A DNA stretch of 64,000 bases, from positions 21,577,061-21,641,060 of the forward strand of contig OX453281.1 in the NCBI GenBank assembly GCA_949710005.1. The letters run 5' to 3'. Both the position numbers and the translations under genes were made by a program. Of this stretch, positions 1 through 64,000 are shown in pieces. The notes beneath the pieces were generated by a model. It was not told the origin of the DNA. It saw nothing but the letters and a program-made list of their open reading frames with translations, and made no database searches. Source of the stretch: Ricordea florida (Eukaryota > Cnidaria > Anthozoa > Corallimorpharia > Ricordeidae). How positions within the stretch are numbered: position 1 is the stretch's first letter; every line of letters starts with the position of its first letter.

Positions 1-170
1 TCTATCTATCTATCTATCTATCTTTACTATCTAACTATCTATCTATCTTACTATCTATCTTTACTATCTATCTTTACTATCTCACTATCTATCTTTACTA
101 TCTATCTAACTGTCCATCTTTACTATCTAACTATCTATCTATCTAACGTATCTATCTTTACTATCTAACC

Positions 171-209
<39 letters not shown>

Positions 210-890
210 CTTACCATCTTACTATCTATCTATCTTTTCTATCTTGCTATCTATCTATCTATCTATCTATTTTTACTACCTTACTATCAATCTATCTTTA
301 CTATCTATCTATCTATCTTTACTATCTTACTATCTATCTTTACTATCTTACTATCTATCTATCTATCTATCTATCTTTACCATCTTACTATCTATCTATC
401 TTTACCATCTTACTATCTATCTATCTTTTCTATCTTACTATCTATCTATTTTTACTACTTTACTATCAATCTATCTTTACTCTCTATCTATCTTTACGAT
501 CTTACTATCTATCTATCTATCTTTACTATCTTACTATCTATCTATCTATCTATCTTTACTATCTAACTATATATCTTTATTATCTAACTATCTATCTTTA
601 CTATCTTACTATCTATCTTTCTATCAATCTATTTTTTCTATCTTACTATCTATCTATCTATTTTTACTACCTTACTATCAATCTATCTTTACTATCTATC
701 TATCTATCTCTACGATCTTACTATCTATCTTTACTATCTATCTATCTATCTTTACTATCTAACTATCTATCTATCTTACTATCTATCTTTACTATCTATC
801 TTTACTCTCTAACTATCTATCTTTACTATCTATCTAACTATCCATCTTTACTATCTATCTATCTAACGTATCTATTTTTACTATCTAACC

Positions 891-925
<35 letters not shown>

Positions 926-1730
926 CTTACCATCTTACTATCTATCTATCTTTTCTATCTTGCTATCTATCTATCTATCTATTTTTACTACCTTACTATC
1001 AATCTATCTTTACTATCTATCTATCTATCCTGACTATCTTACTATCTATCTTTACTATCTTACTATCTATCTATCTATCTATCTTTACCATCTTACTATC
1101 TATCTGTCTTTACCATCTTACTATCTATCTATCTTTTCTATCTTACTATCTATCTATCTATTTTTACTACTTTACTATCAATCTATCTTTACTATCTATC
1201 TATCTTTACGATCTTACTATCTATCTTTACTATCTATCTATCTATCTATCTATCTTTACTATCTAACTATCTATCTTTACTATCTTACTATCTATCTTTA
1301 CTATCTTACTATCTATCTATCTATCAATCTATCTTTACTATCTTACTATCTATCTATCTTTTCTATCTTACTATCTATCTATTTTTACTACCTTACTATC
1401 AATCTATCTTTACTATGTATCTATCTATTTTTACTACCATACTATCAATCTATCTTTACTATCTATCTATCTATCTTTACGATCTTACTATCTATCTTTA
1501 CTATCTATCTATCTATCTTTACTATCTAACTCTCTATCTTTACTATCTAACTATCTATCTTTACTATCTTACTATCTATCTATCTATCTATCAATCTATC
1601 TTTACTATCTATCTTTACGATCTTACTATCTATCTTTACTATCTATCTATCTATCTATCTTTACTATCTAACTATCTATCTTTACTATCTATCTATCTTT
1701 ACTATCTTACTATCTATCTTTACTATCTTA

Positions 1731-1767
<37 letters not shown>

Positions 1768-2410
1768 AATCTATCTTTACTATCTTACTATCTATCTATC
1801 TTTTCTATCTTACTATCTATCTATCTATTTTTACTACCTTACTATCAATCTATCTTTACTATCTATCAATCTATCTTTACTATCTAACTATCTATCTTTA
1901 CTATCTAACTATCTATCATTTCTATCTTACTATCTATCTATCTATTTTTACTACCTTACTATCAATCTATCTTTACTATCTATCAATCTATCTTTACTAT
2001 CTAACTATCTATCTTTACTGTCTTACTATCTATCTTTACTATCTAACTATCTATCTTTACTATCTATCTATCTTTTCTATCTTACTATCTATTTATCTAT
2101 CTATCTATTTTTACTACCTTACTATCAATCTATCTTTATTATCTATCTATCTATCTTTACTATCTATCTATCTTTACTATCTATCTATCTTTACTATCTA
2201 TCTATCTTTACTATCTAACCATCTATCTTTACTATCTAACTATCTATCTTTACTATCTTACTATCTATCTATCTATCTTTACTATCTAACTATCTATCTT
2301 TACTATCTTACTATCTATCTATCTATCTATTTATCTATCTTTACCATCTTACTATCAATCTATCATTCTTTTCTATCTTACTATCTATCAATCTTTACTA
2401 TCTTACTGTA
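1..2410. repeat. TATC tetranucleotide array with interspersed variants
   Basis: About 2.4 kb of (TATC)n broken at intervals by TTTAC, TTAC and TAAC variants that themselves recur, giving higher-order units such as CTATCTTTACTATCTAACTA. The array runs up to the splice acceptor of a zinc-finger exon at 2428, so it is intronic or upstream of that gene. Three long + strand frames through it translate as endless Leu-Ser-Ile-Tyr repeats, which simply reflects the 4-bp unit; I do not regard them as genes. The left edge lies outside the window. Confidence 0.97.
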
Positions 2411-2427
2411 TGTTATATTTTATCCAG

Positions 2428-2511
2428 GAAAGAAAGAGTATGAATGTCATGTATGTCATCACCAATTTACCTCTCCTGGAAACCTGAAGGTTCATATGAG
2501 GAAACATACTG
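2428..2511 (+). CDS. Zinc-finger gene, first visible exon
   Basis: 84 bp, exactly one 28-residue finger (YECHVC...HMRKH then TG). Acceptor TATCCAG precedes it and donor GTTAGT follows. Phase 1 at both ends. Confidence 0.88.
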
Positions 2512-5500
2512 GTTAGTGATTCAATTGGTCCTCGACCTTTTGGCTAATGTTTCAATTTATTGTTATCAAACCAATGCCAAGGTAAGTAGGTTATTGTTAC
2601 TTAGTTTGCAATTTTTGCAATTTTCTGAAAATTGCAATTATAGTCTCATGAAAATTAACCAACCGAAATTTGATACCGCGCAACATGATTCTTAAGGAGA
2701 ACCCATTTTTAACAATGTCAAGCAGCTGCAAGCATGATTTGACAGTGTCATGTATATAGTACTCCATGTCAAATTGTTTGTAGTTTTTTCTTGGTCATTT
2801 TGGTTTTGTTCAGTGTAAAGGAAACTATCCCTATGGAAAATGAAAATCAGTCGTACCAATTCTGAGACTAACTGTTTGTTAATACAGATCAGTATTGTAA
2901 CAACTTCCGCAATATTTAGTGCCCTTATGATGGTTTTTTTTTGCACAAATTGCGAGATTTAAGTCCTGCGAAATATGCTAAATGAAGTAATTAATAAGGG
3001 ACTCTGGCCAATTGCAACAATTGTGGTATAGGCCACCATATAGTCACCAAATGTAGTGTTTACAGGGGTATACAAGGGTTTTGAAAGGTATATCCTTGTA
3101 AACCCTTGTATACCCCTGTAAACTGACTACATGGTGGCCTACCATGAATTATATTAAGCAAATGCATGTATCTCAAAAATAGTATGGGTGACTAGAATCT
3201 ATCATTTTCACTGATAGGTGCTCTTGGAACACCCCACTCCAGTCGTGTTTAGGTTATGAGCCCCATTCTTTCCCCACTCTCTCCTCCCCCAACCTCTATT
3301 TAGAACTCATTTGGTTTTCCAACTGTGTTTGATGTGGAACTGAATATCTAAGTTACTACTCACGGGGGTCCTCTTTTGTTGTAAAGAGTTCTTTTGTGAG
3401 TTTACTGAGTGCTTGTTCATCGTCCCAACTGATTGACAGGTGAAAAGCCATACAAGTGCGAGTACTGTCCTAAGTCATTCCATATGCAGGGTCATTACCA
3501 GTACCACGTGAGGAGACATACTGGTGAAAAGCCTTATCAGTGTGATATCTGTGGTAAAGCCTTCAGTTACTCCACTAATCTAACAGAACACAGGAACGTG
3601 CATACAGGAGACAGGCCACACGGGTGGGTATTAATCAAACATATCAGTCGCCATAGACGCGAAGAGTGACCCCGAAAAAGTCGTTACACTTTGGAATCGT
3701 TCTAAATTAACTTTTATCCATATGCGAGATATTGGTCCTTTGATGCTGGCGAACGTTTCCACGCCGGTGGAGAATATTGTTTTATTATACTTTAATTTTT
3801 CAGTTGCCTTGACGAAGATTTCTCTGGTGAAACTGAAATGAGGGCGATATTCATTTTTTTAGCTGACCTTTTCTCGAAAACGGAGGGACTTATTGGCATG
3901 TTTTTTGTTAAAGCTCTTAATCTGGGGTGAGGCAAATATAGAAAGTTTGGTCTAGACGAGGGTATCAGTTGGAAGAAAAATTTCCGTTTTTGGCTAGATA
4001 GATACCGTTGCGAATTTTCAGCCAAATATGGTCTAAAATGCCAAGGGTTCAGGGTTCTAGCGGCACCCCCGCCCTAAAATTCATCGCGTGCCCCCTACCC
4101 CAGGGCGAAGGGATCACCACAGTCGCACTGGAATCAGTTTAGAGGTATTTAATATTTAACAATTATTCGCCTAAGGCGAAGTTATTCTCGGTGAATATTC
4201 ACTGAGACGAAGTCGAGGTGAATATTCACCGATAATCACTGAGCCTGAGGCGAATAATTGTTTTAGTATAAACACACAAGTGATTATTTCAAAAAAGAAT
4301 AGAAAAAGCATTGTACAACACGAAAAAATTTTATTTCATCAAAAGCGCGCGAACGACTGGCAGCCATTTTGTTCGTCGAGGTGATTATCGGCTGATAATC
4401 CGAGATAGAGAACCAGTCAGAGCGCGCGGTTTTGTTTAATCACCCGAGTATTTATACTAATATTCATTATTGGTGATACGAAACTGAATATTAATTATTA
4501 ATTTATAATAATGCACTTTATTCAACAAATAAAGAAGCCTAAGCCGTGTATTACACTATAAAACTCAACAGGCATTTGAGAACTCGAGTGAAATTGCAGC
4601 TCGTGTTTTCTACATTTCTCGAGTGTTCTCAAATGTCCGGAGTGTTTTATCACAGTGTAATACACGACTTAGGCTTCTTCATTTGCTTTATGATATAAAT
4701 TTATACTAATATTCATTATTGGTGATACGAAACTGAATATTAATTATTAACTTATAATAATGCACTTTATTCAACAAATAAAGAAGCCTAAGCCGTGTAT
4801 TACACTATAAAACTCAACAGGCATTTGAGAACTCGAGTGAAATTGCAGCTCGTGTTTTCTACATTTCTCGAGTGTTCTCAAATGTCCGGAGTGTTTTATC
4901 ACAGTGTAATACACGACTTAGGCTTCTTCATTTGCTTTATGATATAAATTTTACACGCCGCGAGTAGAAACAACAAAGCACACAAATCGACAAACTGACG
5001 CCATGTAATACCAACTTCTCGACTGTTTTCGCTTCTTCTTCTTTATTTGTTATATTAACCTCGGCTTCAAAACTTTCTGCTGCTTCGCAGAGAACTTCAT
5101 CATGAATTTCTTCAAAGAAAATGTTTTTCGCCATCTCTAACAAAAATGTCGATTGGGGGTAATGTGGCGACAAGAAATAAAACACGCTTTTTCTATGTTT
5201 TATACTCAGATAAAACATGGGTTTTGGACCAATCAGAGCGCGCAGGGTCGTATCTATATTATGAAAAATATTCTCGGTGAGCGCTCACGTGATCAGTAAT
5301 GTAGCAACGGTTGCTACGCCGCCATTTTGGTGTACAGGTCAGGTAAACAAATCTACGTGCGATCCTTTCTTGGACACGAAATTTGCAAGGTTTCACAATG
5401 GTTTTATGTATGGTGCTCGGATGCTCGGTGCGAAGTGGTCGAGATAAGAATGTTTCTTTCTTTCGAGTGCCTGCTGTTGTTAAAGATAGAGGGGAACAGG

Positions 5501-8500
5501 AGGAAGAGCTTTCGCATGAGCGACGAATGATGTGGATCTCTGCCATTAGTCGGGAGAAGTTGACTGAGAAGATTTTGTGCAACGACCGTGTATGCAGTAA
5601 GCATTTTGTGTCTGGTCGTCCTTCGCCTTTATGGGACAAACACAATGTGGATTGGGTACCCACGTTAAATTTGGGACATTCAAAACGACGCCAAGTGGAT
5701 CATGAGGCTATGAGTGCTCGGGCAGATAGGGTGAGAGAGCGAAGGAAGAGAGGCCTTGAAATGCAAGCTTTGGAGACCGCGAGCAAGGTAAAAAAACTTA
5801 ATGAACCAGGAGAAACCATCTGTTCCTTAGATTTTAACGTTGTGGAAGAAGAAACTGACGAAAAACAACCGCTTGTTAAGGACAGTCTCCCGTCTTGTAG
5901 TTTTTCGGATGACTCCTTTCAGCGTGTAGACCAAGGTTGTCAGACGGAGGAGTTTGATTACATGTTTGAGAAAACCAGCTCCTACCAACCGTTCTGCGAA
6001 AGCTATTTTTCTGGCGACGATGATAAAGTCCGTTTTTATACTGGACTGCCATGCTTTTCAGTTTTAAAAACAACTTTAAACCATGTTGCACCACATGTTG
6101 ATAAAAGCTCCAAGAGCCTGACGCAGTTCCAGGAGTTTATTTTGGTCCTGATAAGACTGAGACTTAATGTGTTCTTACAGGATCTGGCCTACCGATTCGG
6201 AATCTCCAGAAGAACCGTTAATCGTATAATATCTACTTGGATGGAAGTCATGGACGCTCGTTTGAGCCCACTTATTTCCTGGCCAGACCGGGAGAGTTTG
6301 TGGGCTACCATGCCACAATGCTTCCAGTATTCCTTTGGGAAAAGGACAACAGTTATTTTAGATTGTTTTGAGATTTTTATTGATCGACCAAGCAACCTTC
6401 TAGCAAGGGCTCAAACATTTTCTAACTACAAACACCACAACACCATCAAGGTGCTTATTGGTATAACCCCTCAAGGAACCATTTCTTTTGTATCTGAAGC
6501 ATGGGGTGGTCGCACCTCAGATAAGTATCTCACAGAAAATTGTGGAATACTTGAAAAGCTTCTCCCTGGAGACATGGTTATGGCCGACAGGGGATTTACT
6601 ATCCATGACAGTGTGATGTACAAGCAAGCAAGTCTTGTAATTCCTGCCTTTACGAAAGGAAAGTCCCAGCTGGATCCTATAGATGTGGAACGCACAAGAG
6701 GGATTGCTAATGTGAGAATCCATGTGGAGAGGGTTATTGGCCTGTTACGGAGGAAATATACTATTTTACAAGGAACACTCCCCATAGATCTGCTTAAATG
6801 TAACCCTTCAGGCACGGTGGATAGCAGAGTTCCTATGATTGATCGCATTATTAGGGTTTGTTCTGCACTGATCAATCTATGCCCACCAATTATTCCTTTT
6901 GATTAGTCACAAAATTAACAACATTGATCATTCTACTGAATATAAGGCAAAGTTGATTATGTGAATCTTTACTGTTTATCTTTATGTAATGACATTAATT
7001 GATCATCGCAGTTATGTACACAACTTAAGCAGCCGTAAAATTTAAGCCTGAAAAAAAAAACTCGGGCCTGAACGGGATTCAAACCCATGACCTCTGCGAT
7101 ACCGGAGCAGTGCTCTACCAACTGATCTATCAAGCCTACTGGGAGCTGGTCATATTGTGAGTTCATAACATACCTGTAGATGGAAAAGAATGATGCAAAT
7201 GAATATATGAAAGACCATATATTTGAACTGCGGAGTAATATGTAATGACATTAATTGATCATCGCAGTTATGTACACAACTTAAGCAGCTGTAAAATTAA
7301 GCCTGAAAACAACTTTAATCTTTAATTACTGACACGTATTGAACGTAAACAATATGTATTTCACAGGTTGCTGACATCTCTGATAGTGGAAAAACCTAAT
7401 TTAAACCATCAGGGTTTCCAGTAAGATTCTAAATAAGTTGCTGTTCCCATTTAGAACTAGCCAGAGTTGTTATTGATGTCAACAGACATGACACTAGCAC
7501 CATTGAAGGGCTTGAGTCTCTGGGGGTATGGTGGCATGTCCCCTCAGAAAGGTTCAGCTACATAAATACCATTTCTTGAAATCCTGAACCTGGTGAAACT
7601 TTTTCCAAGACAAACATTTACAGTCTACTGCAATTCATTTCAATTCTAATCAGAAAATAATTAATGATTAAAATAATTAAATTCATTATGATACCAAAAA
7701 ATTTTAAGCTTGATTCATTGCATTCATATTATGTTTATCATATGTGTGCACTTAAATTATTGTTGGAAAAAGTGACATTTTCTTATTTTTGAAGCAACTA
7801 AGCAGATGTGGACGCATTTTTCTAATATCAAAATCCACATCTTCTGGTTTGATACCATACACTAGGCAGGTAGCAAATGCAATGGCAAATACCCCACAGT
7901 CACTACCATTGTTTTGCTGTTGAACAGGGACATTCTGAAGACCTTTATAGGCACCAGCCATCATGCTCTTTACTTGCTCTTCCACCTCTGTCTCAATGAT
8001 ATCATGGAATAAACTATCATAAAGATTAACCATGCCAGGCAAGCAACCCACCGAGCTCACACAGACCCAGTGCTGGTTACCTGTATGAAGTATCTGAATA
8101 AATTCACCTGTCATGATTGTGAAATTTCTAATTGGTCCAAGTGTTGGTCTCTGAAAACCCTCTATCATAGGATTTACTTCTTGTAACAGTACATGAGCCT
8201 GTTGAATTATTGAACAGTGTAGCCATCCATTTATAGAGAGTATCACATTATAGTCATTACTATCAAGCTCTCCAAGAAGGTCCTTAAAGTGTGGATGAGG
8301 GGTTCTATAAATTCTGGTGTTAGTTGGAGCATGATGGACTGTAGGTAGTGCACCTTGGGCAAGGGGTATGACAGGGACTGCCTTCTGGATAAGGAGGGAA
8401 GAAGGTACACCAAGTGAGCCCTGGGTAGGGGTGGGTATGCAAGGTTCAACAAGTGAAGCCTGAGTAGGGGGTCTGGGAATTGCACCAGGTGACCCCTGGG

Positions 8501-11500
8501 TAGGGGGTGTGGGAGGAAGACCAAGATTGGGCACCCAGTGGCTGGAAAATTGTGCTGTAGATCCTCGACAGGCTGGACATTGCCATGTGGATTTGCTGTT
8601 GTTAGGCAACCGTTTATAGTTTAAACAACCCAGATGGAAAAACTTTCCATTGGAACAACTGACATTGTGGCATTCCAGAAGCTTGGCATTACTCTCTGCT
8701 TTGGCCTTGCAAACACATATATGAGAAAGGCTAAGGGCTTCTGCTGGGGCAGATACATTCTTTGGTTTTCCTTTTTTTTTCTGGAACTGAGGTAGCTTTC
8801 GACAGAGTGGGCAGTACCATGTGGGCGGAATAGAAGTCGAAATGGCCAGGCAAGAGTGATGGAAAGTAACATACAGGCAAGCAGGGTTAGCACATGTTGC
8901 TGTAGTGTCTTGTTTGTCCATTCTGCAAAAGCAAATTGAGTTTAAGTTTGAAGTGCTAGGACCTTCTGGACTAGTTATTCTCCTGGTATACCATCGTCCA
9001 AGAACTTCTGGTAAAATACAAGTTTTCCAAAATGTGATAAGTTTAGGGAGGCAGTCATCCCAGTGTTTGTGGTCTTTGTATATTCGCTCCTGAACAATGG
9101 CAGTATCTTTCTCATTACAAACAGCACAGACTACAAAGTCACAATACCCAAGGTCTTTATTTGCAGAGAAGAGTTGCTGTTGTACTTGGTAGTAGTAATT
9201 GTGTTTTCTTTTAAGTCTATACACTCCATTCACCTTTTCCAAACATGTTGCTTTCATTGAAAGATAGGATTCAAAATCAGAACCTTCAATGCATATTGGG
9301 CACTTAACCTCCCCACAACCTTCTCCACAGCATGAACATGAACACAAAAAATCAGGTGTTGCATGTAGGAATTGATAGTCTCTGTTGATAAAAGTACCAC
9401 AGTCTTTTACTTGAAAATCTCTGTGATTCTTTTTCATTTCAGTTTCATAATGCAAAATGGCATCTTTCTCATGTTGACAGCCATGAAGTACTGCCTTAGT
9501 AGTTACTTTAAAGAGATGCGGGTAACAGATGGACTTGATGAGAGACTGTGAGGGAAGGGCTGGATTAGTATGACATACTGCACCACTCAAAGATGCACCA
9601 ATGCGTCCAGCTCTATGTTTAAAGAAACCTGAACCTTTGGCTTGTGACCTTGTGTCTTGTTCAATTTGCAGCATGTCACTTTCCGACAACTGAATTTTAA
9701 CCTTGCTGCAAGCTGTAAGTAAGTCTGGGTACGAAAAAGCCAAATATTTTCTATCAAAAAAATCCGAAACTGTTGGAACGTTGCGGCTTTTCTTGACAAA
9801 CGCTTCTGCGTGGGGCTTAATCAGGGACAGTGCAACAGCTTTGGTCTCACACTTGCTGAGTTCAGAGTAAAATAAATCCATTTCACTACGTGTTGGTGTT
9901 GGGGTTCCCCCTTGAGAATCTCGAGCTTGAAAAGATGGCATCTCTGATGCTCCATGATCTCCGAGTGATAAGCTATCGATGCTTTTGTCGAGGTCTGCTT
10001 TCATTTTTCTGGCGGAAGTTAAATTTATATCGGCAATTTTGGCATACGGAACTTCTTTCACAAATGACGGCAAAAGCCAAGCGCACTTGACTTGGGTACA
10101 AGACAGCTTATCGTTGATTCGAGTGTAAGCTTCTAGGTAAAACAAAACACTAGCTATGTGGGAGCAGGACTCTGAAAGGCCGGCCTTGCACCCAAGGCAG
10201 TGGGAAGATAAAATTGTGCCATCAATGCTGGTTATCAGCCAGACTGAAACCAAAGCATCGTTCATCCGCTGTGAATGGCGCACGCTAGCCAGAACCACGT
10301 AATTATCCTTCACGATACGGCCACGAACATTGGTTACAAACCCTGAAACCATCTGGTTATAAGCCTGAAGGCTTTTATATGCTTTAAACTGTTCTTTCGT
10401 GTAGTAGCTTGTTGTGAGGACAAGGTAGCTTACCAGATCCATGGATTCTACAGGGGGAATACAGTCCGCGTCACATTGTTCGTCCAAGAGAGTAGCCGGA
10501 TCTACTCCTACAGCAGATGTTTTCAGCAGATATCTTCGCTTAACATGAGGTTCGAGACTTCTATAATACTCTGAAAGCACTTGGTAATCTTTCTCCACAA
10601 CGCTCAGGTCTTCTAAAGAACTTGATGTTTCGGAATCCATAGCAATATTACAAACTACATAGGTCTGGACTTCGAAATGAATTACGTGACCTGTGCACCA
10701 ACATGGCCGCCAGATAATCTGCATAATTTTGTGACGTCACGCGCCCACGAAGAATTATCAGTAGAACGCGCGCTCTGATTGCTGATTGGCCAACTCCCCG
10801 GGTTTTCAACAAGCTATGTTAACACAGCAATGATGTCAATACGAACTGCTTGCCGTGGTCTTATAAACTTGAGAAACAGGGCTAAAAATTGGCGGTCGCA
10901 CGGTCGCCAGTGGCGAGTTAAAACTGACCAGGGCTACCAAAAGTTAAGGTTTGAACGCCCGATGCGCGACTATGCTACAGAATTTCGAAAAGTTGCAATG
11001 TAAATTATTCGAAGTACAAAGTTAAAAATAAAATTCAGCATGTAGTTTACCACTGAATTTTTAGTTCTGAAGTGGAAATTACGAGGCGTTTTAACAGTGA
11101 TTTCACGAGCGATCCACATTCACAACATATAGATGCCATTTTGATTTTGTGATTCCCACGTGACTCTGAAAAAAAAAATCGTGGGCTACTTCATTTTGGG
11201 ATGGGCCACTAAGAATTCCAGGAAACTGTCCCCACTGGCCACCAAGCATTGGAGTTAATTTTTAGCTCTGGAGAAATGGAAAATAGGCGGCTGCTTTCTG
11301 TTTATATGAACTGGCGCAAACATTTGAGTTCGTCTGAACACTTGCGCAACATTGAAATTCTCTCAAACCTCTCTAGTGTTTGCATCAATCGGCTTATTTG
11401 TACACCTGCAGCGTTTTCGTTTCTTTGAATCATTCATTTTGCTTCTGTAGTTGTTGTCACTGTGACAAGAAGTTCACTCATCGTTCCACCTTAAAGCAGC

Positions 11501-13153
11501 ATATGTTCATGCACGAGGGAAATAAACCGTACAAGTGCCACGTGTGTTCCAAATCCTTCGCGCAGAGTTCCAACTACCGAACGCATTTGCTCACGCACAA
11601 GAACAAAGAGGACAGAGCGCAGGAGTGCGACTTGTGCGGCAAAAAACTGTTGTCCAGTCGCGGTGTACGAAAACACCGCTTGCGTTGCGTAAAACGAACG
11701 GTTGAACGAGCGAACGCGAACAAACCAGCACCGAAGAAACCGAGACTAAAACGCGGCGAATACCACTGCAAACACTGCCCGAAGATTTTCGCTTATAACC
11801 GAAGATTAGAGGATCACATCACGAGAAAACATTCGCCTCCGTCCGAGAAACGTGCGGCGGAACCCACTGCGTCGTCAGAGAATCCGACGTTACCGAACTT
11901 CAACGAACATTTGCCGACGCCGTGGAAAAGTCCTCGACAGCTTTCTCAAGTTCGCTGTCCCGTGTGTGAGCGACAGTTTACGTATGCCAAGCGATTGAAG
12001 GAGCATCTAAGAAAGGCTCACCAGATGTCAGGAGTAAAAGAAAGTAGCTCTTTTCCAGGTGCGTGTGAGCTTGGATGTTCATCATTTTTGTAACATTTTC
12101 TAGAATGCCAAAATGACTAAAGATTTTTGACTAAAGTTTTAACTTTGGGAATGAAATTTATCATAAACAGGACAATCAAGTAAATTATTCGACCGTTTCA
12201 AGTGTAGAACAAGTATTACCACAGTACAGTACTGTTTGGTAGCTTTCCAAAGAATGGTCACATTGCATGGTTTGATCCACCGCAGATGAAAACGTTAGAA
12301 CCACACTGTATAGTAAAACAAACAGTACCACATTACAGGACTGTTCAGTAGGTTCATTCAAATTGGGGTCTGCTGTGAGTACAAAGAAGAACTAAGTGCG
12401 GTTCTTGTCATTTTGATAGTTGTTACCCAACAATGCCACGCGACACTTCCTGTGACCTCAACCACTACGCTCCAAGCTGGAACATTGGCTCGGGAGGAGG
12501 ACCAAACGCATGGTGTAACACGGAGTGAAGTGACCGCTGTCACTTTATTGCAGACCTTAACATCTTCGTCCGATACAGTTTCTACCCAAAGTGCCAATAT
12601 CGCCGTTCACCCTACTGCGCTTGCTCCATCAACGACCGCTCTTTCTAGCTTCAACCTTCAATCCGTGGGCGCACCCATTACTGGATCTCCTGGTGTTGCC
12701 ATCTTGTACGTAACGTCTCCGTCGCCACTTTCTCGCTCAATTCCAATGGCATCTTTGGTCCCGAGGGCTAGTAAATACATTCCTATCATTCCCAAACCAG
12801 CGTCCTCGGATATAAACCCGCGACCAGCGTATGGCATTAACTTTCTTGCCGGATCACCCGAAAGTTCAACGAGGCTATTACCCGGTGACGCCTGCTTGAT
12901 GGGGACGTCTGTACTGCCGAAGCCGTCTACCTCGAGCCTTCAAAACTCCTTGAACAAAATCATACATCTGGATGAAAATGACTCGCGTGGAGCAGGGGAA
13001 ACTGGCTCCCAGGCTCTCTCAGCCCTTGAACGCCTCTCCGCCAAAGTTGGAATGGAAGAGCATGTGACAAACCTTCTTGGTAAAGATCTGAACCAGTCCT
13101 TGTCGGCTTTGGAACAGCTCTCAACGGATGTTGGGAAGGCGAATGTTGCTTAG
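2428..13153 (+). CDS. C2H2 zinc-finger protein gene (5' part outside window)
   Basis: Four exons join in frame: 2428-2511, 3440-3623, 11451-12058 and 12420-13153 (stop TAG). Junction phases agree: 1, 2, then 1. Eight fingers are visible. One is encoded by exon 1, two by exon 2 and five by exon 3; the fourth is completed across the 7.8-kb intron, where the linker TGDRPHG continues into CCHCDKKF. The sixth (ECDLCGKK...HRLRC) is a C2HC variant. TGEKP-type linkers point to DNA binding in the nucleus. The last exon is a 244-residue tail rich in Ser, Thr and Pro with no domain I recognise. The start codon and any upstream fingers or N-terminal domain are missing, so a specific orthologue cannot be named. 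The third intron is packed with transposons, including an intact ISL2EU-like element. Confidence 0.9.
3023..3146. repeat. Hairpin-type short element in zinc-finger intron
   Basis: Two arms of about 50-55 bp are inverted copies (GGTATAGGCCACCATATAGT on the left; its near complement ends at ACCATG on the right). A short spacer separates them. The sequence would fold into one long hairpin, as a MITE or foldback element does. No coding capacity. Confidence 0.7.
3440..3623 (+). CDS. Zinc-finger gene, second visible exon (two fingers)
   Basis: Acceptor GATTGACAG; donor GTGGGT after CACGG. It encodes two canonical fingers (YKCEYC...H..H and YQCDIC...H..H) and the linker TGDRPHG. The phase-2 end requires a T at the start of the next exon, which is what exon 11451 supplies. 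Confidence 0.88.
3670..4160. other. Intron sequence without recognised feature
   Basis: I see no gene, RNA or repeat here that I can name; the short frames on the minus strand lack any family signature. Confidence 0.5.
4165..4460. mobile_element. MITE, hairpin plus TTTTAGTA family, copy 1
   Basis: An outer palindrome (4165-4260, TTATTCGCC...GGCGAATAA with TGAATATTCAC repeats) is followed by AATTGTTTTAGTATAAA. The far end reads TTTATACTAA, the inverse of that motif. Near the far end lies CCAGTCAGAGCGCGCG. The copy at 59920-60197 is closely similar over its whole length. No ORF. Confidence 0.75.
4451..4948. repeat. Tandem duplication, 249-bp unit
   Basis: Two head-to-tail copies (4451-4699 and 4700-4948). 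The only mismatch I found is AATTTATAA against AACTTATAA. Each copy contains an inverted repeat that opens with AAGAAGCCTAAGCCGTGTAT and closes with its complement, so each unit is itself a hairpin element. Near identity implies a recent duplication or an assembly duplication. Confidence 0.85.
4937..5134 (-). pseudogene. Short minus-strand ORF, possible element exon remnant
   Basis: A 65-codon frame beginning [14 protein letters not shown], acidic in its first half. It lies between the tandem hairpins and a CCAATCAGAGCGCGC motif typical of element ends in this window. It may be the first exon of the autonomous partner of these MITEs. I recognise no domain. Confidence 0.22.
5398..6906 (+). CDS. 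THAP-domain DDE transposase (ISL2EU type)
   Basis: 502 codons from the ATG at 5398; a start at 5383 would use TTG. Residues 1-90 form a THAP zinc-binding domain: C4, C9, W46, CSKHF with C66 and H69, and the WVPT motif near 86. It probably binds the element ends. Residues 108-135 are basic and could be helical. Residues 240-285 match the helix-turn-helix that precedes DDE_Tnp_4 domains ([16 protein letters not shown]). The nuclease core follows with D322 (LDCFEIF), D397 (MADRGF) and E444 (HVERVIG), so the triad is intact. It should cut and join element ends in the nucleus. The ORF has no stops or frameshifts, unlike most elements here. Partner protein: the minus-strand gene ending at 7752. Confidence 0.9.
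6985..7300 (-). repeat. tRNA-like repeat unit, flanked by direct repeats
   Basis: On the minus strand 7054-7134 reads as a degenerate tRNA: TAGATCAGTTGGTAGAGCA (A box) and GGGTTTGAATCCCG (B box), with a partly mismatched acceptor stem and anticodon stem. The block TAATGACATTAATTGATCAT occurs on both sides (6987 and 7242), so this is part of a tandem SINE-like repeat, not a functional tRNA gene. Another piece of the same flank lies at 31090-31156. Confidence 0.7.
7300..7750. other. Transposon 3' flanking region, no gene seen
   Basis: AT-rich sequence between the two converging transposon genes. It should contain the 3' ends of both transcripts. I see no further coding signal. Confidence 0.5.
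7752..10640 (-). CDS. YqaJ nuclease / dual PHD / C48 protease protein of ISL2EU element
   Basis: The open frame allows 990 residues from 10724; the Met at residue 29 (10640, MDSETSSS) is the likelier start. Numbering follows the 990-residue frame. A SWIM-like motif (C176, C179, then CSH at 187-189) comes first. Residues 365-530 form a YqaJ-type nuclease: [13 protein letters not shown] at 418-419, PDF with D458, E472-V-K474, and a late QVQQQ motif. PHD finger 1 spans 598-641 and PHD finger 2 spans 670-719. A Pro-rich repeat linker covers 736-800. The C-terminus (825-975) is a C48/Ulp1-like cysteine protease with H885-W, D903 (LYDS), Gln near 936 and GSDCG with C943. The nuclease and protease residues all look intact. 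The YqaJ partner is known for ISL2EU transposons; PHD fingers suggest chromatin reading and the C48 domain suggests SUMO or ubiquitin-like deconjugation. Both roles are inference. Confidence 0.87.
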   Translation of the reverse strand: MDSETSSSLEDLSVVEKDYQVLSEYYRSLEPHVKRRYLLKTSAVGVDPATLLDEQCDADCIPPVESMDLVSYLVLTTSYYTKEQFKAYKSLQAYNQMVSGFVTNVRGRIVKDNYVVLASVRHSQRMNDALVSVWLITSIDGTILSSHCLGCKAGLSESCSHIASVLFYLEAYTRINDKLSCTQVKCAWLLPSFVKEVPYAKIADINLTSARKMKADLDKSIDSLSLGDHGASEMPSFQARDSQGGTPTPTRSEMDLFYSELSKCETKAVALSLIKPHAEAFVKKSRNVPTVSDFFDRKYLAFSYPDLLTACSKVKIQLSESDMLQIEQDTRSQAKGSGFFKHRAGRIGASLSGAVCHTNPALPSQSLIKSICYPHLFKVTTKAVLHGCQHEKDAILHYETEMKKNHRDFQVKDCGTFINRDYQFLHATPDFLCSCSCCGEGCGEVKCPICIEGSDFESYLSMKATCLEKVNGVYRLKRKHNYYYQVQQQLFSANKDLGYCDFVVCAVCNEKDTAIVQERIYKDHKHWDDCLPKLITFWKTCILPEVLGRWYTRRITSPEGPSTSNLNSICFCRMDKQDTTATCANPACLYVTFHHSCLAISTSIPPTWYCPLCRKLPQFQKKKGKPKNVSAPAEALSLSHICVCKAKAESNAKLLECHNVSCSNGKFFHLGCLNYKRLPNNSKSTWQCPACRGSTAQFSSHWVPNLGLPPTPPTQGSPGAIPRPPTQASLVEPCIPTPTQGSLGVPSSLLIQKAVPVIPLAQGALPTVHHAPTNTRIYRTPHPHFKDLLGELDSNDYNVILSINGWLHCSIIQQAHVLLQEVNPMIEGFQRPTLGPIRNFTIMTGEFIQILHTGNQHWVCVSSVGCLPGMVNLYDSLFHDIIETEVEEQVKSMMAGAYKGLQNVPVQQQNNGSDCGVFAIAFATCLVYGIKPEDVDFDIRKMRPHLLSCFKNKKMSLFPTII
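10796..11450. other. Rest of zinc-finger intron, no gene recognised
   Basis: Sequence from the transposon's right flank to the next acceptor. It contains a polyA tract near 11167 and short frames without family signatures. Confidence 0.5.
11451..12058 (+). CDS. Zinc-finger gene, third visible exon (five fingers)
   Basis: Acceptor GCTTCTGTAG; donor GTGCGT after CCAG. Fingers: CCHC...H...H, YKCHVC, ECDLC (C2HC), YHCKHC and RCPVC. A basic, Pro-containing spacer ([12 protein letters not shown]) separates the third and fourth and could act as a nuclear localisation signal. Base composition is richer in GC than the intron around it. Confidence 0.9.
12420..13153 (+). CDS. Zinc-finger gene, terminal coding exon
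   Basis: Acceptor TTTTGATAG; its leading TT completes a Val codon with the G of the previous exon. It encodes about 244 residues rich in Ser, Thr, Ala and Pro. Two similar short segments, [19 protein letters not shown] and [16 protein letters not shown], form an internal repeat near the C-terminus. The reading frame ends at TAG. No known domain. Confidence 0.82.
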
Positions 13154-14560
13154 CGACTCCCGAGAAGTGGCTGAAACTTCTCGTGGAGAGCGCCGACCAG
13201 ATTACTTAGAGAGATCTGTAGTTTAGAGAAACAGTGCACCAGGTCTTGAGGGACTTAAATTTATCGATGGTTTAGTGGGTAGAAGTTGTCACCTCCTTTT
13301 GTCCTTTAATTATAATACAGTCCCGATACTACGTGCGATATGATTGGTCCAAACAGCGTCCTTTATCAGAGTATAAAGGACGGTGCTCGCGTCATCTCCC
13401 GGCCTTGCGCAGTGAAAAAAAGTGGCGGAATTTTTCAAAGAAGAGTTTACCAGCTTTTCGTTAAATATTCTGACCGAGCTCGAACAAAGCATCCCTTACA
13501 CTTAGACGAATGCGAGGATGGGGAGCTCTAGGAAAATGTAGAACACCAAGCAAGAAGTAGCCGGCTCGTGTTTCCCCATACACTTCTTTCGTGTTCTCGT
13601 CACCTCCAGCGTGCTTTATAACAGAACAAAGCCCAGTGGAGGCTTATTTATTTGTTAAATGTAAGGGATACTATGTAGGTTTTGAAACCCTTCAATTCAT
13701 TCGACCTTCATATTTCGAAGCTCTTTGGATTTCAGGGCTAAAAGCATTGTTTGTTTAGATGTGTACTATTGTTTTGCTGGACGTTGCAAGAGCTGTGTCC
13801 TTTCCTTATTAAAGTTCCTCTAAATTAAGAGTAACTGTTAGGAGCTTAGGAGAAAAATTAGAGGAAATGGCGAGATCTTTCAGTCAACGGCCGCAAGACG
13901 TTTATCCAACGGTTGTAGTTTCCTTTTGGTTGTCGTTTAACGAGAGTTGTTTTGAAGTACTGGCTTCAAACAAGCTGGTCTATTCAGGGGCGTATGTTAC
14001 GCTCTGCTAAGGTATTTTCCAAGACCAGAATCCCATAAGACTTGAAACGTGTAAGTTCATTTGAATGTCTTTAACCACAGCTTTTCCACTTTCGATCTAT
14101 AAGTACCAAATTTGGAAAATCGAGAAAACCAAATTAACCAATCAAATTGGCTTCAGAAGTATGACTTACTCACCGGGAAACACCCACCTCTGGTCAAAAC
14201 GAAGTGGTCTCGTCGTTGTTGCGAATCCCTATTTAAGATGCGCCGCAGAAACAAGCTCAAAGACTGGGACAAGCAGTTTCCAAATATGGTTAATACGAAA
14301 TTCTGAATCTGGACAAGCTGTAAATCAGTGCGTGTTACACGTGTCAGGTCTTATGGGTTTCTTACCAGATCCAAATTGGTGTTCAAAATAGAGTAGAGCC
14401 TCGAAAACTTAAACACAAAGGTAATATGTAAAAAAAAAAAACTTTCTTTTTCTCTGCTGAAAGTAACCAGGCGTAGACTTCTTCACACAATACTTAAGCC
14501 TGTTAAGGTAAAGAGAAAATGAGAATTGCATTTCTTAATTGCAATAAAAAGAATAAACGC
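13154..14560 (+). other. 3' UTR and downstream region of zinc-finger gene
   Basis: Candidate polyadenylation signals are ATTAAA near 13807 and GCAATAAAAAGAATAAA near 14541. I cannot tell which is used. A short palindrome CGTCCTTTATCAG...TATAAAGGACG lies at 13357-13382, within a probable MITE (about 13310-13640). A diverged dispersed repeat starts at 14068. Confidence 0.45.
14068..14372 (+). repeat. Dispersed repeat, copy 1 (partner at 59168)
   Basis: Starts TCTTTAACCACAGCTTTTCC and runs to AATCTGGACAAGCTGTAAA. The same order of blocks recurs, with many substitutions and small gaps, at 59168-59455. One + frame here (14112-14303) stays open for 64 codons. Family unknown to me. Confidence 0.55.
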
Positions 14561-14954
14561 TCTATAGCATCACGTAGTCTCTTAACTATTTCAAGCAACA
14601 TCAAAGAAGTGTTTCTCACAAGTGGGCAAATGCAAGTTATTGTGCTCCCGCATGCTGCATCGACCTAGTATCTGAGATGATAATTCCTTTGGCTCTCGTC
14701 TTCTGTTTGCTTTGCAATGTTTTGTTATAGAGCCTAATCACTCACGTGATCAGCGGCCTTGTTTTTAACGGAAACAAAAGAAGATGTTTGCATAAGAATA
14801 GAATTTAAGTCTTGTGATATCAGTCTGGGACGCCAACATGGCCGCCTTTTCTTTGTTTGGGGACGCCAACATGGCTGCCGTGACTTCATGTGCATATAAA
14901 GAAAACTTGTCTTTAGATCATCTCTTGGAGTGGAATAGCTAATTATAAACATTG

Positions 14955-15240
14955 AGCGGCGTGGCCCGGTTGTCAGGGCGCCAGACTTGTAATCCGGTTT
15001 TCCCGGGTTCGATTCCCGTCTAGTCTTCCTCGCAGCCGTTTTTTGGATGTCACGCAACTTTGCGTAACATCCAAAAAACGGCTGCGAGGGAGACTAATTC
15101 CCGTCCTGACCACTTTCTGGATTTTTTTTTTTTTTGAAAAAGATCATCCTGAGTTTCAAATCCTAGAGCTCACTTGGGAATAGCGAACTAATCCACGTTC
15201 CTCCAGCTGGGATTCTTAACCAAGTCGATGTTCTATTTGC
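14955..15240 (+). mobile_element. tRNA-derived SINE, type B, copy 1 (interrupted)
   Basis: The head reads GCGGCGTGGCCCGGTTGTC... with the B box GGGTTCGATTCCCGTC. It is split by a 76-bp hairpin element at 15021-15096. The body continues with CTGACCACTTTCTGG and ends near CAAGTCGATGTTCTATTTGC. A diverged copy of the same body lies at 20868-21066. Confidence 0.65.
15021..15096. mobile_element. 76-bp hairpin MITE with 9-bp target duplication, copy 1
   Basis: Starts TAGTCTTCCTCGCAGCC and ends GGCTGCGAGGGAGACTA; the two halves are nearly perfect inverse copies. ATTCCCGTC stands on both sides (15012-15020 and 15097-15105), a 9-bp target duplication. This length fits Mutator-like elements, which is inference from the duplication size. 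Confidence 0.85.
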
Positions 15241-15324
15241 AACATTTAATTTTTTGTTCTCTATTTAGCTCGGTCAGTGCTAGCACCCGTGCGCTATATT
15301 ATCACCGAGTCCAAATAAAGATTA

Positions 15325-15772
15325 ACCGCTTACTAACCGAGCGCGAGGGCCGTACTGGGGAATATTGGCCCGAGGTCGAGGCAGTACGGACCGAGCGAAG
15401 CGAGGTCCGTACTGCCACGACCGAGGGCCAATATTCTCCAGTACGGCCCGAGCAAGCTCGGTTAGTAAGTTGTTTATTACATGGTACTCTATTTCTGATA
15501 GTTAATGTTCGTCTTCTTCTTCCATCTTTGAAATTTCGGAAAAATTTCAATCTTCTTAGCTTCTTCTGGTAGTTTCACTGTGAAGAATGACAATATTCAG
15601 TTTTTTTCGCTGTTTTGTTGCAAATTTTGAATTTGCCGGCTTCGCTCCAAAACAAAAATACACGGGTTGGACCGTTTCCATGGAAACGGTCCGTACTGCA
15701 AAATCCTGACCGAGAAAGAACCAATCAGAGCACAGGGATTTGCCTAAGACTGGCTTTGCCATATAATAAATA
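15325..15772. mobile_element. Palindromic MITE (CTCGGTTAGTAAG type), copy 1
   Basis: 15325-15470 is a large palindrome: CTTACTAACCGAGCGCGAG, then GGGCCGTACTGG, then GCAGTACGGACCGAGCG, mirrored to CTCGGTTAGTAAG. A further copy of CGGTCCGTACTGC at 15687 and CCAATCAGAGCACAGG at 15721 mark the other end. The end block CTCGGTTAGTAAG and the GTCCGTA motifs recur at 58768-59040. Confidence 0.65.
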
Positions 15773-15833
15773 GGTGTTATTGACCAAGCGTGAGGTCCAG
15801 ATGGCTCCTGTCGAGTTCTTTTTCGCGTTATTA

Positions 15834-15965
15834 CTGACCGAGATCAATACAAGCGGGAAATCCCGAGCGGGCAAGATAATGCCATCTTGCTCGCTCGGGT
15901 AGCCAATCAGAATACAGGATTCACATCATCTTGCCCGCTCATGGAACCAGTCATATGATAAATTT
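15834..15965. repeat. Small inverted-repeat element
   Basis: CCCGAGCGGGCAAGATAATG faces CCATCTTGCTCGCTCGGG, followed by AGCCAATCAGAATACAGG and CATCTTGCCCGCTCA. The layout resembles the end of a non-autonomous DNA element. Confidence 0.5.
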
Positions 15966-17990
15966 ATTCATTTTTTGTTTCGTACGTTTACAGTGACCGC
16001 TGGGAAACATTCTGAGGGGCCATGGACTTGGACAGGCGTGGTCCATCGACAAGGGTACGGTCCAGGACAAGTCTTTGTCTTGTGATTTGCACTGTTTGTA
16101 CAAGAAATCTCATGATTTGAAGTGCAATCTCTGCAGATAATCAAATATTTTCTAGTTCAATTTCGGATAAATATGCACGAGTAAATTTTTCGAAGAGCCT
16201 GTAGGGAAAGGGTAATTTGTTGTACTCAATTTCAACTTTTTGCACTGTTTGGGATTGATCAAATGTGCTCTTAGCCAATGAGCATGCATTTATATAAGGT
16301 TAAGTATAAAAGAGCACGAGCTGTTTGAAAGATGTATAATTTCTTATTTGTACCAAATTGGACGAGAAATTATGCTATTACTTATGAATAATACGCATGA
16401 GAAAAGAAAGACAGAAAATTAAAACAAGTGAAAGCTGGATTGCGCCAGCTTTTAATTGGAGTTCAGTCAGCTGACTCGCTGAACCGACTGACAACGAACG
16501 TTTGTCAAGTTTTACTAGTCATTTCTGTGAACTTAGAAACGCTTAAGGATAGATTTTTAACCCACTCAAACATATTTTAAAGACGACTCTTCTGTAACAG
16601 TTTGCATCCGTGTTACAAAAAAGGAGAACGCAGAGCTCGAAAATATGACTGTCCTCTGTTTCACGATCATCGTTCCACTTCAAACAACATAGAGTGATTA
16701 TCTTAAAAAACTATAAATCGCCAATATTCTCCATTTACAGCTGAATGGACAGCAGAATATTCATGATGATTTTTTTACGTTCTAGTCGGCTAAGAGTATA
16801 CTTACAAAAATTTTACTCAATACTAGACGCTCTCGGGAGCGTTCACTCGGGCTACACTTGATAATACGGCTTCGAACAAACGTGAATGTGGGTTTACGCC
16901 TAAGTTTTGTATATATTGTATACTATATGGTTGGTTCCACGACCGCAAAAGACCTACCAGACTGTATATCGCAACGTAATTGTTGTCGACGTCTTGTTTA
17001 AGCTGAGCGATTTTATCAGAAAGTTTTCTAAGGTTTTACAGAAATTTCAGTGATAGTTGGGTTTGTTTACTAATCGAATTAATGTTGATTAATCAGCTTT
17101 CTTGGTTCCCACGGTAAAAAACAGTCGTGAAACTTGATGCCATTCATCTGATTCCAGGTTATTGAAGGCGAAGAAGCGATATGTGGGAAAAACAACAATA
17201 TTACTCCTCAATCGCGGGATATACTTTTCTTCCGATTTAGCCTTATTGGCCCTGTTCCCGCTAATCTCTTTCCACACGACCACGCAGAAAAAAACACTTG
17301 AGTTTGAAAGAAAAGATCCATGGATGATTTTGAAATAAGGCGCCTCGCTTTCATGCCTTCAGGGACACCGCAGACCGCGAGCAGCGCAGGCTTGCTCATT
17401 CTCGACGTTGTCGATAGACTTATAGGAAACCGAAACCTAGACTCGTGCTACCACAGGTAGCCCGAGTAATAAGAACTTTATCATACATTCCCGTATAAAG
17501 CTGTAAATTGTATGCCACAGGAGACACAGATTTACACTGGTGTTATCCAGGCTGGGTCATACCTGAACGCTGTACTCCTTTTATCCAATCAGAACCGAGG
17601 GTTTTTTTTTCATGTAGTGTGCACGCCCAGGTGAACGCCTATGGACCCGAGTCCATAGGGAGGTCCATCGGCAGGGGTCCGTGTTTTGTTGGTAAGATGA
17701 ACTTTTGTGAGCTTTCTTCTATCTCTTAGAATCTACCAGGCACGTGAATCTCTTGGGGTTGACGCACGCTCGGCAAGCACAGCCAGGACTCGAATTGGAA
17801 AACAAGCTAACTCCTGGGAATAAATAAATTTAATCAAAAGTAGTAAACTTTTTTACCGTAGATCCTTAATTGTCTTTGTGTTAAGACAACAGGTGATGTC
17901 ACAGTTTCGTTCGTTACCAACAACACAGCAGTGTGTTGCTCATAGCAATAAACAGTAAAGACGCCTCTGCTTAACCACGTGACTCAACTC
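15966..17990. other. Intergenic region between the two host genes
   Basis: No gene is supported here. TTTTTGCACTGTTTGGGATTG followed by TCTTAGCCAATGAGCATGC (16236-16290) resembles 56998-57060 and is likely a dispersed repeat end. Short minus-strand frames at 17089-17399 lack any signature. Confidence 0.5.
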
Positions 17991-18174
17991 AACCAATGAC
18001 GCGTGGCCGTGACAAAAATAAAGACGTCATTTTGGTATTGTAAGCTTCACTTAAGGCAATTTATGCAGCAAGAAATTGAGCTGTTCACGTACTGAAATAG
18101 CGACTGGATAACTCCTCGGTTTTTGTATCTTAAATTTTATTCGTTCTGTTGGCTTTGGAATCTTTCGCCTCACA
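17990..18174 (+). promoter_or_regulatory. Probable promoter and 5' UTR of SLC44-like gene
   Basis: Just upstream of the start codon lie CAACCAATGACG (CCAAT-like, 17991) and AAGACGTCATTTTG (near-match to a cAMP-response element, 18021). Position supports a promoter; use is not shown by sequence alone. Confidence 0.35.
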
Positions 18175-18259
18175 ATGGGATGTTGTGGGAATTCAGCTGA
18201 ACCAGAAAGTGTGGAAATGAAAGGGGGCAGAAACGGGAAAGAATCGGGCGGAAAATGGG
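18175..18259 (+). CDS. SLC44A: SLC44-like exon 1 (start codon)
   Basis: ATG at 18175; encodes MGCCGNSAEPESVEMKGG and a Gly/Lys-rich stretch. The MGCC start is typical of SLC44 proteins with an N-terminal acylation-like signal. Donor GTAAGT. Confidence 0.88.
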
Positions 18260-21200
18260 GTAAGTTCTGTTCGTTGTAGTTAGAAAGGGAAAGTTTGCAG
18301 ATATTCCGTCGTCAAAGGGCAGAGTCTAAAACCAGTTACTGTACCTCAGTTTCACCGTCAAGTAAGATTTTAAGCGCTTTAGTTCAGTGCGGAATGGCAC
18401 CGAATTTGTTAATCCCTGCACATAGTCCCGAATACGGATGCCTAATATTTAGCTAGTGTTTGTATATCGCTTTTCGCTCATTATTTTCATCTTCTTTCTG
18501 CTGAAAATTCGGTGTCAGACGTTCTCCGTGCTGCTTTTTCGACTTTCTACAGATGTATGGTTTTTCAAATCTTTCAACCCGTAAAATGTTTTTGTGAATA
18601 ATACTGTAGTATTCATCTGTTAAGGTTACCACAGCGATACCAAGATTAAGCTAGATTAGCAAGATTCAATACTGCACTGTTTTCACGGTTTGCGGTTGAA
18701 AACGTGAACTTGCATTATAAAACATTTTTCGGAAGTTTTAAAGTTTGGCTAGCATATTTTCGTCAGCTACTGTGTGTAGCTTTTATTGAAACAGTCCATA
18801 AAAATGATTTTATAGCAGCTGGTTTCAACGATTTTAGAGTACTTGAATTTCTCTTTTGCACACGCTAAACTTCCTGGTTCTGCGTAATGTGATATGCTTT
18901 ATGATGTCTTGTAGGGCTTCGGGCTTGCTGTCGCTATTGTTTTTTCTTCCTCTGAGGTGTAGTTGATTTTTCTGAAGTTTGGAATGTCGTTTTTAAGTTG
19001 GAGTGGTTTGTGCCAAACCATTTTACCATTTGCAGGAAAATTACTGTTGTGTTCATCAAAGTTCTGCCGACTTCTCGTTCGCTGACATATTGTGGAAATT
19101 ATGTTTACATAAGATATTGTTCTTGTTTGTGGATTTGAAGGTCTTATTTTCGTAAGTATTTTACGGTAGTTTCGCAATTTCGGCCCAAAATTGCAAGTTT
19201 CTTGACTTAACACGACAAAAATGTGTGTTGGAAGAACATGCAACCTTTTACCTCTGCAAAGAAACTGAGTTATCACCTGGCAAGTTTAATCTCTTGAACA
19301 GAGCACGGAAGTATCGAGATTTTAGTGGATAGGGAAGCGGCAGTTATGGAAGTAATCCCAAGTTCAATCCCGTTTTGTTCATTATTATGAAGTGCATGGT
19401 TTTAGCAAGATGAAATATTAAATTGCTAAATTAATCAGGTGTTGGAAAATGCCCCGTGGGAACCTGGTTAATGTTGTTAACCACAAGGAGATCAGTTTGG
19501 TTGTTATTTGCATTTTAGTAGCATATTCAAAATAAGGGTTAAAACGGATACATTATTTGGAGGAAACTACCTCATTTGGTTATCATATAGTTGTACATGT
19601 TTGCTGAGACCTGTTTTTGAGGTGTTAATAAAATGACATTTATAACCCAAAGTTGAAACCACTGCCATAAAATTTTAATCATGGATGCAAGAGATTTTTT
19701 ATGCAATACTTTTCTCTTATTGGATACCTCATGCAATGAATGGCCACATTATCGCCAGGTAGGTAAGCTGTTTTGTCAAACCTCTCAAGTTGTAGAATAT
19801 AACCCAGCCACTGAAACAGTGCGAGCTGAATCCCAACAAATTAAATTAAAATAAATGTTGATAGTGATACAGTGTTTAATTTATCTCATTTAAGTGCACA
19901 GAACATTTGTCAAAGTGGGTCTTTATCAAAGTGATAAAGAACCATGTACAACTTAACTCAACTTTTAAGCCATGTTGTTCCTCAACAAGCCAAGATCCAT
20001 ATAGCATTATAACCCTTCCAATTCGCCCCCAGAAGTGATCAAAAGGGAGCTTCTCTTTTCCATAACATTACAATGTAAGAAAAACTGACTGGGAGAATTG
20101 AAAAAATTAATCATCTTGGAAGATAATGAACTTACCTGATACCAAATTCTCAAAATAATATTCATCTGTAACAAAATGTATGGTACTCACCTAGGAGAAT
20201 TACCAAAAGATTACAGCAGATATCATTCTATGCACAACATTAATGCAGCATCTTCAGATCAGGGCATACAAGTATAATGATCTTGACTGTTTGTGGAGCC
20301 TTTTGTTTGCAAGAAGAACTTAAATTTTGGTTTACTTATTCTCAATGCCTAAGCAGTACACTGTAGCCAAGAGGACAGAGGTTTCTGTCACCCTACAACT
20401 TGTGGTAAACTCTTGGACAAATATTTAACGTCGACCAGTTAGCTCAGTTGGTAGAGCACTGGACTACCGTGTGGGAGGTCGCGGGTTCAAAACCCCGGCC
20501 GGACCAACACTCGTGGTCTTAAAATAATTGAGTAGAAAGTGCTGCCTTTGTAATGGCATCTGCAAATGGTTAGACTTTCTAGTCTTTTCGGATAAGGACG
20601 ATAAACCGTAGGCCCCGTCTCACAACTCTATCTGTAATGTGGGACGTAAAAGAATCCATGGCACTGTTCGAAAAGAGTAGGGCGTGTTCCCGGTGTCATG
20701 GTCTATTGGTCTGATTGTAATGCGCATATGATTATTAATATAGAATATGCACAATATAAATGGAGTATATTATTATTATTATTATTATTAAACATCTTTA
20801 CCTCAAGTTTGTGGCTTTATAAAAAATTTGCTGTCTTGCATGCCCCTAGCTATTAAACCACAGCAGCATGACTGAGTGTTTAAGGCCCCCGACATGAAAG
20901 CTGGTTGTTCCATGTTCAACACCCATCCTGACCACAGCGTTATAGCTGGTTTTGTAGCACGGTCATTCTGACTTTGATATCCTCAACCATGCTTGCAAAT
21001 AGCCAACTGATCCGCATCTAGCATTTGGGATTCTAAGCAAAGTTCATGTGCTATATGCAATACTTGTTTATCAATTCATAGTGCCCCAATTAGCACAGCA
21101 GTGCTACATGTAAGTAAGTTGGCACTTAAATAATGTGTTTATTATAACATAAGAAAGACCTTTTGGTACCCAGGGTATGGAAAGGAGACATGAATGTTAC

Positions 21201-24200
21201 TTGTAATTTTATGGATTTATTATGCTATCTAACTGAGTAGCAATGACTTGATGATTTCAGGGACACCTAAACAGTATGATCCAACATTTAATGGCCCAAT
21301 AAAGAACAGGTACTTGAACATTTCCTTTCTATTAAGTAAATTACAGATACTTGGCAATTGGAGATCTGCGTAGCAGTTCCCCTAAGGAACTGCCTTGAAT
21401 GTTATATACATGTTAATGTGGAGAATATCTTATTAGATTAATATGTTTAGTCCTCATGTTAACAATTCTTGCAACTCTTAAGACTTTTAGGTTCAGCAAT
21501 GTTTTGATATCATAAGGAAAAGTTGAATGTTGATATTGTAGAGTCAAAATTCATAATTTCGTGAACATGCAAAGTTAACTGCTTATGATATCTGTCCGCT
21601 TAAATTGTCAGTAAAATAGTGGCAGAATTATAACTGACTAAACTTGATGTGATCATCTTAACTGATCTCTGATATGACCAGCACCATATAAAACCAGCTC
21701 TGTTTGTTTTATCTGTAAAATTTCTCTTTTGTTTAACAGGAGTTGCACAGACATTCCCTGCTGTATTCTGTTTGTTCTGTATATCGTTGGAATGGTAGCT
21801 TTGGGAATTATTGGTAAGTTGTACCAAAATCTTGATAGAAATGATCGAGCCTGGTATTACAGTAGACTTGATTAATTTTTTAAACCATTATGCAAGACAC
21901 AGGTTTCTGAAACTGGTACATGCATGTGTCTCACGATAATTCAGTGCACAGCATGGATTGTACAGTACCGCCCAGATGTAAGTTGACACTTTGTATCGAG
22001 TCGAGTATCGAGACTCGACACTCGATACTCGATACTCTCGAGTATCGAGTCGCAACTATCGAGTATCGAGTCGAGTATCGAGTCTTTCGAGTGCTTTCTT
22101 GTAATGAGCAAATAATAAGCTTAACACTGGAGTGGTTTCAAATTAAATCAGCTTATTCTTTGTGCGATTCGTTCTTTCTTGGTCTTGGGCTTGGCGACAT
22201 TACGTAGATAATGTTTCAGCTCGTGCCAAAGAAGTTCTATAGGATTTAACTCGGGCGATTCTGGTCGTGTCTTCCACCAGTTTATCAATTACGAATAACT
22301 AAAGAAAAATCGATTTGATAAATATTAGGAATAGCTTTCGCTTAAAAAAAATCCACAACAAAATGTTTTTCGTACGGGAAGATATTAAGCGAAAACAATT
22401 CTGCCATCTTAATTATTCTAATTTGCCGCTGACAACTCTTGTCATCGCGCTGTCAAATAAGGAGAGGTCGCATGACAACTAAGCATGTGTGTTTGTATTT
22501 CACAAAACCATGCGATTCGCAATCTTGGAAGCGCGGTGAAGTCTACGATTGTCTTTGAAAAAGAAAAAAAGATCGTGTCCCTTTTCTTCATCCAAGCCAA
22601 GACCGAAGAAAGGGAAGGAAGTATTTAGCTGTGAAGTGGCAACAGAGCTCGCTTCAAGCGACAAAGGTTCTTTTTTCAAACAAGACGAATGGTTACGAGA
22701 AATTGAAGAACAAGAATGCAAAACGGATACGATTGAGAAGCAGTCGGTTGCAATGAGCGCAAGCCGTTCTAAAATGTCTTCCGGTGCCGGACTGTTCGCT
22801 CCTGCTCTTGATCGCTTTCTGGTCTTTGGCATCTTTACAAACCTAGTTATAATTAAAGATAAAGTCATCAAGATGTTTTCATTGCAGCGTGTAATGTGAA
22901 CTATTTGACAAGTCAGTCAAATGAATTGGCGTTTACTAACCTCAACAAATAAATTGTTTGACCCGTCTTGGAAGTAGTCTCCCTCGCAGCCGTTTTTTGG
23001 ATGTCACGCAACATTGCGTGACATCCAAAAACGGCTGCGAGGGAGACTATCTTGGAAGCGGCTCAACGAGAGTTTACCACCGCCGCGAAAATTTGTATGT
23101 TTCTTGTTACCTGTCAAACTACTATTGTTAAAGAAAACTGATACTTTCTTTTATCCATCAACACTTTATTTGCTCTATAACGCCTGATCTCATTACGGTC
23201 GAAATTCTATTTTTCCTTTTTTCTCGAAAGGAAAATCTGGGCGAGTTGTGCATGCATTTTGAACTCCAAGTCGCCAGTCCCTGGACCAATTTGGCTGAAA
23301 TTTGGCCAAATTGTTGTCAGATGGCTTATCTACAAAACCGTGTCTGCGAATTTTAATTCTTCTTTTCATTTCAAAGTTATAGCCTATTTTGCACTAGTGT
23401 CGGCAATAATTTCTCATCCCCAAATATATTTGCTTGTAAAAATAAAACGAAAGCAGATATCAGAAATCTGAGACACGGTTTTTTAGGCCAACGTGTGAAG
23501 AAATGAAAGCCGTATTAATCGTTTTCTTCCGTTTGTTTTTGGTGAGCGTGGAACTCAATGAATGAAAACACTTAGTTTTGCAAAAACCTCCTCATTTTTT
23601 AACCGCATTAAAGTTTTATACTTTTTAAAGGGAATTAGCTGTAATTATGATTATTCAGCTTTCAAAAAATATACAGTTTATGGGGGTTTGTGTTGAAACA
23701 AAGAGCGCTAGAACGATCCGCACGCAGACGACCCTGGTGGGTTGGCTGATACCTTAACAGTGAAATTCTCAGGACGCGACGTGACACGGGGAGACGTTCA
23801 TTAGTTATAAATGAAATTGACCGACGGTTTACATCAAGTACAAGCGAAATACTGAGGCTTACCAACCTGGATTAAATCATGAAAACTACATGACAATGCA
23901 GTTATTTTGCTCATTGAAAACAAAGTTTTAGTTTTCCATGCCTTTCTACGTTTCATGTTTTGCGATCAACAACACATGGTACTAATTATAGTTCATACGA
24001 TCAGAAAGAATCGTCGGTAAGGTACGAAAAGCATTTCGCTGGCTCACCAGAAAATACTGTTCGAATTAGGATTCTGCATGCAAATGGTCAAGTGTGGCCT
24101 CTCAAGCAAAAATATTCCAACGGCAAAACGCACGGTTACTGAACGGTTGAAGAAAATTAATTTTTGAAAGGCTAGCAGTAAATGGCTGAACGGCTGAATA

Positions 24201-25453
24201 AAATTTATGAATGGTTAGCAGTGAGCGATGAACGGCTGAACAGTACAAGTAACTCTCAAACGGCGTCAGTTTATGCATAAACGGCTAAGCAAAAGAATGA
24301 ATAATTCGAATGAAACAACAGTTGGCAGGATTTTTCACCCGCTCAGTTGTCACGCTCGTGTCTAAACCAAAAGTCAATGTCGAGCCCGGGGGGGGGGGGG
24401 GGTACTCTTTGGACTTTTTGGTGGGGGTGTGTCGCCCGCATCTCAAAATCCAGACCCAATTTCAGACCAAAACATGCCATTTTTCCCACCCGTTTTCAGA
24501 CCTGGCCACAAAAATCCATACCCGTTTTCAGACCGGACATTGAAAATATACACCCGTTTTCAGACATGGCCTTAGAAAGTCATTACATTATTAACAAGTC
24601 TTTATTATATATTATATCACACTGGCTTTGTAGTACGTGATTAAGCATAGCATATGCGTCAGTGCTGAACGGAAGTCAACGTAACAAAGATGAGTAGGTA
24701 AAATTTAGCTGGAATGATATATTACATATTCAATTTCTCTTTCTCTCTCACCACCCTTGCGAAATGGAATTGAGAATTCCTAGGAATTCCTAGGATTTTC
24801 CTAAGAATTCCTAGGAATTTATTCTTAGGAATTCTTAGGAATTCTTAAGAATTCCTAGGAATCAAGGTGTGAAATTTCACGGTAATTGGAACATGGAATT
24901 CCTAGGAATTCCTAGAAATTCCAAACTTTGCTCACCCATCAGTTGGCTTGGAAAATATTCCTAGGAATTCTTAGGAATTCCTAGGAATTGAAAGAACATA
25001 TACAGAATGATTACTTCTTAGGAATTCCTAGGAATTTCCTAGGAATTCCTAGGAATTCCTTGGAATAGCTTGGAATAGCTAGGTCTATAGGGATCATATA
25101 ACAAATCGACCTGCTGATGGAATTAAGGGATATTCCAATCAAAAACTGATTTGCATTTAAACCCTTATGTAAAGGAAGTTAATACTAGAAGTTGTTATTT
25201 GGCTCCCCGAACCAGAAATCCGTAAGGCAAATGTACAAAAACTGAAACAACGTTTATTCCAGCAATAACTGAAAAATAGCTCTCCATGTTAACAAAAAAA
25301 AACTTCTTCTGCTTTAACTTGACTTAAGAATTTAACTGCAGTGATCGTTTAAATGTTTTTAAAAAATTACAACTGTGACCTCAAAAAATATAATTTTAAG
25401 ACAATGACTTTTTGTGAAGTAGGAATCAAATAATTCAGAATAATGACTGTAGT

Positions 25454-25493
<40 letters not shown>

Positions 25494-27739
25494 ACTACAG
25501 TCATTACAGTCATATATATATATATATATATATATAAAAACGTTTGAAAAAGCAAGGACGGACGACTTCTGACGATAAAAAAGTTAAAAAGTTAAAAATT
25601 TAATAGAAAACGTTTCGGTCTTAGACCTTCGTCAGTTACCGTTTTTAAATTCATTTTTGTGGTGAGGCTTGGACTGTGAATCTTCATTGATCCTCCTGAC
25701 GCAGTGGCATTCTTTGTTGGCTTGAGGCATTTTATAACCGTTTTTTATATATATATATATATATATAAAAACGTTAGATAAAGCAAGGACGGACAACTTC
25801 TGACGATAAAAAAGTTAAAAAGTTAAAAATTTAATAGAAAAAACGTTTCGGTCTTAGACCTTCGTCAGTTACAGGAGAAAAAGGACGGAAACTAAGTTTA
25901 AATACGGTTACAGTGTGGGAGATTACATACCGAAATGAAAAATACTATCGTGCTATTAATACATCGTGATTAATACAATACAGGGAAAAAAATGCAAAAC
26001 GAGAAATACAATGCTGTACTATAAATTACGTCATACAGGGTGATAATTAATAGACCAAACGAAAAAGATACAATGCTGTGCATAAATTACATTATAAAGC
26101 GGGATAATTGCAGAACTAGGTTAAATTCAACCTAAAAACTAAAATAGTTAAAATAGATAAAACGGACTCTTGCAATGCGGTAAATATTACGGGAAAACTA
26201 GTTTACAAAAATATGCAGAAGAAACCTACGTTTACGCTGGACAGGGTTAATAACAAAATCCCAAATCGAGGCCTTTGGAGCATTAAAGGGTTGACAAACA
26301 ACAAAATCCCTGGAGGGGCCCTTAAACAATAAGCTGTAATAAGATCCCAGGCAGGGCCTTTGAGCATACCTAACACCCAAAGAGCTGGCAAAATCCAAGG
26401 AAGGGCTTTTGGACTGCTTTATGGCGCAAACGCATATTTACACAGGAGAAAGTTAATTATAACAAATTCTGTTTTTGGAGTGAAATTCTTTTCTTTTATT
26501 TAAGCCATGGGGAGCCATAGAAAACAGTTGAGCACTCCAATAAGCCTCTTTCGTAATTAAAAACCTATCGATCTCGTCTAAGTCATTAGGGGCCTGCACC
26601 TGATCAATGCATTGGAATTCAAAATCATCCAAGGAGTGTGGAATTTTATTGAAATGTACTGCTACCTCACAAGTGGTTTTGTTTGTGAGCATAGCAGACT
26701 TGTGGTTACGAAACCTAACCCGAAAATCGGTGGTAGTTGATCCTACGTACTGTAAACGACATTTCTTGCAGGAAACTAAATAGATCACGTTTTTAGAATC
26801 ACAAGAAAGCCTTGAATGAATGGTGTATTTTCTGCACGTTCTAAAACTTAGAAATGATTTAGATTCAACAAAGAAATTTCGACAGAGATCGCATCTATTT
26901 CTTTCACATTTAAAGCAGCCATTGTTTGGCTGAATTGTTTGTCCCTCATCGGCGGTTTTAAAACGAGATGGTGCTAATAATTCTTTCAGGTTTTTTGTTC
27001 TACGAAAAGATGGTATGATAGAGCCTTGAGGGAAAAGTTCTTTCAATTTAGGGTTGGATTGCAAAATCAACAAATGCTTTCTAATTATGCTACTCACATT
27101 AGGCAAGTTAGGATTAAATGTGAGAACAAATGGAAATAATTTTCTCGATTGTTTTCCGCGTTGCCGTAGTAAATCAATCCTAGAAATGGTGGAGGCTTTG
27201 GAGAATTGATCGTCAACTAATTTTGGGGGATAACCCTGATTAACAAGATAACCTTTGTACTCAACTGTTCTCTCGGCAAGGAAAGTTTCTTCAGAGCAAT
27301 TTCTCTTCAATCTAGTCGCTACTCCAAAAGGAATAGCCTTGAAGACATGCTTGGGATGGCAGCTAGAGGGTGGAAGGTATAAATGGCTATCTGTAGGTTT
27401 AGAATAAACATCAGTTCTAATAAACCCTTCCACAAGATGTAAAGTAAGATCAAGTACGTGAAGCTCACGTTCAGAAAAAACTAACTCGAATTTAATAGTA
27501 GGGTATAGAGAATTGATATAATCAGTAAATTGATGTAAGGCAGGAAGGCCTTGCTGCCAAAGATCAAAGACATCGTCACGATAACGCCACCACAAGGATG
27601 GCTTTATCGGACCGGAAAACTTAGCTTTAAGATCAATTTCACCCATGGCTAGATCGGCATAACTACATGCATTTTTTGGACCCATGGCCGTACCATGAAT
27701 CTGAAGAAAGAAAGAAATATTATATATATATATATATAA

Positions 27740-27825
<86 letters not shown>

Positions 27826-30800
27826 TAAACTTTCTTGACAAATAATTATTTTGTTGTAAATAAATTGACCAATTTTCCCTATAATGATAAGTATATTATT
27901 TTTAATTGAATGTATCATAAATTATAATCTTGACATTAAATAAGCAACAATCAATTCAAAATAAAACAAATAACTGCAAATACATACACTTAAATACATG
28001 TACTAAATTTTTAAGTGCAATGAGAAATTTTCAGCAACAATCATTATTTTCTAGAAGTTGTCAACTGTTTTTACAATCACAAAATAATTCATGACATTAA
28101 AATCTTCTAATAATCTGACCAGAAATTAAAAGTCAATACCATTAATCAAATTTTCAGAAATAGCCACTTTAATTTTTTTAACTTGTTGTGGCATTATAAT
28201 ATCTTCCTGAGCTAAAAACAAAGGAAAATCAATTTTGGTTGATATAAACTTATGTTTTATCGCAATCGGAAATTGAGGGTTTGATCGGTATTCTACGGAG
28301 CAACTTCAGAATACCGGTCCACTTCGTTTTCATGTGTCGGGGGCTTTTGAAGAACGAGGTATATCACAATGGACTCTTTTGTTATTCATCAGTATGTAAA
28401 TAAGTGGACGGGTATTCGGTAAGATTTCCGCACAGGTCCCTACTTCATTATCCATGCTGTAGTTTAATTGTCTTGGGAAGTGCGCGTGCAAACATTTCTG
28501 AGAACGAAACCGTACGGCTACAGCATGCACAATGAAGTGCGGAAATCTTACCGGGTATTCTGAAGTAAGATCAGTTCTTATATCGAGAGCAAAATAAATA
28601 TCCATTTTATCAAAAATATGCGGTAAGTAGACAAATGAATGCAGTTTTACTTACGAAATACTTTCAGCACGACGGCTTTGTAGATGGCTTTGTCGGTCTT
28701 GGAAGTGACGCTAACACTGTAGCTCCTTCCTCGACGTTTTTTATTGTTTACCTGATTGTCCTTAAGGACCGAGATACTATTCTCTCCAACCCATTGAACA
28801 ACAAGAAAAACCATTGTGAGAGATGTAAATAGAAGGAGAACAAGACAAAAGTCACGGCAGAATGAATCGCGAATCGATGAATGGATTCAAAAATGGCGGT
28901 AGAGAAGGGTTAGAGAGCTGTGACTCACTCGATTGGCTATCCTCGATCACATGATAAGAACTGGGGCGAACAAGACAAAGGTTCTTTGTGGATTGTTCGA
29001 TCGTCACGTGCGTCACGATATGAATTTTGCGACGTGATTTGACTTGATTTCGCTCGATCATTTGTCTTGGTGATGCAGACCCCGAAGAGAATGAAAGTTT
29101 ATTATTTGAGGAAATTGTACAGGAAAACAAAAAGCTGTACAAATGCTCCATCTGCCTCAGTTTGTTGTCTCGAATTGGCAAAGAATTGAATCTAACTTGC
29201 GATTAGTTCACGGCAAAGGTAAGCTTTTTCCTTCGAGTAGAATATACTTTCGTCGGTATTCAAAGCGAAACCTTCGGGTTCTCTTTTGTCACTTAATGCT
29301 TGCAGGTCCTTTTAAGAGGAAATACAAATTATATGTCGATGATTCCAGTATACCGATACCCTGAGGACAACGCAATTCAATCACAAACGTTTGAAAGCTT
29401 CGGGAAACTTTGTAGAAAGAGCTGAGCCTGTGACTTGTACGCGACTTTATCGCCTACATTGAGTTCTGAATCAAGCTTCGATGAGGCTCTAAATGGAAGT
29501 TACGACTCATGTTCCTGATTTAGGCCAGTTTTCATTCGAAAACCACATTGATCTTGGATTTAACAATGTAAGAATAGAAGTATACATTACCAGTATGTCC
29601 TGTATTATAAGTTTAGAATTGTTTCAGTGCAATCACTTAACAAAATTAAAATGTGACAAAATAAGAAAAGGCTACGAAATCTTCTATAATTTTAAAGTCT
29701 TTCTGATTTTTAAACATCCCTGAGCTAAATTCCTAATTTGCATAACTTAGAATTCCTAGGAATTCCCAGGAATACCAAGCCCAGTTGGCCTGAATTTTTC
29801 TATTCCCAGAAATTCTCAACAATTCTTAAGCTTCTAAAATTGTAAAACTTAGAATTCCTAGGAATTCCTAGGAATTCCAAGCCTAGAGTGAGACCTAATT
29901 TGCCATTCCCAAGAATTCCAAGCTTATTTGATGAAGGCTGATTTGCATAGTTGGGAATTTTTGGGAATTCCTAGAAATTCCCAGAAAGCTGGGAATTCAT
30001 TTCGCAAGGGCAGTTACTCGCCCCGGTTTCTGGGAAGAAAAATAAGTTGATAAGCTTTCGTGAATGTTCCCCCGATAACCATACCCAATTTCAGACCAAA
30101 ATGTTCAAAATCTATACCCATTTTCAGACCAAAACGGCTCAAAAACCATACCCTTTGGGGCGGCACATACCTATATACCTGATATAGGGGAGTACCCCCC
30201 CCCCCCCCCCGGGACGTCAAGCCGCTTGTGAGGATCGTGAGATTTAAAGCAATGATGGCTTACTCCATAATCATATCATAATAAACTTCTAATGTAAAAT
30301 GTGATAAAATAATAGCCCTTGAAAGACTGCTCAACCGGTAAAGCAAGGGAGAGAATGAGAAATAATTTCTGTGTTCAAAATATGCGTTATCTACTTATCA
30401 ATTAGTCTCCCTCGCAGCCGTTTTTTGGATGTCATGCAACGTTCACCCAAAAGAACGGCTGCTGACATCCGAACAACATTCCTTTCTCATTGTCCTTGCG
30501 GTTTGTTTGCGGTCCATTGAACAGACCAATCATATACCAGAAAATCTGAATCAAGTAGTGATTCGCGCGAAAATGTGGATGTGGCATATAATCTAGCTAT
30601 TGTTACTGTTCATATCGGTGGAGACACCAAAGAAAATTGTCGATGAGAGCTCAAATTGTTTCACATGTTCATCCCAGTGCCCCGGTAAAGAAAGAGTATA
30701 TATTTTTGGAAAAACACCTCCTAATTTCGCTGACATTAATGTCGGAAACTGTTGTCAGTAACATTTGATTATAATCATATTTTTGAATGTCAAGAGCTCT

Positions 30801-33800
30801 GTTAGTGAGACACGCAAGCTGAGAAGAGAATCTCGCGACACAAATGAAACACTCCGGTATAGGGGGTTTGACAGGTTTCCTGATAGATAAGTGAAACAAT
30901 TATGTATGTGCGACATTATATTTAGAGAACAAAATTTCACTAGAGAGTGAGAGAGGTTTTTGGGTCGTGCAACCAACCAATAAATTAGAAACCGAGAATA
31001 TCGTGTGTTTTTTTTCCATTTCGGAAATTATAAAATCTATGCCTAACATAGACGTCAACTGCTACGCCAACAAGGACACGAACAATGCCAATGAATATAT
31101 GAAAGCTGCTTAAGTTGTGTACGTAACTGCGACGATCAATTAATGTCATTACAAGGACACAAACACTAAATTGTTTGCAAGATATCGTGCTACAAGCGGT
31201 TGTTAAAGTCTCAACGAGCAACTGAGAAATTAGAAGAAGTTAAAAAGGAAAGACAAGACGCCTTTCAATCTAGGCCAAGGGCTAACGCTTGCTTCAACCT
31301 ACAGATGGAAATCAGTAGGAAATAAGTGCGTGCTTGCCATCAACAAACCGAGCGAAGGCCTCTAGAACACTCCAATTTAGCTCGGCCAAGGTATCTTCTA
31401 CTGCTTGTGTTTCTTCATTTGTCACGGTCAGCCACTGAGGGAACTCGCTTAGTTATGTTGGTGGCTTCCTATCACCGATACAGGAAATCGGTCCGAATTA
31501 TCAAGCGTTTCCACCCGTTGACACGACACAAAAGATTTCTCAAATACTTCACTTGATCTTCCATCAGACTAACCAACGGAGACACAACAACAACAATATG
31601 ACCGCTTTCATCAGAACTATGGTCAAACACGAGTGGCAGAACCTGATATATTAACGATTTCCCGGATCTTGTAGGCAAGATAACAAAAACATCTTCCTTC
31701 TCGACAAAGATTTTTCTAATTGCAAGCTTCTGGTAAGTATCAAGCTCTGAAATTTTGAATTTTGACAAATTTTAATTTGTGTTGCCAGTGCCATTTCCAC
31801 GTAAGGACCGCGATAAAAAGCGATATCTGATTGGACACGTCTCAAACAGCGAGTCTGGCGCAAAAAGGTTCCAGAAAATGGAACCCAAGCTATGATTAGC
31901 CAATTTGGAGTCTTGATACTCGACTCAATACTCGATACTCGATACTCGATACTCGCGAGTATCGAGTATTGAGTGTCAACTTACATCTGGGCGGTACTGT
32001 ATATAGCACTTCATCTAGATATTTGAAAGTGCAATTATTCACTTCACTTGCTTTGTCAAGTGTTGCTCCTGTTCTGACATCATTTAAATGCATTGAAATG
32101 ATGTTGATTTTATACAGCATTTTAGTGCTTGATAAATGGGCATTCATCCGCTTGTTCTATCAAGAGTTGCTCTTGCTTATTGCAACTTTTGAATACACTG
32201 TGTTGACTTTCTACAGCATCCTTGTACTGGGACACCATATATTCAATCTAATAATTATTGTGCTAGTCTTAGAGTACATGCTAGATTACCAGGACTTCTG
32301 GCCGCAGAGTAATTTTAATGCAGGAAGTTTTAACATATACATCAGGCCTTCTGACAGGGTGCGTAGGTGCGGGACCACACAATGCGATCAAAGCCGCACA
32401 ATTTCTGAAAATCCGCAAAATCCCGCACAATATGGGAAGATTTGGTTAAAAATCTAATTAAATCGATATTCCCATTGATTTCCAAGGCTTAAATTAGCTT
32501 TTTAAGCTATATTTAGACTTTTTACCTTGCAAAGCAATCGAGAAATCCGCTGCTTTCCACGATTGTACAGCTCAAGTGGATATAAAAACAACAAAGCGGC
32601 TTTTCATAGCTCTGTGCCAGCCTGGGCACTAGTTTCAGTCTAATCTTACTTTTCGTTGGCGATTTGTGGCAATGTTGTTTTGCAAATGACGAATCAGATA
32701 TTCTCTTAAATAGCACCACGTGGCTTCATGATTCAAAGTGAAAAAAAATATAGTCCTTTTCTATTGATCTCCGCCCAATCACACAGAGGCTTGACAAAAT
32801 ATTTTCGTGAGTTATAGATCAATAAACAGAACACTGTCAGATCAGTTCTTTGCATTTCCTGACAAGCTTCGAGTGTCTGGCAAAAATGTAGCGAACCGGA
32901 ACGTGAAAATTTTCTTGTAGTTGGTGTTATTTCTGGTCATTGCAGGCAGGCATAATAATAATGGAAAAGTATTTGACAAAAACTGACGACCATACTGCAA
33001 TAAAAGTTACAGCTGCGGAAAGGACAAAAATGTCAGAATTTTTCATAAAGTAACTTGATCTGGTTGAAAACATTTTATTTCGAAGTGGAATTATGCCCGG
33101 GAAGTATGGTTTTGAATAACCTTAATCGATCGTGTCACGCAACATGATTTTGTTGATACAAACTTAGGCTAAAGTTGTAGCAAAATAGAAATTTGGTTTA
33201 TGTTTAATTGCCAGACTATGAGGACAATTGTTGCACTTTTCATTTATCCAGAAATTCCTCCATGTCGGGTGTTTTTTTAGGCCCGGTGATCGAATATTTG
33301 TTTGTTTACACGATTGCGCAATTCCAGCACATTATTGCCATTTTTTACAGCATAATTTGCCTCCCAAAACCTGCACAATTTTCCTTTTTTCCCACACCCT
33401 GTCAGAAGGCCTGATACATGTATGAGGAATATGTGAGATGAAATTTTTATGAACATACCACGTGTCTGTGATGTGACTTTTTAAAGTGACAATCCTTTTT
33501 TTCTGTCTAGCTTTCATTAAAGGTAACCCTTATAAATTGCTCAACTCAGTGGATTCTGAAGGTAGGTTCCAACTTACAATGCATTAAACCAATAACAATA
33601 CCATAATACCTCTTTAAATTTTTACAATGTATTGTTGAACCTCGATTATCCGAATGTGGATTATTTGGACTTTTTGATTATCTGGGTAAATTGTTTCTCT
33701 TGTCCCACAAGTTTTGTCTGATATATTAATAAGAAGTGATATTAGTAAGGTGAAACCTTCAGTCAGACGGTTAGAGACAAGTTTAAAGATCATCACAGCA

Positions 33801-36800
33801 TAACACCTCCATGTGCGAGTATGATCATTCTATTCACTGTTACAGTCCGTTTCCTTTATCTCTATTCATGTTTTTGATTATCTGGACTCTCGATCATCTG
33901 GACTTTTTGCGCAAGGCCCAGCAAGTGCAGATAATCAAGGTTCAACTCTATTCTCCAATGTAAGGTTGCCGTTTCTTGGGTTTCATGTTGCTGCAACAGG
34001 TGATAGGTTTTAGAACTGTATGCCATTTCAAACATTCAGAGGCAAAATCACAACCAATCCTGGTTATGGAAACTTGCACACATTTTTCGGTGCTTGTTTC
34101 CAGCAACTTTTGTTTATGGCAACTTGTTCTGTTGCTTTCTAAGAATCTTTCTTAGTTGTCTCTGTTTGTGCAGGTAATGCAGACAGTACTCTATATGTGT
34201 TCGGGTAGCACAGATGGCGTGTGAGCAAATCACATTTTGTAAGGTACTGGTTCTGTGACACCCCCCACCCAAAACCTGTTCAATGGGGAGTAGTCCACAA
34301 TACATCCTGGGTAGCTAGTCCATGAGCACTCCAGGCCGAGATGCTAAACTGGGCATCTATCAGAGAGATGCACCATATGGGTATCTGCACTATTGTTTAC
34401 GTGACTATGGGTTGACCCATGTAAAGGAAGCCAAAGGCGAGCTGTGGTATAGGTTGCAGGTGATGTGGTGTGTGTTGGGTCGAGTTGGGCAATGTTGTTT
34501 GCGTCATGGAATTGTTGAGTATAAACCTATGGAAATGCTCCACCTGCAGTGCCTTTGTTAATCTTCCTGGGGCCCACACACACAATTTTTTGCCGCCCTC
34601 CATCCTCAAAGTTAATATGACAGAAGGGTCATATTTGCTTGGTGCCTTCATCTCAATGTCAATGAGTTTGTCGACACCAAGCAGGATATTGCACCATTTC
34701 TTGATGTCTCACCTTCCAGGGAAACTTTCCTCCATTCGACAATTGCCTTGCGTTTTTATCTGCAGGGCAACTCGTTGTTGAGATGCCTTGAGGCTACATA
34801 TGTTCAACAAGGTGCACCAAGTTTTTCTTTGGACCCTCACACGAATGCCTCATAGTTCTTGCCACACTCCACGCAAGTGCACATGTGGAAGATTTCTCGT
34901 TGCCCCACATCTGCACCTCTTGGTACATGTGGTTACATGTCTGACACATTCAGCACACAAAAAGTCAGGACATTTTCTCATTGATCCTCAGATTGAGGCG
35001 GTGCATTATCAAATCACATTTGGCCTTGTTGGCAGATGGGCATAATTCAGAGGGTCTCATCATGCCTAGATCGCTGGGATCCCAATTCCCTGGCTGAGTG
35101 TTGTCGAGTGCCCACGTCTTACCACTGCCCCATTTAATCACCGAGCCATCGAGGTCAATATTGGACAGGACAGTACCACATATTGAGCTGTAGATATTGT
35201 TGAACTTGGGGGAGTTCCAATGCCTTAAGTACAATTCCACCAAGTTGATTCAACACTCCACGGCCATGTTATAGTAACCTTGTTCGAGTTGACATGCCAG
35301 ATTTTTGTGACCCTTACCTGGCCCTGTGCGAGTATCTGTCGCTAATACATTGCAGAACTGTGAGCAACATATGTCGGGGGTCCAATATGATACCTGGTAA
35401 TGAAGATGATCTTGTGGATGCCATTGGCTTCGTAGATGGTCTTCCCCGCTGACGTGACGGTCAGGCTGTTTATCAGGGAGAAAAAGCTGGTGCATACTGC
35501 ATGTTGGCATCAATAGCCACCCCATCTACGAGAGTCTCAAAGGTGTAGTCAGCCAGGAAATAGGCATTTTATCAGTCACAGACATTGTCCCTGTCCTTCA
35601 CAGTGAACTTTTGCCCAGTCTTCCATTGGTGTTTTCCATTATGCAGGAACGTGAGCGGCATATCCAAGTTAAACTGGATGTAGTCGACCTTTTCTATGCT
35701 GTGGTGTTCTGAACAGGGTGTATACCTATAAGGAAATTTTTTTCATAGCTCGTTTGCCAGGATCTGATTCAGAAGGCAAACAGGGCATCATTATCTATAT
35801 TGTTCACTTAGTGCAAGATCAAGTTGCAGTGGACGAAGACCTGCTCAACCCCTGTTGTGATGTCAGAGATCTTGTTTCCTATGAAACTTGGCACTCGACA
35901 TTTTTTTTGTACACAATCAAGTTGGTGAAGCCCCCTTCACAGCTGCTGCCTAAGAAAAATTTCAGGGAGCCCCCTTCAGGCTTCCAGTCTAGAAACTTAG
36001 GAGCCCAAACCACAGTTCTAGGTGCCCAGGGAGACACACAGCTACCATGACGGTGATGTGCAGCTACAGTTAATTTAGTTGAGAAAAAAGGATATTAACC
36101 ACAGAGACATGAATGACTAGGGGTGAATCGTCAATTCAAGAACAATGATAACATTTTTGGTTGTAGTCAGCTTGAATAAAAAAAGTATTTGCCGTTTGAA
36201 AGGCAATCAAATTATTATATCGAACTGGAAGCCTACTAGACATGTTTCATAGGTTTAAAAGAGAATAAATTAAAACCTATGGCCATTGCTTACCTGTTGT
36301 GAGGACTCTGTCGTATCAGGCTAAAGCTAAAGAATTTTGGCGAGAAATAGGCGCTTATCCATCGCTGACATTGGCTGTAAATTCAGCGTGAAAAAGGCAC
36401 TATGTACTTCCATTATTGAAAGTAAAAATGCAACCAACACTACGTAGCAAATGTTTACTTTATTTGAGAAGTCACATATCAGTTACAAACATCATACCAC
36501 GTTCAGTCTCTCCAACACTGAATGACGATAGAAGGCAACTTGTAGATGACATTGAACACTAAGCTCATTCAGTCAAAGGTGAAGTAAGATAAAACTTATG
36601 AAATCAAAACAACGCAGCTGAAGGGTGGTGTGAATGGTAGACATGCAATTCAAGCAACAAATAACTAGACCATAATTTTGCAATTCTATATTTGGGAATT
36701 ATACCAGAGATCCAGTCTCAAGCTACCATGGAGATGAGAGTTGGACAATTTATGGTGCAGGTTTGTGGAATTTCTGCGCCATCTGATTCTCGCCAAATAT

Positions 36801-37008
36801 ATAAACATTTCAACTGTGAAGGCCTTACTGATGGAACCCAATTTACAATAAAACTAGGAGCATTCCCCTGTGTTAAGTCATGTTGCCTGTGTGGGCTCCT
36901 AACACAGAAATTTGGCCATTTTGAATATTCGGTGCACTTGTCGCTCCTTTTGAGCAAGCTCCTCCTTTTCCTATGCTAGTCCATGCAAGTTCTTTAGTGA
37001 CATGGTAT

Positions 37009-37044
<36 letters not shown>

Positions 37045-37075
37045 GTTATGATGCTTCGAGCCAACAGGGAAAGTA

Positions 37076-37150
<75 letters not shown>

Positions 37151-40100
37151 AGGATGAGAATTCCAAATTACGACCCCAACTTCCCTAACAAAGATGGTTA
37201 CAGGCAAGGCCACCTTTGTATGCTCACGGTTGTGTTGCGCATGCTAATCTGTGGGCAAAGCTTTTCCAGCAAGACAAAAACCCTTCTGCATATGCTCTAG
37301 AGTTGAACAAGGTTACCTCTTTTCGAAGAACCTCCATCAGGACAAGGAACAAACCCTTCTGGATCAGTCATTAACCCTGTGGTGGGTCACGAGGTTATTG
37401 AAGCACCGGAGGATGAGATCATTCCGATGTAAGTGCTGCCAGTAGACAACCAGAAGCTTGCCATCTATGATGGCATGGTCTGCAAGAGAAACCAGAATGC
37501 TATCATCAACTACATAAATGGGCAGCACAGGAATTGCACTGTCATCTTCCTTACCCAGACCCACTACAAGAATATCCGAGACAACTGCATCCATCTGCAG
37601 CCATCTTGAACTTCCCTCTGAGGGAGAACAAGCGGATTGCTTATGAGCTGGGGTTTGATCCAGCCCTGCTAAACCATGCCACCAGACCACAAGATTCTGC
37701 ATGCCGCATATAAACTTAGCTTTTGCGCCATCTATATACAAGTCCCATGGAAAAACGACTGGCAAGCCTGTACTACAGCCCCAAAAGCTACTGGAGAGGA
37801 CTTGCTGCCATCAGGTCCCTGAAGCAGTTGCAAAGAAGTGATTGGCCAAGCAGACCCTTTGGCAGGTCAACCGCCTTGCAACAAGGCGCATGCCTTGGCC
37901 CAAGTTCAATGTGCCCACACCCAACAAAGTGCACCAAGCCAACCTTTTTATGCCACATGGAAAACTACCCTGTGGGTGCAAAGTCTTCAAGTATGTGCTG
38001 ACTTTTGTCGATGTGGCCAGCTGCTACAAAGAAGCTTAGCTTCTGACTTGGAAGGACTTGGCTGAGGTTTCGAAAGCCTTGCAGAAGATCTATAAGCACA
38101 GCCCCCTGACATGGCCTCAAATGCTGCAGGTTGACTCTGAGTGTGAGTTTTTGGGTGCTGTAACAAAAGAGATGGGGGACCACAAGACATATTTTCAGCG
38201 AGGACACACTGAAATCCTTTGTGACCGGGCCATTGTTGAACATTTCATCTGCATGGTGGCAGATTGCTTGTTTGGACACCAGAATGCTGTGAAAATGTGC
38301 TTCCCCATGGGTGTGAAGGCATGCTATGGCTGACATGTCCCTTGCTTTGAATGGTGTTCATCCCATGCCATAGCTGCTGCCAGTCGAAGACGGTCTCCTT
38401 GTACTGCTCATGCGTTATCTTCTCCTTGACAACACTTTTGCACACCCTTCGCTTTCTTGCAGATGTCCTTGTCTGCCTTCAAGATCGAGTACATCTTTGG
38501 TCTCAAACAGATGACCTCCACAATGAGTGTGCATTTGCATTCATCCTTCATCTTGCCCAAGACCCTCTTGTTGGTGCTTCAATAGAGTGGATGCTGCTTC
38601 AGGTAGTTGCTGGTATTATACAGGTGGCTGTTCAAAGTGATGTCCTTGTAGATGTCCTCTGTCTCTATCTTGAGCAGAAGGCTGTCTGTCTGTGTACATA
38701 AGTTCACACCTTGAACCATATTGCTCTTTTAGCACTTTTTAGAAGAAATCGTAGAAGTCTTGCTGTTCTCAAGGATCGTCATCCCAATGTACACAGGCTT
38801 GTTGAGGAGGAGTCTGCTCTGTCCATATGGATGCTAGCCAGGTCATTTGATAACAGAACATTCTTCAAATACAAAGGATTGGCAACCAATGTCCTGATTT
38901 TGTCCATCTCTTCGTTGCACACAATCCTTATGTCAACGCACTTATGCAAATTCTCTGTGGTCTTACTGAACCACGAGGTTGTTCATGAGCTTGTAGAGGA
39001 CCTCCTCAAACTTGCTTTTTGCACCATCCATTATTTTTGTTCGAACTCCAACACCCTATGCATCCGTGTCAATTGCATGCCTTGCCTCAGGTGGAACTGT
39101 AGATTTCTGTAATTCACAACATAGTTTGCCTTGTTATGATGCATTAGCAGCAGCTTCTCACAGTTTGGCAGGATTTAGCTCCAGGTCTTTCATCAGGTTC
39201 CTCTGATAGTCCAACATCCAGTGCATTATCTACGACCATCTTCTCCAGCGCTAGATGGTAGCTGTTATGCTTCTTATGCAGCTCCACTGGGTACTCACGA
39301 TAAACCTCAAGGATCCGGCTGTGCTTCGCATTCTCATAAAAATTTCCTTTGGATCTCTTCCTTTGTGGGCATAATACACTTCCATTTGAAGTACCTTTTT
39401 TGGGAGCGGTTTGGTTGTGGCCCACCCGTAGAGGTTGTTTGTGTCCAGGTGCATGATGTGCTTCCTTGGCTCTCTAGGATCATAGTCTGATTGTCCTTAG
39501 TGGTGCCTTAGCATACCTCATGCTCACCACTGATATACCTCCACATTGGTCTTTACACAAAGATCATGGTAATCCCTCAGGGTCTTGCACTCCAAGGTCT
39601 CCCAGACCTTTCACGCATGTCCTCGATGTGCTTGTCACTCAGCTTACTGTAGAATCTCCCCTTACTCGGCAGGCTTGCCTTGTTGAATCTCTCCCATTTG
39701 TCCATGTACTCGTAGGGGTAGACACCCTTTTTTGAGGCAGCTTGCTACCCCTCAACATACTTGACATGATCCTCAGTGCCTCCTTCGGTGTCTTCCTTAC
39801 AACTGAGTCTATACTACCTTCTATAAAGTTCAGGCTGTCGATGAAATGCAGACCTCCAGTGGATATGGTGATGTATTTCTCCATGTTGTTCGCAGGGCAT
39901 TTCACCTCTCTCTGCAACTGCGACACAGCTTGCATCAAATGGTGCTTATTGTTACCCCTCAAGTTGTGGAATACAACAGGGATGGGGATGGTCTTTGGAT
40001 CTACTTGTAGTTTCAGGTTGCACTCGTGCGCAGCCCCACAACACTTGCCTATAATATGGCAATGATTCTTAACAGAGTCCTTTTGGTTCTGCCTAATCAA

Positions 40101-43100
40101 AGGTTTTGCACAGAACAGACACACCTCCTGATGCTTTGCTATCCATTGGTTGGTCTCATCCTCCTCCCCTCCCTTCTCTCATTTTTTTGTCTGACAAATG
40201 CTATCCTTTTGAGTCCAACGTAGTAGCAGTTTTTGTGGTTTTGGCTGCAATAGCGACCCATATTATGGTCGTAGACAGGCACTGAATCCAGGAACGAGTC
40301 CTTGACCAAGCCCTTGCCATAAATATGGCATCCGGTTGCATTCTTGTGGCTGGCCTAGTCGCTTGTGGTCATCACACATGGCTTCAGTGTGGTCAAAGTC
40401 TCCCTTATCTTTGGCTCCTCCTGCACCACGTTGCTCAGAAACATGCCTCCTGCGTTCTCACCTCTGTAGGACCTCTCTTCAAGCACCTTGCCATCACACC
40501 GTCATACCCACAGGCCTCATGTCACATTGTCTTCTTGGTTTAGCTCTTCCCTGCCCATCCTGACCTGCACCCACAACCAGGAGCCCCCCTGACCAAGGCC
40601 TTGAAGTCCACGTAGACCACATAAGATGCCTTCATCTGTTGTGGAAGGACAGCGTGTTCTCACCCTTTCTTGGCATCTCAACTCTTGTTGGCAAGCCATT
40701 CACTCCTTTGCAATGTTTTTGTGGTCCTTGAGTAGGTCCTCTCTTGTGAAGTCAGTCAAACACATCATGCAATGGTGCTTTGCGGCACACTTCTTAGTCG
40801 GACTGAAGAGCAAAGCATTTTCTTGGTTCACCTCACAATAGTGTTGCCTTCCATTCGACTTGATTAACATCAGGTTTGTCCACAGCACATTGGCTTCCTT
40901 CCTGCTGATTCTGTGTACGACCAAGCAGTAACCCTCCCAGCCAAAGACGTTTATTGCGAGGCCCCTGTCTTGAGCCTCAAGCCTGTCTATTTGTCTCACC
41001 GGTGTTGGAAAGACGATGCCTGTGTAATTGATACCATCGTCAGCAGGATAGCTGCTTGGTCTGCTTAGGTTCATACCATTTGGTGCTGGAAATAAAGCAG
41101 CCCTTAGTGCCCACTTCAGAAATTAATTGTCCCTGTTCCTGACGTTGACAATAGTCTTCTTACTCAGCAAACTGGATGGAAGAGGCAAATAAGTCCCTCC
41201 CCGAAGTGGCTGATAATGCACCACATTCACACATGCGGTCTCAATTGCCTCAAATTTCCATTCCGACCTTTTCTCCAACCACGCCTCTATCTCCCCCTTC
41301 ACCCTTTCAACAAACTCATTGAACTCCCTCCCCACCAAACCCCCATCTTGCCTACCAAAAACATGTGGCTCTTCTTCCCAGAAAGTGCTCCATCTCCTCT
41401 GTCTCACCATCCCTCTGAATCGAGAAATTCACCTTCAACCCAAAATCTACTTTGGCGCCATGTAATGTCTCAATCTCTCCCTCAACCAGCTTGACATACC
41501 TTGCCCTCGTCTCACACGCAAACATCTGATGATCCCAATTGATCTTGTGGTCCTCTGTCCCCTGGTTCCCTTCCACTATTGGTTCATAAGACGTTCAAAG
41601 AACATCTCATGAATAGCTCATAGCCGCCATCTCTGCCTTTATACTAGAGTGCACATTTCTCTAAACAGTAGTTATTTGTGACTATTTACCCAGAGTTCAT
41701 TGCAGGTTACTCCCTATTGAACAGGTTTTGAATGGGGTTTGTCACAGAACCAGTATCTTACAAAATGCTACATGCCTACATACTGTGTGATACCCACACA
41801 CACGTAAAGTACTGTCTAGCTGGGGAGCGAGATTTGCCAAAATACACCACTCACAGGGTTTCACCAAACCCCCCTTATACAGGGTGGGTTATGGGAGCTG
41901 GGATTTGCCAAAATTCAACGCTCAAAGAGGGGTGCTAGGAGCTGAGATTTGTCAAAATACGATGCTCACAGCGTGTCACAGAACCCCCCTATCACTTGTG
42001 TGTTATTTACATATATGGACCATTAATTCTTCTTTTTTTCAGGGAATATTTGTGGTTATGATGAAATAGTAAGGTAAGTATCATGGTGATAGTTACCTGT
42101 CATGTAGCTCTCAGCCGATATACAACCTTTGTTTTGTTAATTGGAATGGATTCAGATCCATAATTATTTCTATAGACTGCAAAACTAATTTCCTGTAAGA
42201 ACACAACCCATCCATTTCCAATAGACTGAATTTAGTTCAGTGGAGTCCACTGGAGATGCATAAGGCTGGTTATTTGGTTTGAGACAGATTTAACAAAGCC
42301 TGTCTAAGTTGAATTAATTTTTTTGCTTTGCTCTAACTTTACTTTTCAATCTTTCTCATATCACACCAGAATAAGTAGTCAATACCTACTCACTCAAGAT
42401 GAATTGGTTTCATTAAATCAGTCTCTAATTGGTCAGTCACATACACTTCAAGTTTTACTTAAAACCATGGCTTTAGTTGAACACTGTTGAGATAATTGGC
42501 CCATAGAGTCCACTGGATTTCCAAGACATGTAGTCATGACATTGTGTTCAAAGTTACATTATTTGTTAGATGATTACGTGATTTGTGTAGAAGCATGTGT
42601 GCTGCTTGTGTAATTGCAGTCAGTTTGTGTTTTTCTCATTTCTGATGTACAGACCCCCCTGCAGTGATAAGATTTCTATATCTGACTGGTATTTTCTTTC
42701 TTCATCTTTTTAGGGATAGACCCAAGTTGGTCTTTTTTGACCTTACTGAGTGTATTTCTGTTACTACCGACATCGCAACAAACCTCTTCAGTGTATCCTG
42801 CCCAACAAAGCAGGTAATTTAAATTACAAGTAATTACAACCGAGAACCCAAATAAATAAATAGCTTTTTTGTAATGTCCCATCCACCAGTGTGCTATTTG
42901 TCCACTGGTTCAAGATCAAATCGTATTTTGAAAGTGTTATGGAGTGGAGAAATGGAGAAAAACCCTTGGAGCCAGGAGAGAACCTGTAACAAACTCAACC
43001 CACATGAGACGGCAGGAATTGAACCCAGGTTACAGAGGTGGGGGACAAATGCTCTCTCCACAGTGCCAACATTCCTCCCCAAAAAGGAAGTGAGCAATTC

Positions 43101-46100
43101 AGTCTCCTTTAATGGATGCTATGCTGAAATTACCGTATTAGGGACTACAACATTGAAACAGTTAGTTCTTTGCATGTCATTGAGTACCTGTATTGGGACA
43201 ATTAAATCTAACATACTCAACAGTAAGCATTGTAAATTTTGCCATTTCAGTTTTCACCAGTTGGTAGTTACTTATGTTAGCCTTGATTCACTCTACAAGA
43301 CTGAGTTTGAATAGCTGGACCTGGCTTTTTGCAGTTCACTGTTTACTTGAGTTCTTTGTACACTCGTTACTTTTAACTAAAGCTTATTAAAGCTGTCAAG
43401 TTCTGCTGTGTGTCTGTGATCCCTTCAGGAAGAACAAAATGTTGCATTGTGTATGCTTTCTGTGCCATCACAGGGCCTGCATGTAACTGTACACTTCCAT
43501 ACTCCACTGCATTTGTGGTAATTTCCAACTTTTGCCTTGTGTAGCTTTGTGCAGAAAAGTGCCCAACAAAGAATCAGTTGGGTTTCTTGGCAGATAAAGA
43601 AGATCTGGTTTGTGATTATGACCTCAATCTGGCAACACAAAACCCAGGACAAACGGTAATTACTCACCATCAATTCTTCTTTACATTGTAGATCAATGTC
43701 CATGTATGACACATTATTGTTACTGTGTAGTGAAGTAAATTTGTTATTAATTTTAGCCTTAGTAGAAGCCTGTTTTTGGTTATTTATAAATAATTGGAAG
43801 GTAACAAGAAACTATATAATTAGAAATAATGAACAAGCACTCACAGACTGATATGTAAATCATTACTTCTTCGTAAACCTGATATGTATATCATGCAAAA
43901 CTCGTTTACAATTTTATATAAATAATTCATCAAACAACTTCTTTTATTAATTTTCTTAATCATGCTGTCTCAAAAACATTATTTACATATGATATAGTAG
44001 CCTAAAGAGGTTGTAAATCTATTATTTGTAGATAATAAAGTTTACTTGGGGCATCAGTTCATTATTTGTAAATAACAAAATTTCACCTTGCCAAGTGTAA
44101 ATTTATTGTTTATGACTACCTTGTTCTGAAACTAATTTATGATGAACATGCACACCAAACGATGATATATTCCATGAAAATGCTGGTCAGCAGTTACCAC
44201 AGTCCACATATGGACTGGCGGTAACTGCTGACCAGCATTGGCTTGATTTTAACTTTACCTAAATTCCAGTTAGCCACATTTAATAGTAGATTTATAACTG
44301 ACAATACACTCTAAATCTGGTAAATCTGGTAACCGCCGACCGGTTAGCTCAGTTGGTAGAGCACCGGACTACCGCGCGGGTAGTAAAACTCCGGCCGGAC
44401 CAACACTCAGGTCTTAAAAATAACTGAGGAGAAAGTGCTCCCTTTGTAATGACATCTGTAAATGGTTAGACTTTCTAGTCTTCTCGGATAAGGACCGTAG
44501 GACCCGTCTCACAACACTTGTTCCTAATAATCTGTGGGAAGTTAAAGAACCCACACACTGTTCGAAAAGATTAGGGGACTGGTGACGTCCGATCTCACCC
44601 AATAGAAGTGTAAAGCGCCTTTGAACATATTTATATGAAAAAGTGCGCTATATAAATTCATTATCATTATCATTAAATACTTCTGGATAACCTGGTTAAT
44701 GTTAGGTTGACTACAGTTAAGAGGGGATTTAAAGACTACCATTTTTCCTTGGACAGGCTTTAACTGCCTGGACAGCCACTTGGTTCTGTTGCTGTACTTT
44801 ACTTCCCTAAACAATAGGAGTAGAAACCCAACCGGATATCCGCGACGTCTTAGAGGCTCGTGGGGAGCCACAAACCCACAGCCAAATCCCAAGGCACCCA
44901 CATTCCCCCCAAAAAAACCACAAAGCAAGGCATAAACCCTACTTCGTGCAAGCTGTTTCGACACCGGAATGATAGACGAAACTGGGATATGAATGTATAA
45001 CTGGTATGCATCACTTAATCCACCAACCCAAGGTTTTAATGAGGTGTTCTGAAACCCCCTGTTGCATGGCAGAAGTCACAGCTCCAATGCAGAAGCTGTG
45101 CCTAGAAAAAGAACCTGAAATACCCGCAGCAGCCAGCACGGACTGCAATGTGAATGACAACTGTTGACTTGTTAAAGGTTGGCCAGAGGAGTACCGGAAA
45201 AAGGGGTCAGGGGTGGAACCATGGAGATGCAGGTAGCTTGAGATGGCCACCAGAGGGCAAAGGACAGAGTTGGCACGACCCAGGTATATGCCCCAGCCTC
45301 TCTGTCTTCAAGCATTTCATGTGCACTTTGAAATAGTGGGATTAACTTTTGAATCAGCCTGAAGATTATCAGGACTCAAATGAAAGGCAGGGTCAAAGGG
45401 AGTGTTGATGGTAAACTCTCCAGCACAAGGAAAACCGAAAAACCCCAGACAACATTCTGCCCAAATCATGACATGGTGTGAAAGGTCAAGGGACCCGTGG
45501 GTGACACACGTCAACGTGGCAGTAATTGGTAGACGTGCAGATGTGGGGGAGCCCTGAACACACTTGATCCCTCGCAAAAGCCATTGTAGCTGAAGACATT
45601 GAATTGAAGAGTCAGGAAAGTCATGGTTGATGTGTAAAGAGGAGATTGCCAACAGGGAGACCTTATTGGTGGAGTGGCTTAAACCATCTGCAATATGAGT
45701 GCAGAAACGCATCAGCAATGGGATTAGCTGTACCGCGAACTGGAGAGGCTGTGAAGGAGGAGTGCTGGGCAGCTAACGAGTAAAGATAGCGTAGCAGGAC
45801 CATCATGTTCGGATCCCAGATGTTCGGAATTTGAGTACCACCACAACAGCTTTATTGTTGGAAAGGACCTCCACCTGCTTAGAAAGCCACTGCAGACCCA
45901 ATAAATATGAGGCTACAGTGACAGGAAACAGTTCCTTGTAGGCAATTGATAATGGGCACTAAAGAGGGAACCAAGAGCCAACAAACCAATGGCCTTGAAA
46001 CGGGGCCCAGGTTGGGGTAAGAAAGAAGCTTAGACCATCCCACAATTTAAGGAAATTCCTCCACCAGGTAAGATCCAGCTGGAAGTCACGATAAAGTTGG

Positions 46101-49100
46101 ATGGGATGGTCTTTCTGGTGAAAAGTGCATAGCAGGTTTATTATGCGTTTCAGGAAGGTACACCCCCGAGGAGCCACTTAACAGGCATGGTGAAGGTGAT
46201 CAATGAGGGATTTCAACTTTTTCCTCTTGCAAAACTTCTTTGACGCCCATTTTCTTGATAAGCGCTGTTAGTCGTTGCAACGTATCTTGTGGAAGACAGG
46301 CCCGCATACTGTGTGAATCCAGCTCAATGCCCAACACACTGAGACACGTAGAGGGGCCCCTCCAACTTAGCTGGATGTAAAGGAAGACCAGGGTCAGAGC
46401 ACAGCTTGATGGAAGACGCCAGATTAATTTTGTAGACTGAGGTAATGGGTGGTCATCTAAGTAATGAAGAAGCAAGTCTACATCGTAATTGTCAGGATTC
46501 ACTCAACAAGGGGAAGGACCATGTCCACAAAGAACTTGTTGCCCCTCCTCATACCCAGTAAGTAGCGATCCTCTGGGTAGATGGCCACATTCCTGTATGC
46601 ATACTCCATGTTGAACTTTGCCATTAAGTTGTCCCAGCCACGTAACATGAGGCCGTTAATGAGGTCATCAACCTTGATATATTCCAATGAGATCGGATTT
46701 TTAGGAATACCATAATTCACACTCAACCCTTCTGGACTGGACAAGTCAAGGATAGGACGCCATTTCCCAAGCTGGCTGTTCCTTGGGATAACTCCAGAAT
46801 GACTCACAACTGAGGTTACCGAAGGGTGGGGTGCTGAATGGGCGAGCAATTCTGCTTTTGGAAACTTCAGTGTTAAGGTAGGTGTCAATAACTTGGGAAT
46901 GAAGGGACAAGGATTGCTTGTTAGAAGAAGCTCACTGCAAGGGAGACGAAGAATTAAGGCCAACACGAAACCTGTCACAGAGCCCCGCCAAAACATGTGA
47001 CACCAGAGGCTGGACAGAAGGCTGGAGTTATCCCAAGGAACAGCCAGCTTGGGAAATGGCGTCCTATCCTTGACTTGTCCAGTCCAGAAGGGTTGAGTGT
47101 GAATTATGGTATTCCTAAAAATCCGATCTCATTGGAATATATCAAGGTTGATGACCTCATTAACGGCCTCATGTTACGTGGCTGGGACAACTTAATGGCT
47201 GGTGAAGGAAGAGGCAGTGAAGGTTGCCCCCGTTTATATGCCAATATTGAGTTATGTATTTTTGCTTCATGGTAGAATGGAACGCAACCTATCGGTAATT
47301 GCTTAAAAAGTTTCACACTTTTCGCTTTTGTGTCACCTCCCAGTATTACATGGGATTCGCATCTCTGTAGCCTGAACACTTTCTGAATGTTTTCTACGGA
47401 ACAGGATGTCCACACAGTTAAGGCATACAGCATTGTCTGTTTAATCATTGCATTAAATAGAGCTTCCTTTGATCAAGAGGCAGTGAGCAAAGAAAGTCAA
47501 AGAGGCTAAGAAGTACAAATTTTGTTGGGCGAAAAATGGCCTTGTGTATCTTCGCAAATCTGAAGAATCCACAATTTACAAATTCGCCGACCTTTCTGAG
47601 CTTAACAAGAAATTTAGCACGGCCTCAGAAGCTGGAGTGAACGATCACCTACAGAGCTAAGTATTCATAGTACCTTTTATATTTTATATTCTATCATTAC
47701 GAAATAATCAAGTTTGACTACTGAAATGCCTACAAAGACCAGTGCTAAGCAACAACAGAAGTTAAATAAATCTCTGTTAAAAGATTTACCGTATTATAGT
47801 TTCAGAGGTAACTTAGTCCTTGTCCATGGCCAATTTAATAATTCACTCAACTGTGAGCTCCCGACTAAACGAGATCTAGATAAACTCCATAGCTTATATG
47901 ATCTGGATTTGTTTAATTTGAATATGGCCTTTGATACCAACCAAACTGATATTGATGCTTTAATGAGCCAATGTATTAGAAGCCGATATTTTTCTCCACA
48001 CAGTTTTAAGCAGTTTACTAATAATCTTACGCAGGATCAAATTGAATCTAATCTTTCAATTTTTCACAATAATATTAGAAGCCTTAATCGTAACCTCGAA
48101 AATCTAGTGACTCATTATTTACAAGAATTAGGTATTCACTTCAATATAATAGGTGTCACGGAAACTAAAATCACCAATTCTAATGAGAATACAGGCCTTT
48201 CAAACATACCCGGTTACATTTTTGAACACGTTCCAACACCTCTGGCATGTGGTGGTGTAGGCCTCTTTGTCGATGAAACACTTAGTTATTCAGTTTTAGA
48301 GAAAACTTCCACCGAATCTTTCCAGGCATTGTGGATAGAAATTTCTTTTGTTAAGAAAAAAAACGTAATCTGTGGAGTCTTATACCGTCAACATAATTCT
48401 CCAGAGAGCTTTCTTAAATACTTGGATGAGACTATTGATAAATTTACTTCGGCAGGAAAGAACTTATGTCTCTTAGGTGATTTTAATTTATGTCTACAAA
48501 AAATCGAAACCTGTAATTACAGTCGCGACTTCTTACTGGCTCTTCAAAGTTGCTATCTCCTTCCAACTATTGACAAACCAACACGTGTTCACAAAAATTC
48601 TGCAAGCTTAATCGATAACATTTTTGTGAACAATCTTGAGCAGGTGCTAATCAGCAGTAATCTCATTACTGATGTCAGCGACCATTTTTCGCAGTTTTGT
48701 ATTTTGACATCAACAAGAGATAAAATTAAACGGAAGCAAATTAAAAAACGCGATCTTTCGCATTTCAATCCCGATAGTCTTAACAGCGACCTTGCTACGA
48801 TCGACTGGAGTTGCATTATTAAAACGCACGCAAATAATGTAGACCAGCTATTTTCAACTTTCTATAGAAATTTTAATAAAATTATAAATAGACATGCACC
48901 GATTAAAACCCTTTCTCAACGTAAGATTAAACAATTTTCTAAGCCTTGGATTACAAAAGGTATACGAACGTCAATCAAAGAAAAAAACAGACTGTACCAA
49001 ATTGGCGACCAGGAAAAGTATAAATATTACCGAAATAAAATTTGCAGTCTTATACGTTTGAGTAAGAAACACTATTACTGTGCCTTTTTTAATAAAAATT

Positions 49101-52100
49101 TAAGTAATATGAAAAAAACATGGCAAGGCATAAATGAATTATTAAATCGCTGCAAAAGAAAGTGTAAATCTGTTAGTAAATTAAAAGACCCAGATAACAA
49201 CAATAACCTAACTAATGATTCCTCGCGTATACCTAATATCTTTAATAAACATTTTTCAAATGTTGGGAACATTTTAGAAAGCAAATTACCACCGGCAGAA
49301 CATCCCTTTACAAAGTACCTACGAAACTCCACATCGCCAGAACATTCGTTTTTCTTCAGACCTGTAACTCCATCCGAAATTCAATTTCAAATTTTATCTA
49401 TACCAAATAACAAATCGCATGGCTTATACTCCTGTCCTACTCAACTTCTTAAATACTCAAGCGAAGTCATATCTCCAATTCTTTCAGATATTCTCAATAT
49501 TTCTGTCTCTCTCGGGGCTTACCCCCAAAAACTTAAAACATCAAAAATCATACCTATTTTCAAAGCTGATGACGAGACCGACACTTCTAATTATAGGCCA
49601 ATTTCATTATTATCAAATTTCAATAGAATCTTCGAAAAAATTATGTACGACAGAATGAGAGACTTTATTGAAAAGCACAGCCTATTATATTCGTCTCAAT
49701 ATGGTTTTCGTCAAGCTCACTCAACCCAACATGCTATTCTTGATATGGTAGAAACTATACAAACCAATATGGACAAAAAACTCTTTTCGTGTGGTGTTTT
49801 TATTGACTTAAAAAAAGCCTTTGACACTGTGAATTATACTATTTTACTTGATAAACTAAATTATTATGGCTTCCGTGGAATTGTCAATCAACGGTTTTCC
49901 TCTTATTTATCAAATCGTACACAAAGCACTGAAATCGGCTCTCATATATCTAGTAAACTAAATATCAGTTGCGGCGTACCCCAAGGTTCTGTCCTAGGTC
50001 CACTTCTCTTTATGCTTTATATAAATGATATCCAATATTGTTCCAGCAAACTCCAGTTTTTCCTTTTTGCTGATGACACTAATGCTTTTCATGCTCATAA
50101 AGATTTAAAGACACTGGAACTAACAGTAAATACAGAATTACATAACTTGTATAACTGGCTGACTTCAAACAAACTTTCTCTGAATATTAAAAAGTCAAAC
50201 TATGTAATTTTTCGTCCGTACCAAAAAAAACTCAACTACGATCCCGAGGTTAATAGTTTTGACAATGAAAGCAATAAAAACGTTACCCTTGAACGTAAAA
50301 ACTTTATTAAATATCTTGGACTGTTAATCGATGAAAATCTATCTTGGAAGACCCATATTTACTCTGTTGCAAACAAAATAAGTAAAACAATTGGGCTAAT
50401 TGCGAGATTAAGACATATTGTTCCCACTTGCACCCTCCTAAATATTTATCAGTCACTAATTACACCTTATCTAAGTTATGGTTTTATCTCTTGGGGCAAC
50501 GCGTGTAAAACTTTCCTTGACCAAATTCTTGTCCTTCAAAAACGTGCACTGCGTTTAATATATTTTGCTGAAACAAACGACCATGCAATACCTTATTTTG
50601 TAAATGCAAAAATTCTACCTTTACAGTCTCTATATTATGAATCCGTTTGTAGTCTTATGTATGATATAAATAAAAACACTGCTCCGGATAATATTTTGAA
50701 ACTCGTTTCTCGAATTTCTAGTGTTCATACTTACAACACACGTGCCTCAACTTCTGAACATTTTTATACTAAAGAATCTCGACTCAATGTCAAACGAAAT
50801 GCTTTTTCACGTGTTGGGGTCAAAATTTGGAATGGGATACCTCAAATTCTTAAAGAAAGACCGAAAAAAGCTTTTAAAAGATCACTAAAAGAAATGCTAC
50901 TTGATATCCTTTTAACTGAAGACTCCTATTATATTGATGTGGATGCGATCATCGTGAAAATGAAGAAGTAATTCTCTTTTCTGTTATTTTCATTTCATTT
51001 TATTTTTAAAATTTCACTTTAATTGTCCTTGAACTTAAGTTGAATAGTATTTATTTAATGTCAAATATCTATACTTATATCACATCCAATTTCTTTCTTT
51101 TCTGGTATTTGTCTAGTTTGTATGTAAATTATGTAGCCTGGCCTGCCTCGAATAGCCTTGCTAAGTGCAGGCCAGTCCCAATGTATCTTTTGTTATATAT
51201 TTAAATAAAGTTGTTGTTGTTGTTGTTGTTGTTGTTGAGCGTCTAATTTTCCGCAACAAAGGGATTCTCTGTGCTAACTTCTTGCATAGGTCAGCCACGT
51301 GCTAGTGAAAGGAAAGCTGACTATCGATCTTCACCCCATACAGTTTGTGCGAGTGTACAAGATTTAGTTCAGAAAACTTTAAACGTAACTGAACAGAGGA
51401 ATGTTTTTCATTTTCTTCAATTGTTTTCCTGTAGCAAGCATAGATTTTGCTTTGGACTCGTCTAACAACATTTGGGCAGATTAGATAATGAGTACATTAG
51501 GTTAGCCAATCAGACTGGAGAATTCATGATTGTAGGTGACATGGTTTCTTCTGACTAATTAACAATAAGACCCGTAGCCCTTGAGGGCGAAGGGTCTAAT
51601 TGTTTTAGTATCACCCAACTAGTCAGACAGAAAAAGCAATAATAAAAGAAAGTTGAAAGAAAGATTTATTTGGGAATAAAACAAAAGAAAGCGCCACGAA
51701 TTTCGCTACTCGGGGACTATTACTAATAGTCCTCTAGTAGCGTAGCCAATCAGATTGCGGCATTTGCATTAGTCCACTAGTTGGGTGATACTTATGCCGA
51801 GTAACCACGGGATGGCCTAGCACTCATTCTGAGATATAGAAATTGGGATAGGTGTATGCCTTGTCTGGACCCCATGGGAACTGAAAAAGGGTGATTTTTA
51901 GTTGATTGTTTCAGCCATTTTATTGGTCATTTTTTTCTGTTTTCTCACTGAAAAACATCGGTTTTTATTTCCGTCTGCATGGTATACGGTTTCTCTGTAT
52001 TTCCTTTTTTTTACCATTTGGTTTTCGGTTTTTGGCAAATATACAAATGCTTTTCTTGGATTTCAGTAGTGTCTGACAAGTGACTGATTGTTGCAAGTTT

Positions 52101-55100
52101 CAATTGAATCATATTCACAACCAATTCCTCAAAACTTCAATGCAGAATTCTTGGTTTTCTGTGGTGGTTTTCAGAGATATAAGATAGCTTTTTGCAATCA
52201 CAAAATCCCCCCCCCTCCAAAGTCTTCAGTTGCAATTAAATGTAGGTGTTTTGTGAGTTCTTCTAAAATGTGAACGAAGGCTATAGATGAAGTATGCCCC
52301 AGATGTCACAAATCAGGTCGATTAGGGACCATAAGAGTTTTGAAAATTAGGGTGTTTAATACCCCCATTCACACCAACTTAACATGTTTAGTTAAACCAG
52401 GTTTTGAAACGTGAAAATTGGTAACCAAACACTGGAACACGGGCTGTTACACATGATTCAAATAAACTCGTACATGTTCTTTCTCTTTGTGCTAAATTTG
52501 TAGTCGACAATGGTGAGTATGTAGCTTTTATAAAGGCAACAATTTTAAACCATGTTTAACTAAACAGTATTTAAACATGTTTAAGCTTTTGTGTGAACGG
52601 GGCATAAGTCTTTGTTTTTGTAATTAGTTTTCAGTTCAATATGTGTAGTGGTTTTATGGCTTTTGGTGATTTTCCAAGTAGTTTTTCAATGTCGTATAGC
52701 CCCCAATACCCCCTTCGATTAACCCTGTGAACAGACTATCCTTCGTTTCTTTGGGGAAGGAAAAATACTCCTAGGTGTTTCATGCAAAAGAAACGGGCCT
52801 CGCAGCTAATGAACACCTTTACATGTAGTTAGGATTTAAAAGGTGAAGTTTTTACTTTACCATATGTGTAGGACTAACCAAAAGACTCTTTAGTGAACTT
52901 CCCCAAGTACATCTGTTACTTGCAAGTAGACAATTTCTTTGATCAGAAATGTTCTCATTGGAGAGTGTATGAGAAGGCCAAGGTCTAAGAATTCTATCAG
53001 TTATTATTATTGAGTTTTGGAAATTGTATAGCGGGATTGGCACTTCACAGGGCTTCAACTTTTAAACATACTGCAAACTCATGTACTTGTGTCTAATGTA
53101 TCAACTCCTATCTTACGCAATGTTATTGTTTTAATGGGATCAATTAGGAGCTTCAAGGGTACATTAGCGATAAGAGGTGTGCTCCGTACTACCTGGAAAG
53201 CTCTGACGGTAAGTGTTTTACCTAGTCTTGAAAGCAAAGGGTACATACTGTACAGGGTATAGAATTATTAATAATTAGAAAATGTACTACATGTAGAAAA
53301 AGAAGAAGAAGAGGAAGCATTTATTAAATACATTTTGCAGTCTCACAACTGAATTGCATGCATTTAATAACTTAAGTGAAATGAAATATGGATATAATAT
53401 AAATATGAATGTATAAAAAAATTTAGTTCTTTCCATTTGATCCTGTGGTACGTATTATTTGTAACTATGCATTGGCTGAAAAGTGTATTTTAAATGAATT
53501 CTTATATCTATTGGTTCTGATAACAAGAAGTGCAAACAATTGATGTCTCCTTAGCTAACTTATGCTCACTATTATCCATGATTTCCTGAAATAGTTCTTT
53601 GCCTATAAAGGTTTCTCGTCTGTCATACAGAGGCATAATATTAGCCCTTGTTAACACGTTTCTATATAAAAGATCTGGGAACATTATTCCAAGAGCCCCT
53701 TTTCTGGATTCTTTTGATTTGCTGTGATGGTGCACGCAACGACGCGATGGCATCTGGCAAACAAGTTTCCGGCTTTTTGCGGAAAAAAACTCTCATTTAT
53801 CAAAACAATAGCAACTTTTGCTGCGCTCGAAGACTAGTTTCCAAACTTTGCATGAAATACCAATTTTGTGAGCACAAAAATTTGTGAAGATGACTACAAG
53901 ATACATTGGCATGAAACACCTGGAATGCAAATTCTGGGACAGACCAAATGCAAGAACAATAGAATTGTATAAACAACGAATTGTCAATATCTGCGCGCTT
54001 TGGCTGCTTCAAAAGAAAAAGTCTTTGTGAAAGGAAACTAAAAATGTGTCCATTTTCTGTCTTGAATTGTATCATTTTAAGGAGGCTAAATTTAGTAACG
54101 CTGCAAAAAAAAAAAAAAAACCATCAACAATCACATCCTGCATACCTCAGCTAGAAAACTGTGGTTTTGACAAACGTGGATTTCAAGAAGTAACGGTTAA
54201 CATAAGCAACAAAAATTGTTATGAAAGCTCGAAGTAAACAGATTTGTAGCGTTCCTTGTCCGTTCTGACTGTTGATCTTGGAGTAAGTTTTGTAAATTTT
54301 CTTTTGGCAAACTCAGTCGGAAACTGAGTCCTAGGTGTTTCCTATTCGTGACTTTCACTTTTAATCATTTTTTCTCCTCTGTTGTAGTCATCTTCACAAA
54401 TTTTTGTGCTCCCATATTGGTATTTCATGCAAAGTTTGGAAACTAGTCTTCGAGCGCAGCAAAAGTTGCTATTGTTTTGATAAATGAGAGTTTTTTCCGC
54501 AAAAAGCCGGAAACTTGTTTGCCAGATGCCATCGCGTCGTTGCATGCACCATCACAGTGCAATATCCAGATCTTATACGTGACTAGCCAGAGCGCACGTA
54601 GAACGTTGCTATGTTATAATGCTCAACTGGCCCACTTTTTTGGTTTTAATGGGCTTTTGGACCTCAAGATGCAAAATCCCAGGGAGAACACTGTATGCCA
54701 TACTGCTGTATGTATTATAAACACCTGGTTGTAATATGAACATGCCATTTAGGTTAGCTCCAACTTAGGGAAACTGCTCTTTGATTAAAAAAGGCAAAGG
54801 TGCACACGAGCCTTCAAGGCCCACACGGCTGGAACTTATCCCCCTGGATGGGATGCTAGTCCATCGCAGGGTTAACCCCAGCATTGTGTCGCTGGTACTC
54901 ATTTATACACCTCGGTGGAGAGAGACAGTGTGGAGTAAAGTTTCTTGTCTAAGGAAACAACACAGTGTCAGCACCAGGGCTCGAACTCCGGAAGTCAGAC
55001 ACGCTAACCACTTCACTACTGTGCCTCCACTCTGTGATTTAAAGGCAGACATTAACTGTGCACTGTTAATAGGTAATTTCCAGGTCATTTTTGGTAATGC

Positions 55101-58100
55101 TGTACATGTAACTTTTTTCAGTCCTAAATCGCTGTATACCAACACTCGTTGGTGACACACTTTCCAGTGTGCTGAAGACTTCATCCGGAGAATCCGTGAC
55201 AAACTCAGATGGAGAAAATGTAACAACAACAGCTGTGGAAGAAGGATCGCTGTGAGTTTAATACTTGATTCAGTAGTGCTCCAATCAATCTTAACAGTTA
55301 AACAAAATTCAAAACTAACTGTAAAAATAACTAATACTTTTTCAGGCTGTTTTGAGCAGATACTTCTGTTATGTTTCTGACCACAGTGCATAATACTTTT
55401 TCAGGCTGTTTTGGGCATATACTTCTGTTACGTTTCTGACCACAGTGCAAAAATACAACGTATTTTGTATATAGGGATTCCCTGGTTTGCAGTGATGCAA
55501 AATTACGTTAATTTTTTTTCTGCGGTATTTTGGTGATTTTTATTTGAAAGTACGGTACTGCAGTATTGCAAAACCAAATTTTGGTGTTTTGGTAAATCTT
55601 GATGCGGTATTCTGTTATTTTTACTTTTGTCCGGGCGCTATAGCGTTGTTTGGACCCCCCTAATGTCCCTCTACATAAAATCCTGACCAAAAAGATTTGG
55701 ACAGTTTCCTACATTTAAAACAAACTCTTTGTCTTCCCCTTCCCTCCCCCTCTTAGCAGTGTTGTTACGCTGTTGTGTTTGTGCAGTCCGAAGGATTCCA
55801 GTTGCTATCAACATTACTAGACGTGGGTGGGGGGGGGGGGGGGTCTGCAAATGACAATGAGAGCTTGATTATGGAGTGTGGTTGTAGATATGTAGAATTA
55901 CAAATATACACGAGTTAATGCCATGATGTGCTTTGTGATCTTTTTAGAGCTGTACAGGCCTTACTCAATCTGCAAAATGTTGGGCAAAAGGTAATGGAAT
56001 CATTTGCCTAAAACCTTGAGATCCAAGAAAGTTAGGCTTTCAATTAGGAACCAGAACCCAGCCATTTACACTGAGTTGTTTTCATGGTCAAAAACTCTTC
56101 TGCACGCAGTCTTTATCCACTCAGTTGTATAATAGCAGCACGCACTGGCAATGTAATCGTAGTGGTAAACCTGGAATGGCATCACAACTGGATGGAGATA
56201 AGGGGTTGGGTGGGTGGTAGAAGGGGGAAAGTAAGGACTTTCCAGTCCTTGGTGATTTATGCTGCAAAAACGGGGAATAAGGTAATGCCATGTAAACATC
56301 ATGGTTTGTGTGCTTGTTTTCTCATTTACCAATTACTTATATGTTACCCTTTATCACATGAATGTGAAGAAAGTGCTCTTGCTGCTGGACCATCTCTGCT
56401 TCCCCCCACAGTAGACTGTTGACAGTTAGTGTGTAATGTATACATGTTTAGTTTCAATATAAACCAGCTTACATCTTAAGGAATGAATCCTACCATCTGG
56501 TTGGCTTATGTGCTTGTTGCAAGAAGTGGACAAGAATATAATGAACCCTGTTGACTGTTGACTCATAGCTAACTTAAACTTTACTTAATATGGAGTAAAT
56601 GTGAAATGCTTTGCACCTTTTTATGGGCTTTGGGTTATGCTAAGTACTTTGCATTGTTTAACGGAATTCATGTATTCAACAGCCGTGGACACACAGTGCT
56701 AATTAAATGTTTCCTCTTTGATAGGTTATAGCTGATGTACAGGCATCTTGGTACTGGATTTTAGGGTAAGTAATTAGTATAGATACTCAAATGGCTTTGA
56801 ATGCAATTGGGAATAAATGAGCACAAGTACATTTTCCAAAGATTGAGAAAATTGCTTGAGCCTATAGGGCGAGTGGATTTCATTGTCTGAAGAAATAACA
56901 TGTGCTTATCTATACAAAATTGGACTCAAACCGTTTGATTACTTGTTAGTAATATACATGCAAAGATTTCATTTCAAAGTTCTTCACTCAATTTCAACTT
57001 TCTGCACTGTTTGGAATTGACACTCTTAGCCAATCAGGGTTGTCAAAATTTTTGCATGTATATTATTAAGCAAAATACATGTAGTAAAGGACGATGATTG
57101 AATCATGTCAACGTCATAAAATGGTCAGGGGTATTACCTTATTTCATGAAAATGGAACGGACGTATTTCGCAGGAATAACGGTAAATTTTGCCGGATTTG
57201 TCCAAAAATTCATTATAAGGTAACCAAATTTCGCTAAACTTGTTAAAGCACTGATCTCCATAAGTCTCAGAATCGGCAAGACTGAGTTTAATTTTCTATG
57301 GTAGTGTTTTCCATTACACTGAACAAAACCATATGACAAGAAGAAACTGTGCACAGTTTGACATGTTCCTTTGCAATAAAGTAGAGCTATATAACAGTAT
57401 TACATGACACCATTGAATTGCGCGCTTACATCTGAAGGACATTCCCCATTTCTTCAAATGGGTCTTCACAGGAGCCCAAATTGATTAAACAAATTGTACA
57501 GCAGGTTATTAATTTTCGCATGGTTAATTTTTGCAATAACATTCTTTCGCGAGACTTAAATTTCACGATTTTCATAAAATTGCAAAAATTGCAAACGTTA
57601 CGTCCTGCAAAAATAATTAACAATGAGGTAGTGCACAGGAATTGGGCTCATCGAAAAAGTTGATACAGGGAGTTATGCCTCCCTATGAAAATAAAGTAGC
57701 TGAGATTGCAAGCATCAGCACTTTGTTAGAACTAATGGAAGGACCATGAGTTGTGCACAATGCATATTGAGAGTGTGAGTGGAAGTGAATTCAGCGAAGG
57801 AGAAGCTTTTGTGTACACACTGGAGAATCAGGGTGGCTATGTGAAAAATGTATCTTTATTTATTGTAGTTAATAATTATGCTCTTTTGAAATTTGACAAG
57901 TACATACTGGAGCTTAAAAAAGTACATTTTTTGTTCATGAAACTTTAAACAATGGTTTTCTTTTTTTAATTTTTTATAAGAGAACTAGTGGGCAGCACAC
58001 AGTAACTTGTCTTGTGGAGCTGAGTTTGTTAATCGACCGGTTTCGTCTGCTAGTGAGACTTCATCAGGATAAAAACTACAAGATTATAGGAACATTGTGG

Positions 58101-61100
58101 GAACTTATTTTATACTAGACCTTGACAGTACAAGTCACGTTCCCAGTAGGGTGTGAACAACAAAACACCCACAGGAAATAACGGACAGGACATGATTAAA
58201 ATCCTGTGCTAGAAAATGTGCTGTGCTTTTGGGGCTCACGTTAAAACCGTCATCTTGATGAAGTATCACTAGCAGACGAAACCGGTCGATTAATAAACTT
58301 AGCTCTACAAGACAAATTGCTGTGTGTTGTCCACTAGGTCTCTAAGAAAAATTCAGAAAACGTGCGTGAGTCACAGTATGCACCAGAATGACTGGTTGTC
58401 AATTTGTTCAACAGGGCGTTAGGAATTGCCATGGTAGCATCATTCTTTTACATTCTGGTTATGAGGTGAGGCCGATAAGCGTCAGGGTTTAAAGTAGACT
58501 AATGCCGCGTTCACACCAACTGAACTTGTTTAGTTAAAGTAGGGTTTGAAATTTTCAGAACAGCCTCCCAAACGATTTAAGTCTAATCTTTACACATAAT
58601 GAGAAAACGAGGCTAACAGTGATTCATTAGAGATAACTTTCAAGTCAGTATAAAATTTACACGGAGCTGCTTTGCGCAAAGTGATTCCAAACTATTCCTA
58701 AACAGCTTTCAAACATGTTTAAGCTCCGGTGTGAATGCAGCATACGATCTCTAAACAGTTTTATTATATCTCTCAGTTATTACGCGCGCTGTAATTGGTC
58801 AATTTAGCAGGCTGTACTTCACTGTACGGCCCGCTAAATTCAAAAGTTTGTTTTGAGATATAATAAATATTTTACAAACCTCGTTTTCTCCGTCCGTACT
58901 GTAAGTTACGGATCCTCGTTATTTCCGCTTGGATTTATGGCCCGCGCGCTTCGTGCTTGGGGCATAAATCCGAGCGGAAAAACTCGGTCCGTAACTTACG
59001 GTACGGACCTAGAACTCGGTTAGTAAGAGGTATTTAACATATTAGGACAGTTGGCAAAAATTTTCCCCAGGAGCAAATGCTCCCCTCCTCCCCTCTCTCC
59101 CAACGCTTAATCAAAAATCACGTGGTCATTCCCTTAGTATTGCATCATGTGTGATAATGTAACTGTCTTGGAATGTCTTTAACCACAGCTTGTCCACATT
59201 CAATCTACCAAGTACCATCTGGAAACTCAGGAGAAATCAAATGAACCAGTCAAATTAGTCTCGGTAGTTTGATGTACTTACTGGGAAATACCCACATCTG
59301 CTCACAATGGAAGACACATTGCTGTTGCAAATGCTTGTTGTTTACGATGCATCACAGAAGCTGGACAGTGCCAAGAAGCTCAAAGACTGGGTCAAGCATT
59401 TTCCAAATATGGTACTAGGGGAATATTGAATCTGGACAAGCTGTGAACTTGTGTCACAAGTCTAACGTCTTGGGGGTGTCTGGTCATATCATGTGCATTA
59501 GACTTTTGTCGAGGTTGTAATGTTCAATTAAAGGGGGAGTAATAGCAAACATGTAACTGAACTTATCGTGCTCTTAATAGGTGGATTGCTGGACTGATTG
59601 TGTGGCTGACAATTTACGCTATACTGACTTTGCTTGGATTCTGTAAGTCCATTTTCATGTAATATTATGCATGGTATGCAGCCCATACTTGGAATGTTAT
59701 CATTGCTCCATATCCTTGGTCAACAAAACAGGGTAATACACCAAGACTCTTGTGTGCCTGTTGTGTTGACACTCTATGTGCATAAATACTTGCAGTAATT
59801 ATTCATTACTGAAGCCTGATTTTGGCAGACAATCCATGTTAACCTCCCACTAAGCCTCTTTCCCATATATTTTTAAATGCCCTTTGTGGCATTTAACCAT
59901 GTATGGGAATATTTAACAATTATTCGCCGAAGGCGAAGTGACTATCGGTGAATATTCACCGATAATCACTGAGCCTGAGGTGAATAATTCTTTTAGTATA
60001 AATACACAAGAGATTATTTAAAGAAAAAAAAAGAAAAGAAAAAGCATTGTACAACACGGAAAAAACTTTATTTCATCAAAAGCGCGCGAACGACTGGCAG
60101 CCATTTTGTTTGTCGAGGTGATTATCGGCTGATAATCCGAGATAGCGAACCAATCAGAGCGCGCGATTTTGTATAATCACCTGAGTATTTGTAGTAAATA
60201 TATATATGGAAACTTTATGGGTGGTTAGCGTGGATTATATGCCCTGACTTTGTGTAGGAAATATAACCTTTCACAAATCAGACAAACACATAAACACGGC
60301 CCCTAGCCCAGAAAAAAGGGAGCTTCAGAGTGTAGAGTTGGTATGAAATTCAACCTATTAAAAAGCTGTAAGGCGTCCTGTTAGGTTTTATTTGAATTAC
60401 AATAAAACACCAGTGACAGTAATATTTACAGTACTTTTTTAAACTAAGTTTTCTGTTAACCAGTGGATGTTGTTTCTGTTTGCGTGAAGTTTCAATCAGG
60501 GTGTTTTTATTTTGTTTGAATTTGACAGCTGTGTACTACAGTTGGACAAGATATCAAGATTTGAAGACCAACCCCAACGCAACCAGCAATGTTCTGTCTG
60601 TGGCTACAGGCCTTGACAGTTATGCTAACAACGCCGAAACTTGGAAATGGTTAAGTAAGTGTAACCATCCTTGGTCAATTAACCTCATAATCCTTAGGAA
60701 CTGGTCTTTGCTAACAAAGTTAGCAAAATCTTTTAATTTTTTATTACAATTCTTAATTTTGACCAAACTGTTTCATTCCTCCTTCAATCCTGGCCAAAAA
60801 TTCGCTGGACAGGACACAAAATAACATTGTCAGTGAACATTGTATTCTGCATATCTTAAACCAGTCTCCTAAATTTTTATTAACCTGTCTTTGCAATTTT
60901 AATACCCCCCCCCCCCTCCCCCCAAACAATGTTGAGAGCAACTGGAATCATTCGGACTGTAGATAAACACAGCATCGTATCAACATTGCATGGGGAGGGG
61001 GGCGTGGAAATAGTTCGTGATCAAATTTGCAAATCGTCCCAGTATTTTTGGCCAGGATTGAAGATTTCAAGACCAACCCCAAAGCAACCAGCAATGTTCT

Positions 61101-61405
61101 GTCTGTGGCTACAGGCCTTGACAGTTATGCTTACAACGCAGAAACTTGGAAGTGGTTAAGTAAGTGTAACCATCCTTGGTCAATTAACCTCATAATCCTT
61201 AGGAACTGGTCTTTGCTAACAAAGTTAGTAAAATTCTTTTAATTTTTTATTACAATTCTTAAATGTTTCTTAATGTTGACCAAACTGTTTCATTCCTCCT
61301 TGCAGCTATCATTCTTGGAGTCATTTTAGGAATTTTGGTTCTACTTTTGTTGGCTTTGTACAAGAGAATCTCCATAGCAATCGCCATAACCAAGGAGGCC
61401 AGTAG
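18175..61405 (+). CDS. SLC44A: Choline-transporter-like protein (SLC44 family), N-terminal half
   Basis: Fifteen exons joined by GT-AG sites with matching phases give about 371 residues; the rest lies past the window. Exons: 18175-18259, 21261-21309, 21740-21813, 33511-33561, 42043-42073, 42714-42813, 43545-43655, 53148-53208, 55122-55251, 55948-55990, 56725-56765, 58415-58465, 59581-59642, 60529-60654, 61306-61405. Family marks: MGCC start, GTPKQYDPTFNGPIKNR, then RSCTDIPCC leading into membrane segment 1 (about 50-70). A Cys-rich extracellular loop follows (AEKCP, RCIPT, an NVT glycosylation site). Segments 2-4 come from WYWILGALGIAMVASFFYI, WIAGLIVWLTIYAILTLLGF and ILGVILGILVLLLLAL; KEASR ends the visible part. 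SLC44 proteins move choline and related substrates across plasma and mitochondrial membranes; which substrate here is unknown. Total length is normally 650-710 residues. Most introns are filled with mobile DNA. Confidence 0.92.
18260..20430. other. SLC44-like intron 1, left part
   Basis: No gene recognised. The minus-strand frame at 18899-19276 shows no family motif. AT-rich intron sequence. Confidence 0.5.
20431..20790 (+). mobile_element. tRNA-derived SINE, type A, copy 1
   Basis: tRNA-like head 20433-20505 with A box TTAGCTCAGTTGGTAGAGCA and B box GGGTTCAAAACCCC. The body includes GGTTAGACTTTCTAGTCTT and GGCCCCGTCTCACAAC; an (ATT)n tail ends it. The same head and body occur at 44336-44680, and the mismatched stems argue against a working tRNA. 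Confidence 0.8.
20868..21066 (+). mobile_element. SINE type B body, diverged copy 2
   Basis: Blocks CCATCCTGACCACAGCG, ATAGCCAACTGATCC and GGGATTCTAAGCAAAGTTCA match in order the body at 15100-15240. The tRNA-like head is weaker here (TTCAACACCCATCC). Confidence 0.5.
21261..21309 (+). CDS. SLC44A: SLC44-like exon 2
   Basis: 49 bp encoding GTPKQYDPTFNGPIKNR, the most recognisable SLC44 N-terminal signature. Acceptor ATTTCAG, donor GTACTT. Confidence 0.92.
21740..21813 (+). CDS. SLC44A: SLC44-like exon 3 (membrane segment 1)
   Basis: Encodes SCTDIPCCILFVLYIVGM and the hydrophobic continuation. Acceptor TTTAACAG, donor GTAAGT. Confidence 0.92.
21958..22095 (+). repeat. GAGTATCGAGTC repeat with leader, outer inverted pair (left)
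   Basis: Leader ACAGTACCGCCCAGATGTAA then GTTGACACT, followed by repeated GAGTATCGAGTC and its complement. The same leader and repeat stand in the opposite orientation at 31915-32005. Confidence 0.75.
22150..22290 (-). pseudogene. Tc1/mariner transposase C-terminal fragment
   Basis: The minus strand encodes SPELNPIELLWHELKHYL followed by AKPKTKKERIAQ, the block around the third acidic residue of DD34E Tc1-type transposases. Only this end is left; the fragment runs into the GAGTATCGAG repeat. Confidence 0.7.
22295..22974. other. Intron region with overlapping frames, no call
   Basis: Frames on both strands (22549-22899 + and 22500-22871 -) overlap almost fully. The minus one begins MPKTRKRSRAGANSPAP, which resembles a nuclear protein start, but I see no domain in either, so neither is called a gene. 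Confidence 0.4.
22975..23049. mobile_element. 75-bp hairpin MITE with 9-bp target duplication, copy 2
   Basis: TAGTCTCCCTCGCAGCC to GGCTGCGAGGGAGACTA with a nearly perfect inner palindrome. TCTTGGAAG occurs on both sides (22966-22974 and 23050-23058). Same family and target length as 15021-15096. Confidence 0.88.
23059..24385. other. Intron region with weak GGCTGAACGG repeats
   Basis: No gene is supported. At 24130-24290 short units such as GAACGGCTGAA and GGTTAGCAGT repeat imperfectly, a decayed minisatellite. Confidence 0.45.
24386..24580. repeat. Poly-G headed minisatellite, middle inverted pair (left)
   Basis: A G tract leads into TACTCTTTGG and GGGGGTGTGTCGCCCGC, then repeats of CATACCCGTTTTCAGACC type. 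The counterpart at 30045-30210 ends in a C tract with CGGCACATACC, so the heads are inverted with respect to each other. Confidence 0.7.
24760..25085. repeat. AATTCCTAGG array, inner inverted pair (left)
   Basis: About 300 bp of repeated AATTCCTAGGAATT and variants. The flank CCCTTGCGAAATGGAATT precedes it; its complement follows the right-hand array at 29749-30010. The unit is self-complementary, so the flank is what proves inversion. Confidence 0.85.
25459..25533. repeat. TA microsatellites flanked by AGGACTACAGTCATTA palindrome
   Basis: Two TA tracts; between and beside them TGACTGTAGTCCT and AGGACTACAGTCA face each other across the first tract. Confidence 0.8.
25612..25635 (-). ncRNA. 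Hammerhead-ribozyme-like core, copy 1
   Basis: Minus strand reads CTGACGA, a GGTC-TAA-GACC stem II, then GAAAC: the conserved core order of hammerhead ribozymes. Such motifs are known in Penelope-like element repeats. Stems I and III look short, so cleavage is not assured. Confidence 0.65.
25845..25868 (-). ncRNA. Hammerhead-ribozyme-like core, copy 2
   Basis: Identical 24-nt core to copy 1 (CTGACGA, GGTC-TAA-GACC, GAAAC), 233 bp away in the second terminal repeat. This copy is adjacent to the element body. Confidence 0.65.
26453..27685 (-). CDS. Penelope-like element ORF, RT C-terminus plus GIY-YIG (5' truncated)
   Basis: 410 open codons. It starts within the reverse transcriptase: GPKNACSYADLAMG and WWRYRDDVF carry the catalytic YRDD box. 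A linker with a Cys cluster (CFKCERNRCDLCRN, residues about 259-272) follows. The C-terminal GIY-YIG endonuclease has VIYLVSCKKCRLQYVGST, then a conserved Arg and FRNHKSA. These are the marks of GIY-YIG-bearing Penelope-like retroelements, which nick chromatin and prime from the 3' end. The frame's Met is internal; N-terminal RT parts are missing where the coding strand runs into TA microsatellites (27721-27822). No stops in what remains, so the copy is young or a recent truncation. pLTR copies lie downstream at 25512-25885. Confidence 0.9.
   Translation of the reverse strand: MGPKNACSYADLAMGEIDLKAKFSGPIKPSLWWRYRDDVFDLWQQGLPALHQFTDYINSLYPTIKFELVFSERELHVLDLTLHLVEGFIRTDVYSKPTDSHLYLPPSSCHPKHVFKAIPFGVATRLKRNCSEETFLAERTVEYKGYLVNQGYPPKLVDDQFSKASTISRIDLLRQRGKQSRKLFPFVLTFNPNLPNVSSIIRKHLLILQSNPKLKELFPQGSIIPSFRRTKNLKELLAPSRFKTADEGQTIQPNNGCFKCERNRCDLCRNFFVESKSFLSFRTCRKYTIHSRLSCDSKNVIYLVSCKKCRLQYVGSTTTDFRVRFRNHKSAMLTNKTTCEVAVHFNKIPHSLDDFEFQCIDQVQAPNDLDEIDRFLITKEAYWSAQLFSMAPHGLNKRKEFHSKNRICYN
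27718..27822. repeat. TA microsatellites
   Basis: Two TA tracts (27721-27738 and 27747-27822) at the 5' break of the Penelope-like ORF. A minus-strand frame through them reads as Tyr-Ile repeats and is not a gene. Confidence 0.95.
27830..29740. other. Intron/element interior, no recognised gene
   Basis: AT-rich sequence, then a mixed stretch. GTAAGATTTCCGCAC (28420) faces GTGCGGAAATCTTAC (28539-28553), with CATGCTGTAG also mirrored, an inverted repeat about 130 bp across. Open frames at 28852-29181 and 29143-29364 overlap and have no family marks. Confidence 0.45.
29749..30010. repeat. AATTCCTAGG array, inner inverted pair (right)
   Basis: Clusters of GAATTCCTAGGAATTCC with spacers, ending GGGAATTCATTTCGCAAGGG, whose complement matches the left flank at 24755-24772. 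Confidence 0.85.
30045..30210. repeat. Poly-C ended minisatellite, middle inverted pair (right)
   Basis: CATACCCAATTTCAGACC units, then GGGGCGGCACATACC and a C tract ending CCCGGGACG. See the left counterpart at 24386-24580. Confidence 0.7.
30403..30480 (+). mobile_element. Third TAGTCTCCCTCGCAGCC element end, longer variant
   Basis: Begins TAGTCTCCCTCGCAGCCG and TTTTTTGGATGTCATGCAAC like the two hairpin MITEs, then departs (GTTCACCCAAAAGAACGGC). It may be one end of a longer relative. I could not find the other end or a target duplication. Confidence 0.5.
30481..31290. other. Intron region, no gene; repeat scrap at 31090
   Basis: 31090-31156 is an inverted copy of the flank of the tRNA-like repeat at 6985-7300 (GAAAGCTGCTTAAGTTGTGT and ATTAATGTCATTAC). 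Nothing else recognised. Confidence 0.5.
31310..31770 (-). pseudogene. RecQ-like DEAD helicase fragment
   Basis: Minus-strand residues include YQKLAIRKIF (Q-motif region), a Walker A-like LPTRSGKSLIYQVLPLVF, and VVVVSPLVSLMEDQVKYL (motif Ia), matching the first RecA lobe of RecQ-type helicases. Walker A has Thr-Arg where Thr-Gly is usual, which should harm ATP binding. Frame breaks at 31472; a second coding-like minus stretch (WLTVTNEETQAVEDTLAEL) lies at 31310-31440. The DEAH box and second lobe are absent. Probably a decayed gene copy or element-carried helicase. Confidence 0.65.
31915..32005 (-). repeat. GAGTATCGAGTC repeat with leader, outer inverted pair (right)
   Basis: On the minus strand it starts ACAGTACCGCCCAGATGTAA then GTTGACACT and runs into GAGTATCGAGTATTGAGT units, the inverse of 21958-22095. 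Confidence 0.75.
32343..33413. mobile_element. hAT-like deletion derivative
   Basis: Both ends are CAGGCCTTCTGACAGGGTG, perfectly inverted over 19 bp. ATACAT stands on each side (32337-32342 and 33414-33419), shorter than the usual 8-bp hAT duplication. Inside, a 30-codon frame at 32961-33053 starts MEKYLTKTDDHT, like the start of a hAT transposase; the rest is lost. The call as hAT rests on end sequence style and is moderate. Confidence 0.7.
33511..33561 (+). CDS. SLC44A: SLC44-like exon 4 (51 bp, easily missed)
   Basis: Encodes AFIKGNPYKLLNSVDSEG, which lines up with the family's GDP...TDSxG segment between membrane segment 1 and the CG motif of the next exon. Acceptor TTCTGTCTAG, donor GTAGGT; phase 1 on both sides fits exons 3 and 5 exactly. 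Without it the protein would skip a conserved part. Confidence 0.88.
33634..33946. mobile_element. pogo/Tigger-like MITE
   Basis: Ends GTTGAACCTCGATTATC and its inverse GATAATCAAGGTTCAAC, close to pogo-group termini. Inner blocks GATTATCTGG recur near both ends. No ORF. Confidence 0.65.
34181..34314. repeat. Polinton terminal inverted repeat, left
   Basis: AGACAGTACT...CATTTTGTAAGGTACTGG, TTCTGTGACA, AAAACCTGTTCAATGGGGAG, CTGGGTAG. Matches the inverse of 41686-41817. Confidence 0.82.
34322..34960. other. Polinton left interior, degenerate
   Basis: Short frames on both strands with stops; no family recognised. Confidence 0.4.
34960..35910 (-). pseudogene. Possible Polinton structural-protein remnant
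   Basis: Coding-like minus-strand stretches in changing frames, with stops between: one around 35590-35710 (VDYIQFNLDMPLTFLHNGK), one 35560-35250, one 35243-34965. Location in the element and the beta-rich character suggest a capsid or penton-type gene. I cannot identify it by motif, so the role is inference. Confidence 0.33.
35911..37011. other. Polinton middle, no gene recognised
   Basis: Contains a 95-codon + frame at 36692-36979 overlapped by a minus frame; neither shows a known motif. The major capsid gene expected here was not found. Confidence 0.4.
37012..37147. repeat. TA microsatellites inside Polinton
   Basis: Two TA tracts (37015-37040 and 37079-37147) separated by a short AAAAGTTATGATGCTTCG spacer. 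The minus frame through them is a Tyr-Ile artefact. Confidence 0.95.
37250..37745 (+). pseudogene. Polinton packaging ATPase remnant (FtsK/HerA type)
   Basis: In broken frames: QDKEQTLLD, then LAIYDGMVCKRNQNAIINY and QHRNCTVIFLTQTHYKN (about 37440-37600), the region of the Walker B strand and the sensor-like TQ motif, then REKKRIAYELG. The N-terminal Walker A part is not seen. In intact relatives this ATPase drives DNA into capsids. Several stops; inactive. Confidence 0.6.
37750..38335 (+). pseudogene. Polinton integrase remnant (retroviral-like)
   Basis: YYSPKSYWRGLAAI opens a zinc-binding-like N-region. Core pieces follow: FVDVASCYKEA with the first Asp, LLQVDSECEFLGAV-like with the second Asp and Glu-Phe, and RAIVEHF with the third acidic residue. 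Frames shift at about 37830, 37990 and 38040, so it is inactive. Integrase normally inserts the element and makes 6-bp duplications. It runs toward the polymerase on the other strand; the two meet near 38340. Confidence 0.75.
38345..41576 (-). pseudogene. Polinton protein-primed DNA polymerase B remnant
   Basis: Read on the minus strand from 41576. N-terminal pieces: FACETRARYVKLVEGEIE, HVFGRQDGGLVGREFNEF, PLRGGTYLPLP. Then AINVFGWEGYCLVVHRISRK and a Cys/His zinc-ribbon-like HHCMMCL...H. Then NHCHIIGKCCGAAHECNLKL and IPVVFHNLRG (exonuclease-side region), LDTNNLYGWA (Pol I-type metal site region), and KSVVKEKITHEQYKE near the C-terminus. Order and spacing fit a type-B polymerase of Polintons. 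Frames break many times, so no full protein is made. Confidence 0.78.
41686..41817. repeat. Polinton terminal inverted repeat, right
   Basis: CAGGTTACTCCCTATTGAAC, AGGTTTTGAATGGGG, GAACCAGTATCTTACAAAAT and the terminal AGTACTGTCT mirror the left end with substitutions. Confidence 0.82.
41820..41992. repeat. Three-unit decayed tandem repeat beside Polinton
   Basis: Units share GAGATTTGCCAAAATAC, CTCACAGGGT and GAACCCCCC (starts near 41823, 41894 and 41936). Two carry the phrase seen in the Polinton end, CACAGAACC. Confidence 0.6.
42043..42073 (+). CDS. SLC44A: SLC44-like exon 5 (31 bp microexon)
   Basis: Encodes NICGYDEIVR, the family's short CG motif after the first loop. Acceptor TTTTTTTCAG, donor GTAAGT. 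Confidence 0.87.
42074..42713. other. SLC44-like intron 5
   Basis: No feature recognised. Confidence 0.5.
42714..42813 (+). CDS. SLC44A: SLC44-like exon 6
   Basis: Encodes DRPKLVFFDLTECIS and SVSCPTKQ, the first part of the Cys-rich extracellular loop. Acceptor CTTTTTAG, donor GTAATT. Confidence 0.9.
42918..43085 (-). mobile_element. tRNA-derived SINE, type C
   Basis: Minus strand: TGTTGGCACTGTGGAGAGAG (A box side) and CCTGGGTTCAATTCCTGCC (B box), then GGTTCTCTCCTGGCTCC and a stretch toward CTCCATAACAC. The head is tRNA-like but not foldable as a full tRNA. Confidence 0.6.
43545..43655 (+). CDS. SLC44A: SLC44-like exon 7
   Basis: Encodes LCAEKCPTKNQLGF and DLVCDYDLNL; the AEKCP motif is conserved in the loop. 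Acceptor TTGTGTAG, donor GTAATT. Phase 0 at both ends. Confidence 0.9.
44179..44240. repeat. Near-perfect 62-bp hairpin
   Basis: AATGCTGGTCAGCAGTTACC faces GGTAACTGCTGACCAGCATT, with AGTCCACATATGGACT in the centre. Probably a tiny foldback element; it sits in SLC44 intron 7. Confidence 0.75.
44336..44680 (+). mobile_element. tRNA-derived SINE, type A, copy 2
   Basis: Head GGTTAGCTCAGTTGGTAGAG and a damaged B box (AGTAAAACTCCGG), then the same body as 20431-20790: TGGTTAGACTTTCTAGTC, CCCGTCTCACAAC, CACTGTTCGAAAAG. Ends in a (CATTAT)n tail. Confidence 0.82.
44830..46996 (-). mobile_element. Broken DIRS-type retrotransposon (RT, RNase H region, tyrosine recombinase)
   Basis: Minus-strand frames in order. 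RT: GKWRPILDLSSPEGLSVNYG, KFNMEYAYRNVAIYPEDRY (46499-46996), then LLLHYLDDHPLPQ, the YLDD catalytic box (46200-46502). An RNase H-like connection is near 45960-46177. Then a tyrosine recombinase: FSRHSFCIGAVTSAM, EHLIKTLGWW (45011-45250), and after a single-base frameshift at about 45013, SDAYQLYIH with the likely nucleophile Tyr. RT with tyrosine recombinase in place of a DDE integrase defines DIRS-type elements. At least three frame breaks make it inactive. Ends are not resolved. Confidence 0.72.
46620..46797 (-). repeat. 178-bp inverted repeat arm, left (DIRS RT segment)
   Basis: The complement of this segment equals 47022-47199 with no mismatch that I can find by eye. It encodes part of the RT on the minus strand. 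Confidence 0.85.
47022..47199 (+). repeat. 178-bp inverted repeat arm, right (DIRS RT segment)
   Basis: Plus-strand copy of the same RT coding block. It ends abruptly at both sides and joins a LINE fragment at 47200. Confidence 0.85.
47205..47450 (-). pseudogene. LINE RT C-terminal fragment
   Basis: Minus strand: QTMLYALTVWTSCSVENIQK, VFRLQRCE, SVKLFKQLPIGCVPFYHEAK, NSILAYKR, the motif order of the region after the RT core in jockey-like LINEs. Joined directly to the RT arm of another element, so it is a chimera at the DNA level. Confidence 0.65.
47490..47660 (+). pseudogene. LINE ORF1 C-terminal end
   Basis: Encodes KYKFCWAKNGLVYLRKSEES and ends with a stop at 47658-47660. The FCW-KNG-RK pattern matches the end of ORF1 proteins in this LINE group. 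The upstream part is truncated. Confidence 0.6.
47726..50971 (+). CDS. LINE ORF2: APE endonuclease plus reverse transcriptase
   Basis: 1081 codons from the ATG at 47726, no interruptions. Residues 110-330 form an apurinic-type endonuclease: NNIRSLNRN, VTETKI (catalytic Glu), LLGDFNL, SLIDNIFVNN and SDHFSQF with the final His. Residues 560-850 form the RT: YRPISLLSNFNRIFEK, SQYGFRQAHSTQ, FIDLKKAFDTV, CGVPQGSVLGPLLFMLYIND and FADDTNAF (FADD catalytic box). The C-terminus carries the usual YQSLITPYLSYG and KRALRLIY blocks. The protein would nick DNA and copy its own RNA at the nick. It is the best preserved retroelement in the window and could be functional, apart from lost ORF1. Confidence 0.93.
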   Translation: MPTKTSAKQQQKLNKSLLKDLPYYSFRGNLVLVHGQFNNSLNCELPTKRDLDKLHSLYDLDLFNLNMAFDTNQTDIDALMSQCIRSRYFSPHSFKQFTNNLTQDQIESNLSIFHNNIRSLNRNLENLVTHYLQELGIHFNIIGVTETKITNSNENTGLSNIPGYIFEHVPTPLACGGVGLFVDETLSYSVLEKTSTESFQALWIEISFVKKKNVICGVLYRQHNSPESFLKYLDETIDKFTSAGKNLCLLGDFNLCLQKIETCNYSRDFLLALQSCYLLPTIDKPTRVHKNSASLIDNIFVNNLEQVLISSNLITDVSDHFSQFCILTSTRDKIKRKQIKKRDLSHFNPDSLNSDLATIDWSCIIKTHANNVDQLFSTFYRNFNKIINRHAPIKTLSQRKIKQFSKPWITKGIRTSIKEKNRLYQIGDQEKYKYYRNKICSLIRLSKKHYYCAFFNKNLSNMKKTWQGINELLNRCKRKCKSVSKLKDPDNNNNLTNDSSRIPNIFNKHFSNVGNILESKLPPAEHPFTKYLRNSTSPEHSFFFRPVTPSEIQFQILSIPNNKSHGLYSCPTQLLKYSSEVISPILSDILNISVSLGAYPQKLKTSKIIPIFKADDETDTSNYRPISLLSNFNRIFEKIMYDRMRDFIEKHSLLYSSQYGFRQAHSTQHAILDMVETIQTNMDKKLFSCGVFIDLKKAFDTVNYTILLDKLNYYGFRGIVNQRFSSYLSNRTQSTEIGSHISSKLNISCGVPQGSVLGPLLFMLYINDIQYCSSKLQFFLFADDTNAFHAHKDLKTLELTVNTELHNLYNWLTSNKLSLNIKKSNYVIFRPYQKKLNYDPEVNSFDNESNKNVTLERKNFIKYLGLLIDENLSWKTHIYSVANKISKTIGLIARLRHIVPTCTLLNIYQSLITPYLSYGFISWGNACKTFLDQILVLQKRALRLIYFAETNDHAIPYFVNAKILPLQSLYYESVCSLMYDINKNTAPDNILKLVSRISSVHTYNTRASTSEHFYTKESRLNVKRNAFSRVGVKIWNGIPQILKERPKKAFKRSLKEMLLDILLTEDSYYIDVDAIIVKMKK
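51241..51540. other. Intron sequence after LINE
   Basis: No feature recognised. Confidence 0.45.
51553..51795. mobile_element. MITE, hairpin plus TTTTAGTA family, copy 2
   Basis: Hairpin AGACCCGTAGCCCTTG...GAAGGGTCT, then AATTGTTTTAGTATCACCC with AACTAGT; the far end ACTAGTTGGGTGATACTT is the inverse. CCAATCAGATTGCGGCATTT stands before it and also occurs in the copy at 63246. Confidence 0.75.
51800..53147. other. SLC44-like intron 7, right part
   Basis: No gene found. AAACATGTTTA and TTAACATGTTTAGTTAAAC near 52380-52590 (TTTAGTTAAACCAGG; CATGTTTAACTAAACAG) form an inverted pair about 200 bp apart, a possible MITE; similar motifs recur at 58520-58730. Confidence 0.45.
53148..53208 (+). CDS. 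SLC44A: SLC44-like exon 8
   Basis: Encodes ELQGYISDKRCAPYYLESSD in the extracellular loop. Acceptor CAATTAG, donor GTAAGT. Phase 0 in, 1 out. Confidence 0.85.
53721..54562. mobile_element. Long-inverted-repeat element
   Basis: Arms 53721-53898 and 54386-54562 are near-identical inverse copies of about 177 bp. The left arm contains an open frame on + starting MASGKQVSGFLRKK. The centre has an A tract (54104-54120). No transposase is present, so it is non-autonomous. Confidence 0.8.
54790..55032 (-). mobile_element. tRNA-derived SINE, type D
   Basis: Minus strand: GTGGAGGCACAGTAGTGAAG, TGGTTAGCGTGTCTGAC (A box) and GGAGTTCGAGCCCTGG (B box), then TGTTTCCTTAGACAAG and TGGACTAGCATCCCATCC. It ends 90 bp before an SLC44 exon. 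Confidence 0.72.
55122..55251 (+). CDS. SLC44A: SLC44-like exon 9
   Basis: Encodes LNRCIPT, a conserved Cys motif, then a Ser/Thr-rich part with GENVTTTAVEEGS; NVT is a possible N-glycosylation site. Acceptor TTTTTTCAG, donor GTGAGT. Confidence 0.87.
55330..55450. repeat. Short direct repeat (about 59 bp period)
   Basis: ATACTTTTTCAGGCTGTTTT with GACCACAGTGCA occurs twice in tandem at 55332 and 55391. Confidence 0.75.
55948..55990 (+). CDS. SLC44A: SLC44-like exon 10
   Basis: 43 bp encoding AVQALLNLQNVGQK. Acceptor CTTTTTAG, donor GTAATG. Phase 2 in, 0 out. Confidence 0.8.
55991..56724. other. SLC44-like intron 10
   Basis: Overlapping frames at 56066-56422 on both strands have no motif. 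Nothing else seen. Confidence 0.45.
56725..56765 (+). CDS. SLC44A: SLC44-like exon 11
   Basis: 41 bp encoding VIADVQASWYWIL; the SWYWI motif opens membrane segment 2 in this family. Donor GTAAGT. Confidence 0.9.
56766..57985. other. SLC44-like intron 11, left part
   Basis: A repeat end at 56985-57065 resembles 16222-16300 (TTTCTGCACTGTTTGGAATT and TCTTAGCCAATCAG). No gene recognised. Confidence 0.45.
58040..58067 (-). ncRNA. Hammerhead-ribozyme-like core, copy 3
   Basis: Minus strand: CTGATGA, stem GTCT-CACTAGC-AGAC, then GAAAC. The core is canonical; the family differs from the 25.6-kb one. Confidence 0.62.
58255..58282 (+). ncRNA. Hammerhead-ribozyme-like core, copy 4 (mutated)
   Basis: Plus strand: TTGATGA where CTGATGA is expected, a GTAT-AGAC stem with mismatch, then GAAAC. 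Likely inactive. Confidence 0.5.
58415..58465 (+). CDS. SLC44A: SLC44-like exon 12
   Basis: Encodes ALGIAMVASFFYILVMR, the rest of membrane segment 2. Acceptor TTCAACAG, donor GTGAGG. Confidence 0.9.
58768..59040. mobile_element. Palindromic MITE (CTCGGTTAGTAAG type), copy 2
   Basis: Two nested palindromes: TGTACTTCACTGTACGGCCC region, and GTCCGTACTGTAAGTTACGG facing CCGTAACTTACGGTACGGAC. Ends AACTCGGTTAGTAAGAGG like 15455-15470. Confidence 0.65.
59168..59480 (+). repeat. Dispersed repeat, copy 2 (partner at 14068)
   Basis: TCTTTAACCACAGCTTGTCC, AAGAAGCTCAAAGACTGGGT, TTTTCCAAATATGGTAC and AATCTGGACAAGCTGTGAA match in order the repeat at 14068-14372. Confidence 0.55.
59581..59642 (+). CDS. 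SLC44A: SLC44-like exon 13
   Basis: Encodes WIAGLIVWLTIYAILTLLGF, membrane segment 3. Acceptor CTCTTAATAG, donor GTAAGT. Confidence 0.92.
59920..60197. mobile_element. MITE, hairpin plus TTTTAGTA family, copy 3
   Basis: ATTATTCGCCGAAGGCGAAG hairpin, AATTCTTTTAGTATAAATAC, GGCAGCCATTTTGTTTGTCG, CCAATCAGAGCGCGCG and TTTGTAGTAAA at the far end. Closely similar to 4165-4460. Confidence 0.78.
60529..60654 (+). CDS. SLC44A: SLC44-like exon 14
   Basis: Encodes SVYYSWTRYQDLKTNPNATS through NAETWKWL, the end of segment 3 and the following loop. Acceptor TTTGACAG, donor GTAAGT. A partial copy lies 500 bp downstream. Confidence 0.92.
61043..61159 (+). CDS. SLC44A: Possible alternative copy of SLC44-like exon 14
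   Basis: From 61060 onward it repeats exon 14 with few changes (DFKTNPKATSNVLSVATGL, SYAYNAETWKWL) and keeps the donor GTAAGT and 90 bp of intron. The 5' part differs. If the AG at 61041-61042 is the acceptor, the frame is open and in phase, replacing SVYYSWTRYQ with LFLARIE. Either a mutually exclusive exon or a dead duplicate; sequence alone cannot decide. Confidence 0.45.
   Translation, partial: YFWPGLKISRPTPKQPAMFCLWLQALTVMLTTQKLGSG
61306..61405 (+). CDS. SLC44A: SLC44-like exon 15
   Basis: Encodes IILGVILGILVLLLLALYKR and IAIAITKEASR; segment 4 and the start of the family's long core domain. Acceptor CCTTGCAG, donor GTAGGC. The next exon lies outside the window or was not found. Confidence 0.93.
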
Positions 61406-61411
61406 GTAGGC

Positions 61412-61680
61412 TGTAATAATAATAATAATAATAATAGTAGTGATCATGATAATAATAGTAATGATAATGATAATAATAATGATAATAATAATGATAATTA
61501 TAATAATAATAATAATGACAATAGTAATGATAATAATAATGATAATGATAGTAATAATAGTAATAATGATCTTTATTAACATATTCCAGACAAGTTGCCA
61601 TTTACAAAGTAAAAATTCCAATATTAAAATATCCAAGGCACAAAAAGTTATTATTATCATCATTATCATCATCGTCATAT
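61412..61680. repeat. ATT/GAT microsatellites
   Basis: Mixed (AAT)n, (GATAAT)n and (ATC)n tracts around a short retroelement 3' scrap (TTTATTAACATATTCCAGAC). Frames here read as Ile/Met or Tyr/His repeats. Confidence 0.92.
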
Positions 61681-61770
61681 CATATATGTCATGATATCAT
61701 GGTTACTACAACTAATACTAATACTACTATCATCATCATAACATTAATTAACATATTCCATACAAATTGG

Positions 61771-61970
61771 TATATACAAGGTAAAAGAAAGTAAAAGAAA
61801 TAAACTATTAAAACCTATTTCAACAGTGTTTACGTAATGGCTCCCTCCTGGGTTTCAATGTCAATATCGGTATATACAAGGTAAAAGTAAATAAAAGAAA
61901 TAAACTATTAAAACCTATTTGAACAGTGTTTACATGATGGCTCCCTCCTGGGTTTCAACGTCAATATCAA
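61771..61970. repeat. Tandem duplication, 100-bp unit
   Basis: TATATACAAGGTAAAAG to GGTTTCAA-GTCAATATC twice in a row (61771 and 61871) with about 6 substitutions. Probably retroelement 3' UTR. Confidence 0.8.
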
Positions 61971-61979
61971 TGTTCTAAA

Positions 61980-62697
61980 GTCACAAAAGGCTTTCCTTCT
62001 AGCTCTTGAACCTCTTAGGCAGATTAGTGCGGATCTTAGTAAAGCGAAGGATGTCCTTGCTCTTATCCAGGAGATTGTTTTAGCATAATGTTCTCCTTTT
62101 TTGATGGAAATCAGCTGCGCCAGTCTGGAATGGTATTGCAAGCACTCGTTTCCCATGCCGCCTGTTGACGTGAAAATAAGGGGTGTAAAAGTTCCTTGTT
62201 CGATATCCAAAACCCTCCTCGCGTAAAGACGCTTCTTCTCGTTCTCATGATTGCGGTATATCTGTTGGAGCTCTAGGTCCCTATACGAATCAGCATTAGG
62301 GTAACAAACCGTCACGTCAAAGAATGCTGATCGTTGGTTCTCCCAGAACCCGCGCGCATGAATATCTAATCTCTCATCTGGAGCTCGATTAGAACCTCTT
62401 CCCAGCTGTTCGCCCGAGATATCTTGCAGGACAGGCTCAATCTCAACATCGGTACAAACCATATTCAGGAGTTCGGCTTCTAAGTCCCTCAGCTTATTGT
62501 GACGTTGGGTAACGAACCCACCTCTCTTGCATATCATTGCGTGGTCCACTGTAAAAGCATCACCGCATACACAGGTGGAGGGGATATCATCAACCGGCCA
62601 ATCGTAGCGCAGTTTGATTGCATCGCTGAACTCTCTCTTATTTAGATTGAAACCCATTTCACGAAGGGGGAGTACCGTCAGCCAAACAGATGACCCT
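61980..62697 (-). pseudogene. Retroelement C-terminal fragment, zinc knuckle plus nuclease-like
   Basis: The minus frame is open from the microsatellite at 62700 ([15 protein letters not shown]) to about 61980. It has a CCHC-like knuckle ([20 protein letters not shown]), RHNKLRDLE, then LDIHARGFW and [16 protein letters not shown], then [13 protein letters not shown]. Knuckle, Asp, Asp-Val and Lys-Tyr order resembles the restriction-like endonuclease at the end of R2-group non-LTR elements; that match is my inference. The RT part is missing. Closely related stretches are widespread in animal genomes. Flanked by GAT repeats on both sides. Confidence 0.6.
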
Positions 62698-62699
62698 TA

Positions 62700-62890
62700 A
62701 TAATGATATAATAATGATAATGATATGATGATAATGATGGTAACGATGATGATAACGATGATGATGATGATGATAACGATGAGAGTGATAATGATAACGA
62801 TGATGATAGTGATAATGATAATGATGATGATAGTGATAATAGTGATGATGATGATAATGATGATGATAGTGATAATGATAGTAATCTTTA
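62700..62890. repeat. GAT/GATAAT microsatellite
   Basis: Imperfect (GAT)n and (GATAATGAT)n. The + frame of Met-Ile repeats is an artefact. Confidence 0.95.
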
Positions 62891-63240
62891 AACAGGGTGC
62901 GTTCTCACAGACGTTATTTTCAGAACGGCCCCGTATAGAATAAATAAATGAAAGTCAACTCAATAGATACAGTTTTTAGACATCATTAGAAATATATAAG
63001 ATAAAAAGGATAGCATTTCTGCAATACTACGCTTAGAATTATTATGCTAAAAGGAAAAAAATTGAAAATTTGCAAATTACTACGATAGACTGTACCTTCT
63101 TAAGCGACCATTTCTCAAATTTCTTTGAGCCACGGCTAACACTTTCAAGTATTGTGGGAATAGTTTCTAAAGAAACTGGTGCTGCGTCGGTGGGGAATTG
63201 AAACTCAAGAAATTGGGATAATCAAACGAACTGATAATTA
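62891..63240. other. Intron sequence, nothing recognised
   Basis: AT-rich; no gene or repeat that I can name. Confidence 0.5.
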
Positions 63241-63245
63241 GCAAT

Positions 63246-63532
63246 TAGATTATGAGCTCGAGATTTCTATGGCGTGATAGTTGATGATGCCGAAGGCCGA
63301 ATCAACTATCATTTCATAGAAATCTCGAGCTCATAATCTAATTGTTTTAGTAAAAATCATAATAAACAAATCATGTGTTGGTGAAAAAAACACCAAAATA
63401 CTCAATCTTGCTGCGAAAACGATCTTCAACCAAGTGCTGTCTAATGGCTGATATTCTGCAGTAGCTCAGCCAATCAGATTGCGGCATTTGCATAAGTCTA
63501 CAAGTAGATTTTTACTAAAGTACGTTATAAGT
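63246..63532. mobile_element. MITE, hairpin plus TTTTAGTA family, copy 4
   Basis: Perfect-looking hairpin ATTAGATTATGAGCTCGAGA facing its inverse at 63320-63343, then AATTGTTTTAGTAAAAATC; the far end is GATTTTTACTAAAG. CCAATCAGATTGCGGCATTT is shared with the copy at 51553. Confidence 0.8.
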
Positions 63533-63550
63533 AGTTGTAAAAAGCGGGGT

Positions 63551-63830
63551 CTGGGTCAAAATAAAAATGAAAAAAATTTAATCTGGGTCAAAATAAAAAT
63601 GAAAAAAAAATTTGCTGAAAAATGAAAAAAATTTAATCTGGGTCAAAATAAAAATGAAAAAAAAATTTGCTGAAAAATGAAAAAAATTTAATCTGGGTCA
63701 AAATAAAAATGAAAAAAAAATTTGCTGAAAAATGAAAAAAATTTAATCTGGGTCAAAATAAAAATGAAAAAAAAATTTGCTGAAAAATGAAAAAAATTTA
63801 ATCTGGGTCAAAATAAAAATGAAAAAATAA
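63551..63830. repeat. 55-bp tandem repeat array
   Basis: CTGGGTCAAAATAAAAATG occurs at 63551, 63583, 63638, 63693, 63748 and 63803: a partial first unit, then exact 55-bp spacing. Units are almost identical. Confidence 0.95.
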
Positions 63831-63832
63831 AA

Positions 63833-64000
63833 ATGAATATTATATATGATTTAAAGAAAAGAATGAAGAGTATAACAATGGAGAATTTAGAAGAATTACG
63901 TTTTACTGAATTGAAACAACGCGCCAGAGAGCGCGGTATTCGAGGTTATTCAAGGATGCGTAAAGCTGAACTTATTAATAATCTTATTAATAATGAAAAT
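63833..64000 (+). CDS. Open reading frame with Rho-N/SAP-like start (runs off window)
   Basis: 56 codons without stop to the window edge, in frame ATGs at 63833, 63863 and 63878. The visible part has ELRFTELKQRARERGIRGYS then RMRKAELINNLIN, a helix-extended-helix pattern like Rho N-terminal or SAP nucleic-acid-binding domains. It follows the 55-bp array by 3 bp. It may be the start of a mobile-element gene, or an exon of one. No neighbours are visible. Confidence 0.5.
   Translation, partial: MNIIYDLKKRMKSITMENLEELRFTELKQRARERGIRGYSRMRKAELINNLINNEN

What the first reader, a model, noticed from the sequence alone, without database searches (positions are those of the whole stretch)
5225..10795. 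Two-gene transposon whose partner protein fuses YqaJ nuclease, two PHD fingers and a C48 protease
The sequence shows an open frame with a SWIM-like motif, YqaJ nuclease residues (HE, D458, E-V-K), two PHD fingers and a Ulp1-like protease with His, Asp, Gln and Cys in place. YqaJ proteins are known partners of ISL2EU transposases. The added chromatin-reading and SUMO-protease-like parts would let an element choose or alter its insertion chromatin; that role is inference. I do not know a description of this full domain order. Both genes of the element look intact.
Basis: partly seen in the sequence, partly recalled or inferred. Interest (0 to 1): 0.8.

Follow-up and report, generated by a model that had tools for sequence, protein, structure and literature searches.

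The report
Transposon with SUMO-protease-type nuclease partner
A recently moving "cut-and-paste" jumping gene, with about 25 near-identical copies in one (probably cnidarian) animal genome, carries beside its transposase a second protein that joins a DNA-cutting enzyme, zinc-binding parts and a protease of the kind that removes SUMO tags; similar proteins occur in corals, a sea anemone and amphioxus, and might help the element use or escape its host's SUMO system.

Summary
Gene 1 is a THAP-HTH-DDE transposase. Gene 2 (962 aa) joins a SWIM-like N-domain, a YqaJ/lambda-exonuclease-like nuclease, two PHD-type fingers and a SENP/Ulp1-type C48 protease, key residues intact. It is no chance fusion: of 44 aligned sequences (corals, anemone, amphioxus) 44 match YqaJ and 43 C48, and 42 of 45 gene-2 loci in this genome have a convergent transposase (two more masked). 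The 25 full-length rows, the window's included, differ from the window copy by 0-4 of 2,973 bases, with AT target duplications: very recent movement. Coding content and AT duplications are ISL2EU-type; the usual GG termini are absent. Against necessity: 50 of 85 transposase loci have no listed gene 2, and of six read one has it, two carry broken remnants, two none, one is masked. Chromatin reading is unsupported: ING H3K4me3-cage aromatics are absent in 83 of 83 sequences. I found no paper describing this architecture. Most likely gene 2 is a transposition helper, able to act in trans, whose nuclease works at DNA ends and whose protease strips SUMO-type tags; that role is inferred.

The parts
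5272..10753 (.). the transposon, 5482 bp, two convergent genes
   Evidence: ends set by comparing the window with copies elsewhere in the same genome
5270..5271 (.). left target-site duplication AT
   Evidence: AT in 18 of 18 left junctions read, 20 asked
10754..10755 (.). right target-site duplication AT
   Evidence: AT in 19 of 20 right junctions of the paired set, AA in one; empty-site comparison
5272..5332 (+). left end: imperfect TIR (TCTCGGTGAGCGC...), CACGTG at position 15, GCCATTTTGGTG at position 50
   Evidence: similar layout at both ends of families L051 and L052; no shuffle control made
10696..10753 (-). right end: imperfect TIR (TCTTCGTGGGCGC...), TGACGTCA at position 15, GCCATGTTGGTG at position 47
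5398..6906 (+). gene 1, transposase: THAP (about 5407-5670), HTH_Tnp_4 (6115-6270), DDE_Tnp_4 (6358-6876)
   Evidence: D327, D402, E449 in 120 of 120 aligned sequences, itself included
7752..10640 (-). gene 2, 962 aa from M29 (the open frame reaches 10724, 990 aa)
10005..10640 (-). gene 2 N-terminal domain with SWIM-like C-x2-C-x7-C-x-H at 10158-10199
9156..9626 (-). YqaJ / lambda-exonuclease-like nuclease
8802..8933 (-). PHD-type zinc finger 1 (ING-like, without the ING K4me3 cage aromatics)
8568..8717 (-). PHD-type zinc finger 2
   Evidence: PF00628 6.7e-05 on the cut-out, just under the cut-off; ligands 80-81 of 83
7755..8288 (-). C48 (SENP/Ulp1-type) protease domain: H885-W886, D903, Q937, C943
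7064..7136 (-). tRNA-Thr-like sequence inside the element between the two genes, between two copies of a 60-bp repeat (6983-7042, 7239-7298)
   Evidence: passenger, role unknown
5227..5243 (+).
10768..10784 (-). NOT part of the element: right arm of the same flanking repeat

Best explanation
A recently active cut-and-paste transposon of ISL2EU type. SHOWN: two convergent genes, each starting just inside one end; AT target duplications; 25 nearly identical full-length copies; gene 2 of the same domain order beside THAP-DDE transposases in several divergent families. INFERRED: the THAP-DDE transposase binds the ends and cuts the element out. Gene 2 is a transposition helper, able to act in trans. 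Its lambda-exonuclease-like part processes DNA ends at the excision gap or during joining; its SWIM-like and PHD-type modules hold it to proteins (possibly DNA) at the complex; its SENP-like protease removes SUMO (or a similar tag) from the transposase, repair proteins or host silencing proteins at the element, so favouring transposition. That the protease is catalytically active I put at 0.85, a tag-removing role in transposition at about 0.4, host silencing as main target at about 0.27.
Confidence: 0.45

Rival explanations
1. Gene 2 is not required for transposition; it serves the element's fitness only at times (for instance against silencing), or is optional, and transposase-only relatives show the minimum.
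For: Transposase families without an intact gene 2 have spread in the same genome: L070/L074 (none), L072/L075 (broken remnant).
Against: Constraint on gene 2 between families and 42 of 45 pairing; help in trans from intact copies is not excluded.
Confidence: 0.2
2. The protease matures the element's own proteins, as adenain- or poxvirus-type proteases do, by cutting gene 2 (or the transposase) between domains.
For: C48/CE-clan proteases serve as maturation proteases in DNA viruses (recalled); a long variable linker separates PHD2 from C48 (gap fraction 0.61).
Against: No conserved Gly-Gly in the linkers: 7 of 83 in the PHD-to-C48 stretch and 4 of 83 in linker 1. The one GG conserved in over 60% of transposases (119 of 120) lies inside the DDE domain. 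The fold matches de-SUMOylases better than a viral maturase (poxvirus I7L only at E 0.019).
Confidence: 0.08
3. One reading: PHD fingers read chromatin and the protease alters it, steering where the element inserts.
For: Two well-kept PHD-type fingers, the first nearest to ING fingers.
Against: ING cage positions are aromatic in 0 of 83 sequences; junctions share only W-AT-W, one G. Preference at the level of chromatin could not be tested.
Confidence: 0.1
4. Gene 2 is a recombination or replication helper: the lambda-exonuclease-like part resects DNA so that the gap is repaired with copying of the element, and the protease frees SUMO-coated repair proteins.
For: Best nuclease matches are recombination exonucleases (lambda exonuclease, LHK-Exo; viral alkaline exonucleases and YqaJ proteins of giant viruses).
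Against: No annealing partner is encoded in the element; direction and processivity unknown.
Confidence: 0.2
5. The C48 and PHD parts are a chance fusion or a captured host gene with no function in the element.
For: Plant transposons often capture host gene fragments, ULP among them (PMC2528002, passages).
Against: Same order and ligands across divergent families and two phyla; constraint between families; recurrent pairing with the transposase.
Confidence: 0.03

Closest known systems
[quoted passage not shown] PMC9179366, passages)
   Same: two genes; THAP-HTH-DDE transposase; second protein with a YqaJ domain; 2-bp AT target duplication; about 5 kb
   Different: second protein also carries SWIM-like, two PHD-type and a C48 part, none of which those passages mention; ends begin TCT (AGATC in two related families), not GG; site W-AT-W rather than strictly A-AT-T
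ULP/C48-bearing plant MULE and CACTA transposons (PMC2528002, passages)
   Same: a SUMO-protease-type domain carried by a cut-and-paste transposon
   Different: other transposase superfamilies; there described as captured host sequence; no YqaJ or PHD in the passages; plants
SENP/Ulp1 de-SUMOylases (SENP5, SENP3, SENP1, yeast Ulp1)
   Same: fold and H-D-Q-C catalytic set
   Different: 14-19% identity; fused to a nuclease and zinc fingers
YqaJ/lambda-type exonucleases of phages and large DNA viruses (lambda exonuclease, LHK-Exo, mimivirus R354)
   Same: fold and E, D, E-x-K active-site residues
   Different: cysteine-rich segment before the E-x-K motif and fusion partners
ING-family PHD fingers
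   Same: zinc ligand pattern and overall match
   Different: aromatic cage for H3K4me3 absent

Membership tests
ISL2EU transposons | transposase with THAP, HTH and DDE_Tnp_4 domains, DDE triad | tested here: met
   triad 120 of 120
ISL2EU transposons | second gene with YqaJ domain | tested here: met
   44 of 44 sequences
ISL2EU transposons | 2-bp AT target-site duplication | tested here: met
   18 of 18 left and 19 of 20 right junctions read; one paralogous empty site
ISL2EU transposons | target A|AT|T | tested here: inconclusive
   5' base T 11, A 6, G 1; 3' base A 11, T 9: AT-rich, not strictly A-AT-T
ISL2EU transposons | termini usually begin GG (stated as usual, not invariable) | tested here: not met
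   TCT here, AGATC in L051/L052
ISL2EU transposons | transposase clusters with ISL2EU in a PHIS tree | not tested
   no reference ISL2EU/Spy/Harbinger proteins were in hand
C48 (SENP/Ulp1) peptidases | H-D-Q-C catalytic set in the Ulp1 fold | tested here: met
C48 (SENP/Ulp1) peptidases | cleaves SUMO after Gly-Gly | not testable with these tools
   needs enzyme assay
YqaJ nucleases | E, D, E-x-K active site in the lambda-exonuclease fold | tested here: met
PHD fingers | eight zinc ligands C4HC3 | tested here: met
   PHD1 82-83 of 83, PHD2 80-81 of 83
PHD fingers | PF00628 match above Pfam's cut-off | tested here: not met
   whole protein none at E 0.1; PHD2 cut-out 23.3 against 24 bits, PHD1 cut-out no row
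ING-type H3K4me3 readers | aromatic cage (Tyr and Trp) | tested here: not met
   0 of 83 aromatic at either position; cage positions recalled, placed by the alignment
SWIM zinc fingers | CxCx(n)CxH and SWIM fold | tested here: inconclusive

The most novel reading that the evidence does not exclude
A transposon lineage of cnidarians and amphioxus carries its own counter-defence enzyme: a nuclease-tethered de-SUMOylase that, brought to the element's ends with the transposase, undoes SUMO-dependent silencing or repair signalling there. Intact copies supply it, also to transposase-only relatives in the same genome, so it is a kept part of the transposon community rather than captured cargo.
Probability: 0.27. 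Interest if true: 0.8.

Novelty: new variant of a known kind. Interest (0 to 1): 0.55.

Why it matters
The job of the second (YqaJ) protein of ISL2EU elements is stated to be unknown (PMC4482050, passage). Here is a lineage in which that protein is fused to a SUMO-protease-type enzyme and zinc fingers, in a family young enough that intact copies are plentiful, beside relatives that have lost it, so its role can be tested directly. If the protease matters, it would be a case of an animal cut-and-paste transposon carrying a kept enzyme aimed at the SUMO system, which animals use in small-RNA-guided silencing.

Tried and rejected
Chance fusion: rejected. H3K4me3 reading by the ING cage: not supported. 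Self-processing at Gly-Gly: no conserved site. Viral or prokaryotic relatives: none confirmed in viral contigs with P0002, P0001 or the alignment, nor in genome contigs with the alignment, so no named outside loci could be compared. Constraint among the young copies: none seen. Gene 2 as an obligatory cis partner: not borne out; the short gene 2 of L072/L075 at first looked like a protease-only variant but carries stops in both copies. A large stock of short derivatives: not seen with the 150-bp right end (34 rows), but that probe is mostly gene 2 and would miss elements sharing only the outer ~30 bp. Relatives without C48: 54 of the 120 rows lack the precomputed PF02902 label (counted by eye); of the 37 relatives under 780 aa, 11 reach the C48 part, 7 end at residues 700-812 and 19 before 700. 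I take most for broken or partial copies, but real C48-less versions are not excluded. Literature, by search listing: YqaJ, PHD finger, transposon, 0 papers; transposase, THAP, Ulp1, PHD, 0; YqaJ, transposon, coral, 3, of which the 2 listed concern Rickettsia and mriyaviruses; transposon, YqaJ, Ulp1, 1, on mimiviruses; transposon, Ulp1, SWIM, transposase, 2, on grapevine and a maize element; Zisupton and protease, 12, 10 listed (passages of PMC12062965 and PMC5718144 seen, no YqaJ or Ulp1 there); three of transposable element, C48, PHD, YqaJ, 6, none on this by title (the PHD of PMC9179366 is a degree); ISL2EU, 32 papers, 30 listed, titles read; PMC12730594, passages, has ISL2EU but no YqaJ, Ulp1 or PHD. 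Repbase entries and subscription papers (the Zisupton/KDZ papers among them) were not available; the architecture may be recorded there. Species of the window not identified. One search was a script error (minus-strand loci not turned) and is replaced.
Full report
WHAT IS THERE. Between 5272 and 10753 sits a two-gene DNA transposon. Gene 1 (5398-6906, +) is a THAP, HTH_Tnp_4, DDE_Tnp_4 transposase whose D327, D402 and E449 are kept in 120 of 120 aligned proteins, itself and 119 of the 120 best-listed of 3910 hits, the window's own entry left out. Gene 2 (10640-7752, -) is convergent with it and encodes, in order: an N-terminal domain with a SWIM-like zinc motif, a YqaJ nuclease, two PHD-type fingers, a variable linker, and a C48 protease.

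TRUE BORDERS. Comparing copies in the genome shows sequences diverging at a fixed point on each side. The ends are TCTCGGTGAGCGC... and, read inwards from the right, TCTTCGTGGGCGC.... AT adjoins the element in 18 of 18 left junctions read (20 asked; in L037 and L043 the end was not found at the expected place) and in 19 of 20 right junctions, the other being AA. One paralogous empty site was found in the sequence held: the joined flanks of copy L019 align without a gap at the junction to a stretch of L051 (72% over 162 columns), with one 2-bp unit there; the 18 other joined sites gave none in that sequence. The base before AT is T 11, A 6, G 1 and the base after is A 11, T 9.

COPIES AND AGE. 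One search lists 58 match rows for gene 2, lower bounds by the tool's own words. Twenty-five cover all 990 residues at about 100% identity, the window's copy among them. They differ from the window's copy by 0 to 4 of 2,973 bases; over 300 pairs the mean is 2.69 and the maximum 7, and 8 of the 25, the window's own row included, are identical to the window frame. One (L023) has a stop at residue 587. The family therefore spread very recently. The 150-bp right end gives 34 rows, 31 of them at 97% or more.

ONE UNIT, MANY FAMILIES. The 58 gene-2 rows were merged by hand into 45 loci: 31 of the young family (95-100%) and 14 at 49-58% identity. A convergent transposase row lies within 12 kb in 28 of 31 and 7 of 14 (given 39 transposase places picked by hand from the 133 rows; in two of the 28 the gap is 4.6 and 6.5 kb). 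Reading the DNA raised this: L052 has one, and six of eight re-read loci do. In all 42 of 45; two loci are masked there (L053, L061) and one (L056) has none within 2.6 kb. In the young family the two genes are 841-856 bp apart in 25 of the 26 loci that carry both in full or nearly so (2,774 bp in C3:18063770). Families L051 and L052 also end at AT, with AGATCGTTTTCA termini. In all six ends of these three families CACGTG or TGACGTCA begins at position 11 or 15 and a GCCAT motif at 37-50 (GCCATNTT in five, GCCATGCT in one) (no shuffle control). I recall GCCATNTT as a YY1-type initiator motif and the others as E-box and CRE sites; the ends may double as promoters.

THE OTHER WAY ROUND. Counted from the transposase the pairing is weaker. 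Six of the 50 were read. L073 has a convergent gene 2 covering residues 50-988, in two frames. L072 and L075, alike at 98.5% over 4.2 kb, keep only residues 49-252 and 832-987, with stops in both copies: a broken remnant. L070 and L074, alike at 99%, have a transposase and no gene 2; the shared stretch is about 3.1 kb in L074. L071 is masked beyond its transposase. Some 30 transposase rows have an open frame of 545-555 aa like these two (counted by eye; not shown to be one family). So gene 2 is not needed in cis for spread. Either intact copies help in trans, as autonomous elements help non-autonomous ones, or gene 2 is optional.

CONSTRAINT. Between families, uncorrected pN/pS (window against L051) is 0.26 for the N-domain, 0.34 YqaJ, 0.37 PHD1, 0.40 PHD2, 0.38 C48, and 0.56 and 0.73 for the linkers; window against L052 gives 0.25 to 0.49 for domains and 0.69 and 1.09 for linkers; L051 against L052 gives 0.14 to 0.45 for domains and 0.48 and 0.69 for linkers. 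Synonymous sites are near saturation, so these only rank the parts. Among the young copies, 20 nonsynonymous and 9 synonymous distinct base changes show no constraint, as expected of new copies.

DISTRIBUTION. Named relatives are Montipora, Oculina, Stylophora, Acropora, Nematostella and Branchiostoma and Porites; most rows are unnamed. In a FastTree of the 83 sequences two amphioxus proteins group together and a third sits among families that include Stylophora and Montipora, support 0.954, which fits old lineages or horizontal transfer; with most tips unnamed I do not choose.

COMPARISON AND VERDICT. By transposase, YqaJ partner and AT duplication this is ISL2EU-type (PMC4482050, abstract and passages; PMC9179366, passages); GG termini, given there as usual, are not met, and a tree was not made. 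C48 in transposons is known from plant MULE and CACTA elements (PMC2528002, passages). The second protein with these parts was not found in print in the searches named under Tried and rejected; the named database entries are mostly 'uncharacterized' or 'hypothetical'. New variant of a known kind; interest 0.55.

Noticed in passing
L070 (G000:C13:19684000-19691000) and L074 (G000:C14:6602300-6608300): A related transposase family, about 3.1 kb in L074, has a transposase (60% identical) and no gene 2; L070 carries a ~3-kb insertion. Some 30 similar transposase rows exist in the genome (by eye).
   Followed up: partly
L072 (G000:C4:10277500-10284500) and L075 (G000:C1:24890900-24896500): A related 4.2-kb family keeps a transposase and a broken gene 2 from which the nuclease and PHD parts are deleted while N-domain and C48 pieces remain.
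   Followed up: partly
window 7064-7136 (-), with 60-bp repeats at 6983-7042 and 7239-7298: A tRNA-Thr(GGT)-like sequence lies inside the element between the two genes, flanked by a 60-bp direct repeat; possibly a tRNA-derived SINE or captured tRNA.
   Followed up: partly
window 5272-5332 and 10696-10753; L051 and L052 ends: All six ends of three families carry CACGTG or TGACGTCA at position 11-15 and a GCCAT motif (GCCATNTT in five) at 37-50, as if each end were also the promoter of the gene that starts there.
   Followed up: partly
window 4411-4427, 58784-58800, 60148-60164: The motif GACCAATCAGAGCGCGC recurs in other repeats of the window (6 hits with up to 3 mismatches, 0.03 expected) and in a very common host repeat of the genome.
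   Followed up: partly
window 5122-5271 and 10756-10905: This copy of the element jumped into a copy of a common interspersed host repeat (left flank 86-93% alike to dozens of listed places).
   Followed up: yes
window 47714-50971 (+): Open frame of 1085 aa with endonuclease and reverse transcriptase domains (non-LTR retrotransposon type).
   Followed up: no
window 26453-27685 (-): Open frame of 410 aa with a GIY-YIG nuclease domain (3.4e-05).
   Followed up: no
P0092 (Nematostella): A predicted protein joins a PIF1 helicase to the YqaJ-PHD-C48 protein; may be a gene-model fusion with a neighbouring element.
   Followed up: no
P0068, P0069, P0079 (Branchiostoma): Amphioxus copies fall in two places of the gene-2 tree, one among families with coral members: possible horizontal transfer.
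   Followed up: partly
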